Shown: one piece after another, positions 1 through 64,000 of the stretch
Numbering within the stretch: position 1 is the first letter of the stretch
How the letters are laid out: each line of letters opens with the position of its first letter
Source of the DNA: Pseudoflavonifractor sp. An184
GTDB lineage: Bacteria > Bacillota > Clostridia > Oscillospirales > Oscillospiraceae
Assembly (NCBI RefSeq): GCF_002160305.1
Contig: NZ_NFKI01000008.1
Span: forward strand, 1 to 64,000
DNA length: 64,000 nt
Direction of reading: 5' to 3'
The notes under the pieces: generated by a model
Told to the model about the DNA's origin: nothing
Databases searched by the model: none
Seen by the model: the letters and a program-made list of their open reading frames with translations, nothing else
Translations under genes and position numbers: made by a program

Positions 1-15
1 GCGAGCGCAGCGAGA

Positions 16-96
16 ACTTTTCCGCCGCTGCGCGGCGGAAAAGTAACGGCATTTTTGCAGGCTGTCGGAAAAGTCCTTGGACTTTTTTGACAGCCT
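16..96. repeat. Two adjacent hairpins downstream of the aldo/keto reductase
   Basis: Two strong inverted repeats. The first pairs 16-28 with 32-44 (13 perfect base pairs, 3-base loop, GCC-rich core flanked by A/T runs). The second pairs 59-66 with 89-96 and, inside it, 69-76 with 79-86. They lie just after the stop of the minus-strand reductase gene and could terminate it, although the arms carry their T-runs inside the stem rather than after it. A similar A/T-flanked GCCGCC hairpin lies at 30427-30460, so a dispersed palindromic repeat is also possible. Confidence 0.5.
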
Positions 97-127
97 GAGG
101 AGCCGTCGGTTCAATGAGCGCGGCGGA

Positions 128-1273
128 TCAAATCAAATGGAGCTGTTTGATCTGCTCCATCCGCTGGATAACCGGAACGCCAAAGGGACATCTCTTTTCA
201 CAGCTCCCGCAGGCAATACAGTCCTCCGCCTTTGCCGGGAGCGCCTGGTAGTGTGCCCGGATGGAGTCCGGAGTCCGGTCCTGCATGGCCGCAAGATCAT
301 ACAGCTTGTTCACCATGGCGATATCAATACCCTTGGGGCAGGGCGCGCAATGGCCGCAGTAGGTGCACTGGCCGGAGTAAGCGTGGCGGGGGGCGCCCGC
401 CAGCGTGCTGGCATAGTCTTTTTCCTCCTCGGAGGCGTCTTCATAGGCGACCGCCGCCAGTACATGCTCAGGCGTATCATACCCGGCCAGCACGCTGGCC
501 ACGGCGGGCCGGGTCAGGGCATAGTGAATGCACTGCACAGGGGTCAGCGCAACTCCGAACGGCGAGGTCTCGGCGGAGAACAGGCGGCCGCCCGCATACC
601 CCTTCATCACCGTGACTCCAATTCCCTGCTGCTCACATACCTGATAGAGCCGCGCCCGGTCCGGGTGGATTCCTCCCAGGTGCTCCTCATAGTCGGGCGC
701 AAAATAGGTATTGATGTCCTCGCTGGCCGGGAGCAGATCAAACGCCGGATTGATGCTGAACAGGAGCATCTCGATCTCTCCGCTTTGGGCCGCCAGAACT
801 CCAACCTTGGGATTGTGCGTGCTCAGACCGATATGGCGGATCACGCCCCTGGCCTTCTGCTCCTTCACATAGGCGAAAAACGCTCCGTCCATAATCCGGT
901 GAAATTCCGCCTCCTCATCCACAAAGTGGATCATGCCCAGGTCGAGGTAATCTGTCCCCAGGCGAGACAGCAGATCCTCAAAGGCCGGCTTGACCTTCTC
1001 CATGTCCCGTGTGCGGACGTACTGCCCGTCCTGCCAGGTGGAGCCGAAGTGCCCCTGGATGATCCACCGCTCCCGCTTCCCGGCGATGGCAGCGCCGATA
1101 TTTGACCGCACATTGGGCTCCGCCATCCAGCAGTCCAGAATATTGATCCCCTGAGCCTCACAGCAGTCAATGACCGCTCTAACCTCCTCCGCATTATGGC
1201 GCTCCAGCCACTCCGCTCCAAGGCCGATTTCACTGACCTTCAGCCCTGTCTTTCCCAGTTCTCTGTATCGCAC
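128..1273 (-). CDS. Aldo/keto reductase with C-terminal 4Fe-4S ferredoxin domain
   Basis: A 381-residue predicted oxidoreductase. The N-terminal two-thirds is an aldo/keto reductase TIM barrel (opening RYRELGKTGLKVSEIGLG, then LDCW, and a DYLDLGMIHFVD strand). The last ~70 residues carry two cysteine clusters, CTYCGHCAPCPKG and CIACGSCEKRCPFG, typical of a bacterial 2x[4Fe-4S] ferredoxin domain. This fusion is a known clostridial AKR subfamily; substrate unknown. I place the start at a GTG (1273), eight bases after a GGGAGG ribosome site; a longer reading from 1321 lacks one. The gene stands alone, facing away from tRNA-Pro. Confidence 0.88.
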   Translation of the reverse strand: MRYRELGKTGLKVSEIGLGAEWLERHNAEEVRAVIDCCEAQGINILDCWMAEPNVRSNIGAAIAGKRERWIIQGHFGSTWQDGQYVRTRDMEKVKPAFEDLLSRLGTDYLDLGMIHFVDEEAEFHRIMDGAFFAYVKEQKARGVIRHIGLSTHNPKVGVLAAQSGEIEMLLFSINPAFDLLPASEDINTYFAPDYEEHLGGIHPDRARLYQVCEQQGIGVTVMKGYAGGRLFSAETSPFGVALTPVQCIHYALTRPAVASVLAGYDTPEHVLAAVAYEDASEEEKDYASTLAGAPRHAYSGQCTYCGHCAPCPKGIDIAMVNKLYDLAAMQDRTPDSIRAHYQALPAKAEDCIACGSCEKRCPFGVPVIQRMEQIKQLHLI

Positions 1274-1535
1274 AGCGCTCTCCTCCCTTTTGGTGGAACA
1301 GCTTGACAGGGGGCCGTGCACAGCCGCCTATCGGTTCCGAATGATGTCAGCTACATTATACCATCACCATCCATGGAACGGTCAAGGTCCACATCACGGG
1401 CAGGCAAAGAATCTGCTCTGTGCCGGATGTGCGCTGAACACGTCCTCTCTCCCGTATCGTAAAATTCGCATAAGAAAGAGTGATTTATTTAGACTTTTTT
1501 GTCGCAAAAGCCCATCAAAAAACTTAAAAAAAGAC
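1274..1535. other. Intergenic region upstream of tRNA-Pro
   Basis: No convincing gene. The left part should hold the promoter of the divergent reductase gene; the right part is A-rich and leads into the tRNA-Pro promoter. I see no clear operator or structured RNA here. Confidence 0.4.
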
Positions 1536-1564
1536 TTGCTTTTTGGGGCAAACTATGGTAATCT
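1536..1564 (+). promoter_or_regulatory. Putative sigma-A promoter of tRNA-Pro
   Basis: TTGCTT (1536-1541), a 17-base spacer and TAATCT (1559-1564). The expected start of transcription is about 30 bases before the tRNA. Confidence 0.5.
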
Positions 1565-1603
1565 ATATAAGCCGTTCGGGTGAGACGCCTGCGGCGAGAA
1601 AAT

Positions 1604-1680
1604 CCGGGTGTGGCGAAGTTTGGTATCGCGCTTGAATGGGGTTCAAGAGGCCCTGAGTTCGAATCTCAGCACTCGGACCA
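1604..1680 (+). tRNA. tRNA-Pro (GGG)
   Basis: A 77-base cloverleaf with encoded CCA. The acceptor stem is CCGGGTG paired with CACTCGG (one G-U). The anticodon stem CTTGA/TCAAG encloses the loop ATGGGGT, giving anticodon GGG for proline. The T arm is CTGAG-TTCGAAT-CTCAG. Confidence 0.95.
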
Positions 1681-1684
1681 AGAC

Positions 1685-1720
1685 AAAAGGCAACTGCGAA
1701 AGCAGTTGCCTTTTGTTTTT
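1685..1720 (+). terminator. Rho-independent terminator of tRNA-Pro
   Basis: The stem 1685-1697/1702-1714 with a GAAA tetraloop ends in a T-rich tail, directly after the tRNA. Confidence 0.9.
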
Positions 1721-2090
1721 GCTTTCAGCATCCCAAATGTCCCCCCTGCGGACCGGTAAGGTGGTTTTGTCTCTGTATGTCCATTTTATGACTCGCGTTT
1801 CAAAATATAGGTTTTTTACCGTCTACCGTCCCTTCTAAACAGCAATAGCCTGAGTGCATGATCCAAGCGGGTGGAGTGATCGAATTTATAAATAGCAAGG
1901 CGGGAACACCGTTATAGATGTTCCCGCCTTGTGCGTTGAGGTCTGTCTCCCAGCAGTATTCCTCCACTGATTATACTCCAGCTCGCTGTTCCTCCGAGCT
2001 CCCAACCCCATCGGTTACACCTCCCCGTAACCGGGCCTTTGAGATGCGCTTCAATACGCAACACACCAAAATTCCACAAATATCTCCAAA
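1721..2090. other. Non-coding remnant region with one strong hairpin
   Basis: Only short meaningless frames are present. The clearest structure is a perfect 13-bp hairpin at 1896-1908/1919-1931 with a 10-base loop, terminator-like in either direction. A smaller hairpin (2012-2018/2027-2033) encloses CCTCCCC, which reads as a Shine-Dalgarno-like GGGGAGG on the minus strand. Together with the pseudogene to the right this looks like decayed accessory DNA. Confidence 0.5.
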
Positions 2091-2354
2091 TTATGATTCC
2101 ATGTCCTCAATTACATCCCAATCAAACATTGCCTCAAAATCTCTAAAACACGCATGGCAAATCCAATGGTAGTTGTCCTCTGTTGTTTATCCCTCATGCC
2201 GGTCTCCATCTGCATCTGAAAATTTTCCCCAGCAAAATTCACAGTGATCATGATCCCATTTTAGGGATCGTGTCCTCCAGTTTCGATGAAATAGAGTTTT
2301 TCCTTTCAAATAACATCCTTGATCTCTCAATCTCCAGTCATTTTTTTGGATCAT
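2091..2354 (-). pseudogene. Small two-CxxC protein, interrupted by a nonsense codon
   Basis: From an ATG at 2354 the minus strand reads MIQKNDWRLRDQ... through WDHDHCEFCWGKF to DRHEG (55 codons). It then hits TAA at 2187-2189 and continues in the same frame for 31 codons (TTEDNYHWICHACFRDF..., ending DMES) to a real stop at 2091. A one-base change of TAA to a Tyr codon restores a continuous ~87-residue protein with CEFC and CHAC pairs, a possible zinc-binding module. I recall similar small proteins in other Firmicutes but cannot name the family. The uniform frame on both sides of the TAA is the main evidence for one broken gene. Confidence 0.65.
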
Positions 2355-2378
2355 ATGAGTATCACCGGTTCAAATCAT

Positions 2379-2468
2379 TTATTGTAACTGATTATACCCC
2401 TCGTAAAGCAACATATCAAGCTCATACATAATATCATCGTAAAGACGCCGTCCAGTCGCTCCACAGGA
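2379..2468 (-). pseudogene. Possible C-terminal gene fragment
   Basis: An open stretch without a start encodes GRRLYDDIMYELDMLLYEGY and then NQLQ-stop, 24 bases before the start of the small pseudogene. Its acidic, helix-like composition looks like the tail of a real protein, but no family is recognised. It is weak evidence that a former two-gene unit has decayed here. Confidence 0.3.
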
Positions 2469-2496
2469 CTACGGAACCTTTTCGCTGAACGCGAAA

Positions 2497-2530
2497 ACAA
2501 ACAGGACATCCAAAAGGATGTCCTGTTTGT
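2497..2530 (-). terminator. Terminator of tRNA-Ala
   Basis: A 15-bp perfect stem (2497-2511/2516-2530) with a 4-base loop, immediately after the tRNA 3' end on the minus strand and followed by a TTTT tract. Confidence 0.85.
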
Positions 2531-2532
2531 TT

Positions 2533-2608
<76 letters not shown>

Positions 2609-2654
2609 ATCTGAATTGCCTGCGCACAACCTTTTGTTGTCCAGCGCAGGTAAT

Positions 2655-2683
2655 ATATTACCAGAATCTCATTGTTTTGTCAA
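2655..2683 (-). promoter_or_regulatory. Promoter of tRNA-Ala
   Basis: On the minus strand TTGACA (2683-2678), a 17-base spacer and TAATAT (2660-2655), about 40 bases before the tRNA. Confidence 0.75.
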
Positions 2684-2737
2684 GCAAAAATTCAAAAAAT
2701 TTCTGCACTATTTTAACCGTTCCATCTCCCTCATGGA

Positions 2738-2770
2738 AAAACCGCTGCGGCACAATGCCGCAGCGGTTTT
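2738..2770 (-). terminator. Terminator of rpsU
   Basis: A 15-bp stem (2738-2752/2756-2770) with a 3-base loop, followed on the minus strand by a short T tract, just after the rpsU stop. Confidence 0.85.
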
Positions 2771-2776
2771 CGTCGC

Positions 2777-2959
2777 TCAATAGTACTTTTTACGGTTCTT
2801 GCGGGCAGCCTCGGACTTCTTGCGGCGCTTGACGCTGGGGCTCTCGTAGTGCTCACGCTTACGGACCTCGGCCAGCACACCAGACTTGGCGCAGCTGCGC
2901 TTAAAGCGCTTCAGAGCGCTCTCCAAAGACTCGTTCTCTCTTACACGGACTTCCGACAT
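2777..2959 (-). CDS. rpsU: 30S ribosomal protein S21
   Basis: A complete 60-residue S21: [20 protein letters not shown], then the lysine/arginine-rich tail [20 protein letters not shown]. It binds the 30S platform near the anti-Shine-Dalgarno end of 16S rRNA during initiation. A GGAGGGAGGG site lies just before the ATG. It is monocistronic, with its own terminator and a perfect-consensus promoter about 75 bases upstream. Confidence 0.98.
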
Positions 2960-3033
2960 ATATTTCCCTCCCTCCGGCGCGGCGGGACATCCCCCTTCCG
3001 CGAAAGGGCCATGTGTATGGCTTTAACAGAACC

Positions 3034-3062
3034 ATTATATTTGACTTTCCGTCAAATGTCAA
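3034..3062 (-). promoter_or_regulatory. Perfect-consensus sigma-A promoter of rpsU
   Basis: Minus strand TTGACA (3062-3057), a 17-base spacer and TATAAT (3039-3034): both hexamers match consensus exactly. The spacer is itself an inverted repeat (TTTGAC, 5 bases, GTCAAA). Confidence 0.85.
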
Positions 3063-3111
3063 GTTCTTCTTTCCGGTGGAAATTTGAATTTTTTGTAACG
3101 AGACGCCCCGC

Positions 3112-5535
3112 TCAGGCCTTGGGTTTGAAAATCAGGCTGACCAGTCGGCCCTTGACGACGACGGACTTCACCAGCACCTTGTCCTCGGCCAGCTTGACGA
3201 TCTTGGGCTCGGCCAGGGCGGCGGCTACGATCTCCTCGTCGGAGGCGTCGGTGGGCACCACGATGTTGGCCTTCACCTTGCCGCTGACCTGGACGGCCAT
3301 CTGGGTGGTGGCGGTGACGGTCTTGCTCTCGTCGTAGACGGGCCAGGGCTGCTGGGACACTTGTCCGCCGTAGCCCGCCATCTCCCACAGCTCCTCGCAC
3401 ATGTGGGGGGCGAAGGGGGAGAGCATCAGCAGCAGGGCCTTCATGTCGCCCCGGCTGGCGCCGTTGGCGTAGAAGTCATTGACCAGGGCCATCAGGGTGG
3501 CGATGGCGGTGTTGAACTTCATGGCCTCGATGTCCTCGGACACCTTCTTGATGGCCCGGTGGACAGCCACCTCGTTCACCTGGGAGTACTCGTCCCCGGT
3601 GTGCTCCTGCTCGGTGGCCAGGTTCCAGACCCGGTCCAGGAAGCGCTTGCAGCCCTTCACCGCGTTGTCCGACCAGGCGGCGGCCTTCTCGAAGTCGCCG
3701 ATGAACATGATATAGGTGCGCATGGTGTCCGCGCCGTAGGCCTCGATCACGTCATTGGGGTTGACCACGTTGCCCCGGGACTTGGACATCTTCTCGCCGC
3801 CCTCGCCCAGGATCATGCCGTGGCTGGTGCGCTTCTGATAGGGCTCCTTGGTGGGCACCACGCCGATGTCGTACAGGAACTTGTGCCAGAACCGGCTGTA
3901 CAGCAGATGGAGGGTGGTGTGCTCCATGCCGCCGTTGTACCAGTCCACCGGGGACCAGTACTCCAGGGCCTCCTTGCTGGCCAGGGCCTTGTCGTTGTGG
4001 GGGTCCATATAGCGCAGGAAATACCAGCTGGAGCCCGCCCACTGGGGCATGGTGTCGGTCTCCCGCTTGGCGGGCCCGCCGCAGCAGGGGCAGGTGGTGT
4101 TCACCCAGTCGGTCATCTTGCTCAGGGGGGACTCGCCGTCGTCGGTGGGCTCATAGCTCTCCACCTCGGGCAGGAGCAGGGGCAGCTGGTCCTCGGGCAG
4201 GGGCTGCCAGCCGCACTTCTCACAGTACACCATGGGGATGGGCTCGCCCCAGTAGCGCTGACGGGAGAACACCCAGTCACGCAGCTTGTAGTTCACCTTG
4301 GCGTGGCCAATGCCCTTCTCCTCCAGCCACTTGGTGATGGCGGGGATGGCCTCCTTCACGGTCATGCCGTTGAGGAAGTCGGAGTTGACCAGAATGCCGG
4401 TCTCGTCCTTGGCGGTGAAGGCGGCCTTCTGCACGTCCTCGCCGCCAGAGACCACCTCGATGATCTCACAGCCGAACTTCTTGGCGAACTCCCAGTCACG
4501 GTCGTCGTGGGCGGGCACGGCCATAATGGCGCCGGTGCCGTAGGTGGCCAGCACGTAATCGGAGATGAAAATGGGGATCTCCTTGCCGTTCACCGGGTTA
4601 ACGCCCTTCACACCGTCCAGGCACACACCGGTCTTCTCCTTGTTCAGCTCGGTGCGCTCCAGGTCGGACTTGGAGGCGGCCTCTTTCTGATAGGCCTGGA
4701 CGTCGTCCGCGTTTTTCAGCAGGGGCATCCACTTGCGGATGAGCTCGTGCTCGGGAGAGAGGACCATATAGGTGGCGCCGAACAGAGTGTCCGGCCGGGT
4801 GGTATACACCACGATGTCGTCGCCGGTAGTGGCTTTAAAGGTGACCTCGGCGCCGGTGGAGCGGCCGATCCAGTTTTTCTGCTGGATCTTCACCCGCTCG
4901 ATGAAGTCCAGGCCGTCCAGGTCGTCGATGAGGCGCTGGGCGTACTCGGTGATCTTCAGCATCCACTGGGACTTCTCCTTGCGGATGACGGGGGAGCCGC
5001 AGCGCTCGCACACGCCCTCCACAACCTCCTCGTTGGCCAGCACGCACTTGCAGGAGGTGCACCAGTTCACGGGCATGGTGGTCTTATAGGCCAGGCCGTG
5101 CTTGTACAGCTGCAGGAAGATCCACTGGGTCCACTTGTAATACTTGGGGTCGGTGGTGTCCACCACCCGGTCCCAGTCGAAGGAGTAGCCCAGCATGTGC
5201 AGCTGCTTGGTGAAGTTGGCGATGTTGTCGTGGGTCACCTTGGCGGGGTGGATGTGGTTCTTGATGGCGTAGTTCTCGGTGGGCAGACCAAAGGCGTCAA
5301 AGCCGATGGGGAAGAGCACATTGTACCCGTCCATGCGGCGCTTCCGGGCCACCACGTCCATGGCGGTGTAGGGCCGGGCGTGTCCCACATGGAGGCCCTG
5401 GCCGGAGGGGTAGGGGAACTCCACCAGGGCGTAGAATTTCTTCTTATCCGTGTCACCGGTGCGGCAGGCGAAGGTTTTCTCCTCCCGCCACTTGTTCTGC
5501 CATTTCTGTTCGATGGCGGTAAAATCGTACTTCAA
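3112..5535 (-). CDS. leuS: Leucyl-tRNA synthetase
   Basis: The 807-residue class I synthetase charges tRNA-Leu. It has the usual bacterial length, the HIGH motif as HVGH near residue 50, a CP1 editing insert, a Cys-rich zinc region (CTSCKC, CERCG) and KMSKSRGN near residue 575, then the anticodon-binding and C-terminal domains. The conserved opening [15 protein letters not shown] forces a TTG start at 5535 behind a weak ribosome site; the nearby ATG is in another frame. A promoter lies about 65 bases upstream. I find no T-box leader (no AGGGTGG-type motif), unlike many Firmicute leuS genes. Confidence 0.97.
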
Positions 5536-5599
5536 AATCCATCACACTTTCTGGTCGTTCTTTCCGCACAGGGCGGGGATACCTCTTATAATCCGTAAT

Positions 5600-5628
5600 A
5601 TTATACCTGGATACGGGCTGGATTGCAA
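5600..5628 (-). promoter_or_regulatory. Promoter of leuS
   Basis: Minus strand TTGCAA (5628-5623), a 17-base spacer and TATAAT (5605-5600). It leaves a leader of only about 55 bases before the TTG start. Confidence 0.8.
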
Positions 5629-5698
5629 GAGGTTCCGGCGCAAAAGGGGAGTTTTGCCGCCGTATGGGTTTGTCAAACATATTGGGCAGCGAATTCAT

Positions 5699-5884
5699 TC
5701 GAAGAAAGCCGGCAGAGGGATAGGTGGACTGTTTCGGGTAGACGGCCAGAAAGTTCAGATGTGTGAACTCGTCAATGGCGGCGTACTGGTACGGACACAA
5801 CTCCGGGTCTGGGGCGCCGCGGCGGGGAACCGCCATTACATCCACCTGAATCCGCAGTTCTGGATAGATCGTCTGATAGAATTT
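5699..5884 (-). pseudogene. Fragment of a DDE transposase/integrase catalytic core
   Basis: The minus-strand frame encodes KFYQTIYPELRIQVDVMAVP, then RRGAPDPELCPYQYAAIDEF and THLNFLAVYPKQSTYPSAGF. This matches the first-aspartate region of IS3/IS481-type rve integrase cores (the D-V-K/M-VPRR and A-I-D-E-F-T segments). About 60 residues remain, without the N-terminal helix-turn-helix or the later D and E residues. The homology ends near 5699. It is an inert scrap between leuS and rlmB. Confidence 0.7.
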
Positions 5885-5971
5885 CCTCCTTCCATTTCAG
5901 AGGGAAGTATGTTATAGTATACTCCGTATTGCATCTTTTTCCGTCAACACGGATTCAGGAGGTTATGTCCT

Positions 5972-6757
5972 ATGAATAAGCGCCCCCCTCTGCGCCGTTC
6001 CGCCCCTGTTGAGGCGGAGAACGACGGTGTGATCGAGGGCCGCAACGCAGTGATCGAGGCGCTGCGGGCTGGCACGGCCATTGATAAGATCTATATTATG
6101 AAGGGGGAGACGGACTCCGCCCTGGGCCATATTGCCTCCGCCGCCCGGGAGAAGGGGATCGTGGTGGTGGACGCCGACCGGCGGAAGCTGGACGGTATGA
6201 GCCGCACCCACTCCCACCAGGGAGTTATCGCCCTGGCCGCCGTGCGGGAGTACGCCAGTGTGGACGATATTCTGAACGCCGCCCGGGAGAAGGGGGAGAA
6301 TCCCCTTATCGTGGTGTGTGACGAGCTCAGCGACCCCCACAACCTGGGGGCGGTGATCCGCACCGCCGACGCCGCCGGGGCCCACGGGGTCATCATCCCC
6401 AAGCGCCGCTCCGCCGGCCTCACCGCCGTGGTGGGCAAGACCTCTGCCGGAGCGGTGGCCCACGTGCCCGTGGCCCGGGTGCCCAACCTGCCCGCCCTGC
6501 TCAAGGAGCTGAAGGAGGAGGGAGTCTGGGTGTTCGGCACCGCCGCCGACGGCACCACCCCCCTCTATCAGGCCGATCTGAAGGGGCCTGCCGCCATCGT
6601 CATCGGCAGCGAGGGGACCGGCATGGGGCGGCTGGTGGCGGAGAACTGCGACTTTACCGTCTCCATTCCCATGTTCGGGAAGATCAACTCCCTGAACGCT
6701 TCGGCGGCCGCCGCCGTTCTGCTCTATGAGGCGGTGCGCCAGAGAATGAGCGGCTGA
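5972..6757 (+). CDS. rlmB: 23S rRNA (guanosine-2'-O-)-methyltransferase RlmB, SpoU family
   Basis: A 261-residue SPOUT methyltransferase. It has an N-terminal substrate-binding domain (VIEGRNAVIEALRAG, residues ~19-33), then the trefoil-knot core with VVCDELSDPHNLGAVIRTAD, IVIGSEGTGMGRLV and SIPMFGKINSLNASAAAAVL, motifs 1-3 of the family. It would methylate the ribose of the peptidyl-transferase P-loop guanosine (G2251 in E. coli numbering). An AGGAGGT site precedes the start. A TATAGT hexamer near 5913 may be its -10. Confidence 0.93.
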   Translation: MNKRPPLRRSAPVEAENDGVIEGRNAVIEALRAGTAIDKIYIMKGETDSALGHIASAAREKGIVVVDADRRKLDGMSRTHSHQGVIALAAVREYASVDDILNAAREKGENPLIVVCDELSDPHNLGAVIRTADAAGAHGVIIPKRRSAGLTAVVGKTSAGAVAHVPVARVPNLPALLKELKEEGVWVFGTAADGTTPLYQADLKGPAAIVIGSEGTGMGRLVAENCDFTVSIPMFGKINSLNASAAAAVLLYEAVRQRMSG

Positions 6758-6885
6758 TGGGGGTCTCAGCCCCACAGAGACAATACAAATAGTAGCTTTT
6801 TCAATCGATATTGCAGAGCGGAGATATCTGCGGAGCGGTTCGCCCCGGTTCCGCAGGAAAATTGACAGCACCTAAGGAGTTCCCC

Positions 6886-9111
6886 ATGCGTGACCGCGAT
6901 CCGGAACAACTGAATAAGAAGGACGATCTGGTGGATGTGAAGGAGCTGGTCCGGGATGCGGAGCCGGGCCCCTTCACACTGGACGACATTCTGGCGGAGT
7001 ACGGAGTGAAGCGGGAGCCGGAGCCTGAGGCGGTTCCCCGGAGGATCGAAAGCCGAAGCCAGCCTCAGAGGACGGAAAAAGACAACGTGGTGCTGTTTCC
7101 CGGCGCCCGCTCTGCTCCTGTGCCGGAGCCGCCCCAGGCGGCGGAAAAAGAGAACGCCCGGGAGCCGGAGGAGGACAGAGAGCCGGAATCCGGAGAGGAC
7201 GCAGAGGACCAGGAGGGGGAGGACGAGGAGCCCAACGACCGGGTGGTGGAGTTCCCGGAGGAGGAGAGCGTCCTGTCCGCCTTTTTAAAGGACGTCACCC
7301 GAAAGGCGGACCACTACGCGGACCACATGTTCCAGGAGTCGGAGGAGATGGATCAGGAGGAGATCCACCGCCTGGAGAAGCTGATCCCCGGCACCGATGT
7401 GGAGGAGGACGAGCCCGAGGAGTCCCCCGGCCGCTTTCGCCGCCCCCGCAGGCCGGAGCCGCCGCCCCCGGATACCGCGCCCCAGGAGCTGGCCCGACAG
7501 TACGGCAAGGGGCTGAAGGTCATGCGCCTGCGGGTCGTGCTGGTCTTTCTGCTGGCCGCCGCCGCCCTGTTTCAGCTGGCGGTACCCGCCGCCGGATTTG
7601 TGTGGCTGCCCCCTCTGGACGGCTACCAGGTGCAGGTTTGGATTGCCGCGGGACTGCTGGGGGCGGGGATTCTGCTGTCCCTGGACGTGTTGGCTGCCGG
7701 GATTGCCCGGATGTTCCGGGGACGGGTGGGGATGGACACCCTGGCCGCCCTGTCCGGAATCTTTACCCTGGCCGACGCCCTGGTTCTGGCCGTCACCCAG
7801 GACCGGGAGGGACAGCTGCCCTACTCGGCCGCCGTTTTGGCGGGGCTGTTTTTCCTGCTCCACGGGACGTACCATAAAAAGTGCGGCCTGCGCCTGAGCT
7901 GCCGCACGGCGGCCTCGGTGTCCGAGCCCTACATCCTAACCTTGGATGAGGGGAAATGGAATGGCCGGGACACTTACTGCAAGTGGACCGGAACCCCCAA
8001 CGGCTTCGGCAGCCAGATCCAGATGGACGACGGAGCCCAGCGGATCTACCGGGTGGTATGCCCGGTCCTTCTGCTCGCCTGCGTGCTGCTCTCCCTGCTG
8101 GCCTCCTATGGGGTGGGCAAGCCGCAGCACCTGCTGTGGTGCCTGTCCGCCACCTTCACCGCCGCCGCCGCCTTCGGCGGGGCGCTGGTCTACGGCCGCC
8201 CCTTTCACAAGGTGGCCCGCCGCCTGGCCCAGAGCGGAGGGGCCCTGGCCGGCTGGCCGGGGATGGCCCAGTCCCGGAAGGGGGACCGGGTGCTCATCAC
8301 CGACGGGGACCTGTTCCCGCCCGGCTATGTGGAGCTCAACGGCATCAAGGTCTTTGGAGACTGGTCCATTGAGAAGGTGGTGGGGTGTACCGCCACGCTG
8401 ATCCGGGACTCCGGCAGCGGCCTGACCAAATTGTTTCACGACCTGCTTCGGGCCCAGGGGGCCATTTTTCGCCGGGCGGACGACCTGTGCTGTTATGAGG
8501 GGGGAGGTCTGTCCGCCAATATCCGGGGAGAGCAGGTGCTGGTGGGTTCCGCCGCCTTTATGAACCTGATGGAGGTGCGCCTCCCCCAGGGCCTCCATGT
8601 AAAGAACGCGGTGTTCTGCGCCATCGACGGGGAGCTGGCGGGCATCTTTGCCCTGAACTACACCCTGCCCGACGTGGTGTTCCCCGCCCTGGACTCCCTC
8701 ATGCGGGAGAAGGTGGGGCCGGTGCTGGCCACCCGGGACTTCAATCTCATCCCCTCCATGCTTCATCAGCGCTTCAAGCTGGCGGCGGACAAGATGGACT
8801 TTCCGCCGGTGGAGCGCCGCCGGGAGCTGTCCGACCCGGACCAGCCCCACAGCGAGACCATCACCGCGGTCCTGTGCCGGGAGGGGCTGCTGCCCTATGC
8901 CGACGCGGTGGTGGGGGCCAAGCGCCTGCGGTGGTGCGCCCGGTTCGGGGCGGCGCTCACCTGCGTGGGTTCCGCCCTGGGACTCCTGCTGGCCTACTAC
9001 CTGACGGCGGTGGACGCCTACGGCTCCCTGTCCCCCCTGAATCTGTTGGTTTTCCTGCTGTTCTGGGTGGCGCCGGTGTGGTTTTTGACCAGCTGGGTGC
9101 CCAGATATTGA
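6886..9111 (+). CDS. Degenerate P-type ATPase-like membrane protein
   Basis: 741 residues, start chosen at the ATG behind AAGGAG (an upstream in-frame start has no ribosome site). Residues 1-205 are acidic and low-complexity, probably disordered. Membrane segments follow from ~213 (about six up to ~430), then a soluble region of ~250 residues, then two C-terminal membrane helices (~685-741). This order matches P1B metal-pump ATPases. GGGLSAN...EQVLVGSAAFM resembles the nucleotide-domain G-x-G and V-G-N region, and VLATRDFN sits where TGDN should be. The phosphorylation motif DKTGT is replaced by ITDGDLFPPG, and I see no CPC membrane motif or GDGxND loop. It is probably not a pump; function unknown. 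Downstream of rlmB. Confidence 0.7.
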   Translation: MRDRDPEQLNKKDDLVDVKELVRDAEPGPFTLDDILAEYGVKREPEPEAVPRRIESRSQPQRTEKDNVVLFPGARSAPVPEPPQAAEKENAREPEEDREPESGEDAEDQEGEDEEPNDRVVEFPEEESVLSAFLKDVTRKADHYADHMFQESEEMDQEEIHRLEKLIPGTDVEEDEPEESPGRFRRPRRPEPPPPDTAPQELARQYGKGLKVMRLRVVLVFLLAAAALFQLAVPAAGFVWLPPLDGYQVQVWIAAGLLGAGILLSLDVLAAGIARMFRGRVGMDTLAALSGIFTLADALVLAVTQDREGQLPYSAAVLAGLFFLLHGTYHKKCGLRLSCRTAASVSEPYILTLDEGKWNGRDTYCKWTGTPNGFGSQIQMDDGAQRIYRVVCPVLLLACVLLSLLASYGVGKPQHLLWCLSATFTAAAAFGGALVYGRPFHKVARRLAQSGGALAGWPGMAQSRKGDRVLITDGDLFPPGYVELNGIKVFGDWSIEKVVGCTATLIRDSGSGLTKLFHDLLRAQGAIFRRADDLCCYEGGGLSANIRGEQVLVGSAAFMNLMEVRLPQGLHVKNAVFCAIDGELAGIFALNYTLPDVVFPALDSLMREKVGPVLATRDFNLIPSMLHQRFKLAADKMDFPPVERRRELSDPDQPHSETITAVLCREGLLPYADAVVGAKRLRWCARFGAALTCVGSALGLLLAYYLTAVDAYGSLSPLNLLVFLLFWVAPVWFLTSWVPRY

Positions 9112-9174
9112 GCTTTCGGCCCGCAGACCGCTGCAAGACGCTGCGCAGCATAATCTGGAAAGGAGCGCCTGTCT

Positions 9175-9696
9175 ATGATCCGACTTGCAAATCCCTCCGA
9201 TTTGGACGCCATTGCGGAGATCTATGAGGAGATTCTGGCCGCCGAGGACGCCCGCCCGGCGTCCTACACCAACTGGCAGCGGGGAAAGTACCCCACCCGG
9301 GATACGGCAGAGGCCGCCCTGGAGGCGGGCACCCTGTGGGTGGGGGAGGAGGACGGAGCGGTATACGGCTGCGTCAACCTGAACGGGGAGCAGCTGCCCG
9401 AGTACGACGCCATCCCCTGGTCCATCCCCGCCCAGCCCTCGGAGGTGGGGGTGATCCACACCCTGGTCATCCGGCCCAGCTGGTCAGGGCGGGGAAAGGC
9501 CCGGGAGTTTGTGGCCTTCTGTGAGGAGGAGCTCCGCCGCCAGGGGAAAAAGGCGGTCCGCCTGGACACCTATGAGGGAAATTTCCCCGCCAACACCATG
9601 TACCCCCGCCTGGGCTATCGCCTGGCCGGGGCCACCGAGTTTTTCTTCCAGGGGTTTATCCACGAGGTGCTCAACTGCTACGAGAAGCAGCTCTGA
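9175..9696 (+). CDS. GNAT family N-acetyltransferase
   Basis: 173 residues with a GNAT fold: opening IRLANPSDLDAIAEIYEEI, a central beta4 VGVIHTLVIRPSWSGRGKAREFV with the acetyl-CoA pyrophosphate loop R-x-x-G-x-G/A, then GKKAVRLDTYEGNFPANTMYPRLGYR. The substrate cannot be told; small-molecule or antibiotic acetylation are usual for the family. The gene follows the P-type-like gene by 63 bases with a GGAAAGGA site, so the two may be cotranscribed. Confidence 0.9.
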   Translation: MIRLANPSDLDAIAEIYEEILAAEDARPASYTNWQRGKYPTRDTAEAALEAGTLWVGEEDGAVYGCVNLNGEQLPEYDAIPWSIPAQPSEVGVIHTLVIRPSWSGRGKAREFVAFCEEELRRQGKKAVRLDTYEGNFPANTMYPRLGYRLAGATEFFFQGFIHEVLNCYEKQL

Positions 9697-9719
9697 GCAG
9701 GATAGGAGGCGTGTTTGGC

Positions 9720-9965
9720 GTGACAGAAGCGGTTGTGACGGGACTGCTGATCGGAGTGGGCGGTATCATTTTTTCGGTGCTCGTTCCACTCCCCATTTGC
9801 GGGGTGCGTTTTGTCAATTCCATTTATAGTCTGCTGGTCTATCTGATTGTGGTGGTTTCCATCTTCGGCGTTTTGATCCTCGCCAAATTCTCCAGCATGG
9901 AGCGGGCGCGCAGGGAACCCGGCGCGGAACATGGGGAGGCCAAGGATAAGGCGAGTGAGCCCTAA
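9720..9965 (+). CDS. Small two-helix membrane protein
   Basis: About 81 residues with two hydrophobic helices (TGLLIGVGGIIFSVLVPL and SLLVYLIVVVSIFGVLILAK) and a short charged C-terminus. An AGGAGG site at 9704-9709 sits only one base before a GTG at 9711 but ten bases before the GTG at 9720, so I prefer the latter. It is followed after 18 bases by the PF06541 protein, suggesting one transcription unit. No family recognised. Confidence 0.65.
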   Translation: MTEAVVTGLLIGVGGIIFSVLVPLPICGVRFVNSIYSLLVYLIVVVSIFGVLILAKFSSMERARREPGAEHGEAKDKASEP

Positions 9966-9983
9966 GTAGCCCGGAGGTTTTCC

Positions 9984-10910
9984 ATGCTCTATCTGACCCT
10001 TTGGATCTTTTTTGTCTATGCCTTCCTGGGCTGGTGCACGGAGGTGGGCTATGCCGCCCTGCGTACGGGCAGGTTTGTGAACCGGGGCTTTCTCAACGGC
10101 CCGGTGTGTCCCATTTACGGCTTCGGGGTGATCATTGTGCTCTGGGTGCTGGAGCCTCTGGCGGAACATATCCTGCTGCTGTTTTTGGGTTCCGTGGTTC
10201 TCACCTCCGCGCTGGAGTGGATCACCGGCCTGGTGCTGGAGAAGCTGTTCCACCAGCGGTGGTGGGATTACTCCGACGAGCCCTTGAATATCGGGGGATA
10301 TATCTGCCTGCGCTTCTCCCTGATGTGGGGGGCGGCCTGCCTGTTTGTGGTGAAAATCCTCCACCCCGCCGTTGTGTGGGGCATCCGGGCGCTGCCGCAC
10401 CTGGCGGGATGGGGGCTGCTGGCGGTGTTTGCCGCCGTGATGGCGGTGGACCTGGCGGCCACGGTGCGCACTATCGCCCGGATGAACAAGCAGCTGAGCC
10501 AGCTGGACGAGCTGGCCGAACGGCTCCGGGAGGTGTCCAACGAGCTGGGCGGGCACCTGGCCGTCCGGGTGATCGACGCGGCGGAGGCGGGGGACGACCT
10601 GCGGGAGGACTTCGAGGACGGCCTGGACCAGCTGCGGGAGGCCGCGGAGCGCCGGCGCCGGGAGCTGCTGGAGGGGATGGACGAGGTAAAGGACTCCCTG
10701 GCCCAGAGGCGGTTCCAGCTGCGCATGGACCAGGCGGAGTGGCTGGAGGAGCGGGAGCGGGATCTGGACGAGCTGCGCAGCCGGCTTGAGGAGGCCCGGG
10801 GCCGGTACATCTTCGGCCAGAAGCGCCTGCTGGCCGCCTTCCCCCGGATGCGGTCCCTGGACCACCGAAGGACGCTGGAGCGTCTGCGCCGCTGGCTGGA
10901 GAAGCGGTGA
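9984..10910 (+). CDS. PF06541-type (CmpB-like, putative ABC transporter type IV) membrane protein with coiled-coil tail
   Basis: 308 residues. The first ~165 hold about five membrane helices with the family pattern FLGWCTEVGYAALRTGRFVNRG, NGPVCPIYGFGV and a WDYSDEPLNIGGYICLRFS loop. Residues ~170-308 are a long, highly charged helical region (many E/R/L heptads) without clear homology. The family is widespread in clostridia and annotated only as a putative transporter part; no ATPase partner is nearby. Confidence 0.8.
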   Translation: MLYLTLWIFFVYAFLGWCTEVGYAALRTGRFVNRGFLNGPVCPIYGFGVIIVLWVLEPLAEHILLLFLGSVVLTSALEWITGLVLEKLFHQRWWDYSDEPLNIGGYICLRFSLMWGAACLFVVKILHPAVVWGIRALPHLAGWGLLAVFAAVMAVDLAATVRTIARMNKQLSQLDELAERLREVSNELGGHLAVRVIDAAEAGDDLREDFEDGLDQLREAAERRRRELLEGMDEVKDSLAQRRFQLRMDQAEWLEERERDLDELRSRLEEARGRYIFGQKRLLAAFPRMRSLDHRRTLERLRRWLEKR

Positions 10911-10941
10911 ACATGCTGGGGCGTGGTATTGAAAATCATAT

Positions 10942-10970
10942 TTGCATTTTCTATCACCCCGTGGTAGCAT
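10942..10970 (+). promoter_or_regulatory. Promoter of the DUF1836-degV unit
   Basis: TTGCAT (10942-10947), a 17-base spacer, TAGCAT (10965-10970), 35 bases before the DUF1836 start. Confidence 0.55.
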
Positions 10971-11005
10971 AGAGTTAATGAGAAGCGAGGGAGGAGAACG
11001 CCCGG

Positions 11006-11539
11006 ATGAACGAACTGATGGACCTGAAGGAGCGCATGGAGCATGAGCGCCCCGCCCAGTGGCACGAGCTGCCCGATATTGCCCTGTATATGGATCAGAT
11101 CATCGCCTATATGCCCCGGCAGCTGATCCGCTTTGACGACCGGGAGGCCCTCACCTCCGCCATGGTGAACAACTACATCAAGGACGGCCTGGTGCCCCGG
11201 GCGGCGGGCAAGCGGTACGGGCCCATCCACCTGGGCTACCTCACGGCGGTGTGCGCCCTGAAGAAGGTGCTCTCTGTGCGGGACATCGGCATCCTGCTGC
11301 GGGCGGCGGAGGAGCGGAACAAGACGCCGGAGGAGCTCTATCAATATTTCTGCGGCGCTTTGGATCAGGCCCTCAGCGATACCGCCGCCGCCATTGACGC
11401 GGACGCCGGCCGGGAGGATCTGGCCCGCATGGCCCTGGACCTGGCCCTGCGCAGCTACGCCGACCAGCTGGCCTGCGCCCGCATTCTGGACATTCTCCAG
11501 CCCTCGGGGGAGGAACACCCCAAGAAAGCCAAAAAATAA
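11006..11539 (+). CDS. DUF1836 domain protein
   Basis: 177 residues, start behind GGAGG. The N-terminal part (YMDQIIAYMPRQLIRFDDRE, NNYIKDGLVPRAAGKRYGPI, then HLGYLTAVCALKKVLSVRDI) is the DUF1836 signature. It resembles a MerR-like winged helix with a helix-turn-helix followed by a YG-x-x-H-L segment, so a DNA-binding regulator is plausible but unproven. It sits 26 bases before degV and is probably cotranscribed. Confidence 0.8.
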   Translation: MNELMDLKERMEHERPAQWHELPDIALYMDQIIAYMPRQLIRFDDREALTSAMVNNYIKDGLVPRAAGKRYGPIHLGYLTAVCALKKVLSVRDIGILLRAAEERNKTPEELYQYFCGALDQALSDTAAAIDADAGREDLARMALDLALRSYADQLACARILDILQPSGEEHPKKAKK

Positions 11540-11565
11540 ACGCGGATCAACAGGAGGTTGTTTCC

Positions 11566-12438
11566 ATGTCTGAGTTTGTGCTGATGACAGATTCTTCCGC
11601 TGACCTGAGCCAGGAGATGGTTCAGGAACTGGGCGTGACGGTTCTGCCTCTGAGCTTTACCATTCAGGGAAAAGTCTACCGAAATTATCCGGATAACCGG
11701 GAGATGGACCTGCCCCTGTTCTACGACATGCTTCGGGCGGGGGAACTGGCCACCACCTCCGCGGTCAATGTGGCCGAGTACACCCAGGCGGTAGAGCCGA
11801 TCCTTCAGGAGAAAAAGGACGTTCTGATCCTGGCCTTCTCCTCCGGCCTGTCCAGCACCTATCAGGCCTCGGTCCTGGCGGCGGAGGAGCTGCGGGAGAA
11901 ATATCCCGACCGGAAGATCTATACGGTGGACACCCTGTGCGCCTCTCTGGGCCAGGGGCTGCTGGTCTATCTGGCGGTTCAGGAGCAGCGGAAGGGCAGG
12001 AGCATCGAGGAGGTGCGGGACTGGGCGGAGAGCACCAAGCTGCACCTGTGCCACCAGTTCACCGTGGACGACCTGCACTTTTTGAAGCGGGGCGGCCGGA
12101 TCTCCGCCACCACCGCCGTGGTGGGCTCCATGCTCCAGATCAAGCCCGTCCTCCACGTGGACAACGAGGGACGTCTCATTAACATCGGCAAGGCACGGGG
12201 CCGTCAGGCGTCCCTGAAGGCCCTGGTGGACAAGATGGAGAAAACCGTGACCGAAGAGGGAAAAAAGACGGTCTTTATCAGCCACGGGGACTGCCGCAAG
12301 GACGCGGTGGCGGTGGCGGATATGGTGCGGGAGCGCTTTGGGACCCAGGATATCCGCATCAACTATGTGGGGCCGGTGATCGGAGCCCACTCGGGGCCGG
12401 GGACCCTGGCCCTGTTTTACCTGGGGACCGAGCGGTAA
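11566..12438 (+). CDS. DegV family protein (fatty-acid binding)
   Basis: 290 residues, the normal DegV size. Motifs: FVLMTDSSADLSQEMVQELG at the start, TTSAVN, FSSGLSSTYQAS, the VDTLCASLGQGLLVYLA lipid-clasping helix, then FLKRGGRIS and a C-terminal HSGPGTLALFY. DegV/FakB proteins bind a single fatty acid and hand it to the FakA kinase for phospholipid synthesis; no fakA is seen here. An AGGAGG site precedes the ATG. Confidence 0.93.
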   Translation: MSEFVLMTDSSADLSQEMVQELGVTVLPLSFTIQGKVYRNYPDNREMDLPLFYDMLRAGELATTSAVNVAEYTQAVEPILQEKKDVLILAFSSGLSSTYQASVLAAEELREKYPDRKIYTVDTLCASLGQGLLVYLAVQEQRKGRSIEEVRDWAESTKLHLCHQFTVDDLHFLKRGGRISATTAVVGSMLQIKPVLHVDNEGRLINIGKARGRQASLKALVDKMEKTVTEEGKKTVFISHGDCRKDAVAVADMVRERFGTQDIRINYVGPVIGAHSGPGTLALFYLGTER

Positions 12439-12508
12439 GCGGAAAAATCATATAGGCCGGAGCGTCTTGGACTGCCCCGGCCTCTTATTTAGTTTGGAGG
12501 TTTGAAAC

Positions 12509-13453
12509 ATGGAGGACGTAAAATGGCTGGAGGTGGCGGTGAACACCACCCCGGAGCGGCTGGACGAGGTGACCGCCAAGCTCACCGCGGCGGGCATGGC
12601 CTCGGTGGTCATTGAGGACGAGGGGGATTTCAAGCAGTTTCTGGAGCAGAACCGCCAGTACTGGGACTATGTGGACCAGGAGCTGCTGGACCGGATGGCC
12701 GGGGTCTGCCGGGTGAAATTCTATGTCACCGACGACGGCCACGGACGGGAGCAGCTGGCCCGGTACACCCAGGGGCTGGACTGTGAGTACACCACCGCCC
12801 CCCTGTCGGAGAACGACTGGGCATACAGCTGGCAGAAGTACTATAAGCCGCTGACCATCGGGGAGCGGCTCTACGTGGTCCCGGAGTGGGAGAAGGACAA
12901 GCCGGTGCCCGAGGGCCGGGTGCCCCTCTATCTGAACCCCGGCCTCACCTTTGGGACCGGCTCTCACGCCTCTACCCAGCTGTGCCTGGAGGGGGTGGAG
13001 GAGCACACCCGTCCCGGGGACCGGGTGCTGGACCTGGGCTGCGGCAGCGGCATCCTCTCCATCGCCGCCCTGTGCCTGGGGGCGGGATACGCCGCCGCGG
13101 TGGACATCGACCCCAAGGCCGTGGACGTGGCCTATGAGAACGCCGCCCTCAACGGCATCGGAAAGGACCGGTACGCCGTCCGGGCGGGGGACATCCTCAC
13201 CGACCGGAAGCTGGAGGCGGAGCTGGGCGGGGAGAAGTACCCCCTGGTGCTGGCCAACATCGTGGCCGACGTGATCATCCCCCTGTCCGCCTGGGTGCCC
13301 CAGGTGCTCTCCCGGGACGGAGTGTTTCTGTGCTCCGGCATCATCGCGCCCAGGGCCCAGGAGGTGGCCGACGCCCTGGCCCGGAACGGCCTGAAGGTGA
13401 CCAGAAAGCGGGAGAAAAACGGCTGGGCGGCCCTGGAAGCTGTGCTGGCGTAA
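12509..13453 (+). CDS. prmA: Ribosomal protein L11 methyltransferase
   Basis: 314 residues. The N-terminal ferredoxin-like substrate domain (EVAVNTTPERLDEVTAKLTA) is followed by the PrmA linker GLTFGTGSHASTQLCLEG and a Rossmann methyltransferase domain with VLDLGCGSGILSIAALCLGA and VLANIVADVI (the NI-L/A motif). It trimethylates ribosomal protein L11 using SAM. A GGAGG site lies 8 bases before the ATG; a GC-rich hairpin (near 12452-12484) separates it from degV, and a clear terminator follows. Confidence 0.95.
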   Translation: MEDVKWLEVAVNTTPERLDEVTAKLTAAGMASVVIEDEGDFKQFLEQNRQYWDYVDQELLDRMAGVCRVKFYVTDDGHGREQLARYTQGLDCEYTTAPLSENDWAYSWQKYYKPLTIGERLYVVPEWEKDKPVPEGRVPLYLNPGLTFGTGSHASTQLCLEGVEEHTRPGDRVLDLGCGSGILSIAALCLGAGYAAAVDIDPKAVDVAYENAALNGIGKDRYAVRAGDILTDRKLEAELGGEKYPLVLANIVADVIIPLSAWVPQVLSRDGVFLCSGIIAPRAQEVADALARNGLKVTRKREKNGWAALEAVLA

Positions 13454-13470
13454 TCGAAAAGGTTCGGTTT

Positions 13471-13507
13471 GGCGGCCCTCCGCGTTCCGGCGGCGGGCCG
13501 CCTTTTT
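13471..13507 (+). terminator. Terminator of prmA
   Basis: GGCGGCCC (13471-13478) pairs with GGGCCGCC (13495-13502), followed by TTTTT. Confidence 0.85.
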
Positions 13508-13528
13508 CGGAAAAAGACGGGTTTCGCC

Positions 13529-13557
13529 TTGTGACAAGCTGGGAAATATGGTACAAT
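13529..13557 (+). promoter_or_regulatory. Promoter of the symporter gene
   Basis: TTGTGA (13529-13534), a 17-base spacer and TACAAT (13552-13557), 84 bases before the start codon. Confidence 0.75.
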
Positions 13558-13641
13558 CAGCCTGTGTTTCGGCATAGAATGGGAGGCCGAAGCGGTGTGT
13601 GCCGCCCGCTGGGCGGAAACCTGGGGAAATGGAGTGTGTAT

Positions 13642-14847
13642 ATGAAAAGTATTGTCAAAAGCCTGCCCTTCCGTCTGCTGGTGGGCGTTGTGGTGGGCAT
13701 CGCGCTGGGACTGTGGGCCGGAGGAGTTTCCTTTGGGCCTCAAGTCATGCAGGTGGTTCTGACCATCAAGGAGCTGCTGGGCTCCATCATCAACTTCTGC
13801 GTGCCCCTGATCATCATTGGCTTTATCGCCCCGTCCATCACCCGGCTGAAGCAGAACGCGTCCCGGATGCTGCTGCTGGCCCTGATTCTGGCCTACGGCT
13901 CGTCGGTGCTGGCCGCCCTGCTGTCCATGTCGGCGGGCTTTGCCATCATCCCCGCCCTGTCCATCCAGTCGGCGGCGGAGGGACTCAACGAGCTGCCCGA
14001 GCTGCTCTTCAACCTGGAGATCGCCCCCATCATGTCGGTGATGTCCGCCCTGGTATTCTCGGTGCTGGTGGGCCTGGCGGCCACCTGGGCCAAGGCGGAG
14101 GTCATCACCAAGGTGCTGGAGGAGTTCCAGAGGGTAGTGCTGGATATGGTGGTGCGGGTGGTCATCCCCATCCTTCCCTTCTTCATTGCCGGCACCTTCT
14201 GCGGCCTGGCCTATGAGGGCTCCATCACCAGACAGCTGCCCGTCTTCCTCATTGTGATTCTCATTGTGATGGTGGGCCACTATATCTGGATGGCGGTGCT
14301 GTACGGGGCGGCCGGCCTCTACTCCGGCTCCAATCCCCTGGAGGTGGTGCGGCACTACGGCCCCGCCTATATCACCGCCGTGGGCACCATGTCCTCCGCC
14401 GCCACGCTGGCGGTGGCCCTGCGGTGCGCCCACAAGTCCAAGGTGCTGCGCCACGACATGGTGGACTTCGGGATTCCCCTGTTCGCCAACATCCACCTGT
14501 GCGGCTCGGTGCTCACCGAGGTGTTCTTTGTGATGACCGTGTCCAAGGTGCTCTATGGGGAGCTGCCCTCTCTGGGCACGATGGTCCTGTTCTGCTTCCT
14601 GCTGGGGGTGTTCGCCGTGGGCGCGCCCGGCGTGCCAGGGGGCACCGTCATGGCTTCCCTGGGCCTCATCACCAGCGTGCTGGGCTTTGACAACACGGGC
14701 ACCGGCCTGATGATGACCATTTTCGCCCTTCAGGACAGCTTCGGCACCGCCTGCAACATCACCGGCGACGGGGCGCTGACCCTGATGCTCACCGGCTACG
14801 CCAGAAAGCACGGCATCGAAGAGGTGGAGACCCCCGACCTCCTGTAA
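13642..14847 (+). CDS. Dicarboxylate/amino acid:cation symporter (DAACS/SDF family)
   Basis: 401 residues, polytopic. It starts MKSIVKSLPFRLLVGVVVG and shows the SDF-family order of helices and re-entrant loops: NFCVPLIIIGFIAPSITRL, a serine-bearing AVGTMSSAATLAVALRCA loop (hairpin 1) and LGVFAVGAPGVPGGTVMASL (hairpin 2), then an NITGDGALTLMLTGYA transmembrane-8 segment where substrate-contacting residues lie. It would import glutamate/aspartate-like or other small acids with Na+ or H+. The preceding open frame up to 13330 is non-coding. Monocistronic, with its own promoter and terminator. Confidence 0.9.
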   Translation: MKSIVKSLPFRLLVGVVVGIALGLWAGGVSFGPQVMQVVLTIKELLGSIINFCVPLIIIGFIAPSITRLKQNASRMLLLALILAYGSSVLAALLSMSAGFAIIPALSIQSAAEGLNELPELLFNLEIAPIMSVMSALVFSVLVGLAATWAKAEVITKVLEEFQRVVLDMVVRVVIPILPFFIAGTFCGLAYEGSITRQLPVFLIVILIVMVGHYIWMAVLYGAAGLYSGSNPLEVVRHYGPAYITAVGTMSSAATLAVALRCAHKSKVLRHDMVDFGIPLFANIHLCGSVLTEVFFVMTVSKVLYGELPSLGTMVLFCFLLGVFAVGAPGVPGGTVMASLGLITSVLGFDNTGTGLMMTIFALQDSFGTACNITGDGALTLMLTGYARKHGIEEVETPDLL

Positions 14848-14859
14848 CAGAGACAAAAG

Positions 14860-14901
14860 GCGCGCCTTCCGCACAATGAGAGCGGGAGGCGCGCTTTTTT
14901 T
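14860..14901 (+). terminator. Terminator of the symporter gene
   Basis: A 13-bp stem (14860-14872/14882-14894, one G-T) followed by seven T. Confidence 0.9.
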
Positions 14902-14957
14902 ACGGATTTCGGCATATTTTCAGGAAAAGGGAGAAAAAAGTGAGAAAAATCACGGGA

Positions 14958-14985
14958 TGGACAAATGGGCAGAATATGGTATAAT
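14958..14985 (+). promoter_or_regulatory. Promoter of the class A PBP gene
   Basis: TGGACA (14958-14963), a 16-base spacer and TATAAT (14980-14985). The ~115-base leader contains a TTGCCGC/GCGGCAA hairpin near 15000-15024. Confidence 0.65.
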
Positions 14986-15102
14986 ATATGGAGATTTTTT
15001 GCCGCGGGAGCCATCCAGCGGCAAGATTCCTTGACGAACGAAAACGCTATGACCCTGGGAGCGTCCGGTCTCCGGCGCTCCCTATGTTCGGAGGTAAATC
15101 CT

Positions 15103-17838
15103 GTGTCTGAACGAAATTATTCTTCCTATTCGTCCCAGGACGAATCCCGGCCCCGCAGCCGCAGCAGTTCCGGCCGCCGCTCCTCTGAGCCCCGCCGGAG
15201 CAAAAAGCGCGGGAAGCGGAGCCCGGGGCGCACGGCTCTGTGGGTGATCGGTACCATTCTGCTGGTGGCCGTCACCACGGGGGCCATAATGTGCTGCTTC
15301 GCGGCGGTCTACATCCGCAACAACATCCTGCCGCTGGCCCAGATGGACATGAACGACTTCACCCTCAACGAGAACAGCATCATGTACTACCAGGATGACA
15401 GCGGGCAGTATCAGGAGCTGGGCCAGGTCCTCAGCGACACCAGCTCTGAGTGGGTGGATTTTGAGGAGATCCCCCAGGATCTGAAGGACGCGGCGGTGGC
15501 CATCGAGGACCGCCGGTTCTACACCCACCACGGCGTGGACTGGTGGCGCACTGCCCAGGCGGTGGTGAGCATGTTCACCGGCGGGGATATCCAGGGCGGC
15601 TCCACCATCACCCAGCAGCTCATCAAAAACCTCACCAATGAAAACGATGTGACGGTGAAGCGGAAGGTCACCGAGATCTTCCGGGCCATGTATGTGGACG
15701 AGACCTACGGCAAGGATACCGTCCTGCTGTATTACCTGAATATCATCCCCCTGGGCGCCGGCTGCGAGGGTGTGGGCGCCGCGGCGGAGAAGTACTTTGG
15801 AAAGTCCGTGTCGGAGCTGTCCCTGGCCGAGTGCGCCAGCCTCATCGGCATCACCAACAACCCCTCCCAGTACGGCCCCTACTCCCTGGCCCGGGTGGCC
15901 AACAGCGAGGGGGAGATGTGGACCGCGGTGCAGTGGAACAAGTACCGCCAGGAGCTGATCCTCCACGAGATGCTGGACCAGGGCTATATCACCCAGGAGG
16001 AGCACGACCAGGCGGTGGCCGAGGAGCTTCACTTTGTGGGCGTCAACGCCGGCGAGACCGAAGATGATTCCACGAAGACCGGAGAGATCTACTCCTGGTA
16101 CGAGGAGGCGGTGATCTCCGATGTGTGGGAGGCCCTGAAGGAGGAGTATGACTACTCGGACCAGGTGGTCAGCTTGATGCTCTCCAAGGGCGGCCTGCGG
16201 ATCTACACCTGCATTGACCCGGATGTCCAGGCCCAGGCGGAGGCTATCTACGAGGACGAGTCCAATCTGAACTACCACTCCTCCAGCGGCCAGCGGCTCC
16301 AGTCCGCCATCACCATCATTGACAACGAGACGGGAGACGTTGCCGCCATCGTGGGCCGCATCGGGGAGAAGGAGCTCAACCGGGGCTTCAACCTGGCTAC
16401 CGACGCCCAGCGCCAGCCCGGCTCCTCCATCAAGCCCCTGACCGTGTACGCCCCCGCCGTGGATATGGGGCTGATCAGCCCCATCACGGTGATCCCGGAC
16501 TACCCCTATCAGGTGCTGGGCGGAAGCGCCTGGCCGGTGAACGTGGACGGGCGCTACCGGGGACAGGTCACCGTCAACGCGGCGGTGGAGGACTCCTTCA
16601 ACACCGTGGCGGTGCGGGTGCTGGCCGATCTGGTGACCCCCGCCAAGGGCTTTGAGTACGGGACCCAGCGGTTCCACCTGCCCCTGATCAGCGAGCAGAC
16701 CATCAGCGGCCAGACGGTCAGCGACATCGCCATCGCCCCCCTGTCCCTGGGCGGCCTGTCCCTGGGCGTCAGCACCCGGGATATGGCCACCGCCTTTGCC
16801 ACCTTCCCCAACGACGGCGTGTACCGGGAGGCCCGCACCTTCACCCGGGTGGAGGACGCCGACGGCAATGTGCTCCTGGACAACACCCGGGAGGAGGAGC
16901 AGGCCATCAAGAACACCACCGCCTACTATATGAACTATATGCTCACCAACGTGGTCAGCAGCGGAGGCGGCTATGAGGCCCGGATCAGCGGCATGACGGT
17001 GGCCGGCAAAACCGGTACCACCGACACCAAGGACAACCGCTGGTTTGTGGGCTACACCCCCTACTACACCGCCGCGGTGTGGGTGGGCTATGAGACGCCC
17101 GCCCGTGTCCAGGCCTCCGGCAACCCGGCGGCCCAGATGTTCCAGAAGGTGATGGCCCCGATCCACGCCGAGCTGTCCAACGCCGATTTCACCCAGCCCA
17201 GCGGCCTGACCCAGGTGTCCTACTGCCTGGACTGCGGCGGAGAGGCCACCACCGCCTGCCAGAGCGATCCCCGGGGCAGCCGGGTGGCCACCGCGTATGT
17301 GTTTGCCGAGGACCGGCCCTCCACGGTGTGTACCTGCCACTCCCTGGAGGAGGGCTCCAACTCCATGGTCCGGGTGTGCGTGGACGACCCGGTTCTGGAC
17401 GCCAACGGGGAGTTCACCGGCTACTATCACCTGGCCGGCCCCAACTGTCCCGAGGTCAGCATCCGCACTTACAGCTATCTGAACCTGGAACGGGAGAGCG
17501 TGGGCGGCGCGGTGGCCGAGGACAGCCAGTATTTCTACTCCGCCTATGTGGCGGCGGCAGGCACCGAGCAGTGCACCGTCCACGGCGAGGGCGGCCAGAT
17601 CATCGACCCCGACGACCCCAATGGGGTGGAGGACCCCAACGCCGACCCCGGCGGTTCCGGGGATGAGCCGGGGACCGGCGATCCCGGAGGAGATTCCTCC
17701 GGCAGTTCCAGCCAGCCGGGCACGGACGATCCCGGGACGCCCGGGTCCAGCTCCTCCGGCACCACGGACCCGATGGGGAACGGCAGCGAGGGCGGCGTGG
17801 CCATCAATCCGGAGACCGGCCGGCCCTATGGCTATTGA
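15103..17838 (+). CDS. Class A penicillin-binding protein (PBP1A-type transglycosylase/transpeptidase)
   Basis: 911 residues. I start at the GTG behind GGAGGT; the open frame to 14965 runs through the promoter. The order is: a basic Ser/Arg-rich cytoplasmic tail, a membrane anchor (~residues 45-70), a GT51 glycosyltransferase domain (AIEDRRFYTHHGVDWWR with the catalytic Glu near 134; GGSTITQQLIKNL), then a transpeptidase domain with SxxK as SSIK (~440), SFN, and KTGTTD (~634). The C-terminus is a long Ser/Gly/Asp/Pro-rich tail, probably disordered and wall-facing, after a cysteine-containing segment (YCLDCGGEATTAC). It polymerises and cross-links peptidoglycan. Confidence 0.94.
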   Translation: MSERNYSSYSSQDESRPRSRSSSGRRSSEPRRSKKRGKRSPGRTALWVIGTILLVAVTTGAIMCCFAAVYIRNNILPLAQMDMNDFTLNENSIMYYQDDSGQYQELGQVLSDTSSEWVDFEEIPQDLKDAAVAIEDRRFYTHHGVDWWRTAQAVVSMFTGGDIQGGSTITQQLIKNLTNENDVTVKRKVTEIFRAMYVDETYGKDTVLLYYLNIIPLGAGCEGVGAAAEKYFGKSVSELSLAECASLIGITNNPSQYGPYSLARVANSEGEMWTAVQWNKYRQELILHEMLDQGYITQEEHDQAVAEELHFVGVNAGETEDDSTKTGEIYSWYEEAVISDVWEALKEEYDYSDQVVSLMLSKGGLRIYTCIDPDVQAQAEAIYEDESNLNYHSSSGQRLQSAITIIDNETGDVAAIVGRIGEKELNRGFNLATDAQRQPGSSIKPLTVYAPAVDMGLISPITVIPDYPYQVLGGSAWPVNVDGRYRGQVTVNAAVEDSFNTVAVRVLADLVTPAKGFEYGTQRFHLPLISEQTISGQTVSDIAIAPLSLGGLSLGVSTRDMATAFATFPNDGVYREARTFTRVEDADGNVLLDNTREEEQAIKNTTAYYMNYMLTNVVSSGGGYEARISGMTVAGKTGTTDTKDNRWFVGYTPYYTAAVWVGYETPARVQASGNPAAQMFQKVMAPIHAELSNADFTQPSGLTQVSYCLDCGGEATTACQSDPRGSRVATAYVFAEDRPSTVCTCHSLEEGSNSMVRVCVDDPVLDANGEFTGYYHLAGPNCPEVSIRTYSYLNLERESVGGAVAEDSQYFYSAYVAAAGTEQCTVHGEGGQIIDPDDPNGVEDPNADPGGSGDEPGTGDPGGDSSGSSSQPGTDDPGTPGSSSSGTTDPMGNGSEGGVAINPETGRPYGY

Positions 17839-17854
17839 GCAAATGGAATCAAAG

Positions 17855-17885
17855 GGGCGGAGAGAACTTCGGGTTCTCTCCGCCC
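17855..17885 (+). terminator. Hairpin after the class A PBP gene
   Basis: A perfect 13-bp GC-rich stem (17855-17867/17873-17885) with a 5-base loop lies shortly after the stop. No T-run follows, so it may protect or pause rather than terminate. Confidence 0.5.
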
Positions 17886-17972
17886 GCTGTTCTCTCTGGG
17901 AGAATTGGGCAAATACGACAAAATGCGCCCTCTGTGGCTGCGGAAAATCTACGGTCCGTTCGCGGTTTTTCG

Positions 17973-18001
17973 TTGCATCCCCCCGGGGGGTGTGCTAAAA
18001 T
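17973..18001 (+). promoter_or_regulatory. Promoter of the ACT-hom-lysC unit with a C6G6 spacer
   Basis: TTGCAT (17973-17978), a 17-base spacer and TAAAAT (17996-18001). The spacer opens with six C and six G, a perfect self-complementary block (17979-17990), which is unusual and could be a protein site or a topological switch. Confidence 0.65.
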
Positions 18002-18069
18002 AGACCACAGTGCAACTACAAATGCCCGTGATACGCGGACAGAGGTCGGCACAGGATGGAGGGACACCC

Positions 18070-18510
18070 ATGAGTCAGTCGGCGGGATATTTCATTGTGG
18101 AGGCATCCGCCATGCCGGAGATCTTCCGGAAGGTGGCCGAAGCCAAGCGTCTGCTGGAGACCGGCGAGGAGACCACAGTGAACGGCGCGGCCCGGGCGGT
18201 AGGGATCAGCCGCAGCGCCTTTTATAAATATAAGGATGCGGTGCGCCCCTTCAACGACATGCTCCATGGGCGGATCGTCACCTTTCAGACCATGCTGCGG
18301 GATGAGCCGGGGATTCTCTCCGGCCTGCTCAACGTCTTTGCCGGGACCGGGGTCAATATTCTGACCATCAACCAGAATATCCCCACCAACGGCTGCGCGG
18401 TGGTCACCATTACGGCGGAGACCTCCGCCCTGCGCCGCACCCTGGAGGAGATGCTGGAGGCGGCCGCCTCCAGCCCCGGCGTGCTCCGGTGCGAGATTTT
18501 GGCGGGATAA
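18070..18510 (+). CDS. ACT domain protein, UPF0735 (PheB-like)
   Basis: 146 residues. The N-terminal helix-turn-helix-like segment (EIFRKVAEAKRLLETGEETT, NGAARAVGISRSAFYKYKD) is followed by an ACT domain (RDEPGILSGLLNVFAGTGVN, then ILTINQNIP). This is the UPF0735/PheB arrangement. The ACT domain suggests amino acid sensing, and its place 30 bases before hom suggests control of the threonine/methionine branch. The start is the ATG after GAGGG; an upstream in-frame ATG at 18010 overlaps the promoter. Confidence 0.88.
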   Translation: MSQSAGYFIVEASAMPEIFRKVAEAKRLLETGEETTVNGAARAVGISRSAFYKYKDAVRPFNDMLHGRIVTFQTMLRDEPGILSGLLNVFAGTGVNILTINQNIPTNGCAVVTITAETSALRRTLEEMLEAAASSPGVLRCEILAG

Positions 18511-18540
18511 CGGAAAGCGGATACATTGAGGTGATTTGGA

Positions 18541-19749
18541 ATGGTAAACGTAGCGATTTTAGGCTTTGGCACCGTGGGCTCCGGCGTGGCGGACGTGCTC
18601 ACCCGGAACAGCGCGGTCATTGACCAGCGGGTGGACGGCCTGGTCCGCCTGAAATATATCCTGGATGTGCGGGACTTCCCGGACAGCCCCTACAAGGACC
18701 TGTTTGTGAAGGACTTCTCCGTCATCGAGAACGACCCCGAGGTGGACGTGGTGGTGGAGACCATCGGCGGGGCCAAGGTGGCCCTGGACTTCACCCAGCG
18801 GGCTCTGAAGGCGGGCAAGAGCGTGGTGTCCTCCAACAAGGAGCTGGTGGCCACCCACGGCTATGACCTGCTCCAGCTGGCCAAGGAGCACGGGGTCAGC
18901 TATCTGTTTGAGGCCAGCGTGGGCGGGGGCATCCCCATCCTGCGCCCCCTCACCGCCTGCCTGGCCGCCAATGAGCTGGACCAGATCACCGGCATTTTGA
19001 ACGGCACCACCAACTACATCCTCACCCGGATGATCAAGGCGGGTCTGTCCTTCGACCAGGCTTTGAAGGAGGCCCAGGCCAACGGCTACGCCGAGCAGGA
19101 CCCCACCGCCGACGTGGACGGCCACGACGCCTGCCGGAAGATCTGCATTCTGGCCGCCCTGGCCTTCGGCCAGCACGTGTACCCCGACCAGGTGCCCACC
19201 CAGGGCATCCGGGGGGTGACCCTGGCCGACGTGGCCTACGCCGACTCCTGCGGCTATAAGATCAAGCTGCTGGGCCGCGCCATCCGGGAGCCGGAGGGCA
19301 AGGTGTGCGCCTTTGTGGCTCCCCACCTGGTCTCCTGTGAGAACCCCCTGGCCGGGGTGGAGGACGTGTTCAACGCCATCGCCGTCACCGGCAACGCGGT
19401 GGGCGACGTGATGTTCTACGGCCGGGGCGCGGGCAAGCTGCCCACCGCCTCCGCCGTGGTGGCCGACGTCATCGACATCGCCAAGGACACCAAGCGGGAC
19501 CACCACAACCAGTGGGGCCCCGGCGCCCCCGACCTGGTGGTGTCCCCCGACGGCCTCACCTCCCGGTGGTACGTCCGGGCCCAGACCACCATGGATCAGG
19601 CCCGGCTGGCCTGCGGGGAGATTCAGCCCCTGGCCCGCGCCGGCGCTCCCGCCGGAGAGGCCGCCTTCCTCACCGCCCCCATGACGGAGCCCCAGCTGAT
19701 GGACCGCCTGGCGGGCATGGAGGTGGGCTCCCGGTTCCGCGTGCTGTAA
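18541..19749 (+). CDS. hom: Homoserine dehydrogenase
   Basis: 402 residues. NAD(P)-binding Rossmann motif AILGFGTVGSGVADVL, then the catalytic-domain signatures SNKELVATHG, EASVGGGIPILRPL, ILNGTTNYILTRM and DPTADVDGHDACRK with the catalytic Lys. It reduces aspartate semialdehyde to homoserine. It is a little shorter than the ~430-residue Bacillus enzyme. The C-terminal ACT region is short and degenerate, so feedback control may have passed to the separate ACT protein just upstream (inference). Confidence 0.95.
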   Translation: MVNVAILGFGTVGSGVADVLTRNSAVIDQRVDGLVRLKYILDVRDFPDSPYKDLFVKDFSVIENDPEVDVVVETIGGAKVALDFTQRALKAGKSVVSSNKELVATHGYDLLQLAKEHGVSYLFEASVGGGIPILRPLTACLAANELDQITGILNGTTNYILTRMIKAGLSFDQALKEAQANGYAEQDPTADVDGHDACRKICILAALAFGQHVYPDQVPTQGIRGVTLADVAYADSCGYKIKLLGRAIREPEGKVCAFVAPHLVSCENPLAGVEDVFNAIAVTGNAVGDVMFYGRGAGKLPTASAVVADVIDIAKDTKRDHHNQWGPGAPDLVVSPDGLTSRWYVRAQTTMDQARLACGEIQPLARAGAPAGEAAFLTAPMTEPQLMDRLAGMEVGSRFRVL

Positions 19750-19841
19750 GCCGCGGGGCGGCTATTTGCCCGGGGGGCCCTGGTCTGCATAGGATAGAGA
19801 GCAGACCTGCGTTTTGACAAACCGTTGGAGGGAAACAATAT

Positions 19842-21068
19842 ATGGCATTGATTGTACAGAAATTCGGCGGCAGCTCTGTCGCCAACGCGGACCGCGTGCG
19901 CAACGTGGCCCGGATCATCACCGAGACCTATAAGAAGGGCAACAGCGTGGTGGTGGTGCTCTCCGCCCAGGGGGACACCACCGACGACCTGATCGCCAAG
20001 GCCCAGGAGCTCAATCCCAACGCCTCCAAGCGGGAGATGGATATGCTCCTGTCCACCGGCGAGCAGATCTCCATCGCCCTGTGCGCCATGACCATTGAGG
20101 GGATGGGCTATCAGGTGGTCTCCCTCACCGGCTGGCAGGCGGGCATGAACACCGATTCCGCTTACAGCAACGCCCGCATCAAGCGCATCCAGACCGAGCG
20201 CATCCAGACCGAGCTGGACAAGAACAAGATCGTGCTGGTGGCCGGGTTCCAGGGCGTCAACAAGTACGGCGACATCACCACCCTGGGCCGGGGCGGCTCG
20301 GACACCTCGGCGGTGGCCCTGGCGGCGGCCCTCCATGCCGATCTGTGCCAGATCTACACCGACGTGGACGGCGTATACACCGCCGACCCCCGCTCTGTGA
20401 AGGGGGCCCGCAAGCTGGAGGAGATCACCTTCGACGAGATGCTGGAACTGGCCAGCCTGGGCGCCCAGGTGCTCCACAACCGCTCGGTGGAGATGGCCAA
20501 GCGCTACAATGTCAATCTGGAGGTCCTCTCCAGCTTCACGGGAAATCCCGGTACAAAAGTCAAGGAGGTTGTCAAGACCATGGAAAAGACCCATGTAAGC
20601 GGTGTGGCGAAGGATAAGAACGTGGCCCGGCTGGCCCTCATCGGCCTGGCTGACGAGCCCGGCACCGCCTTTAAAATTTTCTCCCTGCTGGCCAAGAAGA
20701 AGATCAATGTGGACATCATCCTGCAGTCCATCGGCCGCGAGGAGACCAAGGACATCAGTTTCACCGTGGCCCGCGGCGACGCGGAGGAGGCCAAGAAGAT
20801 CCTGGAGGAGAACCAGGAGTACATCGGCTTCAAGGCCATTGAGATGAACGCCCAGGTGGCCAAGGTGTCCATCGTGGGGGCCGGCATGGTGAACAACTTC
20901 GGCGTGGCCAGCCGCATGTTTGAGGCCCTGTCCAGCGCCGGCATCAATATCAACATGATTTCCACCAGCGAGATCAAGGTGTCCGTCCTGGTGGATGAGC
21001 GGGACGCCGACCGGGCGGTCCAGGCGGTCCATGACAAATTCTTCTCTGAGTTTGGTGGGAACAACTGA
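19842..21068 (+). CDS. lysC: Aspartate kinase
   Basis: 408 residues, the single-domain alpha form. N-terminal kinase core: IVQKFGGSSVANADRV, VVVLSAQGDTTDDLI, then TLGRGGSDTSAVALAAAL and the YTDVDGVYTADPR loop. Two C-terminal ACT domains follow (SGVAKDKNVARLALIGLADE; AKVSIVGAGMVNNFGVASRM), where lysine/threonine feedback would act. It performs the first step of the aspartate pathway, directly after hom. A GGAGGG site precedes the ATG. A 7-bp hairpin (19782-19788/19801-19807) separates it from hom; no lysine riboswitch is visible. Confidence 0.96.
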   Translation: MALIVQKFGGSSVANADRVRNVARIITETYKKGNSVVVVLSAQGDTTDDLIAKAQELNPNASKREMDMLLSTGEQISIALCAMTIEGMGYQVVSLTGWQAGMNTDSAYSNARIKRIQTERIQTELDKNKIVLVAGFQGVNKYGDITTLGRGGSDTSAVALAAALHADLCQIYTDVDGVYTADPRSVKGARKLEEITFDEMLELASLGAQVLHNRSVEMAKRYNVNLEVLSSFTGNPGTKVKEVVKTMEKTHVSGVAKDKNVARLALIGLADEPGTAFKIFSLLAKKKINVDIILQSIGREETKDISFTVARGDAEEAKKILEENQEYIGFKAIEMNAQVAKVSIVGAGMVNNFGVASRMFEALSSAGININMISTSEIKVSVLVDERDADRAVQAVHDKFFSEFGGNN

Positions 21069-21096
21069 AGCGGAGAAGTGATTTTTGTGTAAAATG

Positions 21097-21130
21097 GGGA
21101 AAAGCCGGGAGATTTCTCCCGGCTTTTCCC
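21097..21130 (+). terminator. Terminator-like hairpin after lysC
   Basis: A 15-bp stem (21097-21111/21116-21130). T residues lie in the arm and a T-rich tract begins about ten bases on. Confidence 0.7.
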
Positions 21131-21157
21131 GCCATCCTGCTTTTTCCTTTTTTTGTG

Positions 21158-21186
21158 TTGCAAAAATTTCTGAGTTCTGGTACAAT
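21158..21186 (+). promoter_or_regulatory. Promoter of the membrane protein gene
   Basis: TTGCAA (21158-21163), a 17-base spacer and TACAAT (21181-21186). Confidence 0.75.
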
Positions 21187-21282
21187 AATAAACCGACTGG
21201 ATCGTAGATAAGTGCAGTTTGCCTGACCGAAATGAGAAGCGGGGCTTTGGGCCCCGGAACAATAAGAGGAGAATCAAGGCAC

Positions 21283-22053
21283 ATGAATTATAATGAGAAA
21301 GAGGCACGCCGGCGTCAGGAGGATCAGGACCTGAATCGAGCTCTGATCTGGGTTGGAGCGGCGATTGTCCTGGAATTTTTTTTGGTGCTTGTGGACCGCT
21401 ACTATATCAACTACCGGACCACTGCGGAATCCATCAATCTGGCTTTGGCCTTCAATGCCGGTCTGAGGGTTCTGAGATGGGCGAGCCTGGCGGCTTTGAT
21501 CGCCTGCGTGATATGGGTGGCCCTGCGCCTGAGCAAGGGCCGGAAAGCGGGGCTTCCGTTGACGCTGACAGCCGCCTCCGGGGTGCTGCTGGTCTGCTCC
21601 CATGTTATCATACACTTCCAGGACGCAGGGGTGCGGATGCTGTTCTGGCTGGTGCCTGCCTGGGCGGCCTTGGCGCTGGTGTACTACCTCTATCAGCGGG
21701 AGTTTTTCCTGGCCGCTCTGGTGAGCGGCGCGGGTGTGCTGGGCCTGTGGTTTGTGCGGCACGCGGGAGCGGCAAGTTTTTATACAATTTTGGCCATCGG
21801 AGTGATTGTGATTCTGGCCGCCGCCATGTTCTGGATGAAGTCTCATCAGGGCCGCCTCATTGTCAAAGAGGGGATCAAGCGGGTGCTGCCCCCGGACGCC
21901 GGCTACGGACTGATGTTTGCCAGCTGCGTGGTAAGTCTGGCGGCCATTGCGGCGGCCATCGCCCTGGGCGGCGCGGTGTCTTACTATCTGCTGTTCGCCA
22001 TGGTGGCCTGGCTGTTTGCCCTGCTGGTGTATTACACCGTGAAGATGATGTAA
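21283..22053 (+). CDS. Uncharacterised polytopic membrane protein
   Basis: 256 residues with about eight predicted helices (for example LIWVGAAIVLEFFLVLV, MLFWLVPAWAALALVYYLY, YTILAIGVIVILAAAMFW, YYLLFAMVAWLFALLVYYTV). A short charged N-terminus (MNYNEKEARRRQEDQD) is cytoplasmic by the positive-inside rule. The start is the ATG after AGAGGAG; an in-frame ATG at 21232 would add an unlikely leader. No family recognised and no partner nearby; it has its own promoter and terminator. Confidence 0.75.
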   Translation: MNYNEKEARRRQEDQDLNRALIWVGAAIVLEFFLVLVDRYYINYRTTAESINLALAFNAGLRVLRWASLAALIACVIWVALRLSKGRKAGLPLTLTAASGVLLVCSHVIIHFQDAGVRMLFWLVPAWAALALVYYLYQREFFLAALVSGAGVLGLWFVRHAGAASFYTILAIGVIVILAAAMFWMKSHQGRLIVKEGIKRVLPPDAGYGLMFASCVVSLAAIAAAIALGGAVSYYLLFAMVAWLFALLVYYTVKMM

Positions 22054-22059
22054 TTCGGA

Positions 22060-22267
22060 GAATTAAGAATTGCCTTGAACGGGCAGTTTTGATGTTAAAA
22101 ACGAGCAATAATTTCTGCATAAAAGCCGCCGGCAACCGAATTTCCTTCGGTTGCCGGCAGCTTTTTTCTTTTCGCCGATTTTTTGAACTGCTCCGCAATA
22201 AAATGCCCCGTACAGTCCTTTGGAAGCCCATAACAATTCTTCATTCTTAATTCTTCATTCTTAATTC
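22060..22267. repeat. Non-coding element with AT-rich inverted ends (MITE-like) and internal terminator
   Basis: The ~210-base interval between two genes is bounded by a GAATTAAGAATTG block at 22060-22072 and, inverted, a 34-base tract built of ATTCTTCATTCTTA-type repeats (22234-22267). The same words occur in inverse at 31735-31821. Inside is a 13-bp hairpin (22128-22140/22146-22158) followed by seven T, which would end the membrane-protein transcript. The right repeat runs into the stop codon of the glycosylase gene. Confidence 0.5.
22128..22168 (+). terminator. Terminator of the membrane protein gene
   Basis: Stem 22128-22140/22146-22158, 5-base loop, T-run at 22162-22168. Confidence 0.85.
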
Positions 22268-22838
22268 ACCGGTAGGTGTGGGTACATACCTCCCGGATCT
22301 TGGCCTGGATGCCTTTCAGGTCCACAAAGGTATCCGGACGGCGGGAGGGGTCCCGAAGGATGGCCGCCGGATGGAACAGGGCGGTCATGTGGACCCCGGA
22401 CTTCTCAAACCACTGGCCGTGCTCCTTGGTGATTTTGAAGTCGGGTTTGATGAGCCGGATGGCGGAGATGCGCCCCAGGCAGATGATGATCTTGGGGCGG
22501 ATCAGGGCCACCTGGTTGCGCAGGTAGCCGATACAGGCGTCCTGCTCGGTGTTCAGCGGGTCGCGGTTGTGAGGAGGACGGCATTTGACCATGTTGGCGA
22601 TGTACACGTTCTTGTCCCGGCTCAGGTCGATGAGCTCCAGCATCTCGTCCAGCAGCTGGCCGCCCCGGCCCACAAAGGGGAGCCCCTGCAGGTCCTCGTG
22701 CTCGCCCGGTCCCTCTCCGATGCACATGACCTCCGCGTCCCGAGGACCGGTGCCGAATACCACATGATGGCGTGTCTCTGCCAGTCCGCACTTTTGACAG
22801 GACAGGCACTGTCTCTCCAATTCTTCCCAATCCAGCAT
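22266..22838 (-). CDS. Family 4 uracil-DNA glycosylase (4Fe-4S)
   Basis: 190 residues from the ATG at 22838, ten bases after AGAGGAG (a GTG at 22856 is in frame but overlaps that site). Motif A is GEGPGEHEDLQGLPFVGRGG, and the catalytic HPAAIL motif lies near the C-terminus. Four cysteines (C14 and C17 in CLSCQKCGL, one in VKCRPP, one in DACIGYL) fit the 4Fe-4S cluster of family 4 enzymes. It removes uracil from DNA in base excision repair. Confidence 0.92.
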   Translation of the reverse strand: MLDWEELERQCLSCQKCGLAETRHHVVFGTGPRDAEVMCIGEGPGEHEDLQGLPFVGRGGQLLDEMLELIDLSRDKNVYIANMVKCRPPHNRDPLNTEQDACIGYLRNQVALIRPKIIICLGRISAIRLIKPDFKITKEHGQWFEKSGVHMTALFHPAAILRDPSRRPDTFVDLKGIQAKIREVCTHTYR

Positions 22839-23056
22839 GGCGGCGACTCCTCTCACAGATCAGATAAGGCTAGTGTAGCATACCTGGGCGGAGTGTGCAA
22901 TCGGGCGGGGGGAGAAAGAACGGCGCGTCAAAAACCACAAAACACAACATATAGTAGCGGGGAGGGCGATTCAGCACAATTCTGTCTGAAGAGATTGAAA
23001 AAACAGGTTGTTCTGTCAACTGAATAGAACGAATGTTTTAGTCGTGAAAAGAGACG

Positions 23057-23083
23057 AAACCGCAGGATTCCTGCGGTTTTTTT
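23057..23083 (+). terminator. Terminator-like hairpin upstream of mraZ
   Basis: A 10-bp stem (23057-23066/23070-23079) ending in seven T, reading rightward. No plus-strand gene precedes it: the gene to the left is divergent. It may end a small RNA or leader begun in 22860-23050, or insulate the mraZ promoter. Confidence 0.75.
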
Positions 23084-23106
23084 CTGGGAAAAATTCAAAA
23101 AAGGGG

Positions 23107-23135
23107 TTGCATTTTATGTCAACAGCTTTTATACT
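23107..23135 (+). promoter_or_regulatory. Promoter of the mraZ division/cell wall cluster
   Basis: TTGCAT (23107-23112), a 17-base spacer and TATACT (23130-23135), about 73 bases before mraZ. Confidence 0.75.
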
Positions 23136-23143
23136 AAAAACAC

Positions 23144-23194
23144 GTGGTGGGGGAAAGTGGATTAGTCTCCCATAAAAAGATAGAGAAGTGGGGG
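23144..23194 (+). promoter_or_regulatory. Possible MraZ binding repeats
   Basis: Three GTGG-type words follow the promoter: GTGGTGGGGG (23144), AAAGTGGATT (23154) and GAAGTGGGGG (23185). MraZ proteins bind tandem AAAGTG/TGGG-type repeats in their own promoters, so autoregulation is plausible. The last copy overlaps the ribosome site region and could be only a Shine-Dalgarno. Confidence 0.4.
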
Positions 23195-23207
23195 AGAGGT
23201 GACACAG

Positions 23208-23621
23208 ATGACCGGCACGTACGAGCACAGCATCGACGCCAAGGGCCGTCTGTTTATCCCCGCCAAGCTCCGGGAGGAGCTGGGCGTCACCTTTTATCTG
23301 GCCATGGGCATTGATACCTGTCTGGCCATCTACCCCCAGTCCACGTGGGACAAGTTCACCGAAAAATTTGCCTCTCTGCCCATGACCCAGTCCAAGGTCA
23401 TGCGCCCCCTGTTTGCCAACGCGGTAAAGTGCGAGCTGGACAGCCAGGGGCGCATCGTCATTCCCCAGAAGCTGCGCAAGTACGCCAAGCTGGAGAAGGA
23501 CGCGGTGATTCTAGGGGTCAACGACCGGGCGGAGATTTGGAGCGCCCAGCTCTGGTATCAGGATGAGGAGGAGATGACCCCTGAAAAGATGGCCGCCTGT
23601 ATGAGCGAGCTGGGGTTCTAG
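23208..23621 (+). CDS. mraZ: Transcriptional regulator MraZ
   Basis: 137 residues with two SpoVT/AbrB-like repeats: TGTYEHSIDAKGRLFIPAKL and CELDSQGRIVIPQKLRKYAK. It binds DNA at the head of the division/cell wall operon and tunes its expression. Start: the ATG after GGGAGAGGT; a GTG three codons earlier is too close to that site. First gene of the cluster, 3 bases before rsmH. Confidence 0.95.
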   Translation: MTGTYEHSIDAKGRLFIPAKLREELGVTFYLAMGIDTCLAIYPQSTWDKFTEKFASLPMTQSKVMRPLFANAVKCELDSQGRIVIPQKLRKYAKLEKDAVILGVNDRAEIWSAQLWYQDEEEMTPEKMAACMSELGF

Positions 23622-23624
23622 CGT

Positions 23625-24584
23625 ATGGAAGAAGTGTTGACCCACAAGCCGGTGCTCCTGGAGGAGTGCATCCAGGCCCTGAACATCCGCCCTGACGGGA
23701 TCTACCTGGACGGGACGCTGGGCCGGGCGGGCCACAGCCGGGAGATCGCCCGGCGGCTGACCACCGGACGGCTCATCTGCGTGGACCGGGACCAGGCGGC
23801 CCTGGACGCGGCCCAGGAGCGGCTGGGGGAGTGGATGGACAAGGTGACCCTGGTCCACAGCAACTTCGACCAGCTGGACGCCATCCTGGACGGGCTCCAT
23901 CTCGCCGGGGTGGACGGGATGCTCTTTGACCTGGGGGTGTCCTCCCCCCAGCTGGACGATGGGGAGCGGGGCTTCTCCTATCGGACCGACGCCCCTCTGG
24001 ACATGCGGATGGACCGCTCCGAGGGCCTCACCGCCGCCCAGGTGGTGAATACCTGGCCCCAGGAGGAGCTGCGGCGCATCCTGTCCCAGTACGGGGAGGA
24101 GCGGTACGCCCCGACCATCGCCGCGGCCATCGTCCGCCGCCGGCAGGAGCGCCCCATTGAGACCACGCTGGAACTGGTGGACGTGATCAAGAGCGGCATG
24201 CCCGCCAGAGCACTGAAAGAGAAGCAGCACCCGGCCAAGCGGAGCTTTCAGGCCATCCGCATCGCCGTCAACGACGAGCTCTCCTCGGTGGACCGGATGA
24301 TCCAGGCCGCCGTGCCCCGGCTGAATCAGGGGGGACGGCTGGCGGTGATCACCTTCCACTCGCTGGAGGACCGGATCGTGAAAACCGGCCTGGCCGCCTT
24401 TGCAAAAGGCTGTACCTGTCCGCCCGACTTCCCGGTGTGTGTGTGCGGGAAGACTCCGGACGTGAAACTGATCTCCCGAAAGCCCATTCTGCCCACGGCG
24501 GAGGAGATCGCGGAAAATTCCCGGGCCCGGAGCGCCAAGCTGCGGGCGGCGGAGAAGCTCAAGCCCCCGGCAGGGAGGGCCTGA
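23625..24584 (+). CDS. rsmH: 16S rRNA (cytosine-1402 N4)-methyltransferase RsmH
   Basis: 319 residues. SAM-binding motif YLDGTLGRAGHSREIARRL, then GMLFDLGVSSPQLDDGERGF and LDMRMD, and the late RLAVITFHSLEDRIVK motif, all diagnostic for RsmH/MraW. A helical insert lies in the middle. It N4-methylates the P-site cytosine of 16S rRNA. Standard position between mraZ and ftsL. Confidence 0.97.
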   Translation: MEEVLTHKPVLLEECIQALNIRPDGIYLDGTLGRAGHSREIARRLTTGRLICVDRDQAALDAAQERLGEWMDKVTLVHSNFDQLDAILDGLHLAGVDGMLFDLGVSSPQLDDGERGFSYRTDAPLDMRMDRSEGLTAAQVVNTWPQEELRRILSQYGEERYAPTIAAAIVRRRQERPIETTLELVDVIKSGMPARALKEKQHPAKRSFQAIRIAVNDELSSVDRMIQAAVPRLNQGGRLAVITFHSLEDRIVKTGLAAFAKGCTCPPDFPVCVCGKTPDVKLISRKPILPTAEEIAENSRARSAKLRAAEKLKPPAGRA

Positions 24585-24627
24585 GCGGGCAGACTGTGGG
24601 ATACCAAGGAGAAACGGAGTGAATGGA

Positions 24628-25185
24628 ATGGCAAGCCGCCGCCGCAACCGACCCTCATACGACACCTATGGAAGCGTAGCCTATGCCCCCGCTTACGACG
24701 GCAGCGCCGTCCGTGCCCCCGGGCGGGAGGATACGCTCCGGCCCAAGCCCAAGGTCCGGCCCCGGGAACGGGAGCGGGCCCTCACCCGGACCCGGGTCCA
24801 GGTGCGGGAGGCGGGGGAGGTCTCTCCCTTCGCGGTGATCGGCTTTCTGGCGGTGGGCATTTTTGCCGCCCTGGTGCTGTGGAGCTACTCCCAGTATATC
24901 GTGACCAGCGACCAGCTGGTGACCATGCGCAGCGAGCTCAGCGACCTGCAGGAGGAGAACGTGCGGCTCTCCGCCCAGTATGAGAAGGTCTTTGACATGG
25001 AGCGCATCCAGGCGGCGGTGGGGGACACCATGGTCCGGCCCACCAACGACCAGATCGTCTATCTGGATCTGTCTGAGCCGGACAGCGTGGTGCTGTACGG
25101 ACAGGAGGAGACCAGCCAGGGGCCCCAGGGGCTGCTGGACGGCCTGAAGGAGCTGTTTGGCGATCTGTTCGCATATTTTCAGTGA
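24628..25185 (+). CDS. ftsL: FtsL-like cell division protein
   Basis: 185 residues, bitopic: a basic, Arg/Pro-rich cytoplasmic part (~1-70), one membrane helix (PFAVIGFLAVGIFAALVLWS), then a coiled coil (QLVTMRSELSDLQEENVRLS) and a short external tail. Length, topology and position between rsmH and the septal PBP mark it as FtsL, which with FtsB/DivIC and FtsQ/DivIB bridges the division machinery; sequence alone is weakly conserved. A GTG at 24619, with a well-placed AAGGAG, is an equally possible start adding three residues. Confidence 0.8.
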   Translation: MASRRRNRPSYDTYGSVAYAPAYDGSAVRAPGREDTLRPKPKVRPRERERALTRTRVQVREAGEVSPFAVIGFLAVGIFAALVLWSYSQYIVTSDQLVTMRSELSDLQEENVRLSAQYEKVFDMERIQAAVGDTMVRPTNDQIVYLDLSEPDSVVLYGQEETSQGPQGLLDGLKELFGDLFAYFQ

Positions 25186-25309
25186 CACAGCCATAAATTG
25201 GAACCATAAAACGCAGGCGGGACAGAGATAAGGGCGCAGGAAGGGAGGCTTTCTTGCGCCCTTCTGGCGCTGATGACGCCTTTGAGCAGAGATACAAGGA
25301 GGGACCAAC

Positions 25310-27781
25310 GTGCAGAATCGACCGCGCTGGGAGCGGGAGGACCGGGACAGCCGGATCGACCGCAACCGGCAGTCCAAGCGCCTGGTATTCCGGCGCTCCC
25401 TGTTTTTGATGCTGGTGTGCGGGGTGGGACTGTTCATTCCGCTGGTGATCCAGCTGTGGACGATCTCCATCCGGGACCACGATTTTTACCAGCAGCGGGC
25501 CACAGATCAGCAGCTGATGGACGTGTCGGTGTCCGCCCACCGGGGGGACATTCTGGACGCCAACGGCGATGTGCTGGCCATGTCGGCCACCGTATACAAC
25601 CTGATTCTGGCCCCCAAGGACCTGATGAACAGCGTGGACCGGAGCGACTATACCGATGAGGAGGGCAACGAGGACGGGGAGGCCTGGAGCGCGGCGGTGC
25701 AGGAGCTGCGGGACGAGATCATCGACGGCCTGATGGCCATCCGCCCCGACCTGGACCGGGCCGATCTGGAGCGGCGAATGGCCAAGGAAAACTCCCAGTA
25801 TGAGGTGCTCCTCACCGAGCTGGAGGAGGAAGAGGCCCAGGCCATCCGCACCTTCATTGAGGAGAACAACACGGGCTATTACCTCTATCTCACCCCCAGC
25901 ACCAAGCGCTACTACCCCTTCGGAGCGCTGGCCTCCCAGGTGCTGGGCTTTGTGAACAGCGAGGGGGGCGTTTACGGCCTGGAGGCGGGCTATGAGAGCA
26001 TTTTAAAGGGCGTCCCCGGCCGGGTGGTCACTGGCCGCACCGCCCAGAACGACGAGCTGTACAACAGCTACTCCAACTATGTGGACGCGGTCAATGGCTA
26101 TAACCTGACCCTGACCATTGACAGCACCATCCAGTCCTATGCCGAGCAGATCCTGGAGAAGGGCATCGCCGCTTACGACGTGCGCAACGGCGGCGTGTGC
26201 ATCGTGGCCAATCCCAAGACCATGGAGATCCTGGCCATGGCCAGCTCCCCGGAGTTTGACCCCAACAACTACTCGGCGATCATGGACAGTCTCCTCCAGG
26301 GCGAGGCCTCGTCCAACGTCCAGGGGATCTATGAGCAGCTCAAGGCGGAGAACGCCCAGAAGCCCGCCGAGGAGCAGCTCACCGACGCGGAGCTCCAGCA
26401 GCAGGCCCAGTCCCAGGCCAATGCCGCCGTCCGGGAGACCCAGTGGCTGAACAAGGGCCTACGGGAGCCCTACGAGCCGGGCTCCACCTTCAAGGCCCTG
26501 GTGCTGGCCGCCGCCCTGGAGGAGGGCGTGGTGAGCGAGAGCGACACTTTCTACTGTCCCGGCTACTATGAGGTCAACGGGGTCCGAATTTACTGTTCGG
26601 AGCGCACCGGAAAGCATGGAAATCAGACTCTGGCGGAGGCGGTGCAGAACTCCTGCAACCCAGCCTTTATGATGATCGGTCAGCGGCTGGGGGCGGAGAA
26701 GTTCTACGACTACTTCGAGGCCTTCGGCATGAAGGAGAAAACCGGCATCGACCTGCCGGGGGAGTTGACCGGCCTGGTGTGGGACCGGGACTATATTACA
26801 TCCCTGGAGGGCTATCTGTCCCTGGCCACCGCCTCCTTTGGACAGCGGTTTACCGTCACCCCCATTCAGATGATTACCGCCTTCTCCGCTGTCATCAACG
26901 GAGGCAATCTGTACCAGCCCTATGTGGTCCAGTCCATCTCCGACGCCAGCGGAGCGGTGATTCAGAATACCGAGCCCACCCTGATCCGCCAGGTGGTGAG
27001 CGAGGAGACCAGCCGGCGCTGCCGGGCCATCCTGGAGACCGTGGTATCCGAGGGCACCGGCGGAAACGCCTATCAGGCGGGCTACCGCATCGGCGGCAAG
27101 ACCGGCTCCTCCGAGACCATTCCCAAGGAGGACGACCGGACCATCGTCTCCTTCATGGGCTTCGCCCCGGCGGACGACCCGGAGATCATCGTGCTCCTGG
27201 CCTACGACAAGCCCCAGCCCGCCTCCCCGGGCAGCAACTGGTCCACCACCGGCGTGTACATCAGCGGCGGCAACATGGCCGCCCCCATGGCCGGCGAGGT
27301 GATCGCCCAGATTCTGGACTATCTGGATGTGGAGAAGCAGTACACGGCGGAGGAGTCCGCCGCCGTGGACGTGACCACCCCCCAGGTGACCGGATACACC
27401 GTGGCCGACGCGGAGGCCAGGCTGAGCAATAAGGGACTGAGCTACCGGACCATCGGGGAGGGGGATGTGGTCACCAGCCAGGTGCCCGCCGCCAACTCCG
27501 CCGTACCGGGCGGGTCCACCGTGATCCTCTACCTGGGCGGAGCCGCCCCCGAGGAGACGGGGACGGTGCCCAACGTGGTGGGACAGAGCTATGAGGCGGC
27601 CAAGAACGCCCTGGAGGCGGCCGGCTTCTTCATGCGGGCCACCGGTACCAGCACCTTCTACACCAACTCCTCCCGGGCCCAGAGCCAGAGCGTGGCCGGC
27701 GGGGAGACCGCGGCCATCGGCACGGTGATCGACGTACAGTTCTCCACCGTGGTGGAGGACGGCTACGCCGGACTGGATTAG
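25310..27781 (+). CDS. Septal class B penicillin-binding protein with PASTA domains (PBP2B/SpoVD type)
   Basis: 823 residues, GTG start behind AAGGAGGG. The basic N-tail and membrane anchor (~30-50) are followed by a dimerisation domain (SVSAHRGDILDANGDVLAMS) and the transpeptidase domain: SxxK as STFK (~390), SCN, and KTGSSE (~598). Two C-terminal PASTA domains (VTGYTVADAEARLSNKGLSY..., VPNVVGQSYEAAKNALEAAG) bind muropeptide or beta-lactam-like ligands. PASTA domains are seen in Bacillus PBP2B and SpoVD; which role this one has, vegetative septum or spore cortex, cannot be told. Confidence 0.93.
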   Translation: MQNRPRWEREDRDSRIDRNRQSKRLVFRRSLFLMLVCGVGLFIPLVIQLWTISIRDHDFYQQRATDQQLMDVSVSAHRGDILDANGDVLAMSATVYNLILAPKDLMNSVDRSDYTDEEGNEDGEAWSAAVQELRDEIIDGLMAIRPDLDRADLERRMAKENSQYEVLLTELEEEEAQAIRTFIEENNTGYYLYLTPSTKRYYPFGALASQVLGFVNSEGGVYGLEAGYESILKGVPGRVVTGRTAQNDELYNSYSNYVDAVNGYNLTLTIDSTIQSYAEQILEKGIAAYDVRNGGVCIVANPKTMEILAMASSPEFDPNNYSAIMDSLLQGEASSNVQGIYEQLKAENAQKPAEEQLTDAELQQQAQSQANAAVRETQWLNKGLREPYEPGSTFKALVLAAALEEGVVSESDTFYCPGYYEVNGVRIYCSERTGKHGNQTLAEAVQNSCNPAFMMIGQRLGAEKFYDYFEAFGMKEKTGIDLPGELTGLVWDRDYITSLEGYLSLATASFGQRFTVTPIQMITAFSAVINGGNLYQPYVVQSISDASGAVIQNTEPTLIRQVVSEETSRRCRAILETVVSEGTGGNAYQAGYRIGGKTGSSETIPKEDDRTIVSFMGFAPADDPEIIVLLAYDKPQPASPGSNWSTTGVYISGGNMAAPMAGEVIAQILDYLDVEKQYTAEESAAVDVTTPQVTGYTVADAEARLSNKGLSYRTIGEGDVVTSQVPAANSAVPGGSTVILYLGGAAPEETGTVPNVVGQSYEAAKNALEAAGFFMRATGTSTFYTNSSRAQSQSVAGGETAAIGTVIDVQFSTVVEDGYAGLD

Positions 27782-27852
27782 ACGGTGTTCCCAAGAGGGC
27801 CGGAAGGCCCAATGCGCAAAATTTAGAGAGAATGAAACCGCACCCGTGAGGG

Positions 27853-29352
27853 GTGACAACTTTGAAGCTGTGGAATCTGCTGCACGGCGTCCCCCTCGCG
27901 GGGGAGCATTTTACCGAGGATATGGAAATTTCTTCCTTATCCTACGACACCCGGACCCTGGAGCCCGGGGCCCTGTTCGTGGCCCTGCCCGGGGCCAGGA
28001 CCGACGGGGCGCGGTTTATCCGGGAGGCTCTGGAAAAGGGGGCGGCCGCCGTCCTGTGTGAGACGCCCCCGGAGGGGGAAGGGCCCTGGCTGGCGACCCC
28101 CGACGCCCGGCGGGCCCTGGCTCTTGCCTCCGCCAACTGGTTCGGCCATCCGGCCCGGAAGCTCACCCTGGTGGGGGTCACCGGCACCAACGGCAAGACC
28201 ACCACCACCTGTCTCATCAAAGACCTGCTGGAGCGGGTGCTGGGGACCAAGGCGGGCCTCATCGGCACCATCGAAAACCAGATCGGCGCCCTTCGCCTTC
28301 CCGCCCACCGCACTACCCCGGAGAGCTACGAGGTTCAGCAGCTGCTGCGGCAGATGGCGGACGCGGGGTGCACCCATGTGGTGATGGAGGTGTCCTCCCA
28401 CGCCCTGGTCCAGCACCGGGTGGAGGGATTGACCTTCGCCGCCGGGGTGTTCACCAATCTCACCCAGGACCACCTGGACTACCACCACACCATGGAGGAG
28501 TACCGGGACGCCAAGGGCCTGCTGTTCCGGCAGTGTGAGACGGCAGTCCTCAATTTGGACGACGAGGCGGGCCGCTGGTACCGGGAGCGGCTCTCCTGCC
28601 CCGTGTTCACCTACTCGGAGAACAAGGACGCCGCCGACCTGACCGCCAAGAATATCCGCCTTTTCCCGGGACATGTGGAGTTCGAGGCGGTGTCCAGACA
28701 GGACATCCAGCGCATCCACCTGCCCATCCCCGGGGGCTTCACCATCTACAACGCCCTGGCCGCCGCCTCCTGCGGACTGTGCCTGGGGCTGGAGCTGGGG
28801 GAGATCGCCGCCGCCCTGCGCTGCGCCCGGGGGGTAAAGGGGCGGGTGGAGGTGGTTCCCACCCCCACCGCCTACACGGTGCTCATCGACTACGCCCACA
28901 GCCCCAACGCCCTGGAGAATGTGCTCCTCACCGCCCGGGACTTTACGGCGGGGCGGCTGGTCTGCCTGTTCGGCTGCGGCGGCGACCGGGACCGGACCAA
29001 GCGGCCCCTCATGGGGGCGGTGGTCCGGGAGCTGGCCGACGTGGCGGTGGTCACCTCCGACAACCCCCGCACCGAGGACCCCTGGGCGATTCTGGAGGAC
29101 ATCCTGGCCGGCATGGGCGGCCCGGGGGGCGAGATCCACATCGAGCCCGACCGGCCCCAGGCCATCCGCTGGGCCCTGGCCCAGGGGCGGCCGGGGGACG
29201 TGATCGTCCTGGCAGGCAAGGGACATGAGACCTATCAGGAGGTAAACGGGGTGCAGTACCCCATGGATGAGCGGGAGATCGTGGCGGAATATTTTGAAAA
29301 ACAGGCCAAGCGGCGGGAAAGGGCTGGAAATTTTCCGGCGGGTGTAGTATAA
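27853..29352 (+). CDS. murE: UDP-MurNAc-L-Ala-D-Glu:meso-diaminopimelate ligase
   Basis: 499 residues. N-terminal UMT domain (SSLSYDTRTLEPGALFVALP), the ATP P-loop GVTGTNGKTTTTCLIKDLL, then TTPESYEVQQLLRQM and MEVSSHALVQHRV, and the C-terminal SDNPRTEDP. The DNPR motif is specific for meso-DAP-adding enzymes, so the wall should be of the DAP type. The start is uncertain: GTG 27853 is very near its GAGGGG site, TTG 27862 is better spaced. Confidence 0.95.
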   Translation: MTTLKLWNLLHGVPLAGEHFTEDMEISSLSYDTRTLEPGALFVALPGARTDGARFIREALEKGAAAVLCETPPEGEGPWLATPDARRALALASANWFGHPARKLTLVGVTGTNGKTTTTCLIKDLLERVLGTKAGLIGTIENQIGALRLPAHRTTPESYEVQQLLRQMADAGCTHVVMEVSSHALVQHRVEGLTFAAGVFTNLTQDHLDYHHTMEEYRDAKGLLFRQCETAVLNLDDEAGRWYRERLSCPVFTYSENKDAADLTAKNIRLFPGHVEFEAVSRQDIQRIHLPIPGGFTIYNALAAASCGLCLGLELGEIAAALRCARGVKGRVEVVPTPTAYTVLIDYAHSPNALENVLLTARDFTAGRLVCLFGCGGDRDRTKRPLMGAVVRELADVAVVTSDNPRTEDPWAILEDILAGMGGPGGEIHIEPDRPQAIRWALAQGRPGDVIVLAGKGHETYQEVNGVQYPMDEREIVAEYFEKQAKRRERAGNFPAGVV

Positions 29353-29416
29353 TACCAGTTTGCCAACCGACCCATTGGCGTGCCCAAGAGAAAGAAAACT
29401 CCTGGAGGTTTGACCG

Positions 29417-30406
29417 ATGACATATATCCTCAGTTTTATTGTGGCCTTTGGCGTCACCGCCATCGCCGGGCAGATCCTGATTCCCATTCTCCGCCGCCTG
29501 AAGGCGGGGCAGTCCATCCGGGAGGATGGGCCCACCTGGCACATGTCCAAGCAGGGCACCCCCACCATGGGCGGCCTGATGTTTATTCTGGGCATTGGAA
29601 TCGCCGTGCTCACCGCCGGCTGGGGGGATCTCCAGAGGGGCCTCCACAACCATCTGGTGGTGTTCCTCTTCGCCCTGGTGTTCGGGGCCATCGGCTTTGT
29701 GGACGATTTTCAGAAGCTGCGCCACCACGCCAACGAGGGGCTGACCGCCCCCCAGAAATTTTTCCTTCAGCTGGCAGCGGCCATTGTGTTTGTCATCCTG
29801 ATGCGCCGGGACGGCTACCTCACCCCGGACCTGTATATCCCCTTCCTGAATGTGGAGATCGTGGGCATCCCCTGGATCGTGTACATGGTCTTTGCCGCCT
29901 TCGTCATGGTGGGGACGGTGAACGCCGTCAACCTCACCGACGGGGTGGACGGCCTGGCCACCGGCGTGACCATCCCGGTGATGCTCTGCTATGTGGCGGT
30001 GTCCGCCTGGTACGGCCGCACCGACCTGGTCATCGTGTCCGCCGCCCTGGCGGGGGGGCTGTCCGCCTTCCTTATCTATAACTTCCACCCGGCCAAGGTG
30101 TTCATGGGGGACACGGGCTCCCTGTTCCTGGGGGGCGCGGTGTGCGGCCTGGCCTTCGCCCTGGACCTGCCCCTGATGATCCCCATTGTGGGACTCATCT
30201 ACGTCCTGGAGGTTCTGTCCGATATTATCCAGGTTGTATACTTCAAAAAGACCGGCGGCAAGCGGTTCTTCCGCATGGCGCCCCTCCACCACCATCTGGA
30301 GATGGGGGGCTGGAGCGAGACCAAGCTGTTCTGCGTCTTTTCCGGGATCACCCTGGTACTGTGCCTGCTGGCGTTCCTGGGGGTCATGAATCGGTATCCC
30401 ATGTAA
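29417..30406 (+). CDS. mraY: Phospho-MurNAc-pentapeptide transferase
   Basis: 329 residues, about ten membrane helices. Catalytic motifs: GTPTMGG near residue 48, FVDDFQKL (the D-D pair), NAVNLTDGVDGLA, FMGDTGSLFLGG and the MAPLHHHLE cytoplasmic loop. It makes lipid I from UDP-MurNAc-pentapeptide and undecaprenyl phosphate. It follows murE directly, whereas murF usually sits between them. Confidence 0.97.
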   Translation: MTYILSFIVAFGVTAIAGQILIPILRRLKAGQSIREDGPTWHMSKQGTPTMGGLMFILGIGIAVLTAGWGDLQRGLHNHLVVFLFALVFGAIGFVDDFQKLRHHANEGLTAPQKFFLQLAAAIVFVILMRRDGYLTPDLYIPFLNVEIVGIPWIVYMVFAAFVMVGTVNAVNLTDGVDGLATGVTIPVMLCYVAVSAWYGRTDLVIVSAALAGGLSAFLIYNFHPAKVFMGDTGSLFLGGAVCGLAFALDLPLMIPIVGLIYVLEVLSDIIQVVYFKKTGGKRFFRMAPLHHHLEMGGWSETKLFCVFSGITLVLCLLAFLGVMNRYPM

Positions 30407-30426
30407 TTGGAAAGCCTTTGCAGGAG

Positions 30427-30460
30427 GGGAATTTCGCCGCCCCGGCGGCGAAATTCCCCG
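30427..30460. repeat. Strong palindrome between mraY and ftsW
   Basis: A near-complete 34-base inverted repeat (30427-30442/30445-30460), GGGGAATTTC outside and GCCGCC/GGCGGC inside, with no T-run after it. A processing or stability hairpin, or a dispersed repeat related in style to the one at 16-44. Confidence 0.5.
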
Positions 30461-30539
30461 GCTAAAAGGCAATACTAATAGTAATCTGTCTGTGGCAAAA
30501 TCCCGTCTGTATCAAAACATGAGAGTAAGGAGGCAGTCC

Positions 30540-31727
30540 ATGGCCCGAAAGCCCAAACGTGATTTGACCGTCGATGAACAGCTGGCCCGGGGCCCTATGG
30601 ACCTGCCCTTCCTGATGCTGGTGCTCCTTCTGCTGGGCATCGGCCTGATTATGATGTTCTCCGCCTCCTACGCCACCGCCTACTACAACGACGGGGACCC
30701 GCTGATCTACATTACCCGTCAGGCCATGTTCGCCGGGGTGGGAGTGGCGGCCATGTATGTGGTCTCCAAGATCAACTACCAGACCTTCCGGTGGATGGCC
30801 CCCATCGCGCTGGTGGGATCTATCTTCCTGCTGATTTTGATCTATACTCCCTTGGGAGTGGAGCACGGCGGCGCCCGCCGGTGGCTGCGGCTGGGCATCG
30901 AGTTTCAGCCCTCGGAGTTCGCTAAAATTTCGGTCATCCTGTTCTTTGCCGCCCGGCTGTGCAAGCGGGACACGGAGAAGCACAAGCGCTATAAAAACCG
31001 CTCCTTTTTTGGCCGGTTCTACAATCTGCTGGACCGGATTGGCTTTATTGAGCTGCTGCCCTACATGGTGATTCTGGGGATCGTGGCTGGCTTGGTGGTC
31101 TTTCAGACCCACCTGTCCGGCGCATTGCTGATCCTGGCGGGAGGCGCGTCGGTGCTCTTTGCCGCTGGTATCCATCTGGGCTGGTTTGCAGCCGGAGGCG
31201 TAGTGGTGCTTCTGATGGGATTGGTAGTCATTGCCCTGAATCCCTACATGCTGGCCCGTATCCAGCTTTGGCAGGGCACATGGGAGGACTTGGCCTATCA
31301 GACCCGGCAGGCCCTGATTGCCATGGGTTCCGGCGGTTTACTGGGGCGTGGGCTGGGCAACAGCATGCAGAAAATGCTTTACATCCCGGAGCCGGAAAAT
31401 GACTTTGTGTTTCCCATTGTGGTGGAGGAACTGGGCTTTTTGGGAGGACTGCTGGTGCTGACCCTGTTTGCCCTGCTGATCCTGCGGGGCTACTGGCTGG
31501 CCCTCCACGCCCGGGATAAGTTCGGGGCGCTGACGGTTGTTGGAATTATCACGCTGTTTGCCGTCCAGGTGTTTCTGAACATCGGGGTGGTCACCAACCT
31601 GATCCCCAACACCGGCATCTCCCTGCCCTTCTTCAGCTACGGCGGCACCGCCCTGATGATCCAGCTGGCGGAGATGGGGATGGTGCTGAGTATCTCCCGG
31701 CAGATCCGGGCGCCGAAAAACGACTGA
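30540..31727 (+). CDS. ftsW: Peptidoglycan polymerase FtsW (SEDS family)
   Basis: 395 residues, start after AAGGAGG (an in-frame extension to 30492 lacks a site). It has ten predicted helices with the SEDS signatures LLLGIGLIMMFSASYATAYY, GARRWLRLGIEFQPSEFAKI, a PEPENDFVFPIVVEELGF loop and the final NTGISLPFFSYGGTALMIQL. It polymerises lipid II at the septum with its class B PBP partner. FtsW, RodA and SpoVE share these motifs; FtsW is chosen from the gene's place in the division cluster. Confidence 0.92.
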   Translation: MARKPKRDLTVDEQLARGPMDLPFLMLVLLLLGIGLIMMFSASYATAYYNDGDPLIYITRQAMFAGVGVAAMYVVSKINYQTFRWMAPIALVGSIFLLILIYTPLGVEHGGARRWLRLGIEFQPSEFAKISVILFFAARLCKRDTEKHKRYKNRSFFGRFYNLLDRIGFIELLPYMVILGIVAGLVVFQTHLSGALLILAGGASVLFAAGIHLGWFAAGGVVVLLMGLVVIALNPYMLARIQLWQGTWEDLAYQTRQALIAMGSGGLLGRGLGNSMQKMLYIPEPENDFVFPIVVEELGFLGGLLVLTLFALLILRGYWLALHARDKFGALTVVGIITLFAVQVFLNIGVVTNLIPNTGISLPFFSYGGTALMIQLAEMGMVLSISRQIRAPKND

Positions 31728-31734
31728 GGGAAAT

Positions 31735-31821
31735 GAAGAATTAAGAATGAAGAATTGGGTGACTGTCTCCCAAGCAGGTTTGAACGTATACGGCGGTGAG
31801 AGAATTCCTAATTCCTAATTC
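31735..31821. repeat. Short AT-rich inverted-repeat element between ftsW and murG
   Basis: GAAGAATTAAGAATGAAGAA begins at 31735; a partly complementary GAATTCCTAATTCCTAATTC lies at 31802-31821. The left block is the reverse complement of the repeat at 22234-22267, so the two loci share a small dispersed element. Confidence 0.5.
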
Positions 31822-31836
31822 AAACGAGGTGTTTGC

Positions 31837-32958
31837 ATGAACATTCTGTTTACCTGTGGCGGGACGGCCGGGCATGTGAATCCGGCGGTGGCCCTGGCCC
31901 GCATCTTTCAGGAGCGCAACCCGGGCTGCCGGGTGCTCTTTGTGGGGGCGGACGGGGGGATGGAGACCCGTCTGGTGCCCAAGGAGGGCTATCCCATCGA
32001 GACGGTGACCATCACCAACTTCCACCGCTCTCTGGCCCCGGCGGACATCGCCCACAACTTTGGGACCCTGATGAACATGCAGAAGTCCAAGGGGCAGGCC
32101 CGGCGCATTCTGGACGATTTCAAGCCCGACCTGGTGGTGGGCACCGGGGGCTACGCCTCCTTCCCCGTGGTCAAGGAGGCCGCCCGCCGGAAGATCCCCA
32201 CCGCCGTCCACGAGTCCAACGCCGTCCCCGGCCTCACCACCAAGGCCCTGAGCAAGGTGGTGGACTGTGTGATGGTGGGCTTTGAGGAGAGCCGCGCCCA
32301 CTACGACCACCCGGAGCGGGTGGTGGTCACCGGCACCCCGGTGCGGGGGGACTTCTTCCGCTACACCCGGCAGGAGGCCCGGGAGAAGCTGGGCCTGGCC
32401 GACGGCCGGCCCCTGCTCCTGTCCTACTGGGGGTCCCTGGGGGCGGAGGTGATGAACCGCCGCATGGTGGACTTCCTGGAGCGGGAGGCGAAGGAGGGCG
32501 CTCCCTTCCGCCACATCCACGGGGCGGGCCGGGACTTCGCCTGGATGCAGGAGGAGCTGCTCCGCCGGGGCGTGAAGCTGGAGGGCACCGGCATCGAGGT
32601 GCGGGAGTATATCTACGACATGCCCCTGGTGATGGCGGCCGCCGACGTGGTGGTGTGCCGGGCGGGGGCCTCCACCATCTCGGAGCTCACCGCCATTGCC
32701 AAGCCGTCCATCCTGGTGCCCTCTCCCAACGTCACCGCCAACCACCAGGAGAAGAACGCCCGGGTGCTGTCCGGGCAGGGGGCGGCGGTGCTGCTGCTGG
32801 AGAAGGACTGCCCCGGCATGGAGCTCTACGACCAGGCCTCCGCCCTGCTGCGGGACCCGGCCAGGCGGGATTCCATGATCCGGGCCCTGAACTCCATGGC
32901 GGTGCCCGATGCGGGGGAGAAGATCTATCAGACCCTGGCGGGTCTTTTGAAAAAGTAG
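31837..32958 (+). CDS. murG: UDP-GlcNAc:lipid I GlcNAc transferase MurG
   Basis: 373 residues, GT-B fold. N-terminal glycine loop FTCGGTAGHVNPAVALA, then the second G-loop GTGGYASFPVV, and in the C-terminal domain CRAGASTISELTAIAKPSIL with VPSPNVTANHQEKNA for UDP-GlcNAc binding. It makes lipid II at the inner membrane face. A GAGGTG site precedes the ATG. Confidence 0.96.
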   Translation: MNILFTCGGTAGHVNPAVALARIFQERNPGCRVLFVGADGGMETRLVPKEGYPIETVTITNFHRSLAPADIAHNFGTLMNMQKSKGQARRILDDFKPDLVVGTGGYASFPVVKEAARRKIPTAVHESNAVPGLTTKALSKVVDCVMVGFEESRAHYDHPERVVVTGTPVRGDFFRYTRQEAREKLGLADGRPLLLSYWGSLGAEVMNRRMVDFLEREAKEGAPFRHIHGAGRDFAWMQEELLRRGVKLEGTGIEVREYIYDMPLVMAAADVVVCRAGASTISELTAIAKPSILVPSPNVTANHQEKNARVLSGQGAAVLLLEKDCPGMELYDQASALLRDPARRDSMIRALNSMAVPDAGEKIYQTLAGLLKK

Positions 32959-33047
32959 GGGCGGCGTTCCGCCGCCTGCCGCCCGGGTGGGAGTCCCGCG
33001 GGCGGCCTGTCCCTGAGAGGGGAAACCAATTTTTGCGTTTGGGCATA

Positions 33048-33084
33048 GGATAGCCTGAATCCAACATATAATTGGAGGCTATCC
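33048..33084 (+). promoter_or_regulatory. Hairpin covering the murA ribosome binding site
   Basis: GGATAGCCT (33048-33056) is perfectly complementary to AGGCTATCC (33076-33084). The right arm includes part of the Shine-Dalgarno GGAGG (33074-33078) and ends one base before the ATG. Folded, it would hide the ribosome site of murA. Confidence 0.55.
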
Positions 33085-33085
33085 C

Positions 33086-34339
33086 ATGAGTCATCTTGAA
33101 ATTCGCGGCGGCGTGCCGCTCTCCGGACGGCTGAGGGTCCAGGGGGCGAAAAACAGCGTTCTGCCCATCCTGGCCGCCGCCCTTCTGGCTCCGGGCCAGA
33201 GCATCCTCCACAACTGTCCCCGCCTGTCCGACGTGGAGGCCACTGGGAAGATCCTGCGGCTGCTGGGCTGCGGGGTGGAGCGGGAGGAAAAGACCCTGCT
33301 GGTGGACGCCTCCCAGCCCACGGGCTGGACCATTCCGGACCCGCTGATGCGGGAGATGCGCTCCTCGGTCATTTTCCTGGGGGCCATGCTGGCCCGGCTG
33401 GGCCGGGCGGAGCTGAGTTACCCCGGGGGCTGCGAGCTGGGGCCCCGCCCCATCGACCTGCACCTGGCCGCGCTGCGGAGCCTGGGGGCGGAGATCGTGG
33501 AGGAGCAGGGCCGCCTGCGCTGCACAGTGGGGAGCGGCCTGGTGGGGCGGGAGCTGTGCCTGTCCATCCCCAGCGTGGGGGCCACGGAAAACGCCATGCT
33601 GGCCGCCTGCGGGGCCCGGGGGACCACCACCATCGTGGGGGCGGCCCGGGAGCCGGAGATCGTGGACCTGCAGAACTTCCTCAACGCCATGGGGGCCCGG
33701 GTGTCCGGCGCGGGCAGCCCGGTGGTCGCAGTGGAAGGGGGGGCTCCCCTCCACCCGGCGGAGCACACCGTCATGGGGGACCGCATCGCGGCGGCCACGT
33801 ACTTATGCGCGGCGGGGACCGCCGGCGGACGGCTGGAGCTGGAGGGGGCGGAAGCGTCCAGCCTGGCGGCGGTGACCGCCTGCCTCCAGGAGGCGGGCTG
33901 TGAAATCAAGATTCTGGGGGACCGGATTGCCCTGAACAGCCGGGGACGGCTGAGGGGAATCCGTCCGGTGCGCACCGCCCCCTATCCCGGCTTTCCCACC
34001 GACGCCCAGGCGGTGCTCATGGCCGCCCTGGCCGGGGGGACCGGCACCACCATGTTTGTAGAGAATATGTTTGACAGCCGGTACCGGCATGTGGATGAGC
34101 TCTCCCGGATGGGGGCCGACATCCAGCTGGCGGGGCGGGTGGCGGTGGTCACCGGTCGGCCCCTCCACGCCGCCAAGGTGCACAGCACCGACCTGAGGGG
34201 CGGAGCCGCCCTGGTGGTGGCCGCCCTGGGGGCGGAGGGGGTGAGCCAGGTGAGCGGCCTGGAGCACATCCGCCGGGGTTACGAGGACCTGGAGGGACAG
34301 CTGACCGCCCTGGGGGCGCAGGTCCGGCTGATACACTGA
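33086..34339 (+). CDS. murA: UDP-N-acetylglucosamine 1-carboxyvinyltransferase
   Basis: 417 residues, EPSP-synthase fold. Opening LRVQGAKNSVLPILAAALLA, the catalytic-loop YPGGCELGPRPIDLHLAALR with the PEP/fosfomycin-reactive Cys, and FPTDAQAVLMAAL with RYRHVDELSRMGADI near the C-terminus. It commits UDP-GlcNAc to peptidoglycan. Many Firmicutes carry two murA copies; whether this is the main one cannot be told. It lies inside the division cluster between murG and divIB. Confidence 0.95.
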   Translation: MSHLEIRGGVPLSGRLRVQGAKNSVLPILAAALLAPGQSILHNCPRLSDVEATGKILRLLGCGVEREEKTLLVDASQPTGWTIPDPLMREMRSSVIFLGAMLARLGRAELSYPGGCELGPRPIDLHLAALRSLGAEIVEEQGRLRCTVGSGLVGRELCLSIPSVGATENAMLAACGARGTTTIVGAAREPEIVDLQNFLNAMGARVSGAGSPVVAVEGGAPLHPAEHTVMGDRIAAATYLCAAGTAGGRLELEGAEASSLAAVTACLQEAGCEIKILGDRIALNSRGRLRGIRPVRTAPYPGFPTDAQAVLMAALAGGTGTTMFVENMFDSRYRHVDELSRMGADIQLAGRVAVVTGRPLHAAKVHSTDLRGGAALVVAALGAEGVSQVSGLEHIRRGYEDLEGQLTALGAQVRLIH

Positions 34340-34386
34340 GATAAAAAGACGCCGCTCCCGCGCGGGGCGGCGGCAGGAGAACACCT

Positions 34387-35283
34387 ATGGCGTCAATGCG
34401 GCACAACCGAAAACGGAAACGGGGCCGGCGGCGGTTCGGCCTGCTGTTCAAGCTGCTGTGCGGGGCGGCCCTGGTGGCCGCCGCCACCTTGGGGGCCACC
34501 GTCTTTTTTCAGGTGGAGACCATTGCGGTGGTGGGCAACAGCCGCTACACCGCCCAGGAGGTCATCGACGCCTCCGGGGTCCAGATCGGCGACAACCTGT
34601 TTCAGATGAACAAAAACCAGATCAGCCAGCAGATTTTGCAGCGGCTGCCCTATGTGGGGGAGGTATCTCCCCAGCGGGGGCTGCCCAGCACGCTCACCAT
34701 CCAGGTGACGGAGATCTCCGCCGCCGCCCAGGTGGAGGTCTATCGGGACGATTCGGCGCAGGCGGAGCCGGCGGCGGACGGGTCCGGGGACGGCGGGGAG
34801 GCGGACAGCTCCGCCCAGGGGGACAGCTCCCAGGCAGAGGGGGAGGAGCTCCCCGCTCTGGCCGATCAGCCCTGGCTCATCAGCGCCAGCGGCAAGCTGC
34901 TGGAGGCGGCGCCGGAGGGGAGCGGAGTGCTGTCCGTCACCGGGCTGACGGTTCTGGCCCCCCAGGCGGGGACCATGCTGGCGGTGCCCCAGGAGCAGCA
35001 GTCCCGGCTGGCCACGCTGAAGGAGCTGCTCTCCGCCCTAGAGGCGGCTGGGGAGCTGGATCAGGTCTCCTCCATTGACCTGACCCACTCCACCTGGGTG
35101 GGAATGCGCTACCGGGAGAATTTTGACGCGCGCCTGCCCCTGGGGGAGGATATGGCCCACTCCCTGGCGGTACTCTCGGCGGCGGTGGAGGATACCCTCC
35201 AGACCCGGGGGCCCCAGGCCGCCGGCACCATGGATCTGACTCAGGAGATGGCGGACGCGATCTTTACTCCGGCGGAAAGCTGA
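34387..35283 (+). CDS. divIB: Cell division protein FtsQ/DivIB
   Basis: 298 residues, bitopic. A strongly basic cytoplasmic tail (RHNRKRKRGRRRFG), one membrane helix (LLCGAALVAAATLGATVFF), then a POTRA/FtsQ-type domain (VETIAVVGNSRYTAQEVIDA, GDNLFQMNKNQ, LPYVGEVSPQRGLPSTLTI). An unusual acidic Ser/Glu/Gly-rich insert (~115-155) interrupts the domain before the conserved WLISASGKLL. It stabilises the FtsL/DivIC complex at the septum. Start after AGGAG; the ATG three codons later is less well placed. Confidence 0.9.
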   Translation: MASMRHNRKRKRGRRRFGLLFKLLCGAALVAAATLGATVFFQVETIAVVGNSRYTAQEVIDASGVQIGDNLFQMNKNQISQQILQRLPYVGEVSPQRGLPSTLTIQVTEISAAAQVEVYRDDSAQAEPAADGSGDGGEADSSAQGDSSQAEGEELPALADQPWLISASGKLLEAAPEGSGVLSVTGLTVLAPQAGTMLAVPQEQQSRLATLKELLSALEAAGELDQVSSIDLTHSTWVGMRYRENFDARLPLGEDMAHSLAVLSAAVEDTLQTRGPQAAGTMDLTQEMADAIFTPAES

Positions 35284-35319
35284 GAGGCCGTCCTGAGCTG
35301 TTCTCATTCAGTTAAATCA

Positions 35320-35349
35320 CCCATCAGAATGTTTGATTGCTCTGATGGG
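35320..35349 (+). terminator. Hairpin between divIB and ftsZ
   Basis: A 9-bp perfect stem CCCATCAGA/TCTGATGGG (35320-35328/35341-35349), followed by G rather than T residues. A weak or attenuating terminator ahead of the ftsZ promoter. Confidence 0.5.
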
Positions 35350-35421
35350 GGCGGCCGGCTGGACGAAAAGGTATTTTCCGCGAGCTGAGCTGGAAAGTTT
35401 CTGTAATTCCGCCTTTTTCTC

Positions 35422-35450
35422 TTGACCTGCCTGAGAAAGAGCGATACAAT
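35422..35450 (+). promoter_or_regulatory. Promoter of ftsZ
   Basis: TTGACC (35422-35427), a 17-base spacer and TACAAT (35445-35450). It gives ftsZ its own transcript apart from the upstream cluster. Confidence 0.8.
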
Positions 35451-35536
35451 AAAACAAAATATCGACTTTGCAATTCTTCCGACCACAAGAAGTAGGCTTG
35501 TGGGGGATTTTGACTTTGTACTTAGGAGGAACGACA

Positions 35537-36697
<1,161 letters not shown>

Positions 36698-36722
36698 GAC
36701 CTGCGGTTCCGACAAGCAAACC

Positions 36723-36763
36723 GGCCCTGGAGAGGAAGCAAACGCCGCTCCAGGGCCTTTTTT
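36723..36763 (+). terminator. Terminator of ftsZ
   Basis: A 10-bp stem (36723-36732/36748-36757) followed by a six-T run. Confidence 0.9.
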
Positions 36764-36787
36764 AGCCCGAGGGGGTGGAACAGGTCC

Positions 36788-37318
36788 ATGCTGATCTATC
36801 TGGCCATGATTGACGCGCCCGAGGACCGGTCCAAGTTTGAGCGAATCTATGAGAAGTACAAGAACCTGATGTTTTACCGGGCCAGGCAGATATTGGGCAA
36901 CGACCGGGACGCGGAGGACGCAGTCCACGAGGCCTTCGTCCGTGTGGCGAATCACATCGAAAAAATTTCCGACCCGGAGTGTCCAAAAACCCGGGCCCTG
37001 GTGGTTATTATGGTTGAGAGGATCTCCATCAACGAGTACAACCGGAAAAAGCGGCGGGGGAGCCTGCCCCTGATGGAGGAGCTGCTGCCCGGGGAGGACC
37101 GGATGGAGGTCCTGGAGGAGGGAAGCGCCGTGGCCCGGGCCATTGCCGCCCTGCCGCCCCGGTACCAGGAGCTGATTCTGCTCAAGCACTGGCAGGGGTA
37201 CTCCGACCGGGAGATCGCCGCCCTGCTGGGGATGACCCAGGGCAATGTGGCCCGCACCCTCCAGCGGGCCAAGGAGAAGCTGCGCCAGGCGCTGAAGGAT
37301 GAGGGGGTGGAGGTATGA
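36788..37318 (+). CDS. ECF-type RNA polymerase sigma factor
   Basis: 176 residues. Region 2 is ERIYEKYKNLMFYRARQILG with NDRDAEDAVHEAFVRVANHI; region 4 is LPPRYQELILLKHWQGYSDR, EIAALLGMTQGNVARTLQRA, then KEKLRQAL. It overlaps the next gene by ATGA, so translation is coupled to the probable anti-sigma partner. A GGGGG-rich site precedes the ATG. Its targets are unknown; the secreted-protein genes just downstream are candidates. Confidence 0.9.
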   Translation: MLIYLAMIDAPEDRSKFERIYEKYKNLMFYRARQILGNDRDAEDAVHEAFVRVANHIEKISDPECPKTRALVVIMVERISINEYNRKKRRGSLPLMEELLPGEDRMEVLEEGSAVARAIAALPPRYQELILLKHWQGYSDREIAALLGMTQGNVARTLQRAKEKLRQALKDEGVEV

Positions 37319-37992
37319 GAGACGAGCTGGACGGACTGCTGGACCGGTACGCCCCGGAGGCGGGTGAGCTGTGGCTCTCCGCCCTCCCGGAACAGGCCCC
37401 CGAGCACGAATTTTCCCCAAAGTTCCGCCGGAAGGTGGAAAAGCTGCTGCGGCGGCAGCGGCGGTCCCCCGCCGTCAATTCTGCCCTCCGCTATGGCCGC
37501 CGGGCGGCGGCCTTCGCCCTGGTGTTCCTCACCCTGTCCTTCTCCTGCCTGATGACCGTGGACGCCGCCTTCCGGGAGCGGGTGATCCAGGTGGTGGTGC
37601 AGGTGCTCCGGGATTTTACCGAGTTTACCTATACCTCGGATTCGCCCGCCGCAGACGAGCCGGGAGACCTGACGTTCACCTATCTGCCGGAGGGGATGGA
37701 GGAGACCGGCCGGGAGCAGAGTGCGACAGCATGTTATGTGTATTATGAATCGCCGGACGGAGCGTTTGTGGAATTCAGTCAGACCCTGGTTGCAGATGGC
37801 GTGGAAATGCAGCTTGGACTGGATACGGAGGACGCGGAGGTCTTTGACCTGACGGTCCATGGCACGGAAGCCCTGGGGATCGTGAAAGGCGTGGACCGCA
37901 CGATCCACTGGACGGAGGGACCGTTTGTGTATCTCTTGTCCGGGACCATTCCCATGGAGGAATTGGAGCGGGTCGCGGAAGGGATCCAATAA
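37315..37992 (+). CDS. DUF4367-type membrane protein, probable anti-sigma factor
   Basis: 225 residues: a cytoplasmic N-terminal part (~1-60) with a basic KFRRKVEKLLRRQRR stretch, one membrane helix (FALVFLTLSFSCLMTVDAAF), and an external domain with the DUF4367 pattern (DLTFTYLPEGMEE..., YYESPDGAFVEFSQT, SGTIPMEELERVAEGI). It overlaps the ECF sigma gene by four bases. This topology and pairing are usual for clostridial anti-sigma factors; inhibition itself is inference. Confidence 0.8.
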   Translation: MRDELDGLLDRYAPEAGELWLSALPEQAPEHEFSPKFRRKVEKLLRRQRRSPAVNSALRYGRRAAAFALVFLTLSFSCLMTVDAAFRERVIQVVVQVLRDFTEFTYTSDSPAADEPGDLTFTYLPEGMEETGREQSATACYVYYESPDGAFVEFSQTLVADGVEMQLGLDTEDAEVFDLTVHGTEALGIVKGVDRTIHWTEGPFVYLLSGTIPMEELERVAEGIQ

Positions 37993-37999
37993 AACAAAA

Positions 38000-38036
38000 A
38001 CAGCCCAAAGCCTTGCAGCACAAGGCTTTGGGTTGT
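38000..38036 (+). terminator. Terminator of the sigma/anti-sigma unit
   Basis: A 16-bp stem (38000-38015/38021-38036, one G-T) with a 5-base loop, followed by T residues. Confidence 0.8.
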
Positions 38037-38133
38037 TTCATCAACAGGCCGGAAAAATTTTTAAAAACAGTGTCCAAAATCGGCGCTGCCGATGGTTATA
38101 TATAGTAGAAGCCAAAGAAAGGATGTGGTTCCA

Positions 38134-38571
38134 GTGTTCCACAAAAAAGCGTTCCTTCCGGCCCTGTGTGTATCCCTCTGCCTGTGCGGCGGCATGGTCC
38201 CCGGCGTATCGGCGGCGGCGCTCCCTGACCCGCCCGGTCAGGGGGAGATCACACCCTATGCATTGTTCATAAGAGGGAAGTCTTTGACCTTTGACATCTC
38301 TGCGGGTGTGGCCGCTGTGAATGGGTGGGTCACCGGGCAAACCGGAGTGGCGGACCGCTGCCGCATCGTGGTTGAGCTCCAGGAGAAATCCGGAAGCAGC
38401 TGGGAAACGGTTGCAACGTGGTCCGATGAATCCGACGGCAGGCGGGCCTCGGTGTCTGAGACGAAGACGGTGACCGCAGGCAGGACCTATCGGGCCAAGG
38501 CAGAGGTGACGGCCTGGTCGGGCGGCGCGTCGGAAACGCAGACGATCCTGTCGTCTGAAAAGAAAGCGTAA
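38134..38571 (+). CDS. Small secreted protein, possibly DUF6147-like
   Basis: 145 residues from a GTG at 38134 (AGAAAGGATG is upstream). An N-terminal signal peptide (FHKKAFLPALCVSLCLCGGM, cleavage near VSAAA) is followed by a beta-rich domain with EKSGSSWETVATWSDE and a GRTYRAKAEVTAWSGG ending. This repeated KSGSSW...Y-R-x-K-A pattern recalls small secreted clostridial proteins of the DUF6147 type; I am not certain of the family. It is the last GC-rich gene before two AT-rich ones. A TATAGT-like -10 near 38100 is possible. Confidence 0.65.
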   Translation: MFHKKAFLPALCVSLCLCGGMVPGVSAAALPDPPGQGEITPYALFIRGKSLTFDISAGVAAVNGWVTGQTGVADRCRIVVELQEKSGSSWETVATWSDESDGRRASVSETKTVTAGRTYRAKAEVTAWSGGASETQTILSSEKKA

Positions 38572-38622
38572 ATCATGGCATGAAATGACTTGTATTTGAG
38601 TGGTGAAAGGAGTATTTTAAAT

Positions 38623-39150
38623 ATGAAAAAGCGAATTGTGTCTATCTTTTTAGTATTAGCGATGACTTTGGGAGTGGTGTCCTCCGGTTTTGCAGCAAAG
38701 ATGCCAAATGGAAATGAAATTGAGCCACATAACAACCGTTATTATTATGTGACGGAGTATTCGTCCCCAGATTATAAAGTGGAGTCTGTGAGGAGTTTTA
38801 CTGTCGAAGATTATGAAGCAGCGGTAGTAGCAGAGGTGGTTGGTGCAGGTTTGCTTGGTGTGGTAGCGGCTGCTATTCCGGGACATTTGGATGATGTATC
38901 AATGGCCCCATATATTACACGGGTTGTGTCACAATTAGCTCTTTTCTATACTTCTTTGAAAACTGTTTTATTGGATGATGATATTTTTTATACGGTTACA
39001 GTTTCCAGTCGGCATGAATACCGATATCAGGTTGATCGGTTAGATGAGACAAATAGACACTGTGTAAGCGAGAAAATTCATTTTAAAGTGGTTACTGAAT
39101 ACATTGATGGAAGTACGGATGTCAAAACAGACACAATTATAATGAAGTAA
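38623..39150 (+). CDS. Uncharacterised secreted protein, AT-rich gene
   Basis: 175 residues, ATG after AAAGGAG (the frame extends to 38590 without a ribosome site). Clear signal peptide KKRIVSIFLVLAMTLGVVSS with cleavage after GFA-A. The mature part has an aromatic start (NNRYYYVTEY), a hydrophobic middle (EVVGAGLLGVVAAAIPG) that could insert in a membrane, and a Tyr-rich beta region (SRHEYRYQVDRLDE). No family recognised. Base composition is far more AT-rich than genes on either side, suggesting recent transfer. Confidence 0.7.
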   Translation: MKKRIVSIFLVLAMTLGVVSSGFAAKMPNGNEIEPHNNRYYYVTEYSSPDYKVESVRSFTVEDYEAAVVAEVVGAGLLGVVAAAIPGHLDDVSMAPYITRVVSQLALFYTSLKTVLLDDDIFYTVTVSSRHEYRYQVDRLDETNRHCVSEKIHFKVVTEYIDGSTDVKTDTIIMK

Positions 39151-39193
39151 TACACTATTTGACCTGTGTATATTTGAGGGGAAGCAAGAAAAT

Positions 39194-39493
39194 ATGAAAA
39201 AATCTTATATAAAGTGTATGCTATGGCTAATAATACTTTATATTTTAGGAGTAGGGACTGTAATCTTAGTGGAATTATTGGTTCCTCGGCTAATTGCTCC
39301 AGTACGTTCATATATTCTGCTCGGACTACCTCTTATTTTACTAACCCCATCGCTGATTATGATACCAATAATTCGGAAAGATTGCTATGGTGGCTTAGAT
39401 GACAGGTGGACAAAGATAGCCAAGGTGTTGGAACGCTCAATACCGCTTTTAATGTATTTAGAGACATTGTATATTGTATTTTTTGAATCATAA
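39194..39493 (+). CDS. Small membrane protein, AT-rich gene
   Basis: 99 residues with two clear membrane helices (CMLWLIILYILGVGTVILVE and YILLGLPLILLTPSLIMIPI) and a third weaker one near the C-terminus (SIPLLMYLETLYIVFF). GAGGGG lies before the ATG, 43 bases after the secreted protein gene; the two are probably one unit with a shared terminator. Markedly AT-rich. Function unknown. Confidence 0.7.
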   Translation: MKKSYIKCMLWLIILYILGVGTVILVELLVPRLIAPVRSYILLGLPLILLTPSLIMIPIIRKDCYGGLDDRWTKIAKVLERSIPLLMYLETLYIVFFES

Positions 39494-39497
39494 AGAA

Positions 39498-39535
39498 GCC
39501 ACCCTGAAACTATTTTGTTTCAGGGTGGCCTAAAT
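39498..39535. terminator. Bidirectional terminator between convergent genes
   Basis: A 13-bp perfect stem (39498-39510/39517-39529) with a 6-base loop and T/A-rich flanks on both sides, between the AT-rich island and the minus-strand enzyme I-like gene. Confidence 0.85.
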
Positions 39536-39553
39536 TTTGATCATTGCGTCTGT

Positions 39554-40318
39554 TTACTGGGCTGGTAAGATAATGGATGAGCGTTTGGTATTCTTGGAAG
39601 GACCGAACCCCATATCCACCACCAGCTGTTTGTCCGGGTCTAAGTACAGGCTCTGGGCGGAGCCGTCCAGGAGGGCCTGGTGGCCGTCCCACTCCTGGCC
39701 GATGTCAGTCTGGGCCAGGCCGGGGATGTTCATCAGGCGAAGCAGCATGGTGGTGTGGCTGTCGGTACTCCCGTGCCAGGTGACCAGACCCAGCAGTTTT
39801 TTCCGGTCCAGGGCCATCACCTCGCTGGGGAGGAGCTCGTCGGACACCAGGATCGCCGGCCGGTTCCCCAGGGGATCGGGGGTCTTCTGCCCCAAAAGCA
39901 GGCGGATCACCCGATTGGAGATGTCCCGCAGGTCGGCCCCGCGGGCCGCCATGTAGGGGTTGTCCAGGGCGGCAAAGGCGGCAGAATAACTGGTCCCTGC
40001 CACCTGAACGGCGTATTCCGCGGTGGTGTATTGAGTCTGAATGATAGATAAAATACTGTCCACAAAGGAGGTGTCCTCCAGCAGCATGGCGTGGATGGCA
40101 AAGATGGATGCCGCCTGCGGACCCACCACCAGCGCGGCCTGGTCGTACAGATCGGCCAGCTGGAGCACCGCCCGGCGCTGGGCGGCCTGGAACCGGAGGA
40201 CCTCATCCCCCGAGGAGAGGTGGGAGAGGAAGTCCAGCTGGAAAGGCTGGCGGTGGTAAACCCGAAGGGGACCGTAGGCAACCTGATCCAAAATGGATTT
40301 GCCGGTCAGGATTTTCAT
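39554..40318 (-). CDS. Stand-alone N-terminal half of PTS enzyme I (phosphohistidine swivel protein)
   Basis: 254 residues from the ATG at 40318. It aligns with the N-terminal half of enzyme I: swivel strand TGKSILDQVAYGPLRVY, a helical HPr-binding-like region (FQAAQRRAVLQLADLYDQAA, SIFAIHAMLLEDTSF, then DPLGNRPAILVSDELLPSEV), and the phosphohistidine loop VTWHGSTDSHTTMLLRLMNI, where the His of the G-x-T/D-S-H-T motif is kept. Full enzyme I is ~570 residues; the PEP-binding barrel is absent, and no fragment of it adjoins. It may be a phosphate relay, a decoy for HPr, or a relic. Monocistronic. Confidence 0.8.
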   Translation of the reverse strand: MKILTGKSILDQVAYGPLRVYHRQPFQLDFLSHLSSGDEVLRFQAAQRRAVLQLADLYDQAALVVGPQAASIFAIHAMLLEDTSFVDSILSIIQTQYTTAEYAVQVAGTSYSAAFAALDNPYMAARGADLRDISNRVIRLLLGQKTPDPLGNRPAILVSDELLPSEVMALDRKKLLGLVTWHGSTDSHTTMLLRLMNIPGLAQTDIGQEWDGHQALLDGSAQSLYLDPDKQLVVDMGFGPSKNTKRSSIILPAQ

Positions 40319-40427
40319 ACGATCACCGCCCCTCTGCGTTGAAAAATGTTTGGCTGTTCGCAGGGAAGCAGCCTCGACCGGAGGCTGTTCCCAGGGCAAA
40401 TGTGCCAAGGACCTTTCTGTATTTTTG

Positions 40428-40456
40428 ATTATAGTGACATTTGTGCAGTTTGTAAA
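40428..40456 (-). promoter_or_regulatory. Promoter of the enzyme I-like gene
   Basis: Minus strand TTTACA (40456-40451), a 17-base spacer and TATAAT (40433-40428). TTGTGCA (40441-40447) and TGCACAA (40467-40473) form an inverted pair around the -35, a possible operator. Confidence 0.65.
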
Positions 40457-40579
40457 TCGGAAAAATTGCACAACAAAGAATGTTAAAATTTGGTAAGATC
40501 AAAGAAACGGAAAACATTTTGCCTGGTATATTGGGGAAAGTCGGGGAAAAAATGCGAAAAACAGAGGAGAAATCGACGC

Positions 40580-40608
40580 TTTACAGCGTTAAACAGTCGT
40601 GCTATAAT
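40580..40608 (+). promoter_or_regulatory. Promoter of the aminotransferase gene
   Basis: TTTACA (40580-40585), a 17-base spacer and TATAAT (40603-40608). Confidence 0.7.
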
Positions 40609-40695
40609 AAGACCAAATCCATCCTGCCGCAGGGAGCTTTTTTCTGCCCGCGGCTGCAAATTTGGTAAATTTCGATTTCCAGGAGGTTTTGTGTC

Positions 40696-41877
40696 ATGGT
40701 TTCCAAACGCATGCTTGGGCTGGGCACCGCCCGCTCTGTGATCCGGGAGCTGTTTGAGTACGGCAACCAGCGGGCCGCCGTCGTCGGCCGGGAGAACGTG
40801 TATGACTTCTCCCTGGGCAACCCCAGCGTCCCCGCCCCTCCCCAGGTGAATGAGACGGCTATCCGCATTTTGCAGGAGCAGCCCGACCTGATCCACTGCT
40901 ACACCAGCGCCCAGGGGGACGCCGCCGCCCGGCAGCGGTTTGCCGATTCCCTGAACCGGCGCTTCGGCGGGGACTACACCGCCGATCAGTTCTACCTCAC
41001 CGTGGGCGCGGCAGCCTCCCTGTGCTGCGTGTTCAACGGCCTCACCTGCCCGGAGGACGAGTTCATCGTCTTCGCCCCCTACTTCCCCGAGTACAAGGTG
41101 TTCATCGAGGGGGCCGGAGCCAAGATGGTGCTCATCCCCCCGGAGATCGAGCACTTCCAGATCGACTTCGCCGCCTTTGAGCAGGCCCTCACCCCTCACA
41201 CCAAGGGCGTGGTGGTGAACAGCCCCAACAACCCCTCCGGCGTGGTCTACTCCCAGGAGACCCTGGAGCGGCTGGCGGACATTTTGAGAAAGAAGGAGGC
41301 CGAGTACGGCCACCCCATCTACCTCATCTCCGACGAGCCCTACCGGGAGATCGTGTTCTCCGGCGTGAAGGCCCCCTGGATTCCCCATCTGTACGACGAC
41401 ACCATCGTGTGCTACTCCTTCAGCAAGTCCCTCTCCCTCCCCGGCGAGCGCCTGGGCTATGTGCTGGTCCCCGGCAAGGTCACCGACTCCAAGGAGGTTT
41501 ACGCCGCCGTGGCGGGGGCCGGGCGCTCTCTGGGCTATGTGAACGCCCCCAGCCTGTTCCAGCAGGTGACCTCCCTGTGCTGCGATTTGACCTCCGACCT
41601 GTCGGTATACGAGCACAACTGCAAGCTTCTGGTGTCCGCCCTCCGGGAGATGGGCTACCATGTGGCCGAGCCCGGCGGGGCCTTCTACCTGTTCCCCCGC
41701 AGCCTGGAGAGCGACGACATGGCCTTCAGCGAGCGGGCCAAGCAGTTCGACCTGCTGCTGGTGCCCGGCTCCGGCTTCGGCGCTCCCGGCCACTTCCGGC
41801 TGGCCTACTGCGTCCAGACCGAGATGATTGAGCGGGCGCTGCCGAAATTTAAGGAGCTGGCTGATTCGTATCGATAA
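40696..41877 (+). CDS. Class I/II pyridoxal phosphate-dependent aminotransferase
   Basis: 393 residues, fold type I. The NSPNNPSGVVY motif, the LISDEPYREIVFSG Asp/Tyr pair that contacts PLP, and the SFSKSLSLPGERLGYV lysine motif for the internal aldimine are all present, with an RLAYCV Arg near the C-terminus for substrate carboxylate. It probably acts as an aspartate or aromatic aminotransferase; substrate not resolvable. AGGAGG before the ATG; monocistronic. Confidence 0.92.
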   Translation: MVSKRMLGLGTARSVIRELFEYGNQRAAVVGRENVYDFSLGNPSVPAPPQVNETAIRILQEQPDLIHCYTSAQGDAAARQRFADSLNRRFGGDYTADQFYLTVGAAASLCCVFNGLTCPEDEFIVFAPYFPEYKVFIEGAGAKMVLIPPEIEHFQIDFAAFEQALTPHTKGVVVNSPNNPSGVVYSQETLERLADILRKKEAEYGHPIYLISDEPYREIVFSGVKAPWIPHLYDDTIVCYSFSKSLSLPGERLGYVLVPGKVTDSKEVYAAVAGAGRSLGYVNAPSLFQQVTSLCCDLTSDLSVYEHNCKLLVSALREMGYHVAEPGGAFYLFPRSLESDDMAFSERAKQFDLLLVPGSGFGAPGHFRLAYCVQTEMIERALPKFKELADSYR

Positions 41878-41892
41878 AATCGGCGTAAAATA

Positions 41893-41935
41893 CAGGCAAA
41901 GCGGAGGCGCAACGTACCGCTTTGCCTGATTTTTA
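41893..41935 (+). terminator. Terminator of the aminotransferase gene
   Basis: A 12-bp stem (41893-41904/41917-41928) followed by a GATTTTT tail. Confidence 0.85.
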
Positions 41936-41970
41936 TGGGCTTCGGACGGCTTTTTTCATCGTTTTTCCCC

Positions 41971-42000
41971 TAGTCAAACCCCATGCCCGTCTAGTATGAT
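41971..42000 (+). promoter_or_regulatory. Possible promoter of pyk
   Basis: A TATGAT -10 (41995-42000) with a poor TAGTCA -35 (41971-41976) 18 bases upstream. Confidence 0.4.
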
Positions 42001-42055
42001 TAACATGGAAAAGAAGAGAAAAAAAGAATCAAATTCCCGTAGGAGGAAGAATTGT

Positions 42056-43495
42056 ATGACTTTGAGAAAAACAAAAGTGATTTGCACCCTTGGCCCCGCG
42101 GTGGACGACGAGGAGCTGATCCGCAAGCTGATCCGTGCCGGCATGGACGCGGCGCGCTTCAACTTTTCCCACGGCGACCACGAGGAGCATCTGCAGCGCC
42201 TGAACAAGCTGAACAACGTCCGGGACGCCATGAGCCGTCCGGTGGCCACCATTCTGGACACCAAGGGCCCGGAGATCCGCATCAAGAGCTTTGATACCAA
42301 ATCGATTACCCTGGAGGCGGGCGCCTCCTTCACCCTGACCACCCGGGAGGCGGCGGGCAATGCCGGGCTGGTCTCCGTCACCTACCCCAATCTCCACAAG
42401 GAGGTGGGCCCCGGCCAGGAGATCCTCATTGACGACGGCCTGGTGGCCCTGAAGGTGGACCGCATTGAGGGCCAGGACATCCACTGTACCGTGGAAAACG
42501 GCGGTACCCTGTCCGCCAACAAGAGCATCAACATCCCCGGCGTGAAGATCCACCTGCCCGCCCTCACCGAGAAGGACGTCAGCGACATCAAGTTCGGGGT
42601 GGAGCACGACTTTGACTTCATCGCCGCCTCCTTTGTCCGCCGGGCCGCCGACGTCCAGGCGGTCCGGGAGGTGCTGGACCAGTTCGGCGGCCAGGACGTG
42701 AAGATCATCGCCAAGATCGAGAACCAGGAGGGCGTGGACAACATCGACGAGATCCTGGCGGCCGCCGACGGCGTCATGGTGGCCCGGGGCGACCTGGGCG
42801 TGGAGATCCCCGCCGCCCGGGTGCCCATCCTGCAGAAGCAGATCATCCGCAAGGGCCTGCGCCTGGGCAAGCCGGTGATCACCGCCACCCAGATGCTGGA
42901 CTCCATGATCCGCAACCCCCGCCCCACCCGCGCCGAGGTGTCCGACGTGGCCAACGCCGTCTTTGACGGCACCAGCTGCGTCATGCTCTCCGGCGAGACT
43001 GCCAACGGCAACTACCCGGTGGAGGCCCTGTCCGCCATGGTGGGCATCGTGGAGGAGGCCGAACAGTCCATCCACTACTGGCGCCGCTTTGAGAAGATGA
43101 TGGGGGTGTCCGCCTCCAACATCGACGACGCCATCACCCACACCTGCTGCCTCACCGCCAAGGATCTGGATGCCAAGGCCATTCTGGTGGCCACCAGCTC
43201 CGGCCGCACCGCCCGGATGATCTGCCGGTTCCGCCCCTCCTGCCCGGTGGCCGCCCTCACCATGCACGAGAAGGTGCGCCGCCAGCTGGCCATTTCCTGG
43301 GGCATCATCCCCTTCCTCACCGGCGAGGTGACCTCCACCGACCGGATCTTCTCCATGTCTGTGGAGGTGGCCCTGAAGGAGGGGCTGGTCCAGAACGGGG
43401 ACACCGTGGTCATCACCGCCGGCGTGCCCCTGGGCCGCAGCGGCTCCACCAACCTGATCAAGGCGCAGATCGTCAACGAGGAGGATCTGCTGTAA
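42056..43495 (+). CDS. pyk: Pyruvate kinase
   Basis: 479 residues, start after AGGAGGA (an in-frame ATG at 41996 has none). TIM-barrel core: KTKVICTLGPAVDDEE, ARFNFSHGDHEEH, the IIAKIENQEGVDNIDEIL active-site segment with the catalytic Lys, MVARGDLGVEIP, then ATQMLDSMIRNPRPTRAEVS. B domain in between, C domain at the end. It lacks the extra C-terminal PEP-utiliser domain of Bacillus-type enzymes. Makes ATP and pyruvate from PEP. Monocistronic. Confidence 0.97.
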   Translation: MTLRKTKVICTLGPAVDDEELIRKLIRAGMDAARFNFSHGDHEEHLQRLNKLNNVRDAMSRPVATILDTKGPEIRIKSFDTKSITLEAGASFTLTTREAAGNAGLVSVTYPNLHKEVGPGQEILIDDGLVALKVDRIEGQDIHCTVENGGTLSANKSINIPGVKIHLPALTEKDVSDIKFGVEHDFDFIAASFVRRAADVQAVREVLDQFGGQDVKIIAKIENQEGVDNIDEILAAADGVMVARGDLGVEIPAARVPILQKQIIRKGLRLGKPVITATQMLDSMIRNPRPTRAEVSDVANAVFDGTSCVMLSGETANGNYPVEALSAMVGIVEEAEQSIHYWRRFEKMMGVSASNIDDAITHTCCLTAKDLDAKAILVATSSGRTARMICRFRPSCPVAALTMHEKVRRQLAISWGIIPFLTGEVTSTDRIFSMSVEVALKEGLVQNGDTVVITAGVPLGRSGSTNLIKAQIVNEEDLL

Positions 43496-43510
43496 GGCAA
43501 CCGCTCCATA

Positions 43511-43542
43511 AAAACGGCCGTCCCAACCGGGACGGCCGTTTT
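43511..43542 (+). terminator. Terminator of pyk
   Basis: A 14-bp stem (43511-43524/43529-43542) with an AACC loop; T residues end the right arm and continue with a TTGTGTTT tail. Confidence 0.85.
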
Positions 43543-43618
43543 GTGTTTCGAAGCTCGCCGGGAGGAGCAAGTGTGAAATATAGGGGAAAAATCGGACACA
43601 CTAGACACCGACGGGCCC

Positions 43619-43647
43619 TTGTTTGTACACGGGAACCGTGATACAAT
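43619..43647 (+). promoter_or_regulatory. Promoter of the amidohydrolase gene
   Basis: TTGTTT (43619-43624), a 17-base spacer and TACAAT (43642-43647), 29 bases before the start. Confidence 0.65.
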
Positions 43648-43675
43648 CAGGGCAAATGAAACAGGAGGCGGAGCC

Positions 43676-45241
43676 ATGGAGACCACCCTTTACTTTGGCG
43701 GGCCCATCGTGACCCTGGAGGAGCCCCGGTATGCCCAGGCCCTGGTGGAGCGGGGCGGACGGATCGCCTATGTGGGGGACCGGGAGGAGGCGGAGCGGCT
43801 GGCCGGTCCCGGGGCCCGCCGGGTGGACCTGGAGGGCCGGGCCCTCCTGCCCGCCTTTTTGGACCCCCACAGCCACCTGCTGGCCTGCGCCTACGCCCGC
43901 CTCCAGGTCCCCCTGGGGGAGTGCGCCGGCTGGGGGGAGATCGCGGACCGGCTGAGCAGGCACGTTCAGGAGCGGGGCGTTCAGCCCGGGGAGTGGGTCA
44001 AGGGTACCGGCTACGACCAGAACGCCCTGGCGGAGGGGGCGGCCCCCGACCGCTTCTGCCTGGACCGGGCCTGTCCCAACAACCCGGTGGTCATCCAGCA
44101 CGCCTCCGGCCACGCGGGGGTGTTCAACACCCTGGCCCTGGAGCGGCTGGGGGCGCTGAACGGGGACTGTGGCCTGGAGCGGGACGGGCAGGGGGAGCTC
44201 ACCGGCCGGGGGGAGGAGAACCCCTTCCTGGACCTGCTGGGCCGGATTCCCATGGAGGGCCTGGAGGACGTGCTGAGGGCCTTTCAGGGGGCCCAGGAGG
44301 AGTACGCCTCCCACGGCATCGCCACCGCCCAGGAGGGGCTGCTCCAGCCGGTGATGGCCCCGGTGTACCGGGAGATCTTGCGGCGGGGGCTCTTGTACCT
44401 GGATGTGAACGCCTACGTCCCCCCGGCGGACTATGACCGCCTCCGGGGACAGTTTGCCCAGGGGGTGAGCGCCTCGCCTGGAACCTTCCGGGCGGCGGGC
44501 ATGAAGATCTTTCTGGACGGCTCCCCCCAGGGGGGCACCGCCTGGGTGCGGGAGCCCTATGCGGGGGGCGGCTGTGGGACCTCCACCATGACGGACGGCC
44601 AGGTGCTGTCGGCCTTCCGGCAGGCCCTGGACCGGGACGCCCAGCTGCTGGCCCACTGCAACGGGGACCGGGCGGCGGAGCAGTATCTGACCCTCCTGGC
44701 CCAGGCGGAGCGGGAGGCGGGCAAAAAGCTGTGCCGCCCGGTGATGATCCACGCCCAGCTGCTGGGCCTGGACCAGCTGGAGCGGGTGAAGACCCTGGGG
44801 GTGATCCCCTCCTTCTTTGTGGCCCATGTGTACCACTGGGGGGAGATCCATGTGAAAAGCTTCGGTCTGGACCGGGCCGGCCGCATCAGTCCGGCGGGGA
44901 GTGCTCTGGCCTGGGGCATCCCCTTCACCTTCCATCAGGATTCCCCGGTGATTCCGCCGGATATGCTGGAGACCATCTGGTGCGCCTGCGTCCGAAGGAC
45001 CAAGACCGGCCGGGTGCTGGGGGCGGAGGAGCGCATCCCGGTGGAGGCGGCCCTCCGGGCGGTGACCCAGACCGCCGCCCTCCAGTATGGGCTGGAGAGG
45101 GAGCTGGGAACCCTGCGGCCGGGCAAGCGGGCGGACTTTGTGCTTTTGTCCGGCGACCCCCTGAGAACGCCGCCGGAAGAACTGAAAAAACTCCAGGTGG
45201 AGCGGACCATTCAGCGGGGCCGCACCATCTGGAGCCGATAG
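43676..45241 (+). CDS. Amidohydrolase family protein (YtcJ-like)
   Basis: 521 residues, start after AGGAGGCGGAG. The metal-dependent amidohydrolase pattern is present: LPAFLDPHSHLLACAYARLQ (the first HxH), a central MKIFLDGSPQGGTAWV lysine region, AHCNGDRAAEQYL, then HAQLL and FHQDSPVIPP, with a C-terminal LGTLRPGKRADFVLL strand returning to the small beta domain. These enzymes hydrolyse amide or imine bonds in small molecules; the substrate is unknown. It opens a likely operon with the HdeD-like and Smr genes. Confidence 0.9.
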   Translation: METTLYFGGPIVTLEEPRYAQALVERGGRIAYVGDREEAERLAGPGARRVDLEGRALLPAFLDPHSHLLACAYARLQVPLGECAGWGEIADRLSRHVQERGVQPGEWVKGTGYDQNALAEGAAPDRFCLDRACPNNPVVIQHASGHAGVFNTLALERLGALNGDCGLERDGQGELTGRGEENPFLDLLGRIPMEGLEDVLRAFQGAQEEYASHGIATAQEGLLQPVMAPVYREILRRGLLYLDVNAYVPPADYDRLRGQFAQGVSASPGTFRAAGMKIFLDGSPQGGTAWVREPYAGGGCGTSTMTDGQVLSAFRQALDRDAQLLAHCNGDRAAEQYLTLLAQAEREAGKKLCRPVMIHAQLLGLDQLERVKTLGVIPSFFVAHVYHWGEIHVKSFGLDRAGRISPAGSALAWGIPFTFHQDSPVIPPDMLETIWCACVRRTKTGRVLGAEERIPVEAALRAVTQTAALQYGLERELGTLRPGKRADFVLLSGDPLRTPPEELKKLQVERTIQRGRTIWSR

Positions 45242-45257
45242 AGAAAGAGAGGCAACT

Positions 45258-45809
45258 ATGGGCAATATTTTTCGGGAACAGCGGCGCAGCAGCATCGTCA
45301 TGGCGGCGCTCACCCTCCTGCTGGGGCTTCTGCTGGTGCTGGCCCCCAACCGGTCCATCCGGCTGCTGTGCACCGTTTTGGGCGCGGCCCTGCTGGTGAC
45401 GGGGCTCATCTATCTGTTTACCTGGCTGGCCAAGCGGCGGGACGGGTTCCCCGCCTGGTTCCTGATCCCGGGGCTGATTCTGGCGGCCCTGGGGCTGTGG
45501 CTGCTCACCAGCCCCGGGTCGGTGATCGTCCTCATCCAGTTCAGCGTGGCGGCGGTGCTCATCTTCCACGGGGTCATCGACCTGCAGGGGGCGGTGAGCC
45601 TGGCGCGGCTGGGGATTCCCAACTGGTGGGTGGACCTGGTCCTGGCCGTCTTGACGGTCGTGCTGGGGGGCGTGGTGCTGCTGAACCCCTTTGGGACCAT
45701 GGAGGCCATGACCATGCTCATTGGGGCGTCCCTGGTGTACGACGGGGCCAGCGACCTGTATCTGATCTACCGGGTGTCCAAGGCCTTCCGGGACGGAGGA
45801 GGCCTGTGA
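45258..45809 (+). CDS. HdeD/DUF308 family membrane protein
   Basis: 183 residues, six hydrophobic helices in three pairs: SIVMAALTLLLGLLLVLAPN, LLCTVLGAALLVTGLIYLF, FLIPGLILAALGLWLLTSPG, VLIQFSVAAVLIFHGVIDL, LVLAVLTVVLGGVVLLNPFG, and a last one near MTMLIGASLVYDG. The repeated G-x-x-L-L-x-x-P pattern fits HdeD/DUF308 proteins (acid-stress linked in E. coli, otherwise unknown). It follows the amidohydrolase by 16 bases and overlaps the next gene start by ATGA-type coupling. Confidence 0.8.
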   Translation: MGNIFREQRRSSIVMAALTLLLGLLLVLAPNRSIRLLCTVLGAALLVTGLIYLFTWLAKRRDGFPAWFLIPGLILAALGLWLLTSPGSVIVLIQFSVAAVLIFHGVIDLQGAVSLARLGIPNWWVDLVLAVLTVVLGGVVLLNPFGTMEAMTMLIGASLVYDGASDLYLIYRVSKAFRDGGGL

Positions 45810-46162
45810 CCGCCTCCGCCGGGCGGCTGCGGGAGGTGAACCTGGAGCTGGGCAAGCCCACGGTGAACGCCGCCATCAAGCGCCTCACCTTTGAGCTCCA
45901 CCACAGCCGGTCCCTGGGGTGCGCCGCCCTGAAGATCATCCACGGCTACGGCTCCTCCGGGACCGGCGGCCGCATCCGGGTGGAGGCCCGGTCTTACTTA
46001 GCCCGCCTGAAGGGGAGGGGAGAAATCCGGGACGTGATCTATGGGGAGGACTTCTCCATCTTCAACCCGGCGGTACTGGAGGCGTTCCGCCGCTGTGACG
46101 GCCTGCGGAAGGACCCGGACCGGGAGCGGCACAACAACGGGATTACCATTATTCTTCTCTGA
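45806..46162 (+). CDS. Smr-like domain protein
   Basis: 118 residues, GTG start overlapping the HdeD-like stop, with GGAGGAGG directly upstream. Sequence LREVNLELGKPTVNAAIKRL, then LKIIHGYGSSGTGGRIRVEA resembles the Smr/MutS2 C-terminal nuclease-like fold, where H-G-x-G loops contact nucleic acid. It lacks the usual D-L-H-G opening. The end ITIILL overlaps the convergent cca gene by 14 bases. Role unknown; nucleic-acid binding is inference. Confidence 0.72.
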   Translation: MTASAGRLREVNLELGKPTVNAAIKRLTFELHHSRSLGCAALKIIHGYGSSGTGGRIRVEARSYLARLKGRGEIRDVIYGEDFSIFNPAVLEAFRRCDGLRKDPDRERHNNGITIILL

Positions 46163-47480
46163 GGTCACGGTTCAGCAGGGGGAGGAGGACGGACCGGTCG
46201 TTGGGCAGGTCCCCCGCCGCCACCTGATCCAGAAGGCGGTTCAGCGCCCGGCCCACGGCGGGGCCGGACAGGCCGGCGGCCAGGGCGTCCCGGCCGTTCA
46301 CCGCCAGCTCCTTCAAGGTGAGGCAGGGTTTTTGGGCCAGAATCTCCCGGGCCATCGTTTCTGCTTGCGCGCAGCGGTCGGGCTCCGGGGCGGGCCGGGG
46401 GGCGCAGGCCATGCCGTCCGCCCGCTCCAGCTCCAGCAGGTCGAAAAAGAGGTCGGGTCCCAGCCGCTGGAGCCAGCGGCGGACCACTCTGGGGCTGGCC
46501 TCGATCTGCAGCCCGTGGCGGGCCACCAGCGTGACCACCCGCTCCTGGGTGCCCTTGTCCAGCCGCAGCCGGGCGGCGGCCTGCTCCGCCAGCCGGGCGC
46601 TCTCCCCCTCGTGGCCGTAGAAGTGGCCCACCCCCTGGCCGTCCAGGGAGAAGCAGGCGGGTTTGCCCCCGTCGTGGAGGAGGGCGGCCAGCCGCAGGGC
46701 GGGCTCCGGCCGCACCCGGCCCAGAGCTTTTACGCTGTGGGTGTACACATCATAGCAGTGGTGGGGATTTTTCTGGTCAAAGCCCACCGCCGGGGTGAGC
46801 TCCGGGACGATCTGGCAGACCGTCTCCGGGAAGTCCAGTAAGATCCGCTCCGCCCCGGGACAGCACAGCAGACGGAGAAATTCCGCCTGGATGCGCTCCC
46901 AGGCCACATAGGACAGAAGGGGGGTGTTCCGCCGGATGGCGGCGGCGGTCTCCCCCTCCAGCCGGAAGTCCAGCTGGGCGGCCAGCCGCAGTCCCCGGAG
47001 CACCCGCAGGGCGTCCTCCTGGAAGCGGCGGTCCGGCTCCCCCACGCAGCGGATGACCCCGGCGGCCAGGTCCGCCTGTCCGCCGAAGGGGTCAATGAGG
47101 CCGCTCCGGCCCCAGGCCATGGCGTTGACGGTGAAGTCCCGCCGGGCCAGGTCCTCCTCCAGGCGGGAGGTGTACGCCACCCGGTCGGGATGCCGGTGGT
47201 CGGAGTAGGTCCCCTCCTTTCGGAAGGCGGTCACCTCCACCGGGAGGCCGTTGTGGACCACGGTCACCGTCCCGTGGGCCAGGCCGGTGGGGATGCATTT
47301 GAACTTTGAACGGCAGGCGGCCAGGATCTCCTCCGGCGGGGCGGAGACGGCTGCGTCGTAGTCGTGGGGCTCCCTGCCCAGCAGGGCGTCCCGGACGCAG
47401 CCCCCCACCAGCACCGCCTGATGGCCGGCCCGCTCCAGGGTATTTAAAATTTCCAGCGCTCTGGCATCCCATTGGAACAT
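46149..47480 (-). CDS. cca: tRNA CCA-adding enzyme / nucleotidyltransferase
   Basis: 443 residues. Class II nucleotidyltransferase head VLVGGCVRDALLGREPHDYD with the metal-binding DYD, then the RRDFTVNAMAWG and DPFGGQADLAAGVIRCVGEP motifs and EDALRVLRGLRLAAQL with the E-D-x-x-R nucleotide selector. An HD-type domain (ALLHDGGKPACF, HEGESARLAEQAAARL) follows. It repairs or adds the 3' CCA of tRNA; both tRNAs in this window already encode CCA, so repair is likely its main job here. AGGAGGCG precedes the ATG. Confidence 0.95.
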   Translation of the reverse strand: MFQWDARALEILNTLERAGHQAVLVGGCVRDALLGREPHDYDAAVSAPPEEILAACRSKFKCIPTGLAHGTVTVVHNGLPVEVTAFRKEGTYSDHRHPDRVAYTSRLEEDLARRDFTVNAMAWGRSGLIDPFGGQADLAAGVIRCVGEPDRRFQEDALRVLRGLRLAAQLDFRLEGETAAAIRRNTPLLSYVAWERIQAEFLRLLCCPGAERILLDFPETVCQIVPELTPAVGFDQKNPHHCYDVYTHSVKALGRVRPEPALRLAALLHDGGKPACFSLDGQGVGHFYGHEGESARLAEQAAARLRLDKGTQERVVTLVARHGLQIEASPRVVRRWLQRLGPDLFFDLLELERADGMACAPRPAPEPDRCAQAETMAREILAQKPCLTLKELAVNGRDALAAGLSGPAVGRALNRLLDQVAAGDLPNDRSVLLPLLNRDLREE

Positions 47481-47597
47481 AAGCTCGCCTCCTGGCCTCT
47501 TATGGGATAAACTGCCCCTATCATAACAAATTTTTTGGGGAAGTCAATGGCCCGCGGGGCGCATAGGATGGAAGCACATGAGGAAAGGAGCGATTCC

Positions 47598-48542
47598 ATG
47601 TCCGCTGTTTTTGACCTCCACTGTGATACCTTGACCGCATTTATGACCCCGGGCCGCTGCTTGGACACGTTGAACGACCCGCAGTCCGCCTTTGCCCTGT
47701 GCCGCCTCCCCCAGGGGCAGAGCTGGGCGCAGTGCTGTGCAATTTTTGTGCCGGACGGACTTCCGGAGGGAGATGTATTCCCATTTTTCCACACCCATGT
47801 GGAAAGTTTCCGGCGGCAGGGGGCGCGGTTTGCGGACCGGGCCCGGATCTGCCGCACCGCCGGGGAAGCGGAGGCGGCCTGGGAGCGGGATAAGGCCGCC
47901 CTGTTCCTCACGGTGGAAAATGGCGCGGTTCTGGGGCGGGACCTGGGGAGAGCAGAGGAACTGGCACGGGCGGGAGTGGTGATGGTCACCCTCACCTGGA
48001 ACGGGGAGAACGCCATCGGCTCTGGCAGTCAGACCGATCACGGGCTGACTGCCTTTGGTCGGGAGGCGGTGAGGGAGCTGATTCGGTGGGGAATTGTGCT
48101 GGACGTCTCCCACCTGAACGACCGGGGGTTCTGGGACTTAATGGAGGAGACGGACGGCCCGGTTGCGGCCTCCCACTCCAACGCCCGGGCCATGTGCCCT
48201 CACCAGCGGAACCTCACCGACCGCCAGGCCCGGGAGATTGCCCGCCGCGGCGGACTGGTGGGACTGAACTACTACTCCCCCTTCCTGCGCTCCGACGGGA
48301 GGGCGGCGGAGTTTGAGGATGTGTACCGCCACGCCGCCCATTTTCTGGAGCTGGGACTGGAGCACTGCCTGGCTTTGGGCTCCGACTTCGACGGGGCTGA
48401 TCTGCCTGCCTGTCTGGACGGATGTGAAAAAGTCCCGGAGCTGGGGCGGTACCTGGAGGAAAAACTGGGACGGGATACGGCGGAAAAAGTTTTGTGGAAA
48501 AACGCATGGGACTTTTTTGCCAGGAAAATACAAAATGGATAG
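47598..48542 (+). CDS. Membrane dipeptidase (peptidase M19, renal dipeptidase family)
   Basis: 314 residues, start after AAAGGAG. Zinc-site motifs: DLHCDTLTAF (H-x-D), the LTVENGAVLG Glu, AASHSNARAMCPHQRNLTD (His), and LGSDFDGADLP (Asp). No signal peptide despite the family name, so it is probably cytoplasmic, cleaving dipeptides, possibly with D-residues. It is followed 20 bases later by the AlbA_2 protein gene. Confidence 0.92.
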   Translation: MSAVFDLHCDTLTAFMTPGRCLDTLNDPQSAFALCRLPQGQSWAQCCAIFVPDGLPEGDVFPFFHTHVESFRRQGARFADRARICRTAGEAEAAWERDKAALFLTVENGAVLGRDLGRAEELARAGVVMVTLTWNGENAIGSGSQTDHGLTAFGREAVRELIRWGIVLDVSHLNDRGFWDLMEETDGPVAASHSNARAMCPHQRNLTDRQAREIARRGGLVGLNYYSPFLRSDGRAAEFEDVYRHAAHFLELGLEHCLALGSDFDGADLPACLDGCEKVPELGRYLEEKLGRDTAEKVLWKNAWDFFARKIQNG

Positions 48543-48562
48543 AGAGACAGGAGGGAATCCTC

Positions 48563-49039
48563 GTGGCGCTGGAACATCTGGAATTTTTGGAGGAGTACCG
48601 GGAGGACAACCGCATTGAGGCCAAGCGGGCCCAGGGCGGTCTGCCCCGGAGCCTGTGGGAGACCTACTCCGCCTTTGCCAACACCCTGGGGGGCGTGATC
48701 CTCCTGGGGGTGGCGGAGGACAAGGGGGACGGCTCCCTCTACTCGGTCCCCCTCTTTGACCCGGAGGAGCTGGTGGAGGAGTTCTGGTCCATGGTCCGGG
48801 ATCGGAGCGTGGTCAGCGTCAACCTGCTCCGGGAGGAGGACGTGCAGATTTTGAAGAATGGCCGCAATGAGGTGGTGGCCATCTTCGTCCCCCGGGCCCC
48901 GGCCAAGGACCGGCCTGTTTACATCGGTCAGGACCCCTACACCGGCACCTACTACCGCCGGGGGGAGGGGGACTACCGCTGTCCCCGCCGGGAGGTGGAG
49001 GCCATGCTCCAGGACCGGGAGGCCCTGTCGAAGAAGTAA
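48563..49039 (+). CDS. AlbA_2/Schlafen-type putative nucleic-acid-binding protein
   Basis: 158 residues, GTG start seven bases after GGAGGG. The pattern LEEYREDNRIEAKRAQGGLP, LWETYSAFANTLGGVILLGV, then YIGQDPYTGTYYRRGEGDYR is the AlbA_2 domain, usually the N-terminal half of ~400-residue proteins with a winged helix. Here it stands alone, without the C-terminal half. It may bind nucleic acid or nucleotides; role unknown. Probably cotranscribed with the dipeptidase. Confidence 0.78.
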   Translation: MALEHLEFLEEYREDNRIEAKRAQGGLPRSLWETYSAFANTLGGVILLGVAEDKGDGSLYSVPLFDPEELVEEFWSMVRDRSVVSVNLLREEDVQILKNGRNEVVAIFVPRAPAKDRPVYIGQDPYTGTYYRRGEGDYRCPRREVEAMLQDREALSKK

Positions 49040-49051
49040 ACTGTACAGAGA

Positions 49052-49088
49052 GGCCCCGGGACACGCGTGCCGCGCATGCCCCGGGGCC
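49052..49088. terminator. Hairpin between convergent genes
   Basis: A GC-rich imperfect stem (GGCCCCGGG arms, 49052-49088) between the AlbA_2 gene and the ABC exporter, positioned to end both transcripts. Confidence 0.6.
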
Positions 49089-49103
49089 TTCCTTCCGTAT
49101 GAA

Positions 49104-50960
49104 TTAGGACAGCTCGAACATCCCGTGGTAGAGCTGGTAATACTCCCCCCTCTGGGCAAGCAGGTCCTCGTGGCTCCCCCGCTCCACCACCTCCCCATGT
49201 TCCAGCACCAGAATCACATTGGCGTTGCGCACCGTGGACAGGCGGTGGGCGATGACGAACACGGTGCGGCCCTCCATCAGGGCGTCCATGCCCTTTTCAA
49301 TAAGGGCCTCGGTGCGGGTGTCGATGGAGGAGGTGGCCTCGTCCAGAATGAGCACCGGGGGATCGGCCACGGCGGCCCGGGCGATGGCCAGCAACTGACG
49401 CTGGCCCTGAGACAGGTTGGCCCCGTCCCCGGTGACCATGGTGTCGTACCCCTGGGGCAGGCGGCTGATGAAGGAGTGGGCGTTGGCAATGCGGGCGGCC
49501 CGCTCCACCTCCTCCTGAGTGGCGTCCAGCTTGCCGAAGCGGATGTTGTCCGCCACGGTGCCGGTGAACAGGTGGGTGTCCTGGAGGACGATGCCCAGAC
49601 TGCGGCGCAGGTCGTCCTTTCGGATGTCCCGCACATCGATGCCGTCGTAGGTGATGGTCCCGCCGGTCACGTCGTAGAAGCGGTTGATGAGGTTGGTGAT
49701 GGTGGTCTTGCCCGCCCCGGTGGAGCCCACGAAGGCGATCTTGTGGCCGGGCTTGGCATAGAGGCTCAGGTCCCGCAGAACGGTCTGCCCCGGCTCATAG
49801 CCGAAGGTGACGTGGTCGAACCGCACATCCCCCCGCAGAGGGACGAGAGGGGCCGAAGGCCGGGCGGAGTCCCGCCAGGCCCAGCGGCCGGTGGACTCCC
49901 GGCAGGGGATCAGCGTCCCGTCCCCCTCCCGGCGCACCCGGACCAGCTCCACAGCGCCCCGGTCCACCTCGGGCTCCTCCTCCATGGTGCGGAAGATGCG
50001 CTCGGCGCCGGCCAGGGCCACCAGGAGGAAGTTGCCCTGCTGGGTCAGCTGGTTGATGGGCATGGCCGACTGGCGCACAAAGACCAGATAGCTGGCCAGA
50101 CTGCCCAGGTCGGACTGGCCGTTGAGCACCATCAGTCCCCCCAGCACCGCGATGATGGCGTAGTTGAAATAGGAGATGGTCACCACCGCGGGGATCATGG
50201 TGGCGGCGTATGCCTGGGCCCGGGAGCCCGCCTCCTGGAGGGCCTGGTTCCGCGCCCGAAAGCCGTCCAGATTGGCAGGCTCGTGGCTGAACACTTTAAC
50301 CACCTTTTGTCCGGCGGTCATCTCCTCAATGTAGCCGTCCAGGCTGCCCAGGTGCTCCTGCTGGCGGTCGAAGTAGAACTTGCTGCGCTTACTGCTGTAT
50401 CGGATGTAGGCGAACATCACCCCATAGCCCGCCAGGACCAGGATGGACAGCCTCCAGTTGAGGAGGAACAGCAGCAGCACCATCCCAAAGAGCTGGACCA
50501 TGCTCTGGATGACCACGGCGAAGCTGTTGTTCAGGGCGTCGGAGATGGTGTCCACGTCGTTGGTGAACAGGCTCATCAGGTCCCCCTTCCGGTTCTGGTC
50601 AAAGAAGCGCAGGGGGAGGGTCTGAAGCCGGTGGTACAGGTCCCGGCGGATGTCCAGGAGAATTTTCTGGGCCGCCCGGACCATGATCTGGGTGTAGCCC
50701 AGGGTGGACAGGACGCCCACGGCATAGATGGCCGCCGTGATCCCCACGCCGGCCATCAGGCCGGATACGCTGCCCTGGGCCACCACCTGATTGACGATGG
50801 GCCGGATCATGTAGGTTCCCAGCAGATTGGCGGAGGCGCTGAGGGCGGCCAGCACGGCCACCAGCGCGATGAGGACCCGGTGCCGCCCCAGGTACCGGGA
50901 GACCGCGCCCAGGGTCCGCTTCAGGTCCTGGGGCCGCTTTCCGCTATAAACTCTGGCCAT
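49104..50960 (-). CDS. ABC exporter half-transporter, catalytic subunit
   Basis: 618 residues: six-helix type I exporter membrane domain, then an ATPase with Walker A GSTGAGKTT, signature LSQGQRQL and Walker B VLILDEATSSID including the catalytic Glu. The first ~20 residues are a basic extension. It overlaps the other half-transporter by 17 bases, and together they match heterodimeric multidrug/lipid exporters of the BmrCD/LmrCD/TM287-288 kind. Its Walker sites with the partner's VSGGQ would form the consensus ATP site. Confidence 0.92.
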   Translation of the reverse strand: MARVYSGKRPQDLKRTLGAVSRYLGRHRVLIALVAVLAALSASANLLGTYMIRPIVNQVVAQGSVSGLMAGVGITAAIYAVGVLSTLGYTQIMVRAAQKILLDIRRDLYHRLQTLPLRFFDQNRKGDLMSLFTNDVDTISDALNNSFAVVIQSMVQLFGMVLLLFLLNWRLSILVLAGYGVMFAYIRYSSKRSKFYFDRQQEHLGSLDGYIEEMTAGQKVVKVFSHEPANLDGFRARNQALQEAGSRAQAYAATMIPAVVTISYFNYAIIAVLGGLMVLNGQSDLGSLASYLVFVRQSAMPINQLTQQGNFLLVALAGAERIFRTMEEEPEVDRGAVELVRVRREGDGTLIPCRESTGRWAWRDSARPSAPLVPLRGDVRFDHVTFGYEPGQTVLRDLSLYAKPGHKIAFVGSTGAGKTTITNLINRFYDVTGGTITYDGIDVRDIRKDDLRRSLGIVLQDTHLFTGTVADNIRFGKLDATQEEVERAARIANAHSFISRLPQGYDTMVTGDGANLSQGQRQLLAIARAAVADPPVLILDEATSSIDTRTEALIEKGMDALMEGRTVFVIAHRLSTVRNANVILVLEHGEVVERGSHEDLLAQRGEYYQLYHGMFELS

Positions 50961-52689
50961 CCTGGTCCCCTCCTCTCATCTGGGAATGGTAGATCTCCTG
51001 GTAAATGGGGTCGCCGGCCAGGAGCTGCTCATGGGTGCCCACCGCGTGGACCCGCCCGTCCTCCAGAATGACAATCTGGTCGGCGTCCATCACCGAGGTG
51101 AGGCGCTGGGCGATAATCAGCTTGGTCACGTCCCGCCGCTGGGCCAGAGCCCGGCGGATCTTCCCCTCGGTGGCGGTGTCCACCGCGCTGGTGGAGTCGT
51201 CAAAGATGAGCACCTTGGGCCGCTTCAGCAGGGTCCGGGCGATGCACAGCCGCTGCTTCTGGCCGCCGGAGACGTTGACGCCCCCCTGGCCCAGGTCGGT
51301 GTCCAGCCCCCTGGGCATCCGCTCCAGAAACTCGTCGGCACAGGCCTCCCGGCAGGCGGCCCACAGGGTGCCGTCGTCCGCCTCCGGGTCGCCCCACTTC
51401 AGGTTGTCCCGGATGGTGCCCGAAAAGAGCACATTTTTCTGCAGGACGATGCCCACCGCGTCCCGGAGGGTTTTCAGGTCGTACTCCCGCACGTCCCGGC
51501 CCCCCACCCGGACCGTCCCTACGGTGGCGTCGTACAGCCGGGGGATCAGCTGAACCAGGGTGCTCTTGGCCGAACCGGTGCCCCCCAGGATGCCCACCGT
51601 CTCCCCCGCCCGGATGTGGAGCTCCACATCCCGCAGGGCGTATTTCTCCGAGCCCGCCTGGTATTGGAAGGAGACGCAGTCGAAGTCGATGCTCCCGTCG
51701 GGCACCTCCCGGACCGGGTCCTCCGGCTCCTCCAGGTCGGGGGCCTCCTCCAGCACCTGGCCGATGCGGTGGGCGCTGGTGAGGGAGCGGGTGAGGAGGA
51801 GAAACACGTTGGAAATCATCATCAGGGAGTTCATCACCTGGAGCACATAGCTCAGAAATCCCGTGAGCTCGCCCACCTGCATCTCCCCGGCCAGGATCAG
51901 CTGTCCGCCAAACCACAGGATCATCACCACAGCGGAGTACATGACCAGCTGGAAGAAGGGTAGGTTGAGCACCGCGTTTTGGAAGGTGGTGCGGCTGGCG
52001 TCGGAGAGCTCCTGGCTCACCTCCTGGAAGCGCTCCTCCTCGTACTCCCCCCGGACAAAGGCCTTGATGGCCCGGATGCCGGTGAGCCCCTCCTGGATGC
52101 GGCTGTTCAGGCGGTCCATGGCGGTCTGCTGGCGGCTGTACAGGGGACTCACCTTGCGGACGATCAGGGCCAGGATGATCCCCAGAACGGGGGTGCAGAT
52201 CACAAAGACCAGGGCCAGCCTGGCGTTCATGGCAAAGGACAGCCCGATGCCCAGCAGGAGCATCACCGGCCCCCGGACCATGGGCCGCAGGCCGCCGTTG
52301 ATGGCGTTCTGCATCACCGTCACGTCGGTGGTCATCCGGGTCACCAGGGACGAGGAGGAGAACCGGTCCAGGTTGGAGAAGGCGAAGCTCTGGAGCTTCT
52401 CATACTCCGCCTCCCGCAGCCCCCCGCCGAAGCGGTAGGCGGCCCGGGCGGCGAACCGGGCGTAGATAAATCCGGCGATGAGGGCCAGGCCCGCGCACAG
52501 GGCCATGGCGGCCCCCAGCTTCCAGATGCGGGGCACGTCCCCCAGGGCCACGCCGTCGTCAATGATCCCCGTCATCAGCAGGGGAATGGCCATCTCAAAC
52601 CCGCACTCCACCAGCAGGAGCAGGATGGCAACGAAAAAATCCCACCGGCAGGGGCGCAGATACCGGGCCATGGTACGTAGATCCTTCAT
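50944..52689 (-). CDS. ABC exporter half-transporter, degenerate-site subunit
   Basis: 581 residues, same architecture as its partner: membrane domain (FVAILLLLVECGFEMAIPLL...) and ATPase. Walker A is GGTGSAKST, with Ala instead of the last Gly, and Walker B reads VLIFDDSTSAVD with Asp in place of the catalytic Glu. The signature VSGGQ is canonical. This is the usual asymmetry of heterodimeric exporters, one active and one silent site. Starts four bases inside the marR-like gene end, with GGAGGAG upstream. Confidence 0.92.
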   Translation of the reverse strand: MKDLRTMARYLRPCRWDFFVAILLLLVECGFEMAIPLLMTGIIDDGVALGDVPRIWKLGAAMALCAGLALIAGFIYARFAARAAYRFGGGLREAEYEKLQSFAFSNLDRFSSSSLVTRMTTDVTVMQNAINGGLRPMVRGPVMLLLGIGLSFAMNARLALVFVICTPVLGIILALIVRKVSPLYSRQQTAMDRLNSRIQEGLTGIRAIKAFVRGEYEEERFQEVSQELSDASRTTFQNAVLNLPFFQLVMYSAVVMILWFGGQLILAGEMQVGELTGFLSYVLQVMNSLMMISNVFLLLTRSLTSAHRIGQVLEEAPDLEEPEDPVREVPDGSIDFDCVSFQYQAGSEKYALRDVELHIRAGETVGILGGTGSAKSTLVQLIPRLYDATVGTVRVGGRDVREYDLKTLRDAVGIVLQKNVLFSGTIRDNLKWGDPEADDGTLWAACREACADEFLERMPRGLDTDLGQGGVNVSGGQKQRLCIARTLLKRPKVLIFDDSTSAVDTATEGKIRRALAQRRDVTKLIIAQRLTSVMDADQIVILEDGRVHAVGTHEQLLAGDPIYQEIYHSQMRGGDQDGQSL

Positions 52690-53126
52690 GGCGTCTCCTC
52701 CTCCAGGAAGCGCCCTCCCACGTTGCGGTAGGTCCGCTCCAAAAAGTCCCGCAGCTGGGCGCGCTCCTCCGGGGAGAAGCCCTGGAGCATCTGCTCCTCA
52801 ATGACCTTGCACCGCCCCTCCCAGGCGTCCAGGGCGTCCCGGCCAAGCTGGGTCAGCTCCACCTGGCCGCTGCGCCGGTCGTTGGGGGAGGGACTGCGGG
52901 TGACAAAGCCCCCCCGCTCCAGGCTGTCCAGCATCCGGCAGATGGCCGAGGGGTCCACGTCGCAGCAGTCGGCCAGCTCCCGCTGGCTGCTGTGTCCCAG
53001 CTCGCTCAGATACCGCAGCACCTTGGGCTGCCCGGGGGAGAGGCCCATCTCCTTGAGGTAGGGCCGCAGATAGTTCCGCTGGGCGTGGGCGGTGCGGGCC
53101 AAAAGGGTATGAATGGCATAGCGCAC
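52686..53126 (-). CDS. MarR family transcriptional regulator
   Basis: 146 residues from a GTG after AGAGGTC; the longer frame to 53171 would run through the operator. Winged helix: GLSPGQPKVLRYLSELGHSS, ELADCCDVDPSAICRMLDSL, then GGFVTRSPSPNDRRSGQVEL with the wing D-x-R-x-x-x-V. First gene of the exporter operon, overlapping it by ATGA, so it most likely represses its own promoter and the exporter until a ligand binds. Confidence 0.92.
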   Translation of the reverse strand: MRYAIHTLLARTAHAQRNYLRPYLKEMGLSPGQPKVLRYLSELGHSSQRELADCCDVDPSAICRMLDSLERGGFVTRSPSPNDRRSGQVELTQLGRDALDAWEGRCKVIEEQMLQGFSPEERAQLRDFLERTYRNVGGRFLEEETP

Positions 53127-53149
53127 AGGAATCGACCTCTTTTCTTGCC

Positions 53150-53175
53150 ATATCAATGATTGATATATCAATAAT
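53150..53175 (-). promoter_or_regulatory. Palindromic operator for the MarR regulator
   Basis: Two overlapping perfect inverted repeats share a half-site: ATATCAAT-G-ATTGATAT (53150-53166) and ATTGATA-TATCAAT (53159-53172). They lie just after the expected transcription start, a classic position for MarR repression. Confidence 0.75.
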
Positions 53176-53188
53176 ACGGGATGACTTT

Positions 53189-53216
53189 ATTATAGCGCGT
53201 TTCATTCGGCTGTCAA
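53189..53216 (-). promoter_or_regulatory. Promoter of the MarR-ABC operon
   Basis: Minus strand TTGACA (53216-53211), a 16-base spacer and TATAAT (53194-53189): two consensus hexamers. Confidence 0.85.
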
Positions 53217-53278
53217 CTCTGTTTTCCTAAAATAAGACTTCCACGTTTGCCTTACATTTCTGGAAAAATCTTTTCTTG

Positions 53279-53309
53279 GCGTTCCCGCCCCCGGCGGAGG
53301 CGGGAACGC
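53279..53309. repeat. GC-rich hairpin upstream of the MarR operon
   Basis: GCGTTCCCGCC (53279-53289) pairs perfectly with 53299-53309. No T-run; it may insulate the two transcription units. Confidence 0.45.
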
Positions 53310-53321
53310 AGGTTAGGGCCG

Positions 53322-53353
53322 AAAAAAACAGCCCCTGGAGGCTCCAAGGGCTG
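53322..53353 (-). terminator. Terminator of the HAD hydrolase gene
   Basis: A stem at 53329-53353 followed on the minus strand by seven T (53328-53322). Confidence 0.85.
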
Positions 53354-53363
53354 CGGAGAATAT

Positions 53364-54146
53364 TCAGGCCTCTCCAGGAGGGATCTCTCCCACCCCGTTG
53401 AGGATCAGGCGGGGCCGGTAGGGGAAGCGCTCCATCTCCTCCCGGGTGGTGACGCCGGAGAGGACCAGCAGGGTGTCCAGGCCGCTCTCGATGCCGGCCA
53501 CAATGTCGGTGTCCATCCGGTCGCCGATGATGGCGGCATCCTGGGAGTGGACCCCCAGCAGCTTCAGGCCGGTGCGCATCATCAGGGGGTTGGGCTTTCC
53601 GATGAAGTAGGCCTGCTGGCCGGTGGCCATCTCAATGGGGGCCACCAGGGCCCGGCAGGAGGGGACCAGCCCCTCCTCGGTGGGGCCGGTGAGGTCGGAG
53701 TTGCAGCCGATGAACCGGGCCCCCTTCTGCACCAGGTGGACCGCCTTGCAGATGGCGTCGTAGTTGTAGTTGGGGGACTCCCCCATGACCACATAGTCCG
53801 GATTGATGTCGCTGAGGGTGATGCCCCGGTCGTACAGGGCGTTGTACAGCCCGGGCTCCCCGATGACATAGGCCTTGGCCCCCGGCATCTGGGCGGCGAT
53901 GAACTCCGCCGTGGCCAGAGCGCTGGTATAGAAGTGCTGCTCGTCCACCTCCAGCCCCATGCGGGCGAGCTTGTCCTGCAGTTCCCGGGGGGTCTTGCCG
54001 CTGTTGTTGGTCAGAAACAAAAACTTCTTTTTCTCCCGGTACAGCCACTCCACAAACTCCTTGGCGCCGGGCAGCAGACGGTTCCCGTGATAGATCACGC
54101 CGTCCATATCACAGATATAGCCGCTCTTGTTGCGAAATTGATCCAT
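53364..54146 (-). CDS. HAD superfamily IIA hydrolase (NagD/p-nitrophenyl phosphatase type)
   Basis: 260 residues from the ATG after AAAGGAG. HAD motif I YICDMDGVIYHGN (nucleophile Asp), motif II FLTNNSGKTPRELQ, a type IIA cap in the middle, then GKPNPLMM (Lys) and GDRMDTDIVAGIESGLDTLL (acidic pair). It dephosphorylates small molecules such as nucleotide or sugar phosphates; the true substrate is not known. The SGNH gene upstream is ~90 bases away and may be cotranscribed. Confidence 0.92.
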   Translation of the reverse strand: MDQFRNKSGYICDMDGVIYHGNRLLPGAKEFVEWLYREKKKFLFLTNNSGKTPRELQDKLARMGLEVDEQHFYTSALATAEFIAAQMPGAKAYVIGEPGLYNALYDRGITLSDINPDYVVMGESPNYNYDAICKAVHLVQKGARFIGCNSDLTGPTEEGLVPSCRALVAPIEMATGQQAYFIGKPNPLMMRTGLKLLGVHSQDAAIIGDRMDTDIVAGIESGLDTLLVLSGVTTREEMERFPYRPRLILNGVGEIPPGEA

Positions 54147-54238
54147 AAACTCACTCCTTTGTCCGCAGAGAGGTATCTCCGGGCTGTCTCCCATTATACC
54201 GGAGTTTTGGAGCGGAAACAAGGGCGGGTTTGTAAACA

Positions 54239-54844
54239 TTACAGACCCAGGGCCCGCAGCGCACGGTCCATCCCCTGGGCGAAGGCCAGGTGGCCCCTCT
54301 GAGTGAAGTGGACGCCGTCAAAGGCCAGCTCCACCCCCCACGCGCCCCCGTCGGCAAAGGCGATTCCCTGTTCCCGGGCCAGGGCGCCGTACTGCTCCGC
54401 CAGATGGCGGGAGGCCTCCGCCCAGGCTTCATCCGCCACCCAGGCGCCCCGGCGCATGGGGGGCGGGGCGGCCAGAAGAAATTGCGTCTGGCCCCCCCAC
54501 TGCCCCCGCCGCACCAGGAGCCAGGCCAGGAGGGCGCGCATCCGCTCCACCACCACCTCCGCCTGGGGCGGGGACATCTGCAGCAGGTCGTTGCTGCCCA
54601 GCAGAATCACCACCGCGTCCACGGGGGAGGAGCGCTTCAGCGCCTCCTCCAGGCGCTGGACCTCCCAGGGGCGGCGGGGAATCTCACGGCCGTTCTCCCC
54701 CAAATTGACGATCTGCCGGTCCGGTTGAAGAGCGGCCAGCTGATCGGGCCAGCGCACCTGGGGCGGATACCGCCCGCCCAGGGGGGACTGGGGGTCATAG
54801 CCGTAGGTGTTGGAATCCCCATAGCATAAAATGGTTCGCTTCAT
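54239..54844 (-). CDS. SGNH/GDSL hydrolase
   Basis: 201 residues, start after GGAGGAGGAG (the longer frame to 54919 is not supported). Block I ILCYGDSNTYGYDP (nucleophile Ser), block II NLGENGREIP (Gly), block III LLGSNDLLQM (Asn), block V FDGVHFTQRGH (Asp and His). Such cytoplasmic SGNH enzymes deacylate esters or arylesters; no signal peptide. Substrate unknown. Confidence 0.9.
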   Translation of the reverse strand: MKRTILCYGDSNTYGYDPQSPLGGRYPPQVRWPDQLAALQPDRQIVNLGENGREIPRRPWEVQRLEEALKRSSPVDAVVILLGSNDLLQMSPPQAEVVVERMRALLAWLLVRRGQWGGQTQFLLAAPPPMRRGAWVADEAWAEASRHLAEQYGALAREQGIAFADGGAWGVELAFDGVHFTQRGHLAFAQGMDRALRALGL

Positions 54845-55026
54845 TGCAGCTCCTCCTCCAGGCGGACGGTTCTTCGGAAAAAAGGAAATTTTCCAGCCTG
54901 ACGTCTTTCTCTGTATCATACCACAGATTGCTCCGGATTGCTCCCGCCGCCGTCATAAAGAAAGAGTAAAATTATTCTTCATTTTCCGGGAGCCGCCGGT
55001 GTGCCCGGAACAATGCAGAAAGAAAA

Positions 55027-55059
55027 GGCCTCCGGCGGACAGACTGTCCGCCGGAGGCC
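55027..55059 (-). terminator. Terminator of the aldolase-kinase operon
   Basis: A 14-bp stem (55027-55040/55046-55059) with a 5-base loop, followed on the minus strand by TTTTCTTT. Confidence 0.88.
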
Positions 55060-55079
55060 CCTGGGGTCCGGATGGGGAT

Positions 55080-56168
55080 TTACCGCTTGATGTCGTAGTT
55101 CATGTTCATCAGACTGCGGATGGTGTCCGCGTCGTCGGTGATGTTGCCGTCCCCGTGGATGGTGTGCTTGATGGCGCTGCTGGCCACGGCGAAGTTGAGC
55201 ATATCCATGGGCTTGTACTGGTGCATCATGGCGTAGATAAGGCCGCTGGCGAAGGCGTCGCCGCCCCCCACTCGGTCCAGAATGGTGAAGGTGAACAGGC
55301 GGCTCTCAAAGGTATGCCCGTCATACCACATGAAGGCCTTCAGGCTGTTCTCACTGCCGCTGTGGGCGTAGCGCACGTGGCGGGCGATGCACTTGAGGTT
55401 GGGGTAGCGGTCCACAAAGGCCTGGAAAATCTCCTCCTGCTGCTCATAGCTGGGCTGGAGGGGAACCCCGTCCTTCCAGTCCCCCTTGCTGTGGTCCGCC
55501 TCGTCCCGCCACAGGTGATAGGGCTCGATGCCCAGCAGCACGTCCACATAGGGCAGGCACTGGGTGCAGAAGTCACGGGCCTCCTCCCAGGTCCACAGGG
55601 CGGAGCGGAAGTTGCCGTCAAAGCTGACGGTGAGGCCGTGGGCCTTGGCCGTTTTCAAACAGTCCAGGGTGAGCTTGGCGCAGCCGGGGCCTAGGGCGGG
55701 GGTGATGCCGCTGAGGTGGAGCCAGTCGAAGCCCTCCAGCAGGGCGTCCAGGTCCACCCGGCCGTAGTCGTACTCCACAAAGGCGCTGTGCATCCGGTCA
55801 TAGGTGACCTTGCTGGGCCGGATGCCGTAGCCCGTCTCCAGGTAGTAGGTGCCCAGACGGTGGGTGGGGGTCTCCTCCGGGGTGGAGAGGATCATGGGAG
55901 TGCAGTGGACGTCGTTGCTGCGCAGCATACGCACGGCGCTCTTGCCCACGCTGTTGTTGGGGACCACGCTGAAGAAGGTACTGTCGATGCCCAGATTGGC
56001 CAGAGCCAGGGCAATGTTGGCCTCGCTGCCGCCGTAGCTGGCCTGGAAGCTGGTGGCCATGCGGATCTTCTCGTAGTCCGGGGGTGTGAGCCGCAGCATG
56101 ATCTCGCCGATGGTGATGAATTTCTGGGGAGAGCTGGCCCCCCGAAGCAGCGGATTGAAATGCTCCAT
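55080..56168 (-). CDS. PfkB family carbohydrate kinase, second KDG kinase-like protein
   Basis: 362 residues. Ribokinase fold with FITIGEIMLRLTPPDYEKIR, the YGGSEANIALALANLG sugar-binding loop, SGITPALGPGCAKLTLDCLK, and the DRVGGGDAFASGLIYAM ATP/catalytic motif with the conserved Asp. It is similar in plan to the kdgK protein upstream but only moderately in sequence, so it may act on a related keto-deoxy sugar acid or be redundant. AGGAGGGG precedes the ATG. A hairpin lies between the two kinase genes. Confidence 0.87.
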   Translation of the reverse strand: MEHFNPLLRGASSPQKFITIGEIMLRLTPPDYEKIRMATSFQASYGGSEANIALALANLGIDSTFFSVVPNNSVGKSAVRMLRSNDVHCTPMILSTPEETPTHRLGTYYLETGYGIRPSKVTYDRMHSAFVEYDYGRVDLDALLEGFDWLHLSGITPALGPGCAKLTLDCLKTAKAHGLTVSFDGNFRSALWTWEEARDFCTQCLPYVDVLLGIEPYHLWRDEADHSKGDWKDGVPLQPSYEQQEEIFQAFVDRYPNLKCIARHVRYAHSGSENSLKAFMWYDGHTFESRLFTFTILDRVGGGDAFASGLIYAMMHQYKPMDMLNFAVASSAIKHTIHGDGNITDDADTIRSLMNMNYDIKR

Positions 56169-56237
56169 AAATACGCCCCTCCTGATTTTAATTGGTGTCC
56201 CGAACCCGGCGGGTGCGGGAAGAATTCAAATGGATGG

Positions 56238-56272
56238 AAAGAGGACCGATCACCGCAGGGGACCGGTCCTCT
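56238..56272 (-). terminator. Hairpin between the two kinase genes
   Basis: GAGGACCG and CGGTCCTC arms enclose about 17 bases; on the minus strand a weak TTTCC follows. Possibly a partial terminator that lowers expression of the second kinase. Confidence 0.4.
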
Positions 56273-56308
56273 CTCGCTGTGTATCTGGATCTGGAAGATA
56301 ATATCCTG

Positions 56309-57334
56309 TTACCGCTGGATGCGGCCGGAGCCGTCGCCGCCGGCCAGCTTCTCCACCTCGGCCACGGTGACCATGTTGTAGTCGCCCTCGATGGTGTGCT
56401 TGAGGGCGGAGGCCGCCACGGCGAACTCCACCGCGTCCTGGGTGCTCTTGCCGTTGAGCAGAGCGTAGATCAGGCCGCCGCCGAAGCTGTCGCCGCCGCC
56501 CACGCGGTCGATGATGCGCAGCTCGTACTTTTTGGAGAAGCAGTACTCGTTGGAGGCAGCGTCGTAGAGCATGGCGCTCCAGCCGTTGTCGGAGGCGGAG
56601 TGGGACTCCCGCAGGGTGATGGCCACCTTCTCAAAGCCGAACTTGTCGGAGAGCTGCTTGGCCACGGACTTGTAGCCCTCGTGGTTGATCTCGCCGGCAT
56701 AGATGTCGGTGGCCTCGGCCTCGATGCCGAACACGTCCTTGGCGTCCTCCTCGTTGGAGATGCACACGTCCACGTACTGGCACAGCTCGGTCATGGCCTC
56801 CCGGGCCTGCTCCCGGGTCCACAGCTTGCCCCGGTAGTTCAGGTCGCAGGAGATCTTCACCCCGTGGGCCTTGGCGGCTTTGCAGGCCTCCTTGCAGGTC
56901 TCCACCAGGTTGGGCCCCAGGGCCGGAGTGATGCCGGTGAAGTGGAACCAGTCCACCCCCTCGAAGATCTTGTCCCAGTCGAAGTCGGAGGGCTGGGACT
57001 CCTGAATGGCGGAGTGGGCCCGGTCATAGATGCACACGCTGCCCCGCTGGGAGGCGCCCTTCTCGTTGAAGTAGATGCCCACACGGTCGCCGCCCCGGAC
57101 GATCATGGAGGTGTCCACGCCGTAGCGGCGCAGGGAGTTCACCGCCGCCTGGCCGATGGCGTGGGCGGGCAGCTTGGTGACGTAGGCGGCGTCCAGGCCG
57201 TAGTTGGCCAGGGAGACGGCCACGTTGGCCTCGCCGCCGCCGAAGGTGAACTCCAGGTGGTCCGCCTGGACAAAGCGCTCGTAGTTGTAGGGCTGGAGCC
57301 GGATCATCAGCTCGCCGAAGGTAACGACTTTCAT
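56309..57334 (-). CDS. kdgK: 2-dehydro-3-deoxygluconokinase
   Basis: 341 residues, start at the ATG nine bases after AAGGAG (a GTG nine bases earlier is too close). VVTFGELMIRLQPYNYERFV, TFGGGEANVAVSLANYGLDA, FTGITPALGPNLVETCKEAC, SCDLNYRGKLWTREQAREAM and IDRVGGGDSFGGGLIYALL are the KDG kinase pattern of the PfkB family. It phosphorylates 2-keto-3-deoxygluconate to KDPG, the substrate of the aldolase encoded 48 bases upstream. The pairing with the aldolase supports the name. Confidence 0.9.
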   Translation of the reverse strand: MKVVTFGELMIRLQPYNYERFVQADHLEFTFGGGEANVAVSLANYGLDAAYVTKLPAHAIGQAAVNSLRRYGVDTSMIVRGGDRVGIYFNEKGASQRGSVCIYDRAHSAIQESQPSDFDWDKIFEGVDWFHFTGITPALGPNLVETCKEACKAAKAHGVKISCDLNYRGKLWTREQAREAMTELCQYVDVCISNEEDAKDVFGIEAEATDIYAGEINHEGYKSVAKQLSDKFGFEKVAITLRESHSASDNGWSAMLYDAASNEYCFSKKYELRIIDRVGGGDSFGGGLIYALLNGKSTQDAVEFAVAASALKHTIEGDYNMVTVAEVEKLAGGDGSGRIQR

Positions 57335-57382
57335 GTTCAGCACTCCTTAAATATTGTAAAGTTTATCGGTCCAAAAGAAAAA

Positions 57383-58345
57383 TCAGCGCTTTACCAGGTG
57401 GATGGCGAAGCCGCCCACCTCGTCCTGGAGGTAGATGGCCTTGGTGTTGCCCTTGGCGTCGGTCTTACGGCTGGCCTGGTCAAAGCGGACGCCCTGGAGG
57501 CCCAGGTGGTACACCGCCCGGTCCACATTGTAGGTGCCGATGGCGATGTGGCCGTTGGCGCCCCGGCCGGGGGCCTTGTTGCACTCCACCATGGAGCCGG
57601 CAAAGTCGGAGGAGTTGCCCGCCTTGTACTCCAGGCCGAACAGGGCGCACAGGGTCTTGGCGGTCTGGGCGGCCTCGTCGGCGTTGGCGCAGTTGATGCC
57701 CACATGGGCCAGAGTGAAGCCCATCATGGTCTTGACGGCCTCCTGGCAGATGCGGGTGATCTCGTCCCACTTCTCTCCCTCAATCAGATCCTTTTTCACC
57801 ATCCAGGTGCCGCCGCAGGCGATGATCTTATCGAAGCTCAGGTAGTCCATCATGTTCTTGGTGTTCACGCCGCCGGTGGGCATCCACCGCAGGGTGGTGT
57901 AGGGTCCGGCCACTGCCTTCAGCTTGGCCACGCCGCCGTTCTGCTCGGCGGGGAAGAACTTCACCACGTCCAGGCCCATGCTCATTGCCTGCTCCATCTC
58001 GCCGGGGGTGGCGGTGCCGGGCATCATGGGGACGCCCTTGTCAACGACATAGCGGGTGACAACGGGGTTGAAGCCGGGGCTGACGATAAACTGGGCCCCG
58101 GCGGCGATGGCCCGGTCGGCCTGCTCGGTGGTGAGGACGGTGCCCGCGCCCACCAGCATGTCGGGGACCTCGGCGGCGATGCGGCGGATGGCCTCCTCGC
58201 CGGCGGCGGTGCGGAAGGTGACCTCGGCGGCGGGCAGACCGCCCTTCACCAGGGCCCGGGCCAGGGGGACCGCCTTGTCGGCGTCGTCGATGGCAATGAC
58301 CGGAATGATGCCGATTTGATACACTCGCTGAAGAACTTCGTTCAT
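57383..58345 (-). CDS. eda: KDPG/KHG aldolase fused to a VOC-like domain
   Basis: 320 residues, start at the ATG ten bases after AAGGAG. Residues ~1-205 are a class I KDPG aldolase: IGIIPVIAIDDADKAVPLAR, AAEVTFRTAAGEEAIRRIAA, VGAGTVLTTEQ, MPGTATPGEMEQAMSMGLDV, VKFFPAE with the Schiff-base Lys, and MPTGGVNTKNMMDYL. Residues ~215-320 (TLAHVGINCANADEAAQTAK, ...HIAIGTYNVDRAVYHLGLQG, ending VGGFAIHLVKR) look like a vicinal-oxygen-chelate/glyoxalase-type beta domain. It splits KDPG to pyruvate and glyceraldehyde 3-phosphate; the extra domain's role is unknown. First gene of the operon. Confidence 0.9.
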   Translation of the reverse strand: MNEVLQRVYQIGIIPVIAIDDADKAVPLARALVKGGLPAAEVTFRTAAGEEAIRRIAAEVPDMLVGAGTVLTTEQADRAIAAGAQFIVSPGFNPVVTRYVVDKGVPMMPGTATPGEMEQAMSMGLDVVKFFPAEQNGGVAKLKAVAGPYTTLRWMPTGGVNTKNMMDYLSFDKIIACGGTWMVKKDLIEGEKWDEITRICQEAVKTMMGFTLAHVGINCANADEAAQTAKTLCALFGLEYKAGNSSDFAGSMVECNKAPGRGANGHIAIGTYNVDRAVYHLGLQGVRFDQASRKTDAKGNTKAIYLQDEVGGFAIHLVKR

Positions 58346-58405
58346 ATTGCGCACACTCCTTCAAATTTATTTCTGCACCCACACGCTGGATGCTGTGTCC
58401 GGATC

Positions 58406-58438
58406 AACATGTACACTTGCATACTAGAAAACAAGACG
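58406..58438 (-). promoter_or_regulatory. Promoter/operator of the aldolase-kinase operon
   Basis: The minus strand carries a 24-base block CGTCTTGTTTTCTAGTATGC plus AAGT (58438-58415) that matches 59745-59768 upstream of the dehydrogenase in 23 of 24 positions. TTGTTT (58434-58429) is a likely -35; the -10 (CATGTT, 58411-58406) is weak. The TAGTATGCAA core is a probable GntR site inside the spacer. Confidence 0.65.
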
Positions 58439-58626
58439 TCAAGAAAAGAAATGTCCGCGCAATATCTGCGGGACGGCGGACAGGAACACGAGGCGGGGCC
58501 TCGCAGGGTGGAAAAACAACGGTTTGCTTACTTTCACCCTCTATTTTACATTCAAAATAAGATTGCGCAAGAGGGGAAACCATTTTTCGGAGAAATATAC
58601 AAAGGAGGGAATGAATTTTTGTGCTA

Positions 58627-58640
58627 GTATACTAGTATAC
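58627..58640. promoter_or_regulatory. Palindromic GntR-type site, upstream copy
   Basis: GTATACTAGTATAC is a perfect 14-base palindrome, extended leftward by CTA. It lies between the divergent aldolase operon and the gntR-type gene and contains two TATACT words; it may act as an auxiliary operator. The surrounding 58441-58736 stretch shows no convincing gene. Confidence 0.6.
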
Positions 58641-58736
58641 GAAAAGGCGGACCAACTTGTGTTCAGAACCTTGGAACAGGAAACCGGGGAAATGCAATTC
58701 TTTTGTGAAAATGGTAAAGACTTTCTGCCAATCCCC

Positions 58737-58770
58737 TTGTCATATGTTCAAAACACTGATATACTAGTAT
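58737..58770 (+). promoter_or_regulatory. Promoter and operator of the GntR gene
   Basis: TTGTCA (58737-58742), a 17-base spacer and TATACT (58760-58765). The perfect palindrome ATACTAGTAT (58761-58770) covers the -10, so the regulator probably represses itself. Confidence 0.7.
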
Positions 58771-58857
58771 TCATAAAGGGCATGGAATCCGGTATGGCTG
58801 AAATTGCCAGGCCTGAATTTTGTGCGTTCAACGATAGGCCAAGCGGGAGGCGCTCTC

Positions 58858-59532
58858 ATGCAAATTTTGGAACGACTGCCCCGGGAGACAGGGCGGGACT
58901 ATGCTCTGCGCACGATTCGGGATAATATCATCACTTTGAAGCTGGAGCCAGGCAGCCAGATCAGCGAAAATGAGTTGGCGGCAGAGATGAATTTGTCCCG
59001 CACTCCGGTGCGGGAGGCGCTGATCGAGCTGTCCAAAGTAAAAATCATTGAGATATATCCCCAGAAGAAGAGCATGGTTTCTCTGATCGACTATGAGCTG
59101 GTGGAGGAGTCCCGCTTCATGCGGAATCTGCTGGAGTGCGCGGTGGTGGAACTGGACTGTGAGATGGCCGCTCCTCAGGATATCCGCCGTCTGGAGGACA
59201 ATCTGCAGCTGCAAAAGTTCTACCTCAACAGCTACTATCCGGAAAACCTGCTGAAGCTGGACAATGAGTTCCACGGCATTTTGTTTGACATCGCCCGGAA
59301 GTCCCAGGTCTATACCCTGATCCAGAGCATCTCCATCCACTTTGACCGGGTGCGGAGCATGGCGTTGGCCACGGTGAAAAACCAGAAGATCGTGGAGGAC
59401 CACGAGGGACTGATCCGCTGCATTGAGCGCGGACAGGCGCAGCAGGCGCGGGATCTGATGGAAAAGCATCTGAACCGGTACAAAATTGATGCGGCGGAAA
59501 TCCGGTCCGCTTACCCCCAATATTTTAAATAA
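58858..59532 (+). CDS. GntR family regulator, FCD (FadR) subfamily
   Basis: 224 residues, start seven bases after GGGAGG (an in-frame extension to 58804 lacks a site). The winged helix (YALRTIRDNIITLKLEPGSQ, ISENELAAEMNLSRTPVREA, LIELSKVKIIEIYPQKKSMV) is followed by an all-helical FCD ligand domain with DNEFHGILFDIA and DHEGLIRCIERGQAQQARDL, whose Asp/His residues bind a metal and an organic acid. FCD regulators often sense sugar acids or their catabolites. Located between the KDG operon and the dehydrogenase/TRAP genes. Confidence 0.92.
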   Translation: MQILERLPRETGRDYALRTIRDNIITLKLEPGSQISENELAAEMNLSRTPVREALIELSKVKIIEIYPQKKSMVSLIDYELVEESRFMRNLLECAVVELDCEMAAPQDIRRLEDNLQLQKFYLNSYYPENLLKLDNEFHGILFDIARKSQVYTLIQSISIHFDRVRSMALATVKNQKIVEDHEGLIRCIERGQAQQARDLMEKHLNRYKIDAAEIRSAYPQYFK

Positions 59533-59591
59533 AATGGGAATTGATGCCCCATACGCGGTGCGGCTGCGGCGGAGCAGAGAAGGACAGACAG

Positions 59592-59626
59592 CGGCTCTCT
59601 GTTAAGAATACAGGGAGCCGTTGTTT
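59592..59626 (+). terminator. Terminator of the GntR gene
   Basis: An 11-base stem (59592-59602/59610-59620, one G-T) followed by TTGTTT. Confidence 0.75.
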
Positions 59627-59744
59627 GTATGTTTACGGCGAACAGTGCCGGGATCATCCTTCCAAAATCACGGAGCGGAGGCAAAAATAAGACCGGAATT
59701 TTATGATTTGTATAAAAATGAACGGCAAGATTTGTTTATAAATG

Positions 59745-59778
59745 CGTCTTGTTTTCTAGTATACAAGTATTGTAGAAT
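59745..59778 (+). promoter_or_regulatory. Promoter/operator of the dehydrogenase-TRAP operon
   Basis: TTGTTT (59749-59754), an 18-base spacer and TAGAAT (59773-59778). The spacer contains TAGTATACAA, part of the 24-base block shared with the aldolase promoter, a probable binding site of the neighbouring GntR protein. Confidence 0.7.
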
Positions 59779-59832
59779 ATGGGTAGATTGAAAAGGACCC
59801 AGCCGGTAAAGCGAGGCAAAATGCAAGTCTTT

Positions 59833-59880
59833 GACAAGGGGGGTGCCCCCCTTGTCCCGCAGATACGTCTGCGGGACAAG
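59833..59880 (+). promoter_or_regulatory. Two mutually exclusive hairpins in the operon leader
   Basis: Hairpin A pairs 59833-59843 with 59846-59856 (11 bp, 2-base loop). Hairpin B pairs 59851-59863 with 59868-59880 (13 bp, TACG loop). They share 59851-59856, so only one can form fully. They sit in the ~200-base leader before the dehydrogenase. No T-run follows B, so classic termination is not obvious. Confidence 0.55.
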
Positions 59881-59985
59881 CTGCTTTGAAGCGTCAAGCG
59901 TGGAAAGCGGAGGAGATTTGATCGGGCCGGCGCCGGTCACAGAAGCACGGAAATGAAATTTTTTAGATAAAGGTGGTAGACAGCA

Positions 59986-61026
59986 ATGAAAGAGACCATG
60001 AAGGAAGTCGTCATTACCGGACCCAAGCAGTATGAGATCCGTGAAGTCCCGGTGCCCAAGCCGGGCGACGGCGAGGTGCTGATCCAGATGAAGGCGGCCG
60101 GCGTGTGCGGCTCCGACGTCCATCAGTTCCTGGGGGAGAACCCCAACGCCGTGTTCCCCCGGGTCCCCGGCCATGAGAACGCCGGCGTTATTGTGGCGGT
60201 GGGCAAGGATGTGAAGAACATCAAGGTGGGCGACCACGTGGTAGTGGACCTGGTTGTGGCCTGCGGGGAGTGCCCCCAGTGCAAGAAGGGCCGCCGCAAC
60301 GTGTGCCGCACCGTCAAGGCCCGCGGCTCCGCCATCGACGGCGGCTGGCGGGAGTACTTCGCCGTGCCTGAGCATGAGGTGTACCTCCTGCCCCAGGACA
60401 TGCCCTTCAAGGACGCGGCCCTGATCGAGCCCTTCGCCATCGGCGGCCACTGCACCACCCGCGCCGGCATTCAGGGCGGCGAGTCCGTGCTGGTCCTGGG
60501 CAGCGGCACCATCGGCGCCGTGATCCTCCAGACCCTGAAGCTGAAGGGCTGCCGGGTGATCTGCGCGGACATCAACGACGCCTCTCTGGCCCGGGCCAAG
60601 GAGTACGGCGCGGACGCCATTGTCAACACCAAGACCAAGAGCCTGAAGGAGGCCGTCCAGGAGTTCACCGACGGCGCCGGCGTGGACGTGATCTTCGACT
60701 CCGCCTGCTACCCCGGCTCCCTCACCGCCGTGCTGGAGATGGGCATCCCCGCCAACGGGGCCACCATCGTCCCCATGGGCTTCTGCACCGCCCAGGAGGG
60801 CATCACTCAGGCCATGATCAACACCCGGGAGCTGTCCATCATCGGCACCCGCATGTCCTGCAACCAGTTCCAGCCCACCATCGAGCGCTTTGCCAAGCAC
60901 GAGTACCAGCTGGACGGCATGGTGAGCCACTATATCCCCTTCAGCCAGGTGGGACAGGTCTTTGAGAACATCATTCATCCCCCCAAGGATATGAAGAAGA
61001 TGGTCATTGTCTTTGACGAGGAGTAA
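59986..61026 (+). CDS. Zinc-dependent medium-chain alcohol dehydrogenase (sugar-acid type)
   Basis: 346 residues. Catalytic zinc site AAGVCGSDVHQF and GHENAGVIV with the usual Cys and His-Glu; structural zinc cysteines CGECPQCKKGRRNVC; NAD fold VLVLGSGTIGAVILQTLKLK. Closest in type to L-idonate/L-galactonate 5-dehydrogenases and other polyol or hexonate oxidoreductases. With KDG kinase and KDPG aldolase under the same control, it probably interconverts a hexonate and a keto-hexonate; the exact substrate is not resolved. AAGGTGG precedes the ATG. Confidence 0.9.
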   Translation: MKETMKEVVITGPKQYEIREVPVPKPGDGEVLIQMKAAGVCGSDVHQFLGENPNAVFPRVPGHENAGVIVAVGKDVKNIKVGDHVVVDLVVACGECPQCKKGRRNVCRTVKARGSAIDGGWREYFAVPEHEVYLLPQDMPFKDAALIEPFAIGGHCTTRAGIQGGESVLVLGSGTIGAVILQTLKLKGCRVICADINDASLARAKEYGADAIVNTKTKSLKEAVQEFTDGAGVDVIFDSACYPGSLTAVLEMGIPANGATIVPMGFCTAQEGITQAMINTRELSIIGTRMSCNQFQPTIERFAKHEYQLDGMVSHYIPFSQVGQVFENIIHPPKDMKKMVIVFDEE

Positions 61027-61113
61027 TCCCGCCACCCCAGAGGAATTTAGCGGCCGGTGTGACGCCGTTAAAGAATACACTGTGAGAAAAGCAAAGGATT
61101 AGGAGGATGTAAC

Positions 61114-62136
61114 ATGAAAGTGAAAAAGTTGATCTCTGTTCTCTTGGCTGCCGGTATGATTGCCACTGTGGCGGCCGGCTGCGGCAGCAGCGGCGGCGAG
61201 GGCGGCGGCGGCGCCAAGACCCTGCGCATCGGCGACAACTGGGGCGCCAGCCACCCCATGGCCGCGGCGCTGGACAATGTGTTCAAGACCCAGATCGAGG
61301 AGCAGACCAACGGCGAACTCACCGTGGAGGTCTATCACGACGGCCTGCTGGGCGACGAGGCCAACCTGTGGCAGAGCGTCCGTGACGGCTCCGTGGACTT
61401 CGTGGTGGTGGGCACCCCCATGAACCAGGAGTTCTCTGAGATGCTCATCTCCGACTGGCCCTTCCTGTACCGCGACCTGGAGCACGCCAAGGCCGTGTGG
61501 ACCGGCGAGGTGGCCGATGAGGTGACCGCCGACTTCAACGAGTTCTTCACTGAGGTGGAGCTGCTCTCCTGGGGCCCCAACTCCGCCCGTACCTTCTCCT
61601 CCAGCAAGCCTCTGACCTGTGTGGAGGACTTTGCCGGCCAGAAGTTCCGTATGCCCAACAACCCCATCCACATCGGCATTGTGGAGGATCTGGGCGCCTC
61701 CGCTCAGGTCATCGGCCTGGGTGAGCTGTTCACCGCTCTGGAGACCGGCACTGTGGACGGCCAGGACAACGGCATGGTCACCATCGTGGACCAGAGCTTC
61801 CAGGAGGTCCAGAGCTACCTCTATGAGACCAACCACATCATCGCCACCCTGGAGATCATCGCCAACAAGACCACCATGGACTCTCTGACCGAAGAGCAGC
61901 AGCAGATCGTCCGCGACGCCGCCAAGGCCGCCGCTGTCCAGGCCTGGGACGACTACATCGCCTCCATTGACGAGGACCGTCAGATCATCGAGGACGCCGG
62001 CGTCACCGTGACTCAGCTCACCGACGAGGAGCGCGAGAAGATGATTGCCGCCATCCAGCCCACCATTGACACCCTGCTGGAAGAGAACGCCGACTGGGCG
62101 CCCGACCTGATTGCCCAGATCGACGCGGTGCAGTAA
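61114..62136 (+). CDS. dctP: TRAP transporter substrate-binding lipoprotein (DctP)
   Basis: 340 residues. A lipoprotein signal (KKLISVLLAAGMIATVAAGC) puts Cys23 at the lipid site. The mature protein follows the DctP family: LRIGDNWGASHPMAAALDNV, LTVEVYHDGLLGDEANLWQS, FVVVGTPMNQEF, the Arg region FAGQKFRMPNNPIH that clamps the substrate carboxylate, and ETGTVDGQDNGM. A GGAGG site precedes the ATG. It should bind a sugar acid such as a hexuronate or hexonate, inferred from the neighbours. Confidence 0.93.
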   Translation: MKVKKLISVLLAAGMIATVAAGCGSSGGEGGGGAKTLRIGDNWGASHPMAAALDNVFKTQIEEQTNGELTVEVYHDGLLGDEANLWQSVRDGSVDFVVVGTPMNQEFSEMLISDWPFLYRDLEHAKAVWTGEVADEVTADFNEFFTEVELLSWGPNSARTFSSSKPLTCVEDFAGQKFRMPNNPIHIGIVEDLGASAQVIGLGELFTALETGTVDGQDNGMVTIVDQSFQEVQSYLYETNHIIATLEIIANKTTMDSLTEEQQQIVRDAAKAAAVQAWDDYIASIDEDRQIIEDAGVTVTQLTDEEREKMIAAIQPTIDTLLEENADWAPDLIAQIDAVQ

Positions 62137-62160
62137 GACTTACAGTTGCTCTGCGCAGGA

Positions 62161-62184
62161 CCGCGCCCCGTTCCCGGGGCGCGG
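62161..62184 (+). terminator. Hairpin between dctP and dctQ
   Basis: A 24-base GC-rich inverted repeat (CCGCGCCCCG/CGGGGCGCGG) followed by CCCGTTT. Probably a 3' stabiliser or partial terminator giving more binding protein than membrane subunits. Confidence 0.65.
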
Positions 62185-62217
62185 CCCGTTTAAAAACGCA
62201 GAAGAGGAGGTTCATTT

Positions 62218-62781
62218 ATGTCCGACAGACAACATAAGAGCGGACTGGGTTCGGCGGTGGATAAACTGTTCCGCGCCATTGAGATCCTCATTGCCATCTT
62301 CCTGGGCGTGATGATTTTCTTCACCTTCCTGAACGTGGTGCTCCGCCAGTTCGGCATTGGTTTTGCCCAGACGGAGGAGATCTCCCGGATCTGCTTTATT
62401 TACCTGATTTATTTAGGGTCGATCATCGCCGCAAGAGAAAATCAGCACCTGATGATCGATACCTTAATCAGCAAACTGCCTGAGGTGGGACAGAAGATTT
62501 TGTATGTGATTATTCAGGGCCTGATCATCTGGCTGATGGCCACTCTGACCAACGGCGCGTTCACCAACGCCTGGAATAACCGCAACGACTTCTGGGTTGC
62601 CACTCACATCCCGGTGTTTATGGTTCACTTTGCCGGCGTCCTGCTGGGCGTATCGGTGATTATCATTTCCATTGTCAACCTGTACCGTATGATCGTGAAA
62701 AAGGAGCCGGTCATGGAGCTTCTGACCGGACACGGAAATTCGGATGATCCTACGGCGGCGGAAGGAGGCGGCCTGCAGTGA
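62218..62781 (+). CDS. dctQ: TRAP transporter small membrane subunit (DctQ)
   Basis: 187 residues, four membrane helices (IEILIAIFLGVMIFFTFLNV, RICFIYLIYLGSIIAARENQ, ILYVIIQGLIIWLMATLTNG, VHFAGVLLGVSVIIISIVNL) with the DctQ loop VVLRQFGIGFAQTEEISRIC. Pairs with DctM to carry substrate with Na+. AAGAGGAGG precedes the ATG. Its stop overlaps the DctM start by GTGA. Confidence 0.93.
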   Translation: MSDRQHKSGLGSAVDKLFRAIEILIAIFLGVMIFFTFLNVVLRQFGIGFAQTEEISRICFIYLIYLGSIIAARENQHLMIDTLISKLPEVGQKILYVIIQGLIIWLMATLTNGAFTNAWNNRNDFWVATHIPVFMVHFAGVLLGVSVIIISIVNLYRMIVKKEPVMELLTGHGNSDDPTAAEGGGLQ

Positions 62782-64000
62782 TTATTGCTGTCTTTATTGT
62801 TTCCATGCTGGCCGGCATTGCCATCGGCCTTCCCATCGCCATGGCCCTGCTGCTGTGCGCCATCTGCACCGCCATGGCCATGGGCGGCGGCGTGGCCAAC
62901 CCCACCATCATCGCCCGGACCCTGATGCAGGGCTCCGACTCGGTGACCATGATGGCTCTGCCCTTCTTCATCCTGGCCGGTGAGATCATGAATCAGGGCG
63001 GCCTGACCAAGCGCATCATCAATTTCTGCAACATCTTCCTGGGGCGCATCCGCGGCGGCCTGGGCTATGTGACCATCTTCGCCTGCCTGATCTTTGCCGC
63101 TCTGGTGGGCTCCGCCGTGGCCGCCTGCGCGGCCTTGGGCGCCATGCTGATCCCCATGATGGTCAGCTCCGGCTACAACCGGGAGGAGTCCTCCGCCCTG
63201 GTGGCCAGCGCCAACCTGGTGGCCCCCATCATGCCCCCCTCCGTGCCCATGATCGTGTACGGCGTGTCCGCCGGTGTGTCCATCAACTCCATGTTCATGG
63301 CCGGCATCGCCCCCGCCGTGTATCTGACCATCGTGGCCTGTGTGGTGTGGTTCTTCCGCAGCCACCGGAAGGGTGTGGTGCCCACCACTGAGCACTTCGT
63401 GCCCCCCACGCCCAAGGAGGCTCTGCGCATCTTCGGCGGCGGCATCTGGGCCCTGCTTCTGCCGGTCATCATCCTGGTGGGCCTGCACTCCGGCAAGTTC
63501 ACCGCCACCGAGGCCGGCGTCATTGCCTGCGTCTATGCGCTGCTCATCGGCCTGCTGGTGTACCGGGAGCTGAAGATCAAGAATCTGGGCAAGGTCTTTG
63601 TCAACGCGGCCAAGACCTCCGCTGTGGTTATGTTCCTGGCGGCGGCGGCCAACGTGGCGGCCTACTACATGACTGTCTCCCGCATTCCCCAGATCCTCAC
63701 CGGCGGCCTGGAGGGCCTGGTGGAGAACCGGACTCTGCTGATGATCGTCCTCATGCTCATCGTCATCGTGGTGGGCCTGGCCATGGACGTGACCCCCAGC
63801 ATTCTGATCCTGACCCCCATCATGATCCCTCTGGTGGAGGCGGCCGGCATCAACAAGGTTTACTTCGGCGTGTGCTTCGTGCTGATGAACGTGCTGGGCC
63901 TGACCTCTCCCCCTGTGGGACCGGTTCTGAACGTCGCCTGCGCCGCAGGCAATGTGAAGATGGATAAGATCATTGGTCCGACAATGCCCTATTTCATTTG
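62778..64000 (+). CDS. dctM: TRAP transporter large permease (DctM), 3' end outside window
   Basis: The first 407 residues of the large subunit (usually ~425-430), GTG start after AAGGAGG and overlapping dctQ. Many helices with DctM signatures: AGIAIGLPIAMALLLCAICT, ALPFFILAGEIMNQGGLTKR, AALVGSAVAACAALGAMLIP, LVAPIMPPSVPMIVYGVSAG, and the repeat-related DVTPSILILTPIMIPLVEAA and GLTSPPVGPVLNVACAAGN. Forms the transport channel with Na+ sites. The open frame continues to the last base. Confidence 0.93.
   Translation, partial: MIIAVFIVSMLAGIAIGLPIAMALLLCAICTAMAMGGGVANPTIIARTLMQGSDSVTMMALPFFILAGEIMNQGGLTKRIINFCNIFLGRIRGGLGYVTIFACLIFAALVGSAVAACAALGAMLIPMMVSSGYNREESSALVASANLVAPIMPPSVPMIVYGVSAGVSINSMFMAGIAPAVYLTIVACVVWFFRSHRKGVVPTTEHFVPPTPKEALRIFGGGIWALLLPVIILVGLHSGKFTATEAGVIACVYALLIGLLVYRELKIKNLGKVFVNAAKTSAVVMFLAAAANVAAYYMTVSRIPQILTGGLEGLVENRTLLMIVLMLIVIVVGLAMDVTPSILILTPIMIPLVEAAGINKVYFGVCFVLMNVLGLTSPPVGPVLNVACAAGNVKMDKIIGPTMPYFI

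Follow-up and report, generated by a model that had tools for sequence, protein, structure and literature searches.

Identification of the open reading frame

What becomes of a heavy-metal P-type ATPase once the motifs that drive pumping are gone, and why would such a gene be kept? The question is raised by an open reading frame within the window, the 64,000-nucleotide stretch of DNA analyzed here. A first-pass annotation had described this frame as an intact one of 741 codons, not simply decayed, that encodes a catalytically dead P1B-type pump with about 205 acidic, low-complexity residues at its N-terminus. Translation of positions 6886–9111 on the forward strand yielded 741 residues without a stop, bearing out the intact frame. 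The start at ATG 6886 is supported because a ribosome-binding site, AAGGAG, precedes it at 6874–6879. The features of the locus are as follows.

5972..6757, + strand: a gene that we take to be rlmB, encoding 23S rRNA 2'-O-ribose methyltransferase; conserved upstream partner (Pfam SpoU_methylase E 4.7e-44, SpoU_sub_bind E 3.4e-17)
6886..9111, + strand: pseudo-P1B ATPase (dead CopA-like pump), 741 aa (translation, profile, model, fold match, motif counts)
6886..7500, + strand: N-terminal tail, residues 1–205, mostly disordered, acidic (pLDDT, composition)
6973..7005, + strand: short conserved tail motif FTLDDILAEYG, residues 30–40 (helix 32–38 predicted, low confidence)
7270..7383, + strand: juxtamembrane helical hairpin, residues 129–166 (model helices 129–153 and 157–166)
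7513..7914, + strand: membrane helices 1–4, interpreted as MA, MB, M1 and M2, residues 210–343 (DSSP of model)
7930..7989, + strand: A-domain remnant, two strands, residues 349–368, without TGES (model, motif counts)
8032..8235, + strand: M3 and M4, residues 383–450 (profile alignment, model)
8299..8319, + strand: DKTGT site, now T472-D-G-D-L-F-P478 (profile alignment, conservation, motif counts)
8329..8673, + strand: N-domain-like region, residues 482–596 (structural match to 2voy_J)
8731..8745, + strand: T616-R-D-F-N620, replacing TGDN (profile alignment, conservation)
8833..8865, + strand: site of the missing GDGxND segment, about residues 650–660 (gap in profile alignment, 0/158 ORFs)
8887..9096, + strand: M5 and M6, residues 668–737 (model, conservation; W727 in 40/41)

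The tail comprises 30% D+E and 14% K+R over the 204 residues counted, giving a net charge of −32, and every 10-residue block up to residue 130 had a mean pLDDT below 60 in the structural model. The acidity described for the window protein thus stands, but it does not extend to the whole family: tails were net negative in 32 of 35 family sequences (median −28) and net positive in three. Their length ranged from 108 to 607 residues. Within the short tail motif, I at position 35 was found in 27 and E at position 38 in 25 of 34 sequences, window included, and the corresponding DNA pattern had one further match in the own genome. The juxtamembrane hairpin was kept among 52 aligned close relatives, with D142 and M148 invariant in that alignment.

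Fold and descent from P1B pumps

Searched singly, the window protein had no usable match in Pfam, zero matches in a PDB sequence search and an E value of only 0.022 with the NCBIfam CopA model. Matches to SepX/GlpR were rejected, the best reaching 21.3 bits against a cut-off of 160 and lying over the low-complexity tail. A structure was next predicted with AlphaFold, for which the window protein was aligned with 51 others from the named loci (the best 80 of 119 relatives). The model had a mean pLDDT of 82.9 and a pTM of 0.75, with 475 of 741 residues at 90 or above. Foldseek placed copper P1B pumps at the top of the solved structures (4bbj with E 5.1e-17, then ATP7B and 3rfu). VIA-align, used as a second look at the Foldseek matches, gave a Z score of 21.6 for 4bbj over 481 residues (model residues 204–741, 15% identity, rmsd 9.5). 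The N domain alone (model 480–593) superposed on 2voy_J, from CopA of Archaeoglobus, with Z 14.8 and rmsd 2.2 over 109 residues.

Eight membrane helices are read from the model: an initial four, then a short hairpin, a further two, the P/N region in solution and a final two. This arrangement and the fold match confirm the P1B layout proposed earlier, of membrane helices, a bipartite soluble region and two last helices; the GGGLSAN...VLVGS segment is also present as described. Structure prediction had been named as a check that could have returned something other than a P-type fold, and it returned the P1B fold. At the level of the family, hhalign of a 36-member profile with five true P1B pumps from related genomes gave a probability of 99.6 and an E value of 9.6e-25 over 319 columns. 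The NCBIfam CopA model was matched by 21 of the 36 members at E up to 1 (best 2.9e-16) and the ZntA model by 11 at the same threshold.

In a tree built on 579 columns from 20 family members and 40 controls, the family formed a single long branch close to where Cu-type and Zn-type pumps separate. All 40 controls formed one clade, although the monophyly check for the family came back negative because the drawn root lay inside it. The protein is descended from a P1B (heavy-metal) P-type ATPase. With the CopA or P1B-1 copper exporters (4bbj, 3rfu; ATP7B) it has in common the fold over residues 204–741, the helix set, the N domain and the order of parts. It differs from them in lacking TGES, CPC, DKTGT, GDGxND and the N-terminal CxxC, in an A domain reduced to a hairpin, in its long disordered tail and in an identity of only 14–15%. 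The zinc/cadmium P1B ATPases 4umv and 7qbz likewise have the fold in common (Z 18.5 and 17.2, respectively), with the same losses in the window family as against CopA.

Motifs lost and kept

Motifs were counted in 158 distinct family ORFs and in 45 control pumps, the latter chosen for having DKTGT; both figures refer to distinct strings, and a gene seen in a long locus and again in a truncated one may have been counted double. Five ORFs without DKTGT that scored below 250 bits were left out (L056, split in two; L201, divergent; L271, L272, L273, partial gene). DKTGT was found in none of the 158 family ORFs compared to 45/45 controls, and TGES and GDGxND were equally absent, against 44/45 controls in each case. 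A search with the A-domain model PF00122, suggested by the first-pass annotation, hit one of 36 members at E 1, which is not a real match. The E/H of SEHP and the GxG motif are ATP contacts of the N domain; a SEHP-like pattern was present in 1/158 family ORFs and 37/45 controls. MxxSS, YN and an N-terminal CxxC are motifs of the P1B-1 (CopA) subtype. Loose patterns anywhere in the ORF recovered MxxSS in 9/158 family ORFs (34/45 controls), YN in 10/158 (33/45) and CPx in 4/158 (45/45), and the N-terminal CxxC occurred in 0/158 as opposed to 30/45.

Residue conservation was followed in 41 sequences, the window protein and 40 from outside its genus. The window carries ITDGDLFPPG in place of DKTGT and TRDFN in place of TGDN, as the annotation stated; its report of no GDGxND was also confirmed, and CPC was absent by reading. 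The CPC site reads AAF in the window, and M4 is broken there at 428–433 in the model. Proline at 429, between the lost CPC cysteines, was found in 33/41 sequences and is A in the window. Across the family DKTGT is replaced by x-D-x-[DE]-hydrophobic-F-P, with D473 in 30, D/E at 475 in 37, F477 in 34 and P478 in 33 of the 41. At the TGDN site a D-x-N is retained (D618 in 40/41, N620 in 37/41). The second glycine of GxG, G541, is present in 40/41, so the N-domain ATP motif is partly kept. G554 is found in all 41 sequences, and Y592 and W727 in 40 each.

In the window protein, then, the A domain is largely gone along with its TGES, and DKTGT, the GDGxND segment and the cysteines of CPC are missing as well; it has been maintained in this state across the order. 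Orthologues had been proposed as the test of whether the window copy is a recent loss in one genome, and this was rejected, as DKTGT, GDGxND and TGES were missing across the family ORFs inspected. Judged from the aligned sequences, the loss does not look like random decay: the catalytic residues are gone and another conserved set has become established. On the P-type fold these newly conserved residues would lie on one face. We infer from the motifs that the protein runs no phosphoenzyme cycle and does not pump. Against inactivity, the position of the phosphorylated aspartate is still D in 10 of the 41 sequences; it varies otherwise (T in 8, R in 6, S in 5).

Distribution and selection

The named loci (best 80 of 119 relatives) belong, among other genera, to Pseudoflavonifractor, Lawsonibacter, Flavonifractor and Intestinimonas, and from this we take the order to be GTDB Oscillospirales. 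Of the 297 genomes sampled from it, 290 had a match with an E value of 1e-40 or lower, most of them judged by score without reading of the sequence. Copy number was nearly always one, with two matches in G296 and G448 among the matches listed. Of the seven misses, G519 has the divergent member L201 (E 1.3e-33), and the loci fetched from the other six, L220 among them, were true pumps; four weaker matches (G253:C121, G280:C68, G337:C53 and G337:C9) lie outside these fetched loci. In the class sample all nine genomes of the own order, own genome included, matched at 2.9e-84 or better. The best match among its 187 genomes of other orders was 1.2e-34, with DKTGT in 21/21 loci fetched; a member that had diverged to the extent of L201 could hide in those orders, since its score would be that of a true pump. 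Two of 199 genomes in the phylum sample matched at 1e-36, both from the own family. A family member was found in 57 of 60 relatives, a count lowered from 58 when the weak matches L057–L061 proved to be true pumps and the match of G019 was not counted.

Pairwise Nei-Gojobori dN/dS was calculated for nine comparisons with the window. Values ranged from 0.06 to 0.32 for the core, from 0.02 to 0.25 for the P/N part and from 0.12 to 0.45 for the tail, and the P/N part was more constrained than the whole core in 9/9 comparisons. By these codon comparisons the gene is under purifying selection. The core values agree with the earlier view that the frame is not simply decayed, and decay was rejected on the low dN/dS and the open frames. 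The family displays two marks of a pseudoenzyme family, absence of catalytic motifs across orthologues and purifying selection; the motif loss and the conservation are well supported. A single stop was seen in eight of the order matches listed (G434, G442, G313, G344, G362, G424, G290 and G057). The family matches of G313, G344 and G362 (one genus, g202) and of G057 have one in-frame TGA.

Gene neighborhood

rlmB was scored as upstream when it lay on the same strand and no more than 1.2 kb from the longest open frame identified for the family. This was so in 45 of 46 order loci, drawn from more than 20 families with four of the 46 from the own genus; the sole exception, L033, has no rlmB in 5 kb upstream. 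Among the named loci (best 80 of 119 relatives) the count was 71, and the other nine have at most 232 nt upstream. The rlmB linkage that had been put forward for checking is thus conserved, and order-wide the pseudo-pump is kept as a near-universal, usually single-copy gene beside rlmB. Co-transcription of the two genes is likely because the gaps between them are mostly below 100 nt. The gap measures 128 nt in the window, where a consensus scan revealed no terminator-like or promoter-like site.

The next commonest neighbor was an EF-G paralogue, found in 14/46 order loci and directly downstream in 13. It lies downstream on the same strand in L034, L040, L044, L047, L251, L254, L256, L258, L260, L265, L266, L268, L269 and L270, and Pfam was run on three of these downstream paralogues. 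It was found in 0/80 named close-relative loci (best 80 of 119) and does not follow the window gene. The remaining neighbor clusters reached at most 4 of 46 order loci. Survival of one gene pair in reshuffled surroundings argues for a functional link between rlmB and the pseudo-pump, because the pair persists while other neighbors change.

Other observations were made around these loci. The L035 locus also contains an EF-G paralogue. Downstream of the window gene, at 9175–11536, lie a GNAT acetyltransferase, a PF06541 (ABC_trans_CmpB) protein and DUF1836; among the 80 named loci (best 80 of 119), read by eye, GNAT occurred in about 12 and PF06541 and DUF1836 downstream in at most four. Replacement of yacP/Rae1 in the rlmB operon was considered and dropped, as the own genome still has yacP at another place. 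Many other Clostridia carry the YacP domain (PF05991) inside open frames of 850–920 aa (e.g., G098:C5:60643-61131 and G081:C1:955422-955910), which suggests fusion with a larger partner. A second P-type-like ORF was seen just upstream of rlmB in L044 (7880-10090, − strand) and L270 (5871-7934, − strand), and an ORF of the same type in L273. It is without DKTGT, GDGxND and TGES, and the L270 copy matches PF00122 only. By coordinates, G277, a third genome of the L044/L270 genus, has it at equal distance. P-type-like frames of 820–822 aa in L276 and L280 (two genomes from a different genus in the same family, f18) match this second ORF and likewise lack DKTGT, GDGxND and TGES by pattern.

Possible functions

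Our leading explanation, for which we judge the chances to be even, is that a P1B pump lost transport and was fixed early in the order as a membrane scaffold or sensor. We likewise infer its function from the features above. The helix bundle with its P/N head would form a platform anchored in the membrane. The long disordered, usually acidic tail with its DDILAEY-like motif would extend into the cytosol and bind a partner. The dead active-site face, with D473, D475, D618 and N620, might bind a ligand, or an ion, through which the conformation is set. The partner could be part of the translation or ribosome-maturation machinery near the membrane, as suggested by the rlmB link and by the EF-G paralogue in 14/46 loci. 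This translation link, drawn from gene neighborhood, is the weakest step. The first-pass annotation had raised a metal sensor, a scaffold or a regulator as possible roles. Of these, a metal sensor acting through the former transport site seems less probable than a scaffold, because the heavy-metal ligand patterns searched for are mostly gone.

Several points speak against a scaffold or sensor tied to translation. rlmB may be retained merely for a shared promoter, and L033 has no rlmB in 5 kb upstream. The EF-G paralogue is missing downstream in the window and in the named loci (0/80, best 80 of 119). Tail acidity is not universal, with 3/35 tails net positive. The scheme in full is that a single event in the order's ancestor converted a P-type ion pump into a core membrane platform that no longer transports but links the membrane with translation or the maturation of ribosomes (rlmB, EF-G paralogue). 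The dead site would serve as a switch responding to a ligand or ion, and the acidic tail would be the partner-binding arm. As a whole we regard it as unlikely.

The homology to CopA, and the fact that other dead paralogues regulate active relatives, would fit a regulatory role toward a genuine P1B pump in the cell, for instance through association with CopA. A client would nearly always be present, a true heavy-metal P-type ATPase being found above the family cut-off in 146/148 order genomes; this co-occurrence carries little weight, however, because true pumps are near-universal. rlmB is the sole conserved neighbor in the 46 order loci, where no recurring metal-resistance neighbor was found, and the N-terminal CxxC of 30/45 controls occurs in 0/158 family ORFs. 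We consider such regulation quite unlikely. A shifted active site, in which D473-x-D475 takes over from DKTGT as a HAD-type motif and the protein is an enzyme of another activity (phosphatase or phosphotransferase), would fit the retention of D473 (30/41), of D/E at 475 (37/41) and of D618 (40/41). It has precedents, as migration of residues has been described for pseudoenzymes of other families (PMC10211241). T472, not D473, falls on the nucleophile in the ungapped profile alignment by reading, however, GDGxND is absent from 158/158 family ORFs, and L043, L044 and L046 have no D-x-[DE] there, making a shifted site improbable.

It is about as improbable that the protein is a passive channel or ATP-independent transporter that kept the permeation path and lost the motor. 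The helix set and the M4 break are kept in the model, and the TM4 proline is found in 33/41 sequences. The metal-ligand patterns, however, are mostly lost (CPx in 4, MxxSS in 9 and YN in 10 of 158), and the P/N part is under stronger constraint than the whole core in 9/9 comparisons, which a mere channel would not need. That chance, or polar effects within the operon, preserved the gene as a relic throughout the lineage is hardly credible: eight of the order matches listed do contain one stop, but dN/dS is well below 1, and a relic of 700 residues would have vanished repeatedly rather than be carried by 290/297 genomes.

Relation to known systems

We know of no P-type ATPase lineage in which all members are dead. 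No description of this pseudo-pump family, and no paper on a lineage-wide dead P1B branch, was found in the open-licence PubMed Central literature searched. In the available part of Palmgren's 2023 review of P-type ATPase enigmas, 'pseudo' occurs once, in a species name (PMC10654040). The window family resembles pseudoenzymes in general (iRhoms, pseudokinases, prozyme) in that the fold is kept, the catalytic motifs are lost lineage-wide and conservation is strong. It differs from those covered in the available part of the pseudoenzyme review (PMC10211241), which contains none of the words ATPase, transporter and pump. The parent family is known, and the lineage-wide dead branch would be a pseudoenzyme from a P1B pump.

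The pseudo-pump is a core gene of its order, paired with an rRNA methyltransferase and unstudied as far as the literature searched shows. If abundant gut bacteria do carry a dead pump in nearly every genome of an order, this motor fold would prove open to reuse in a scaffolding or sensing role.
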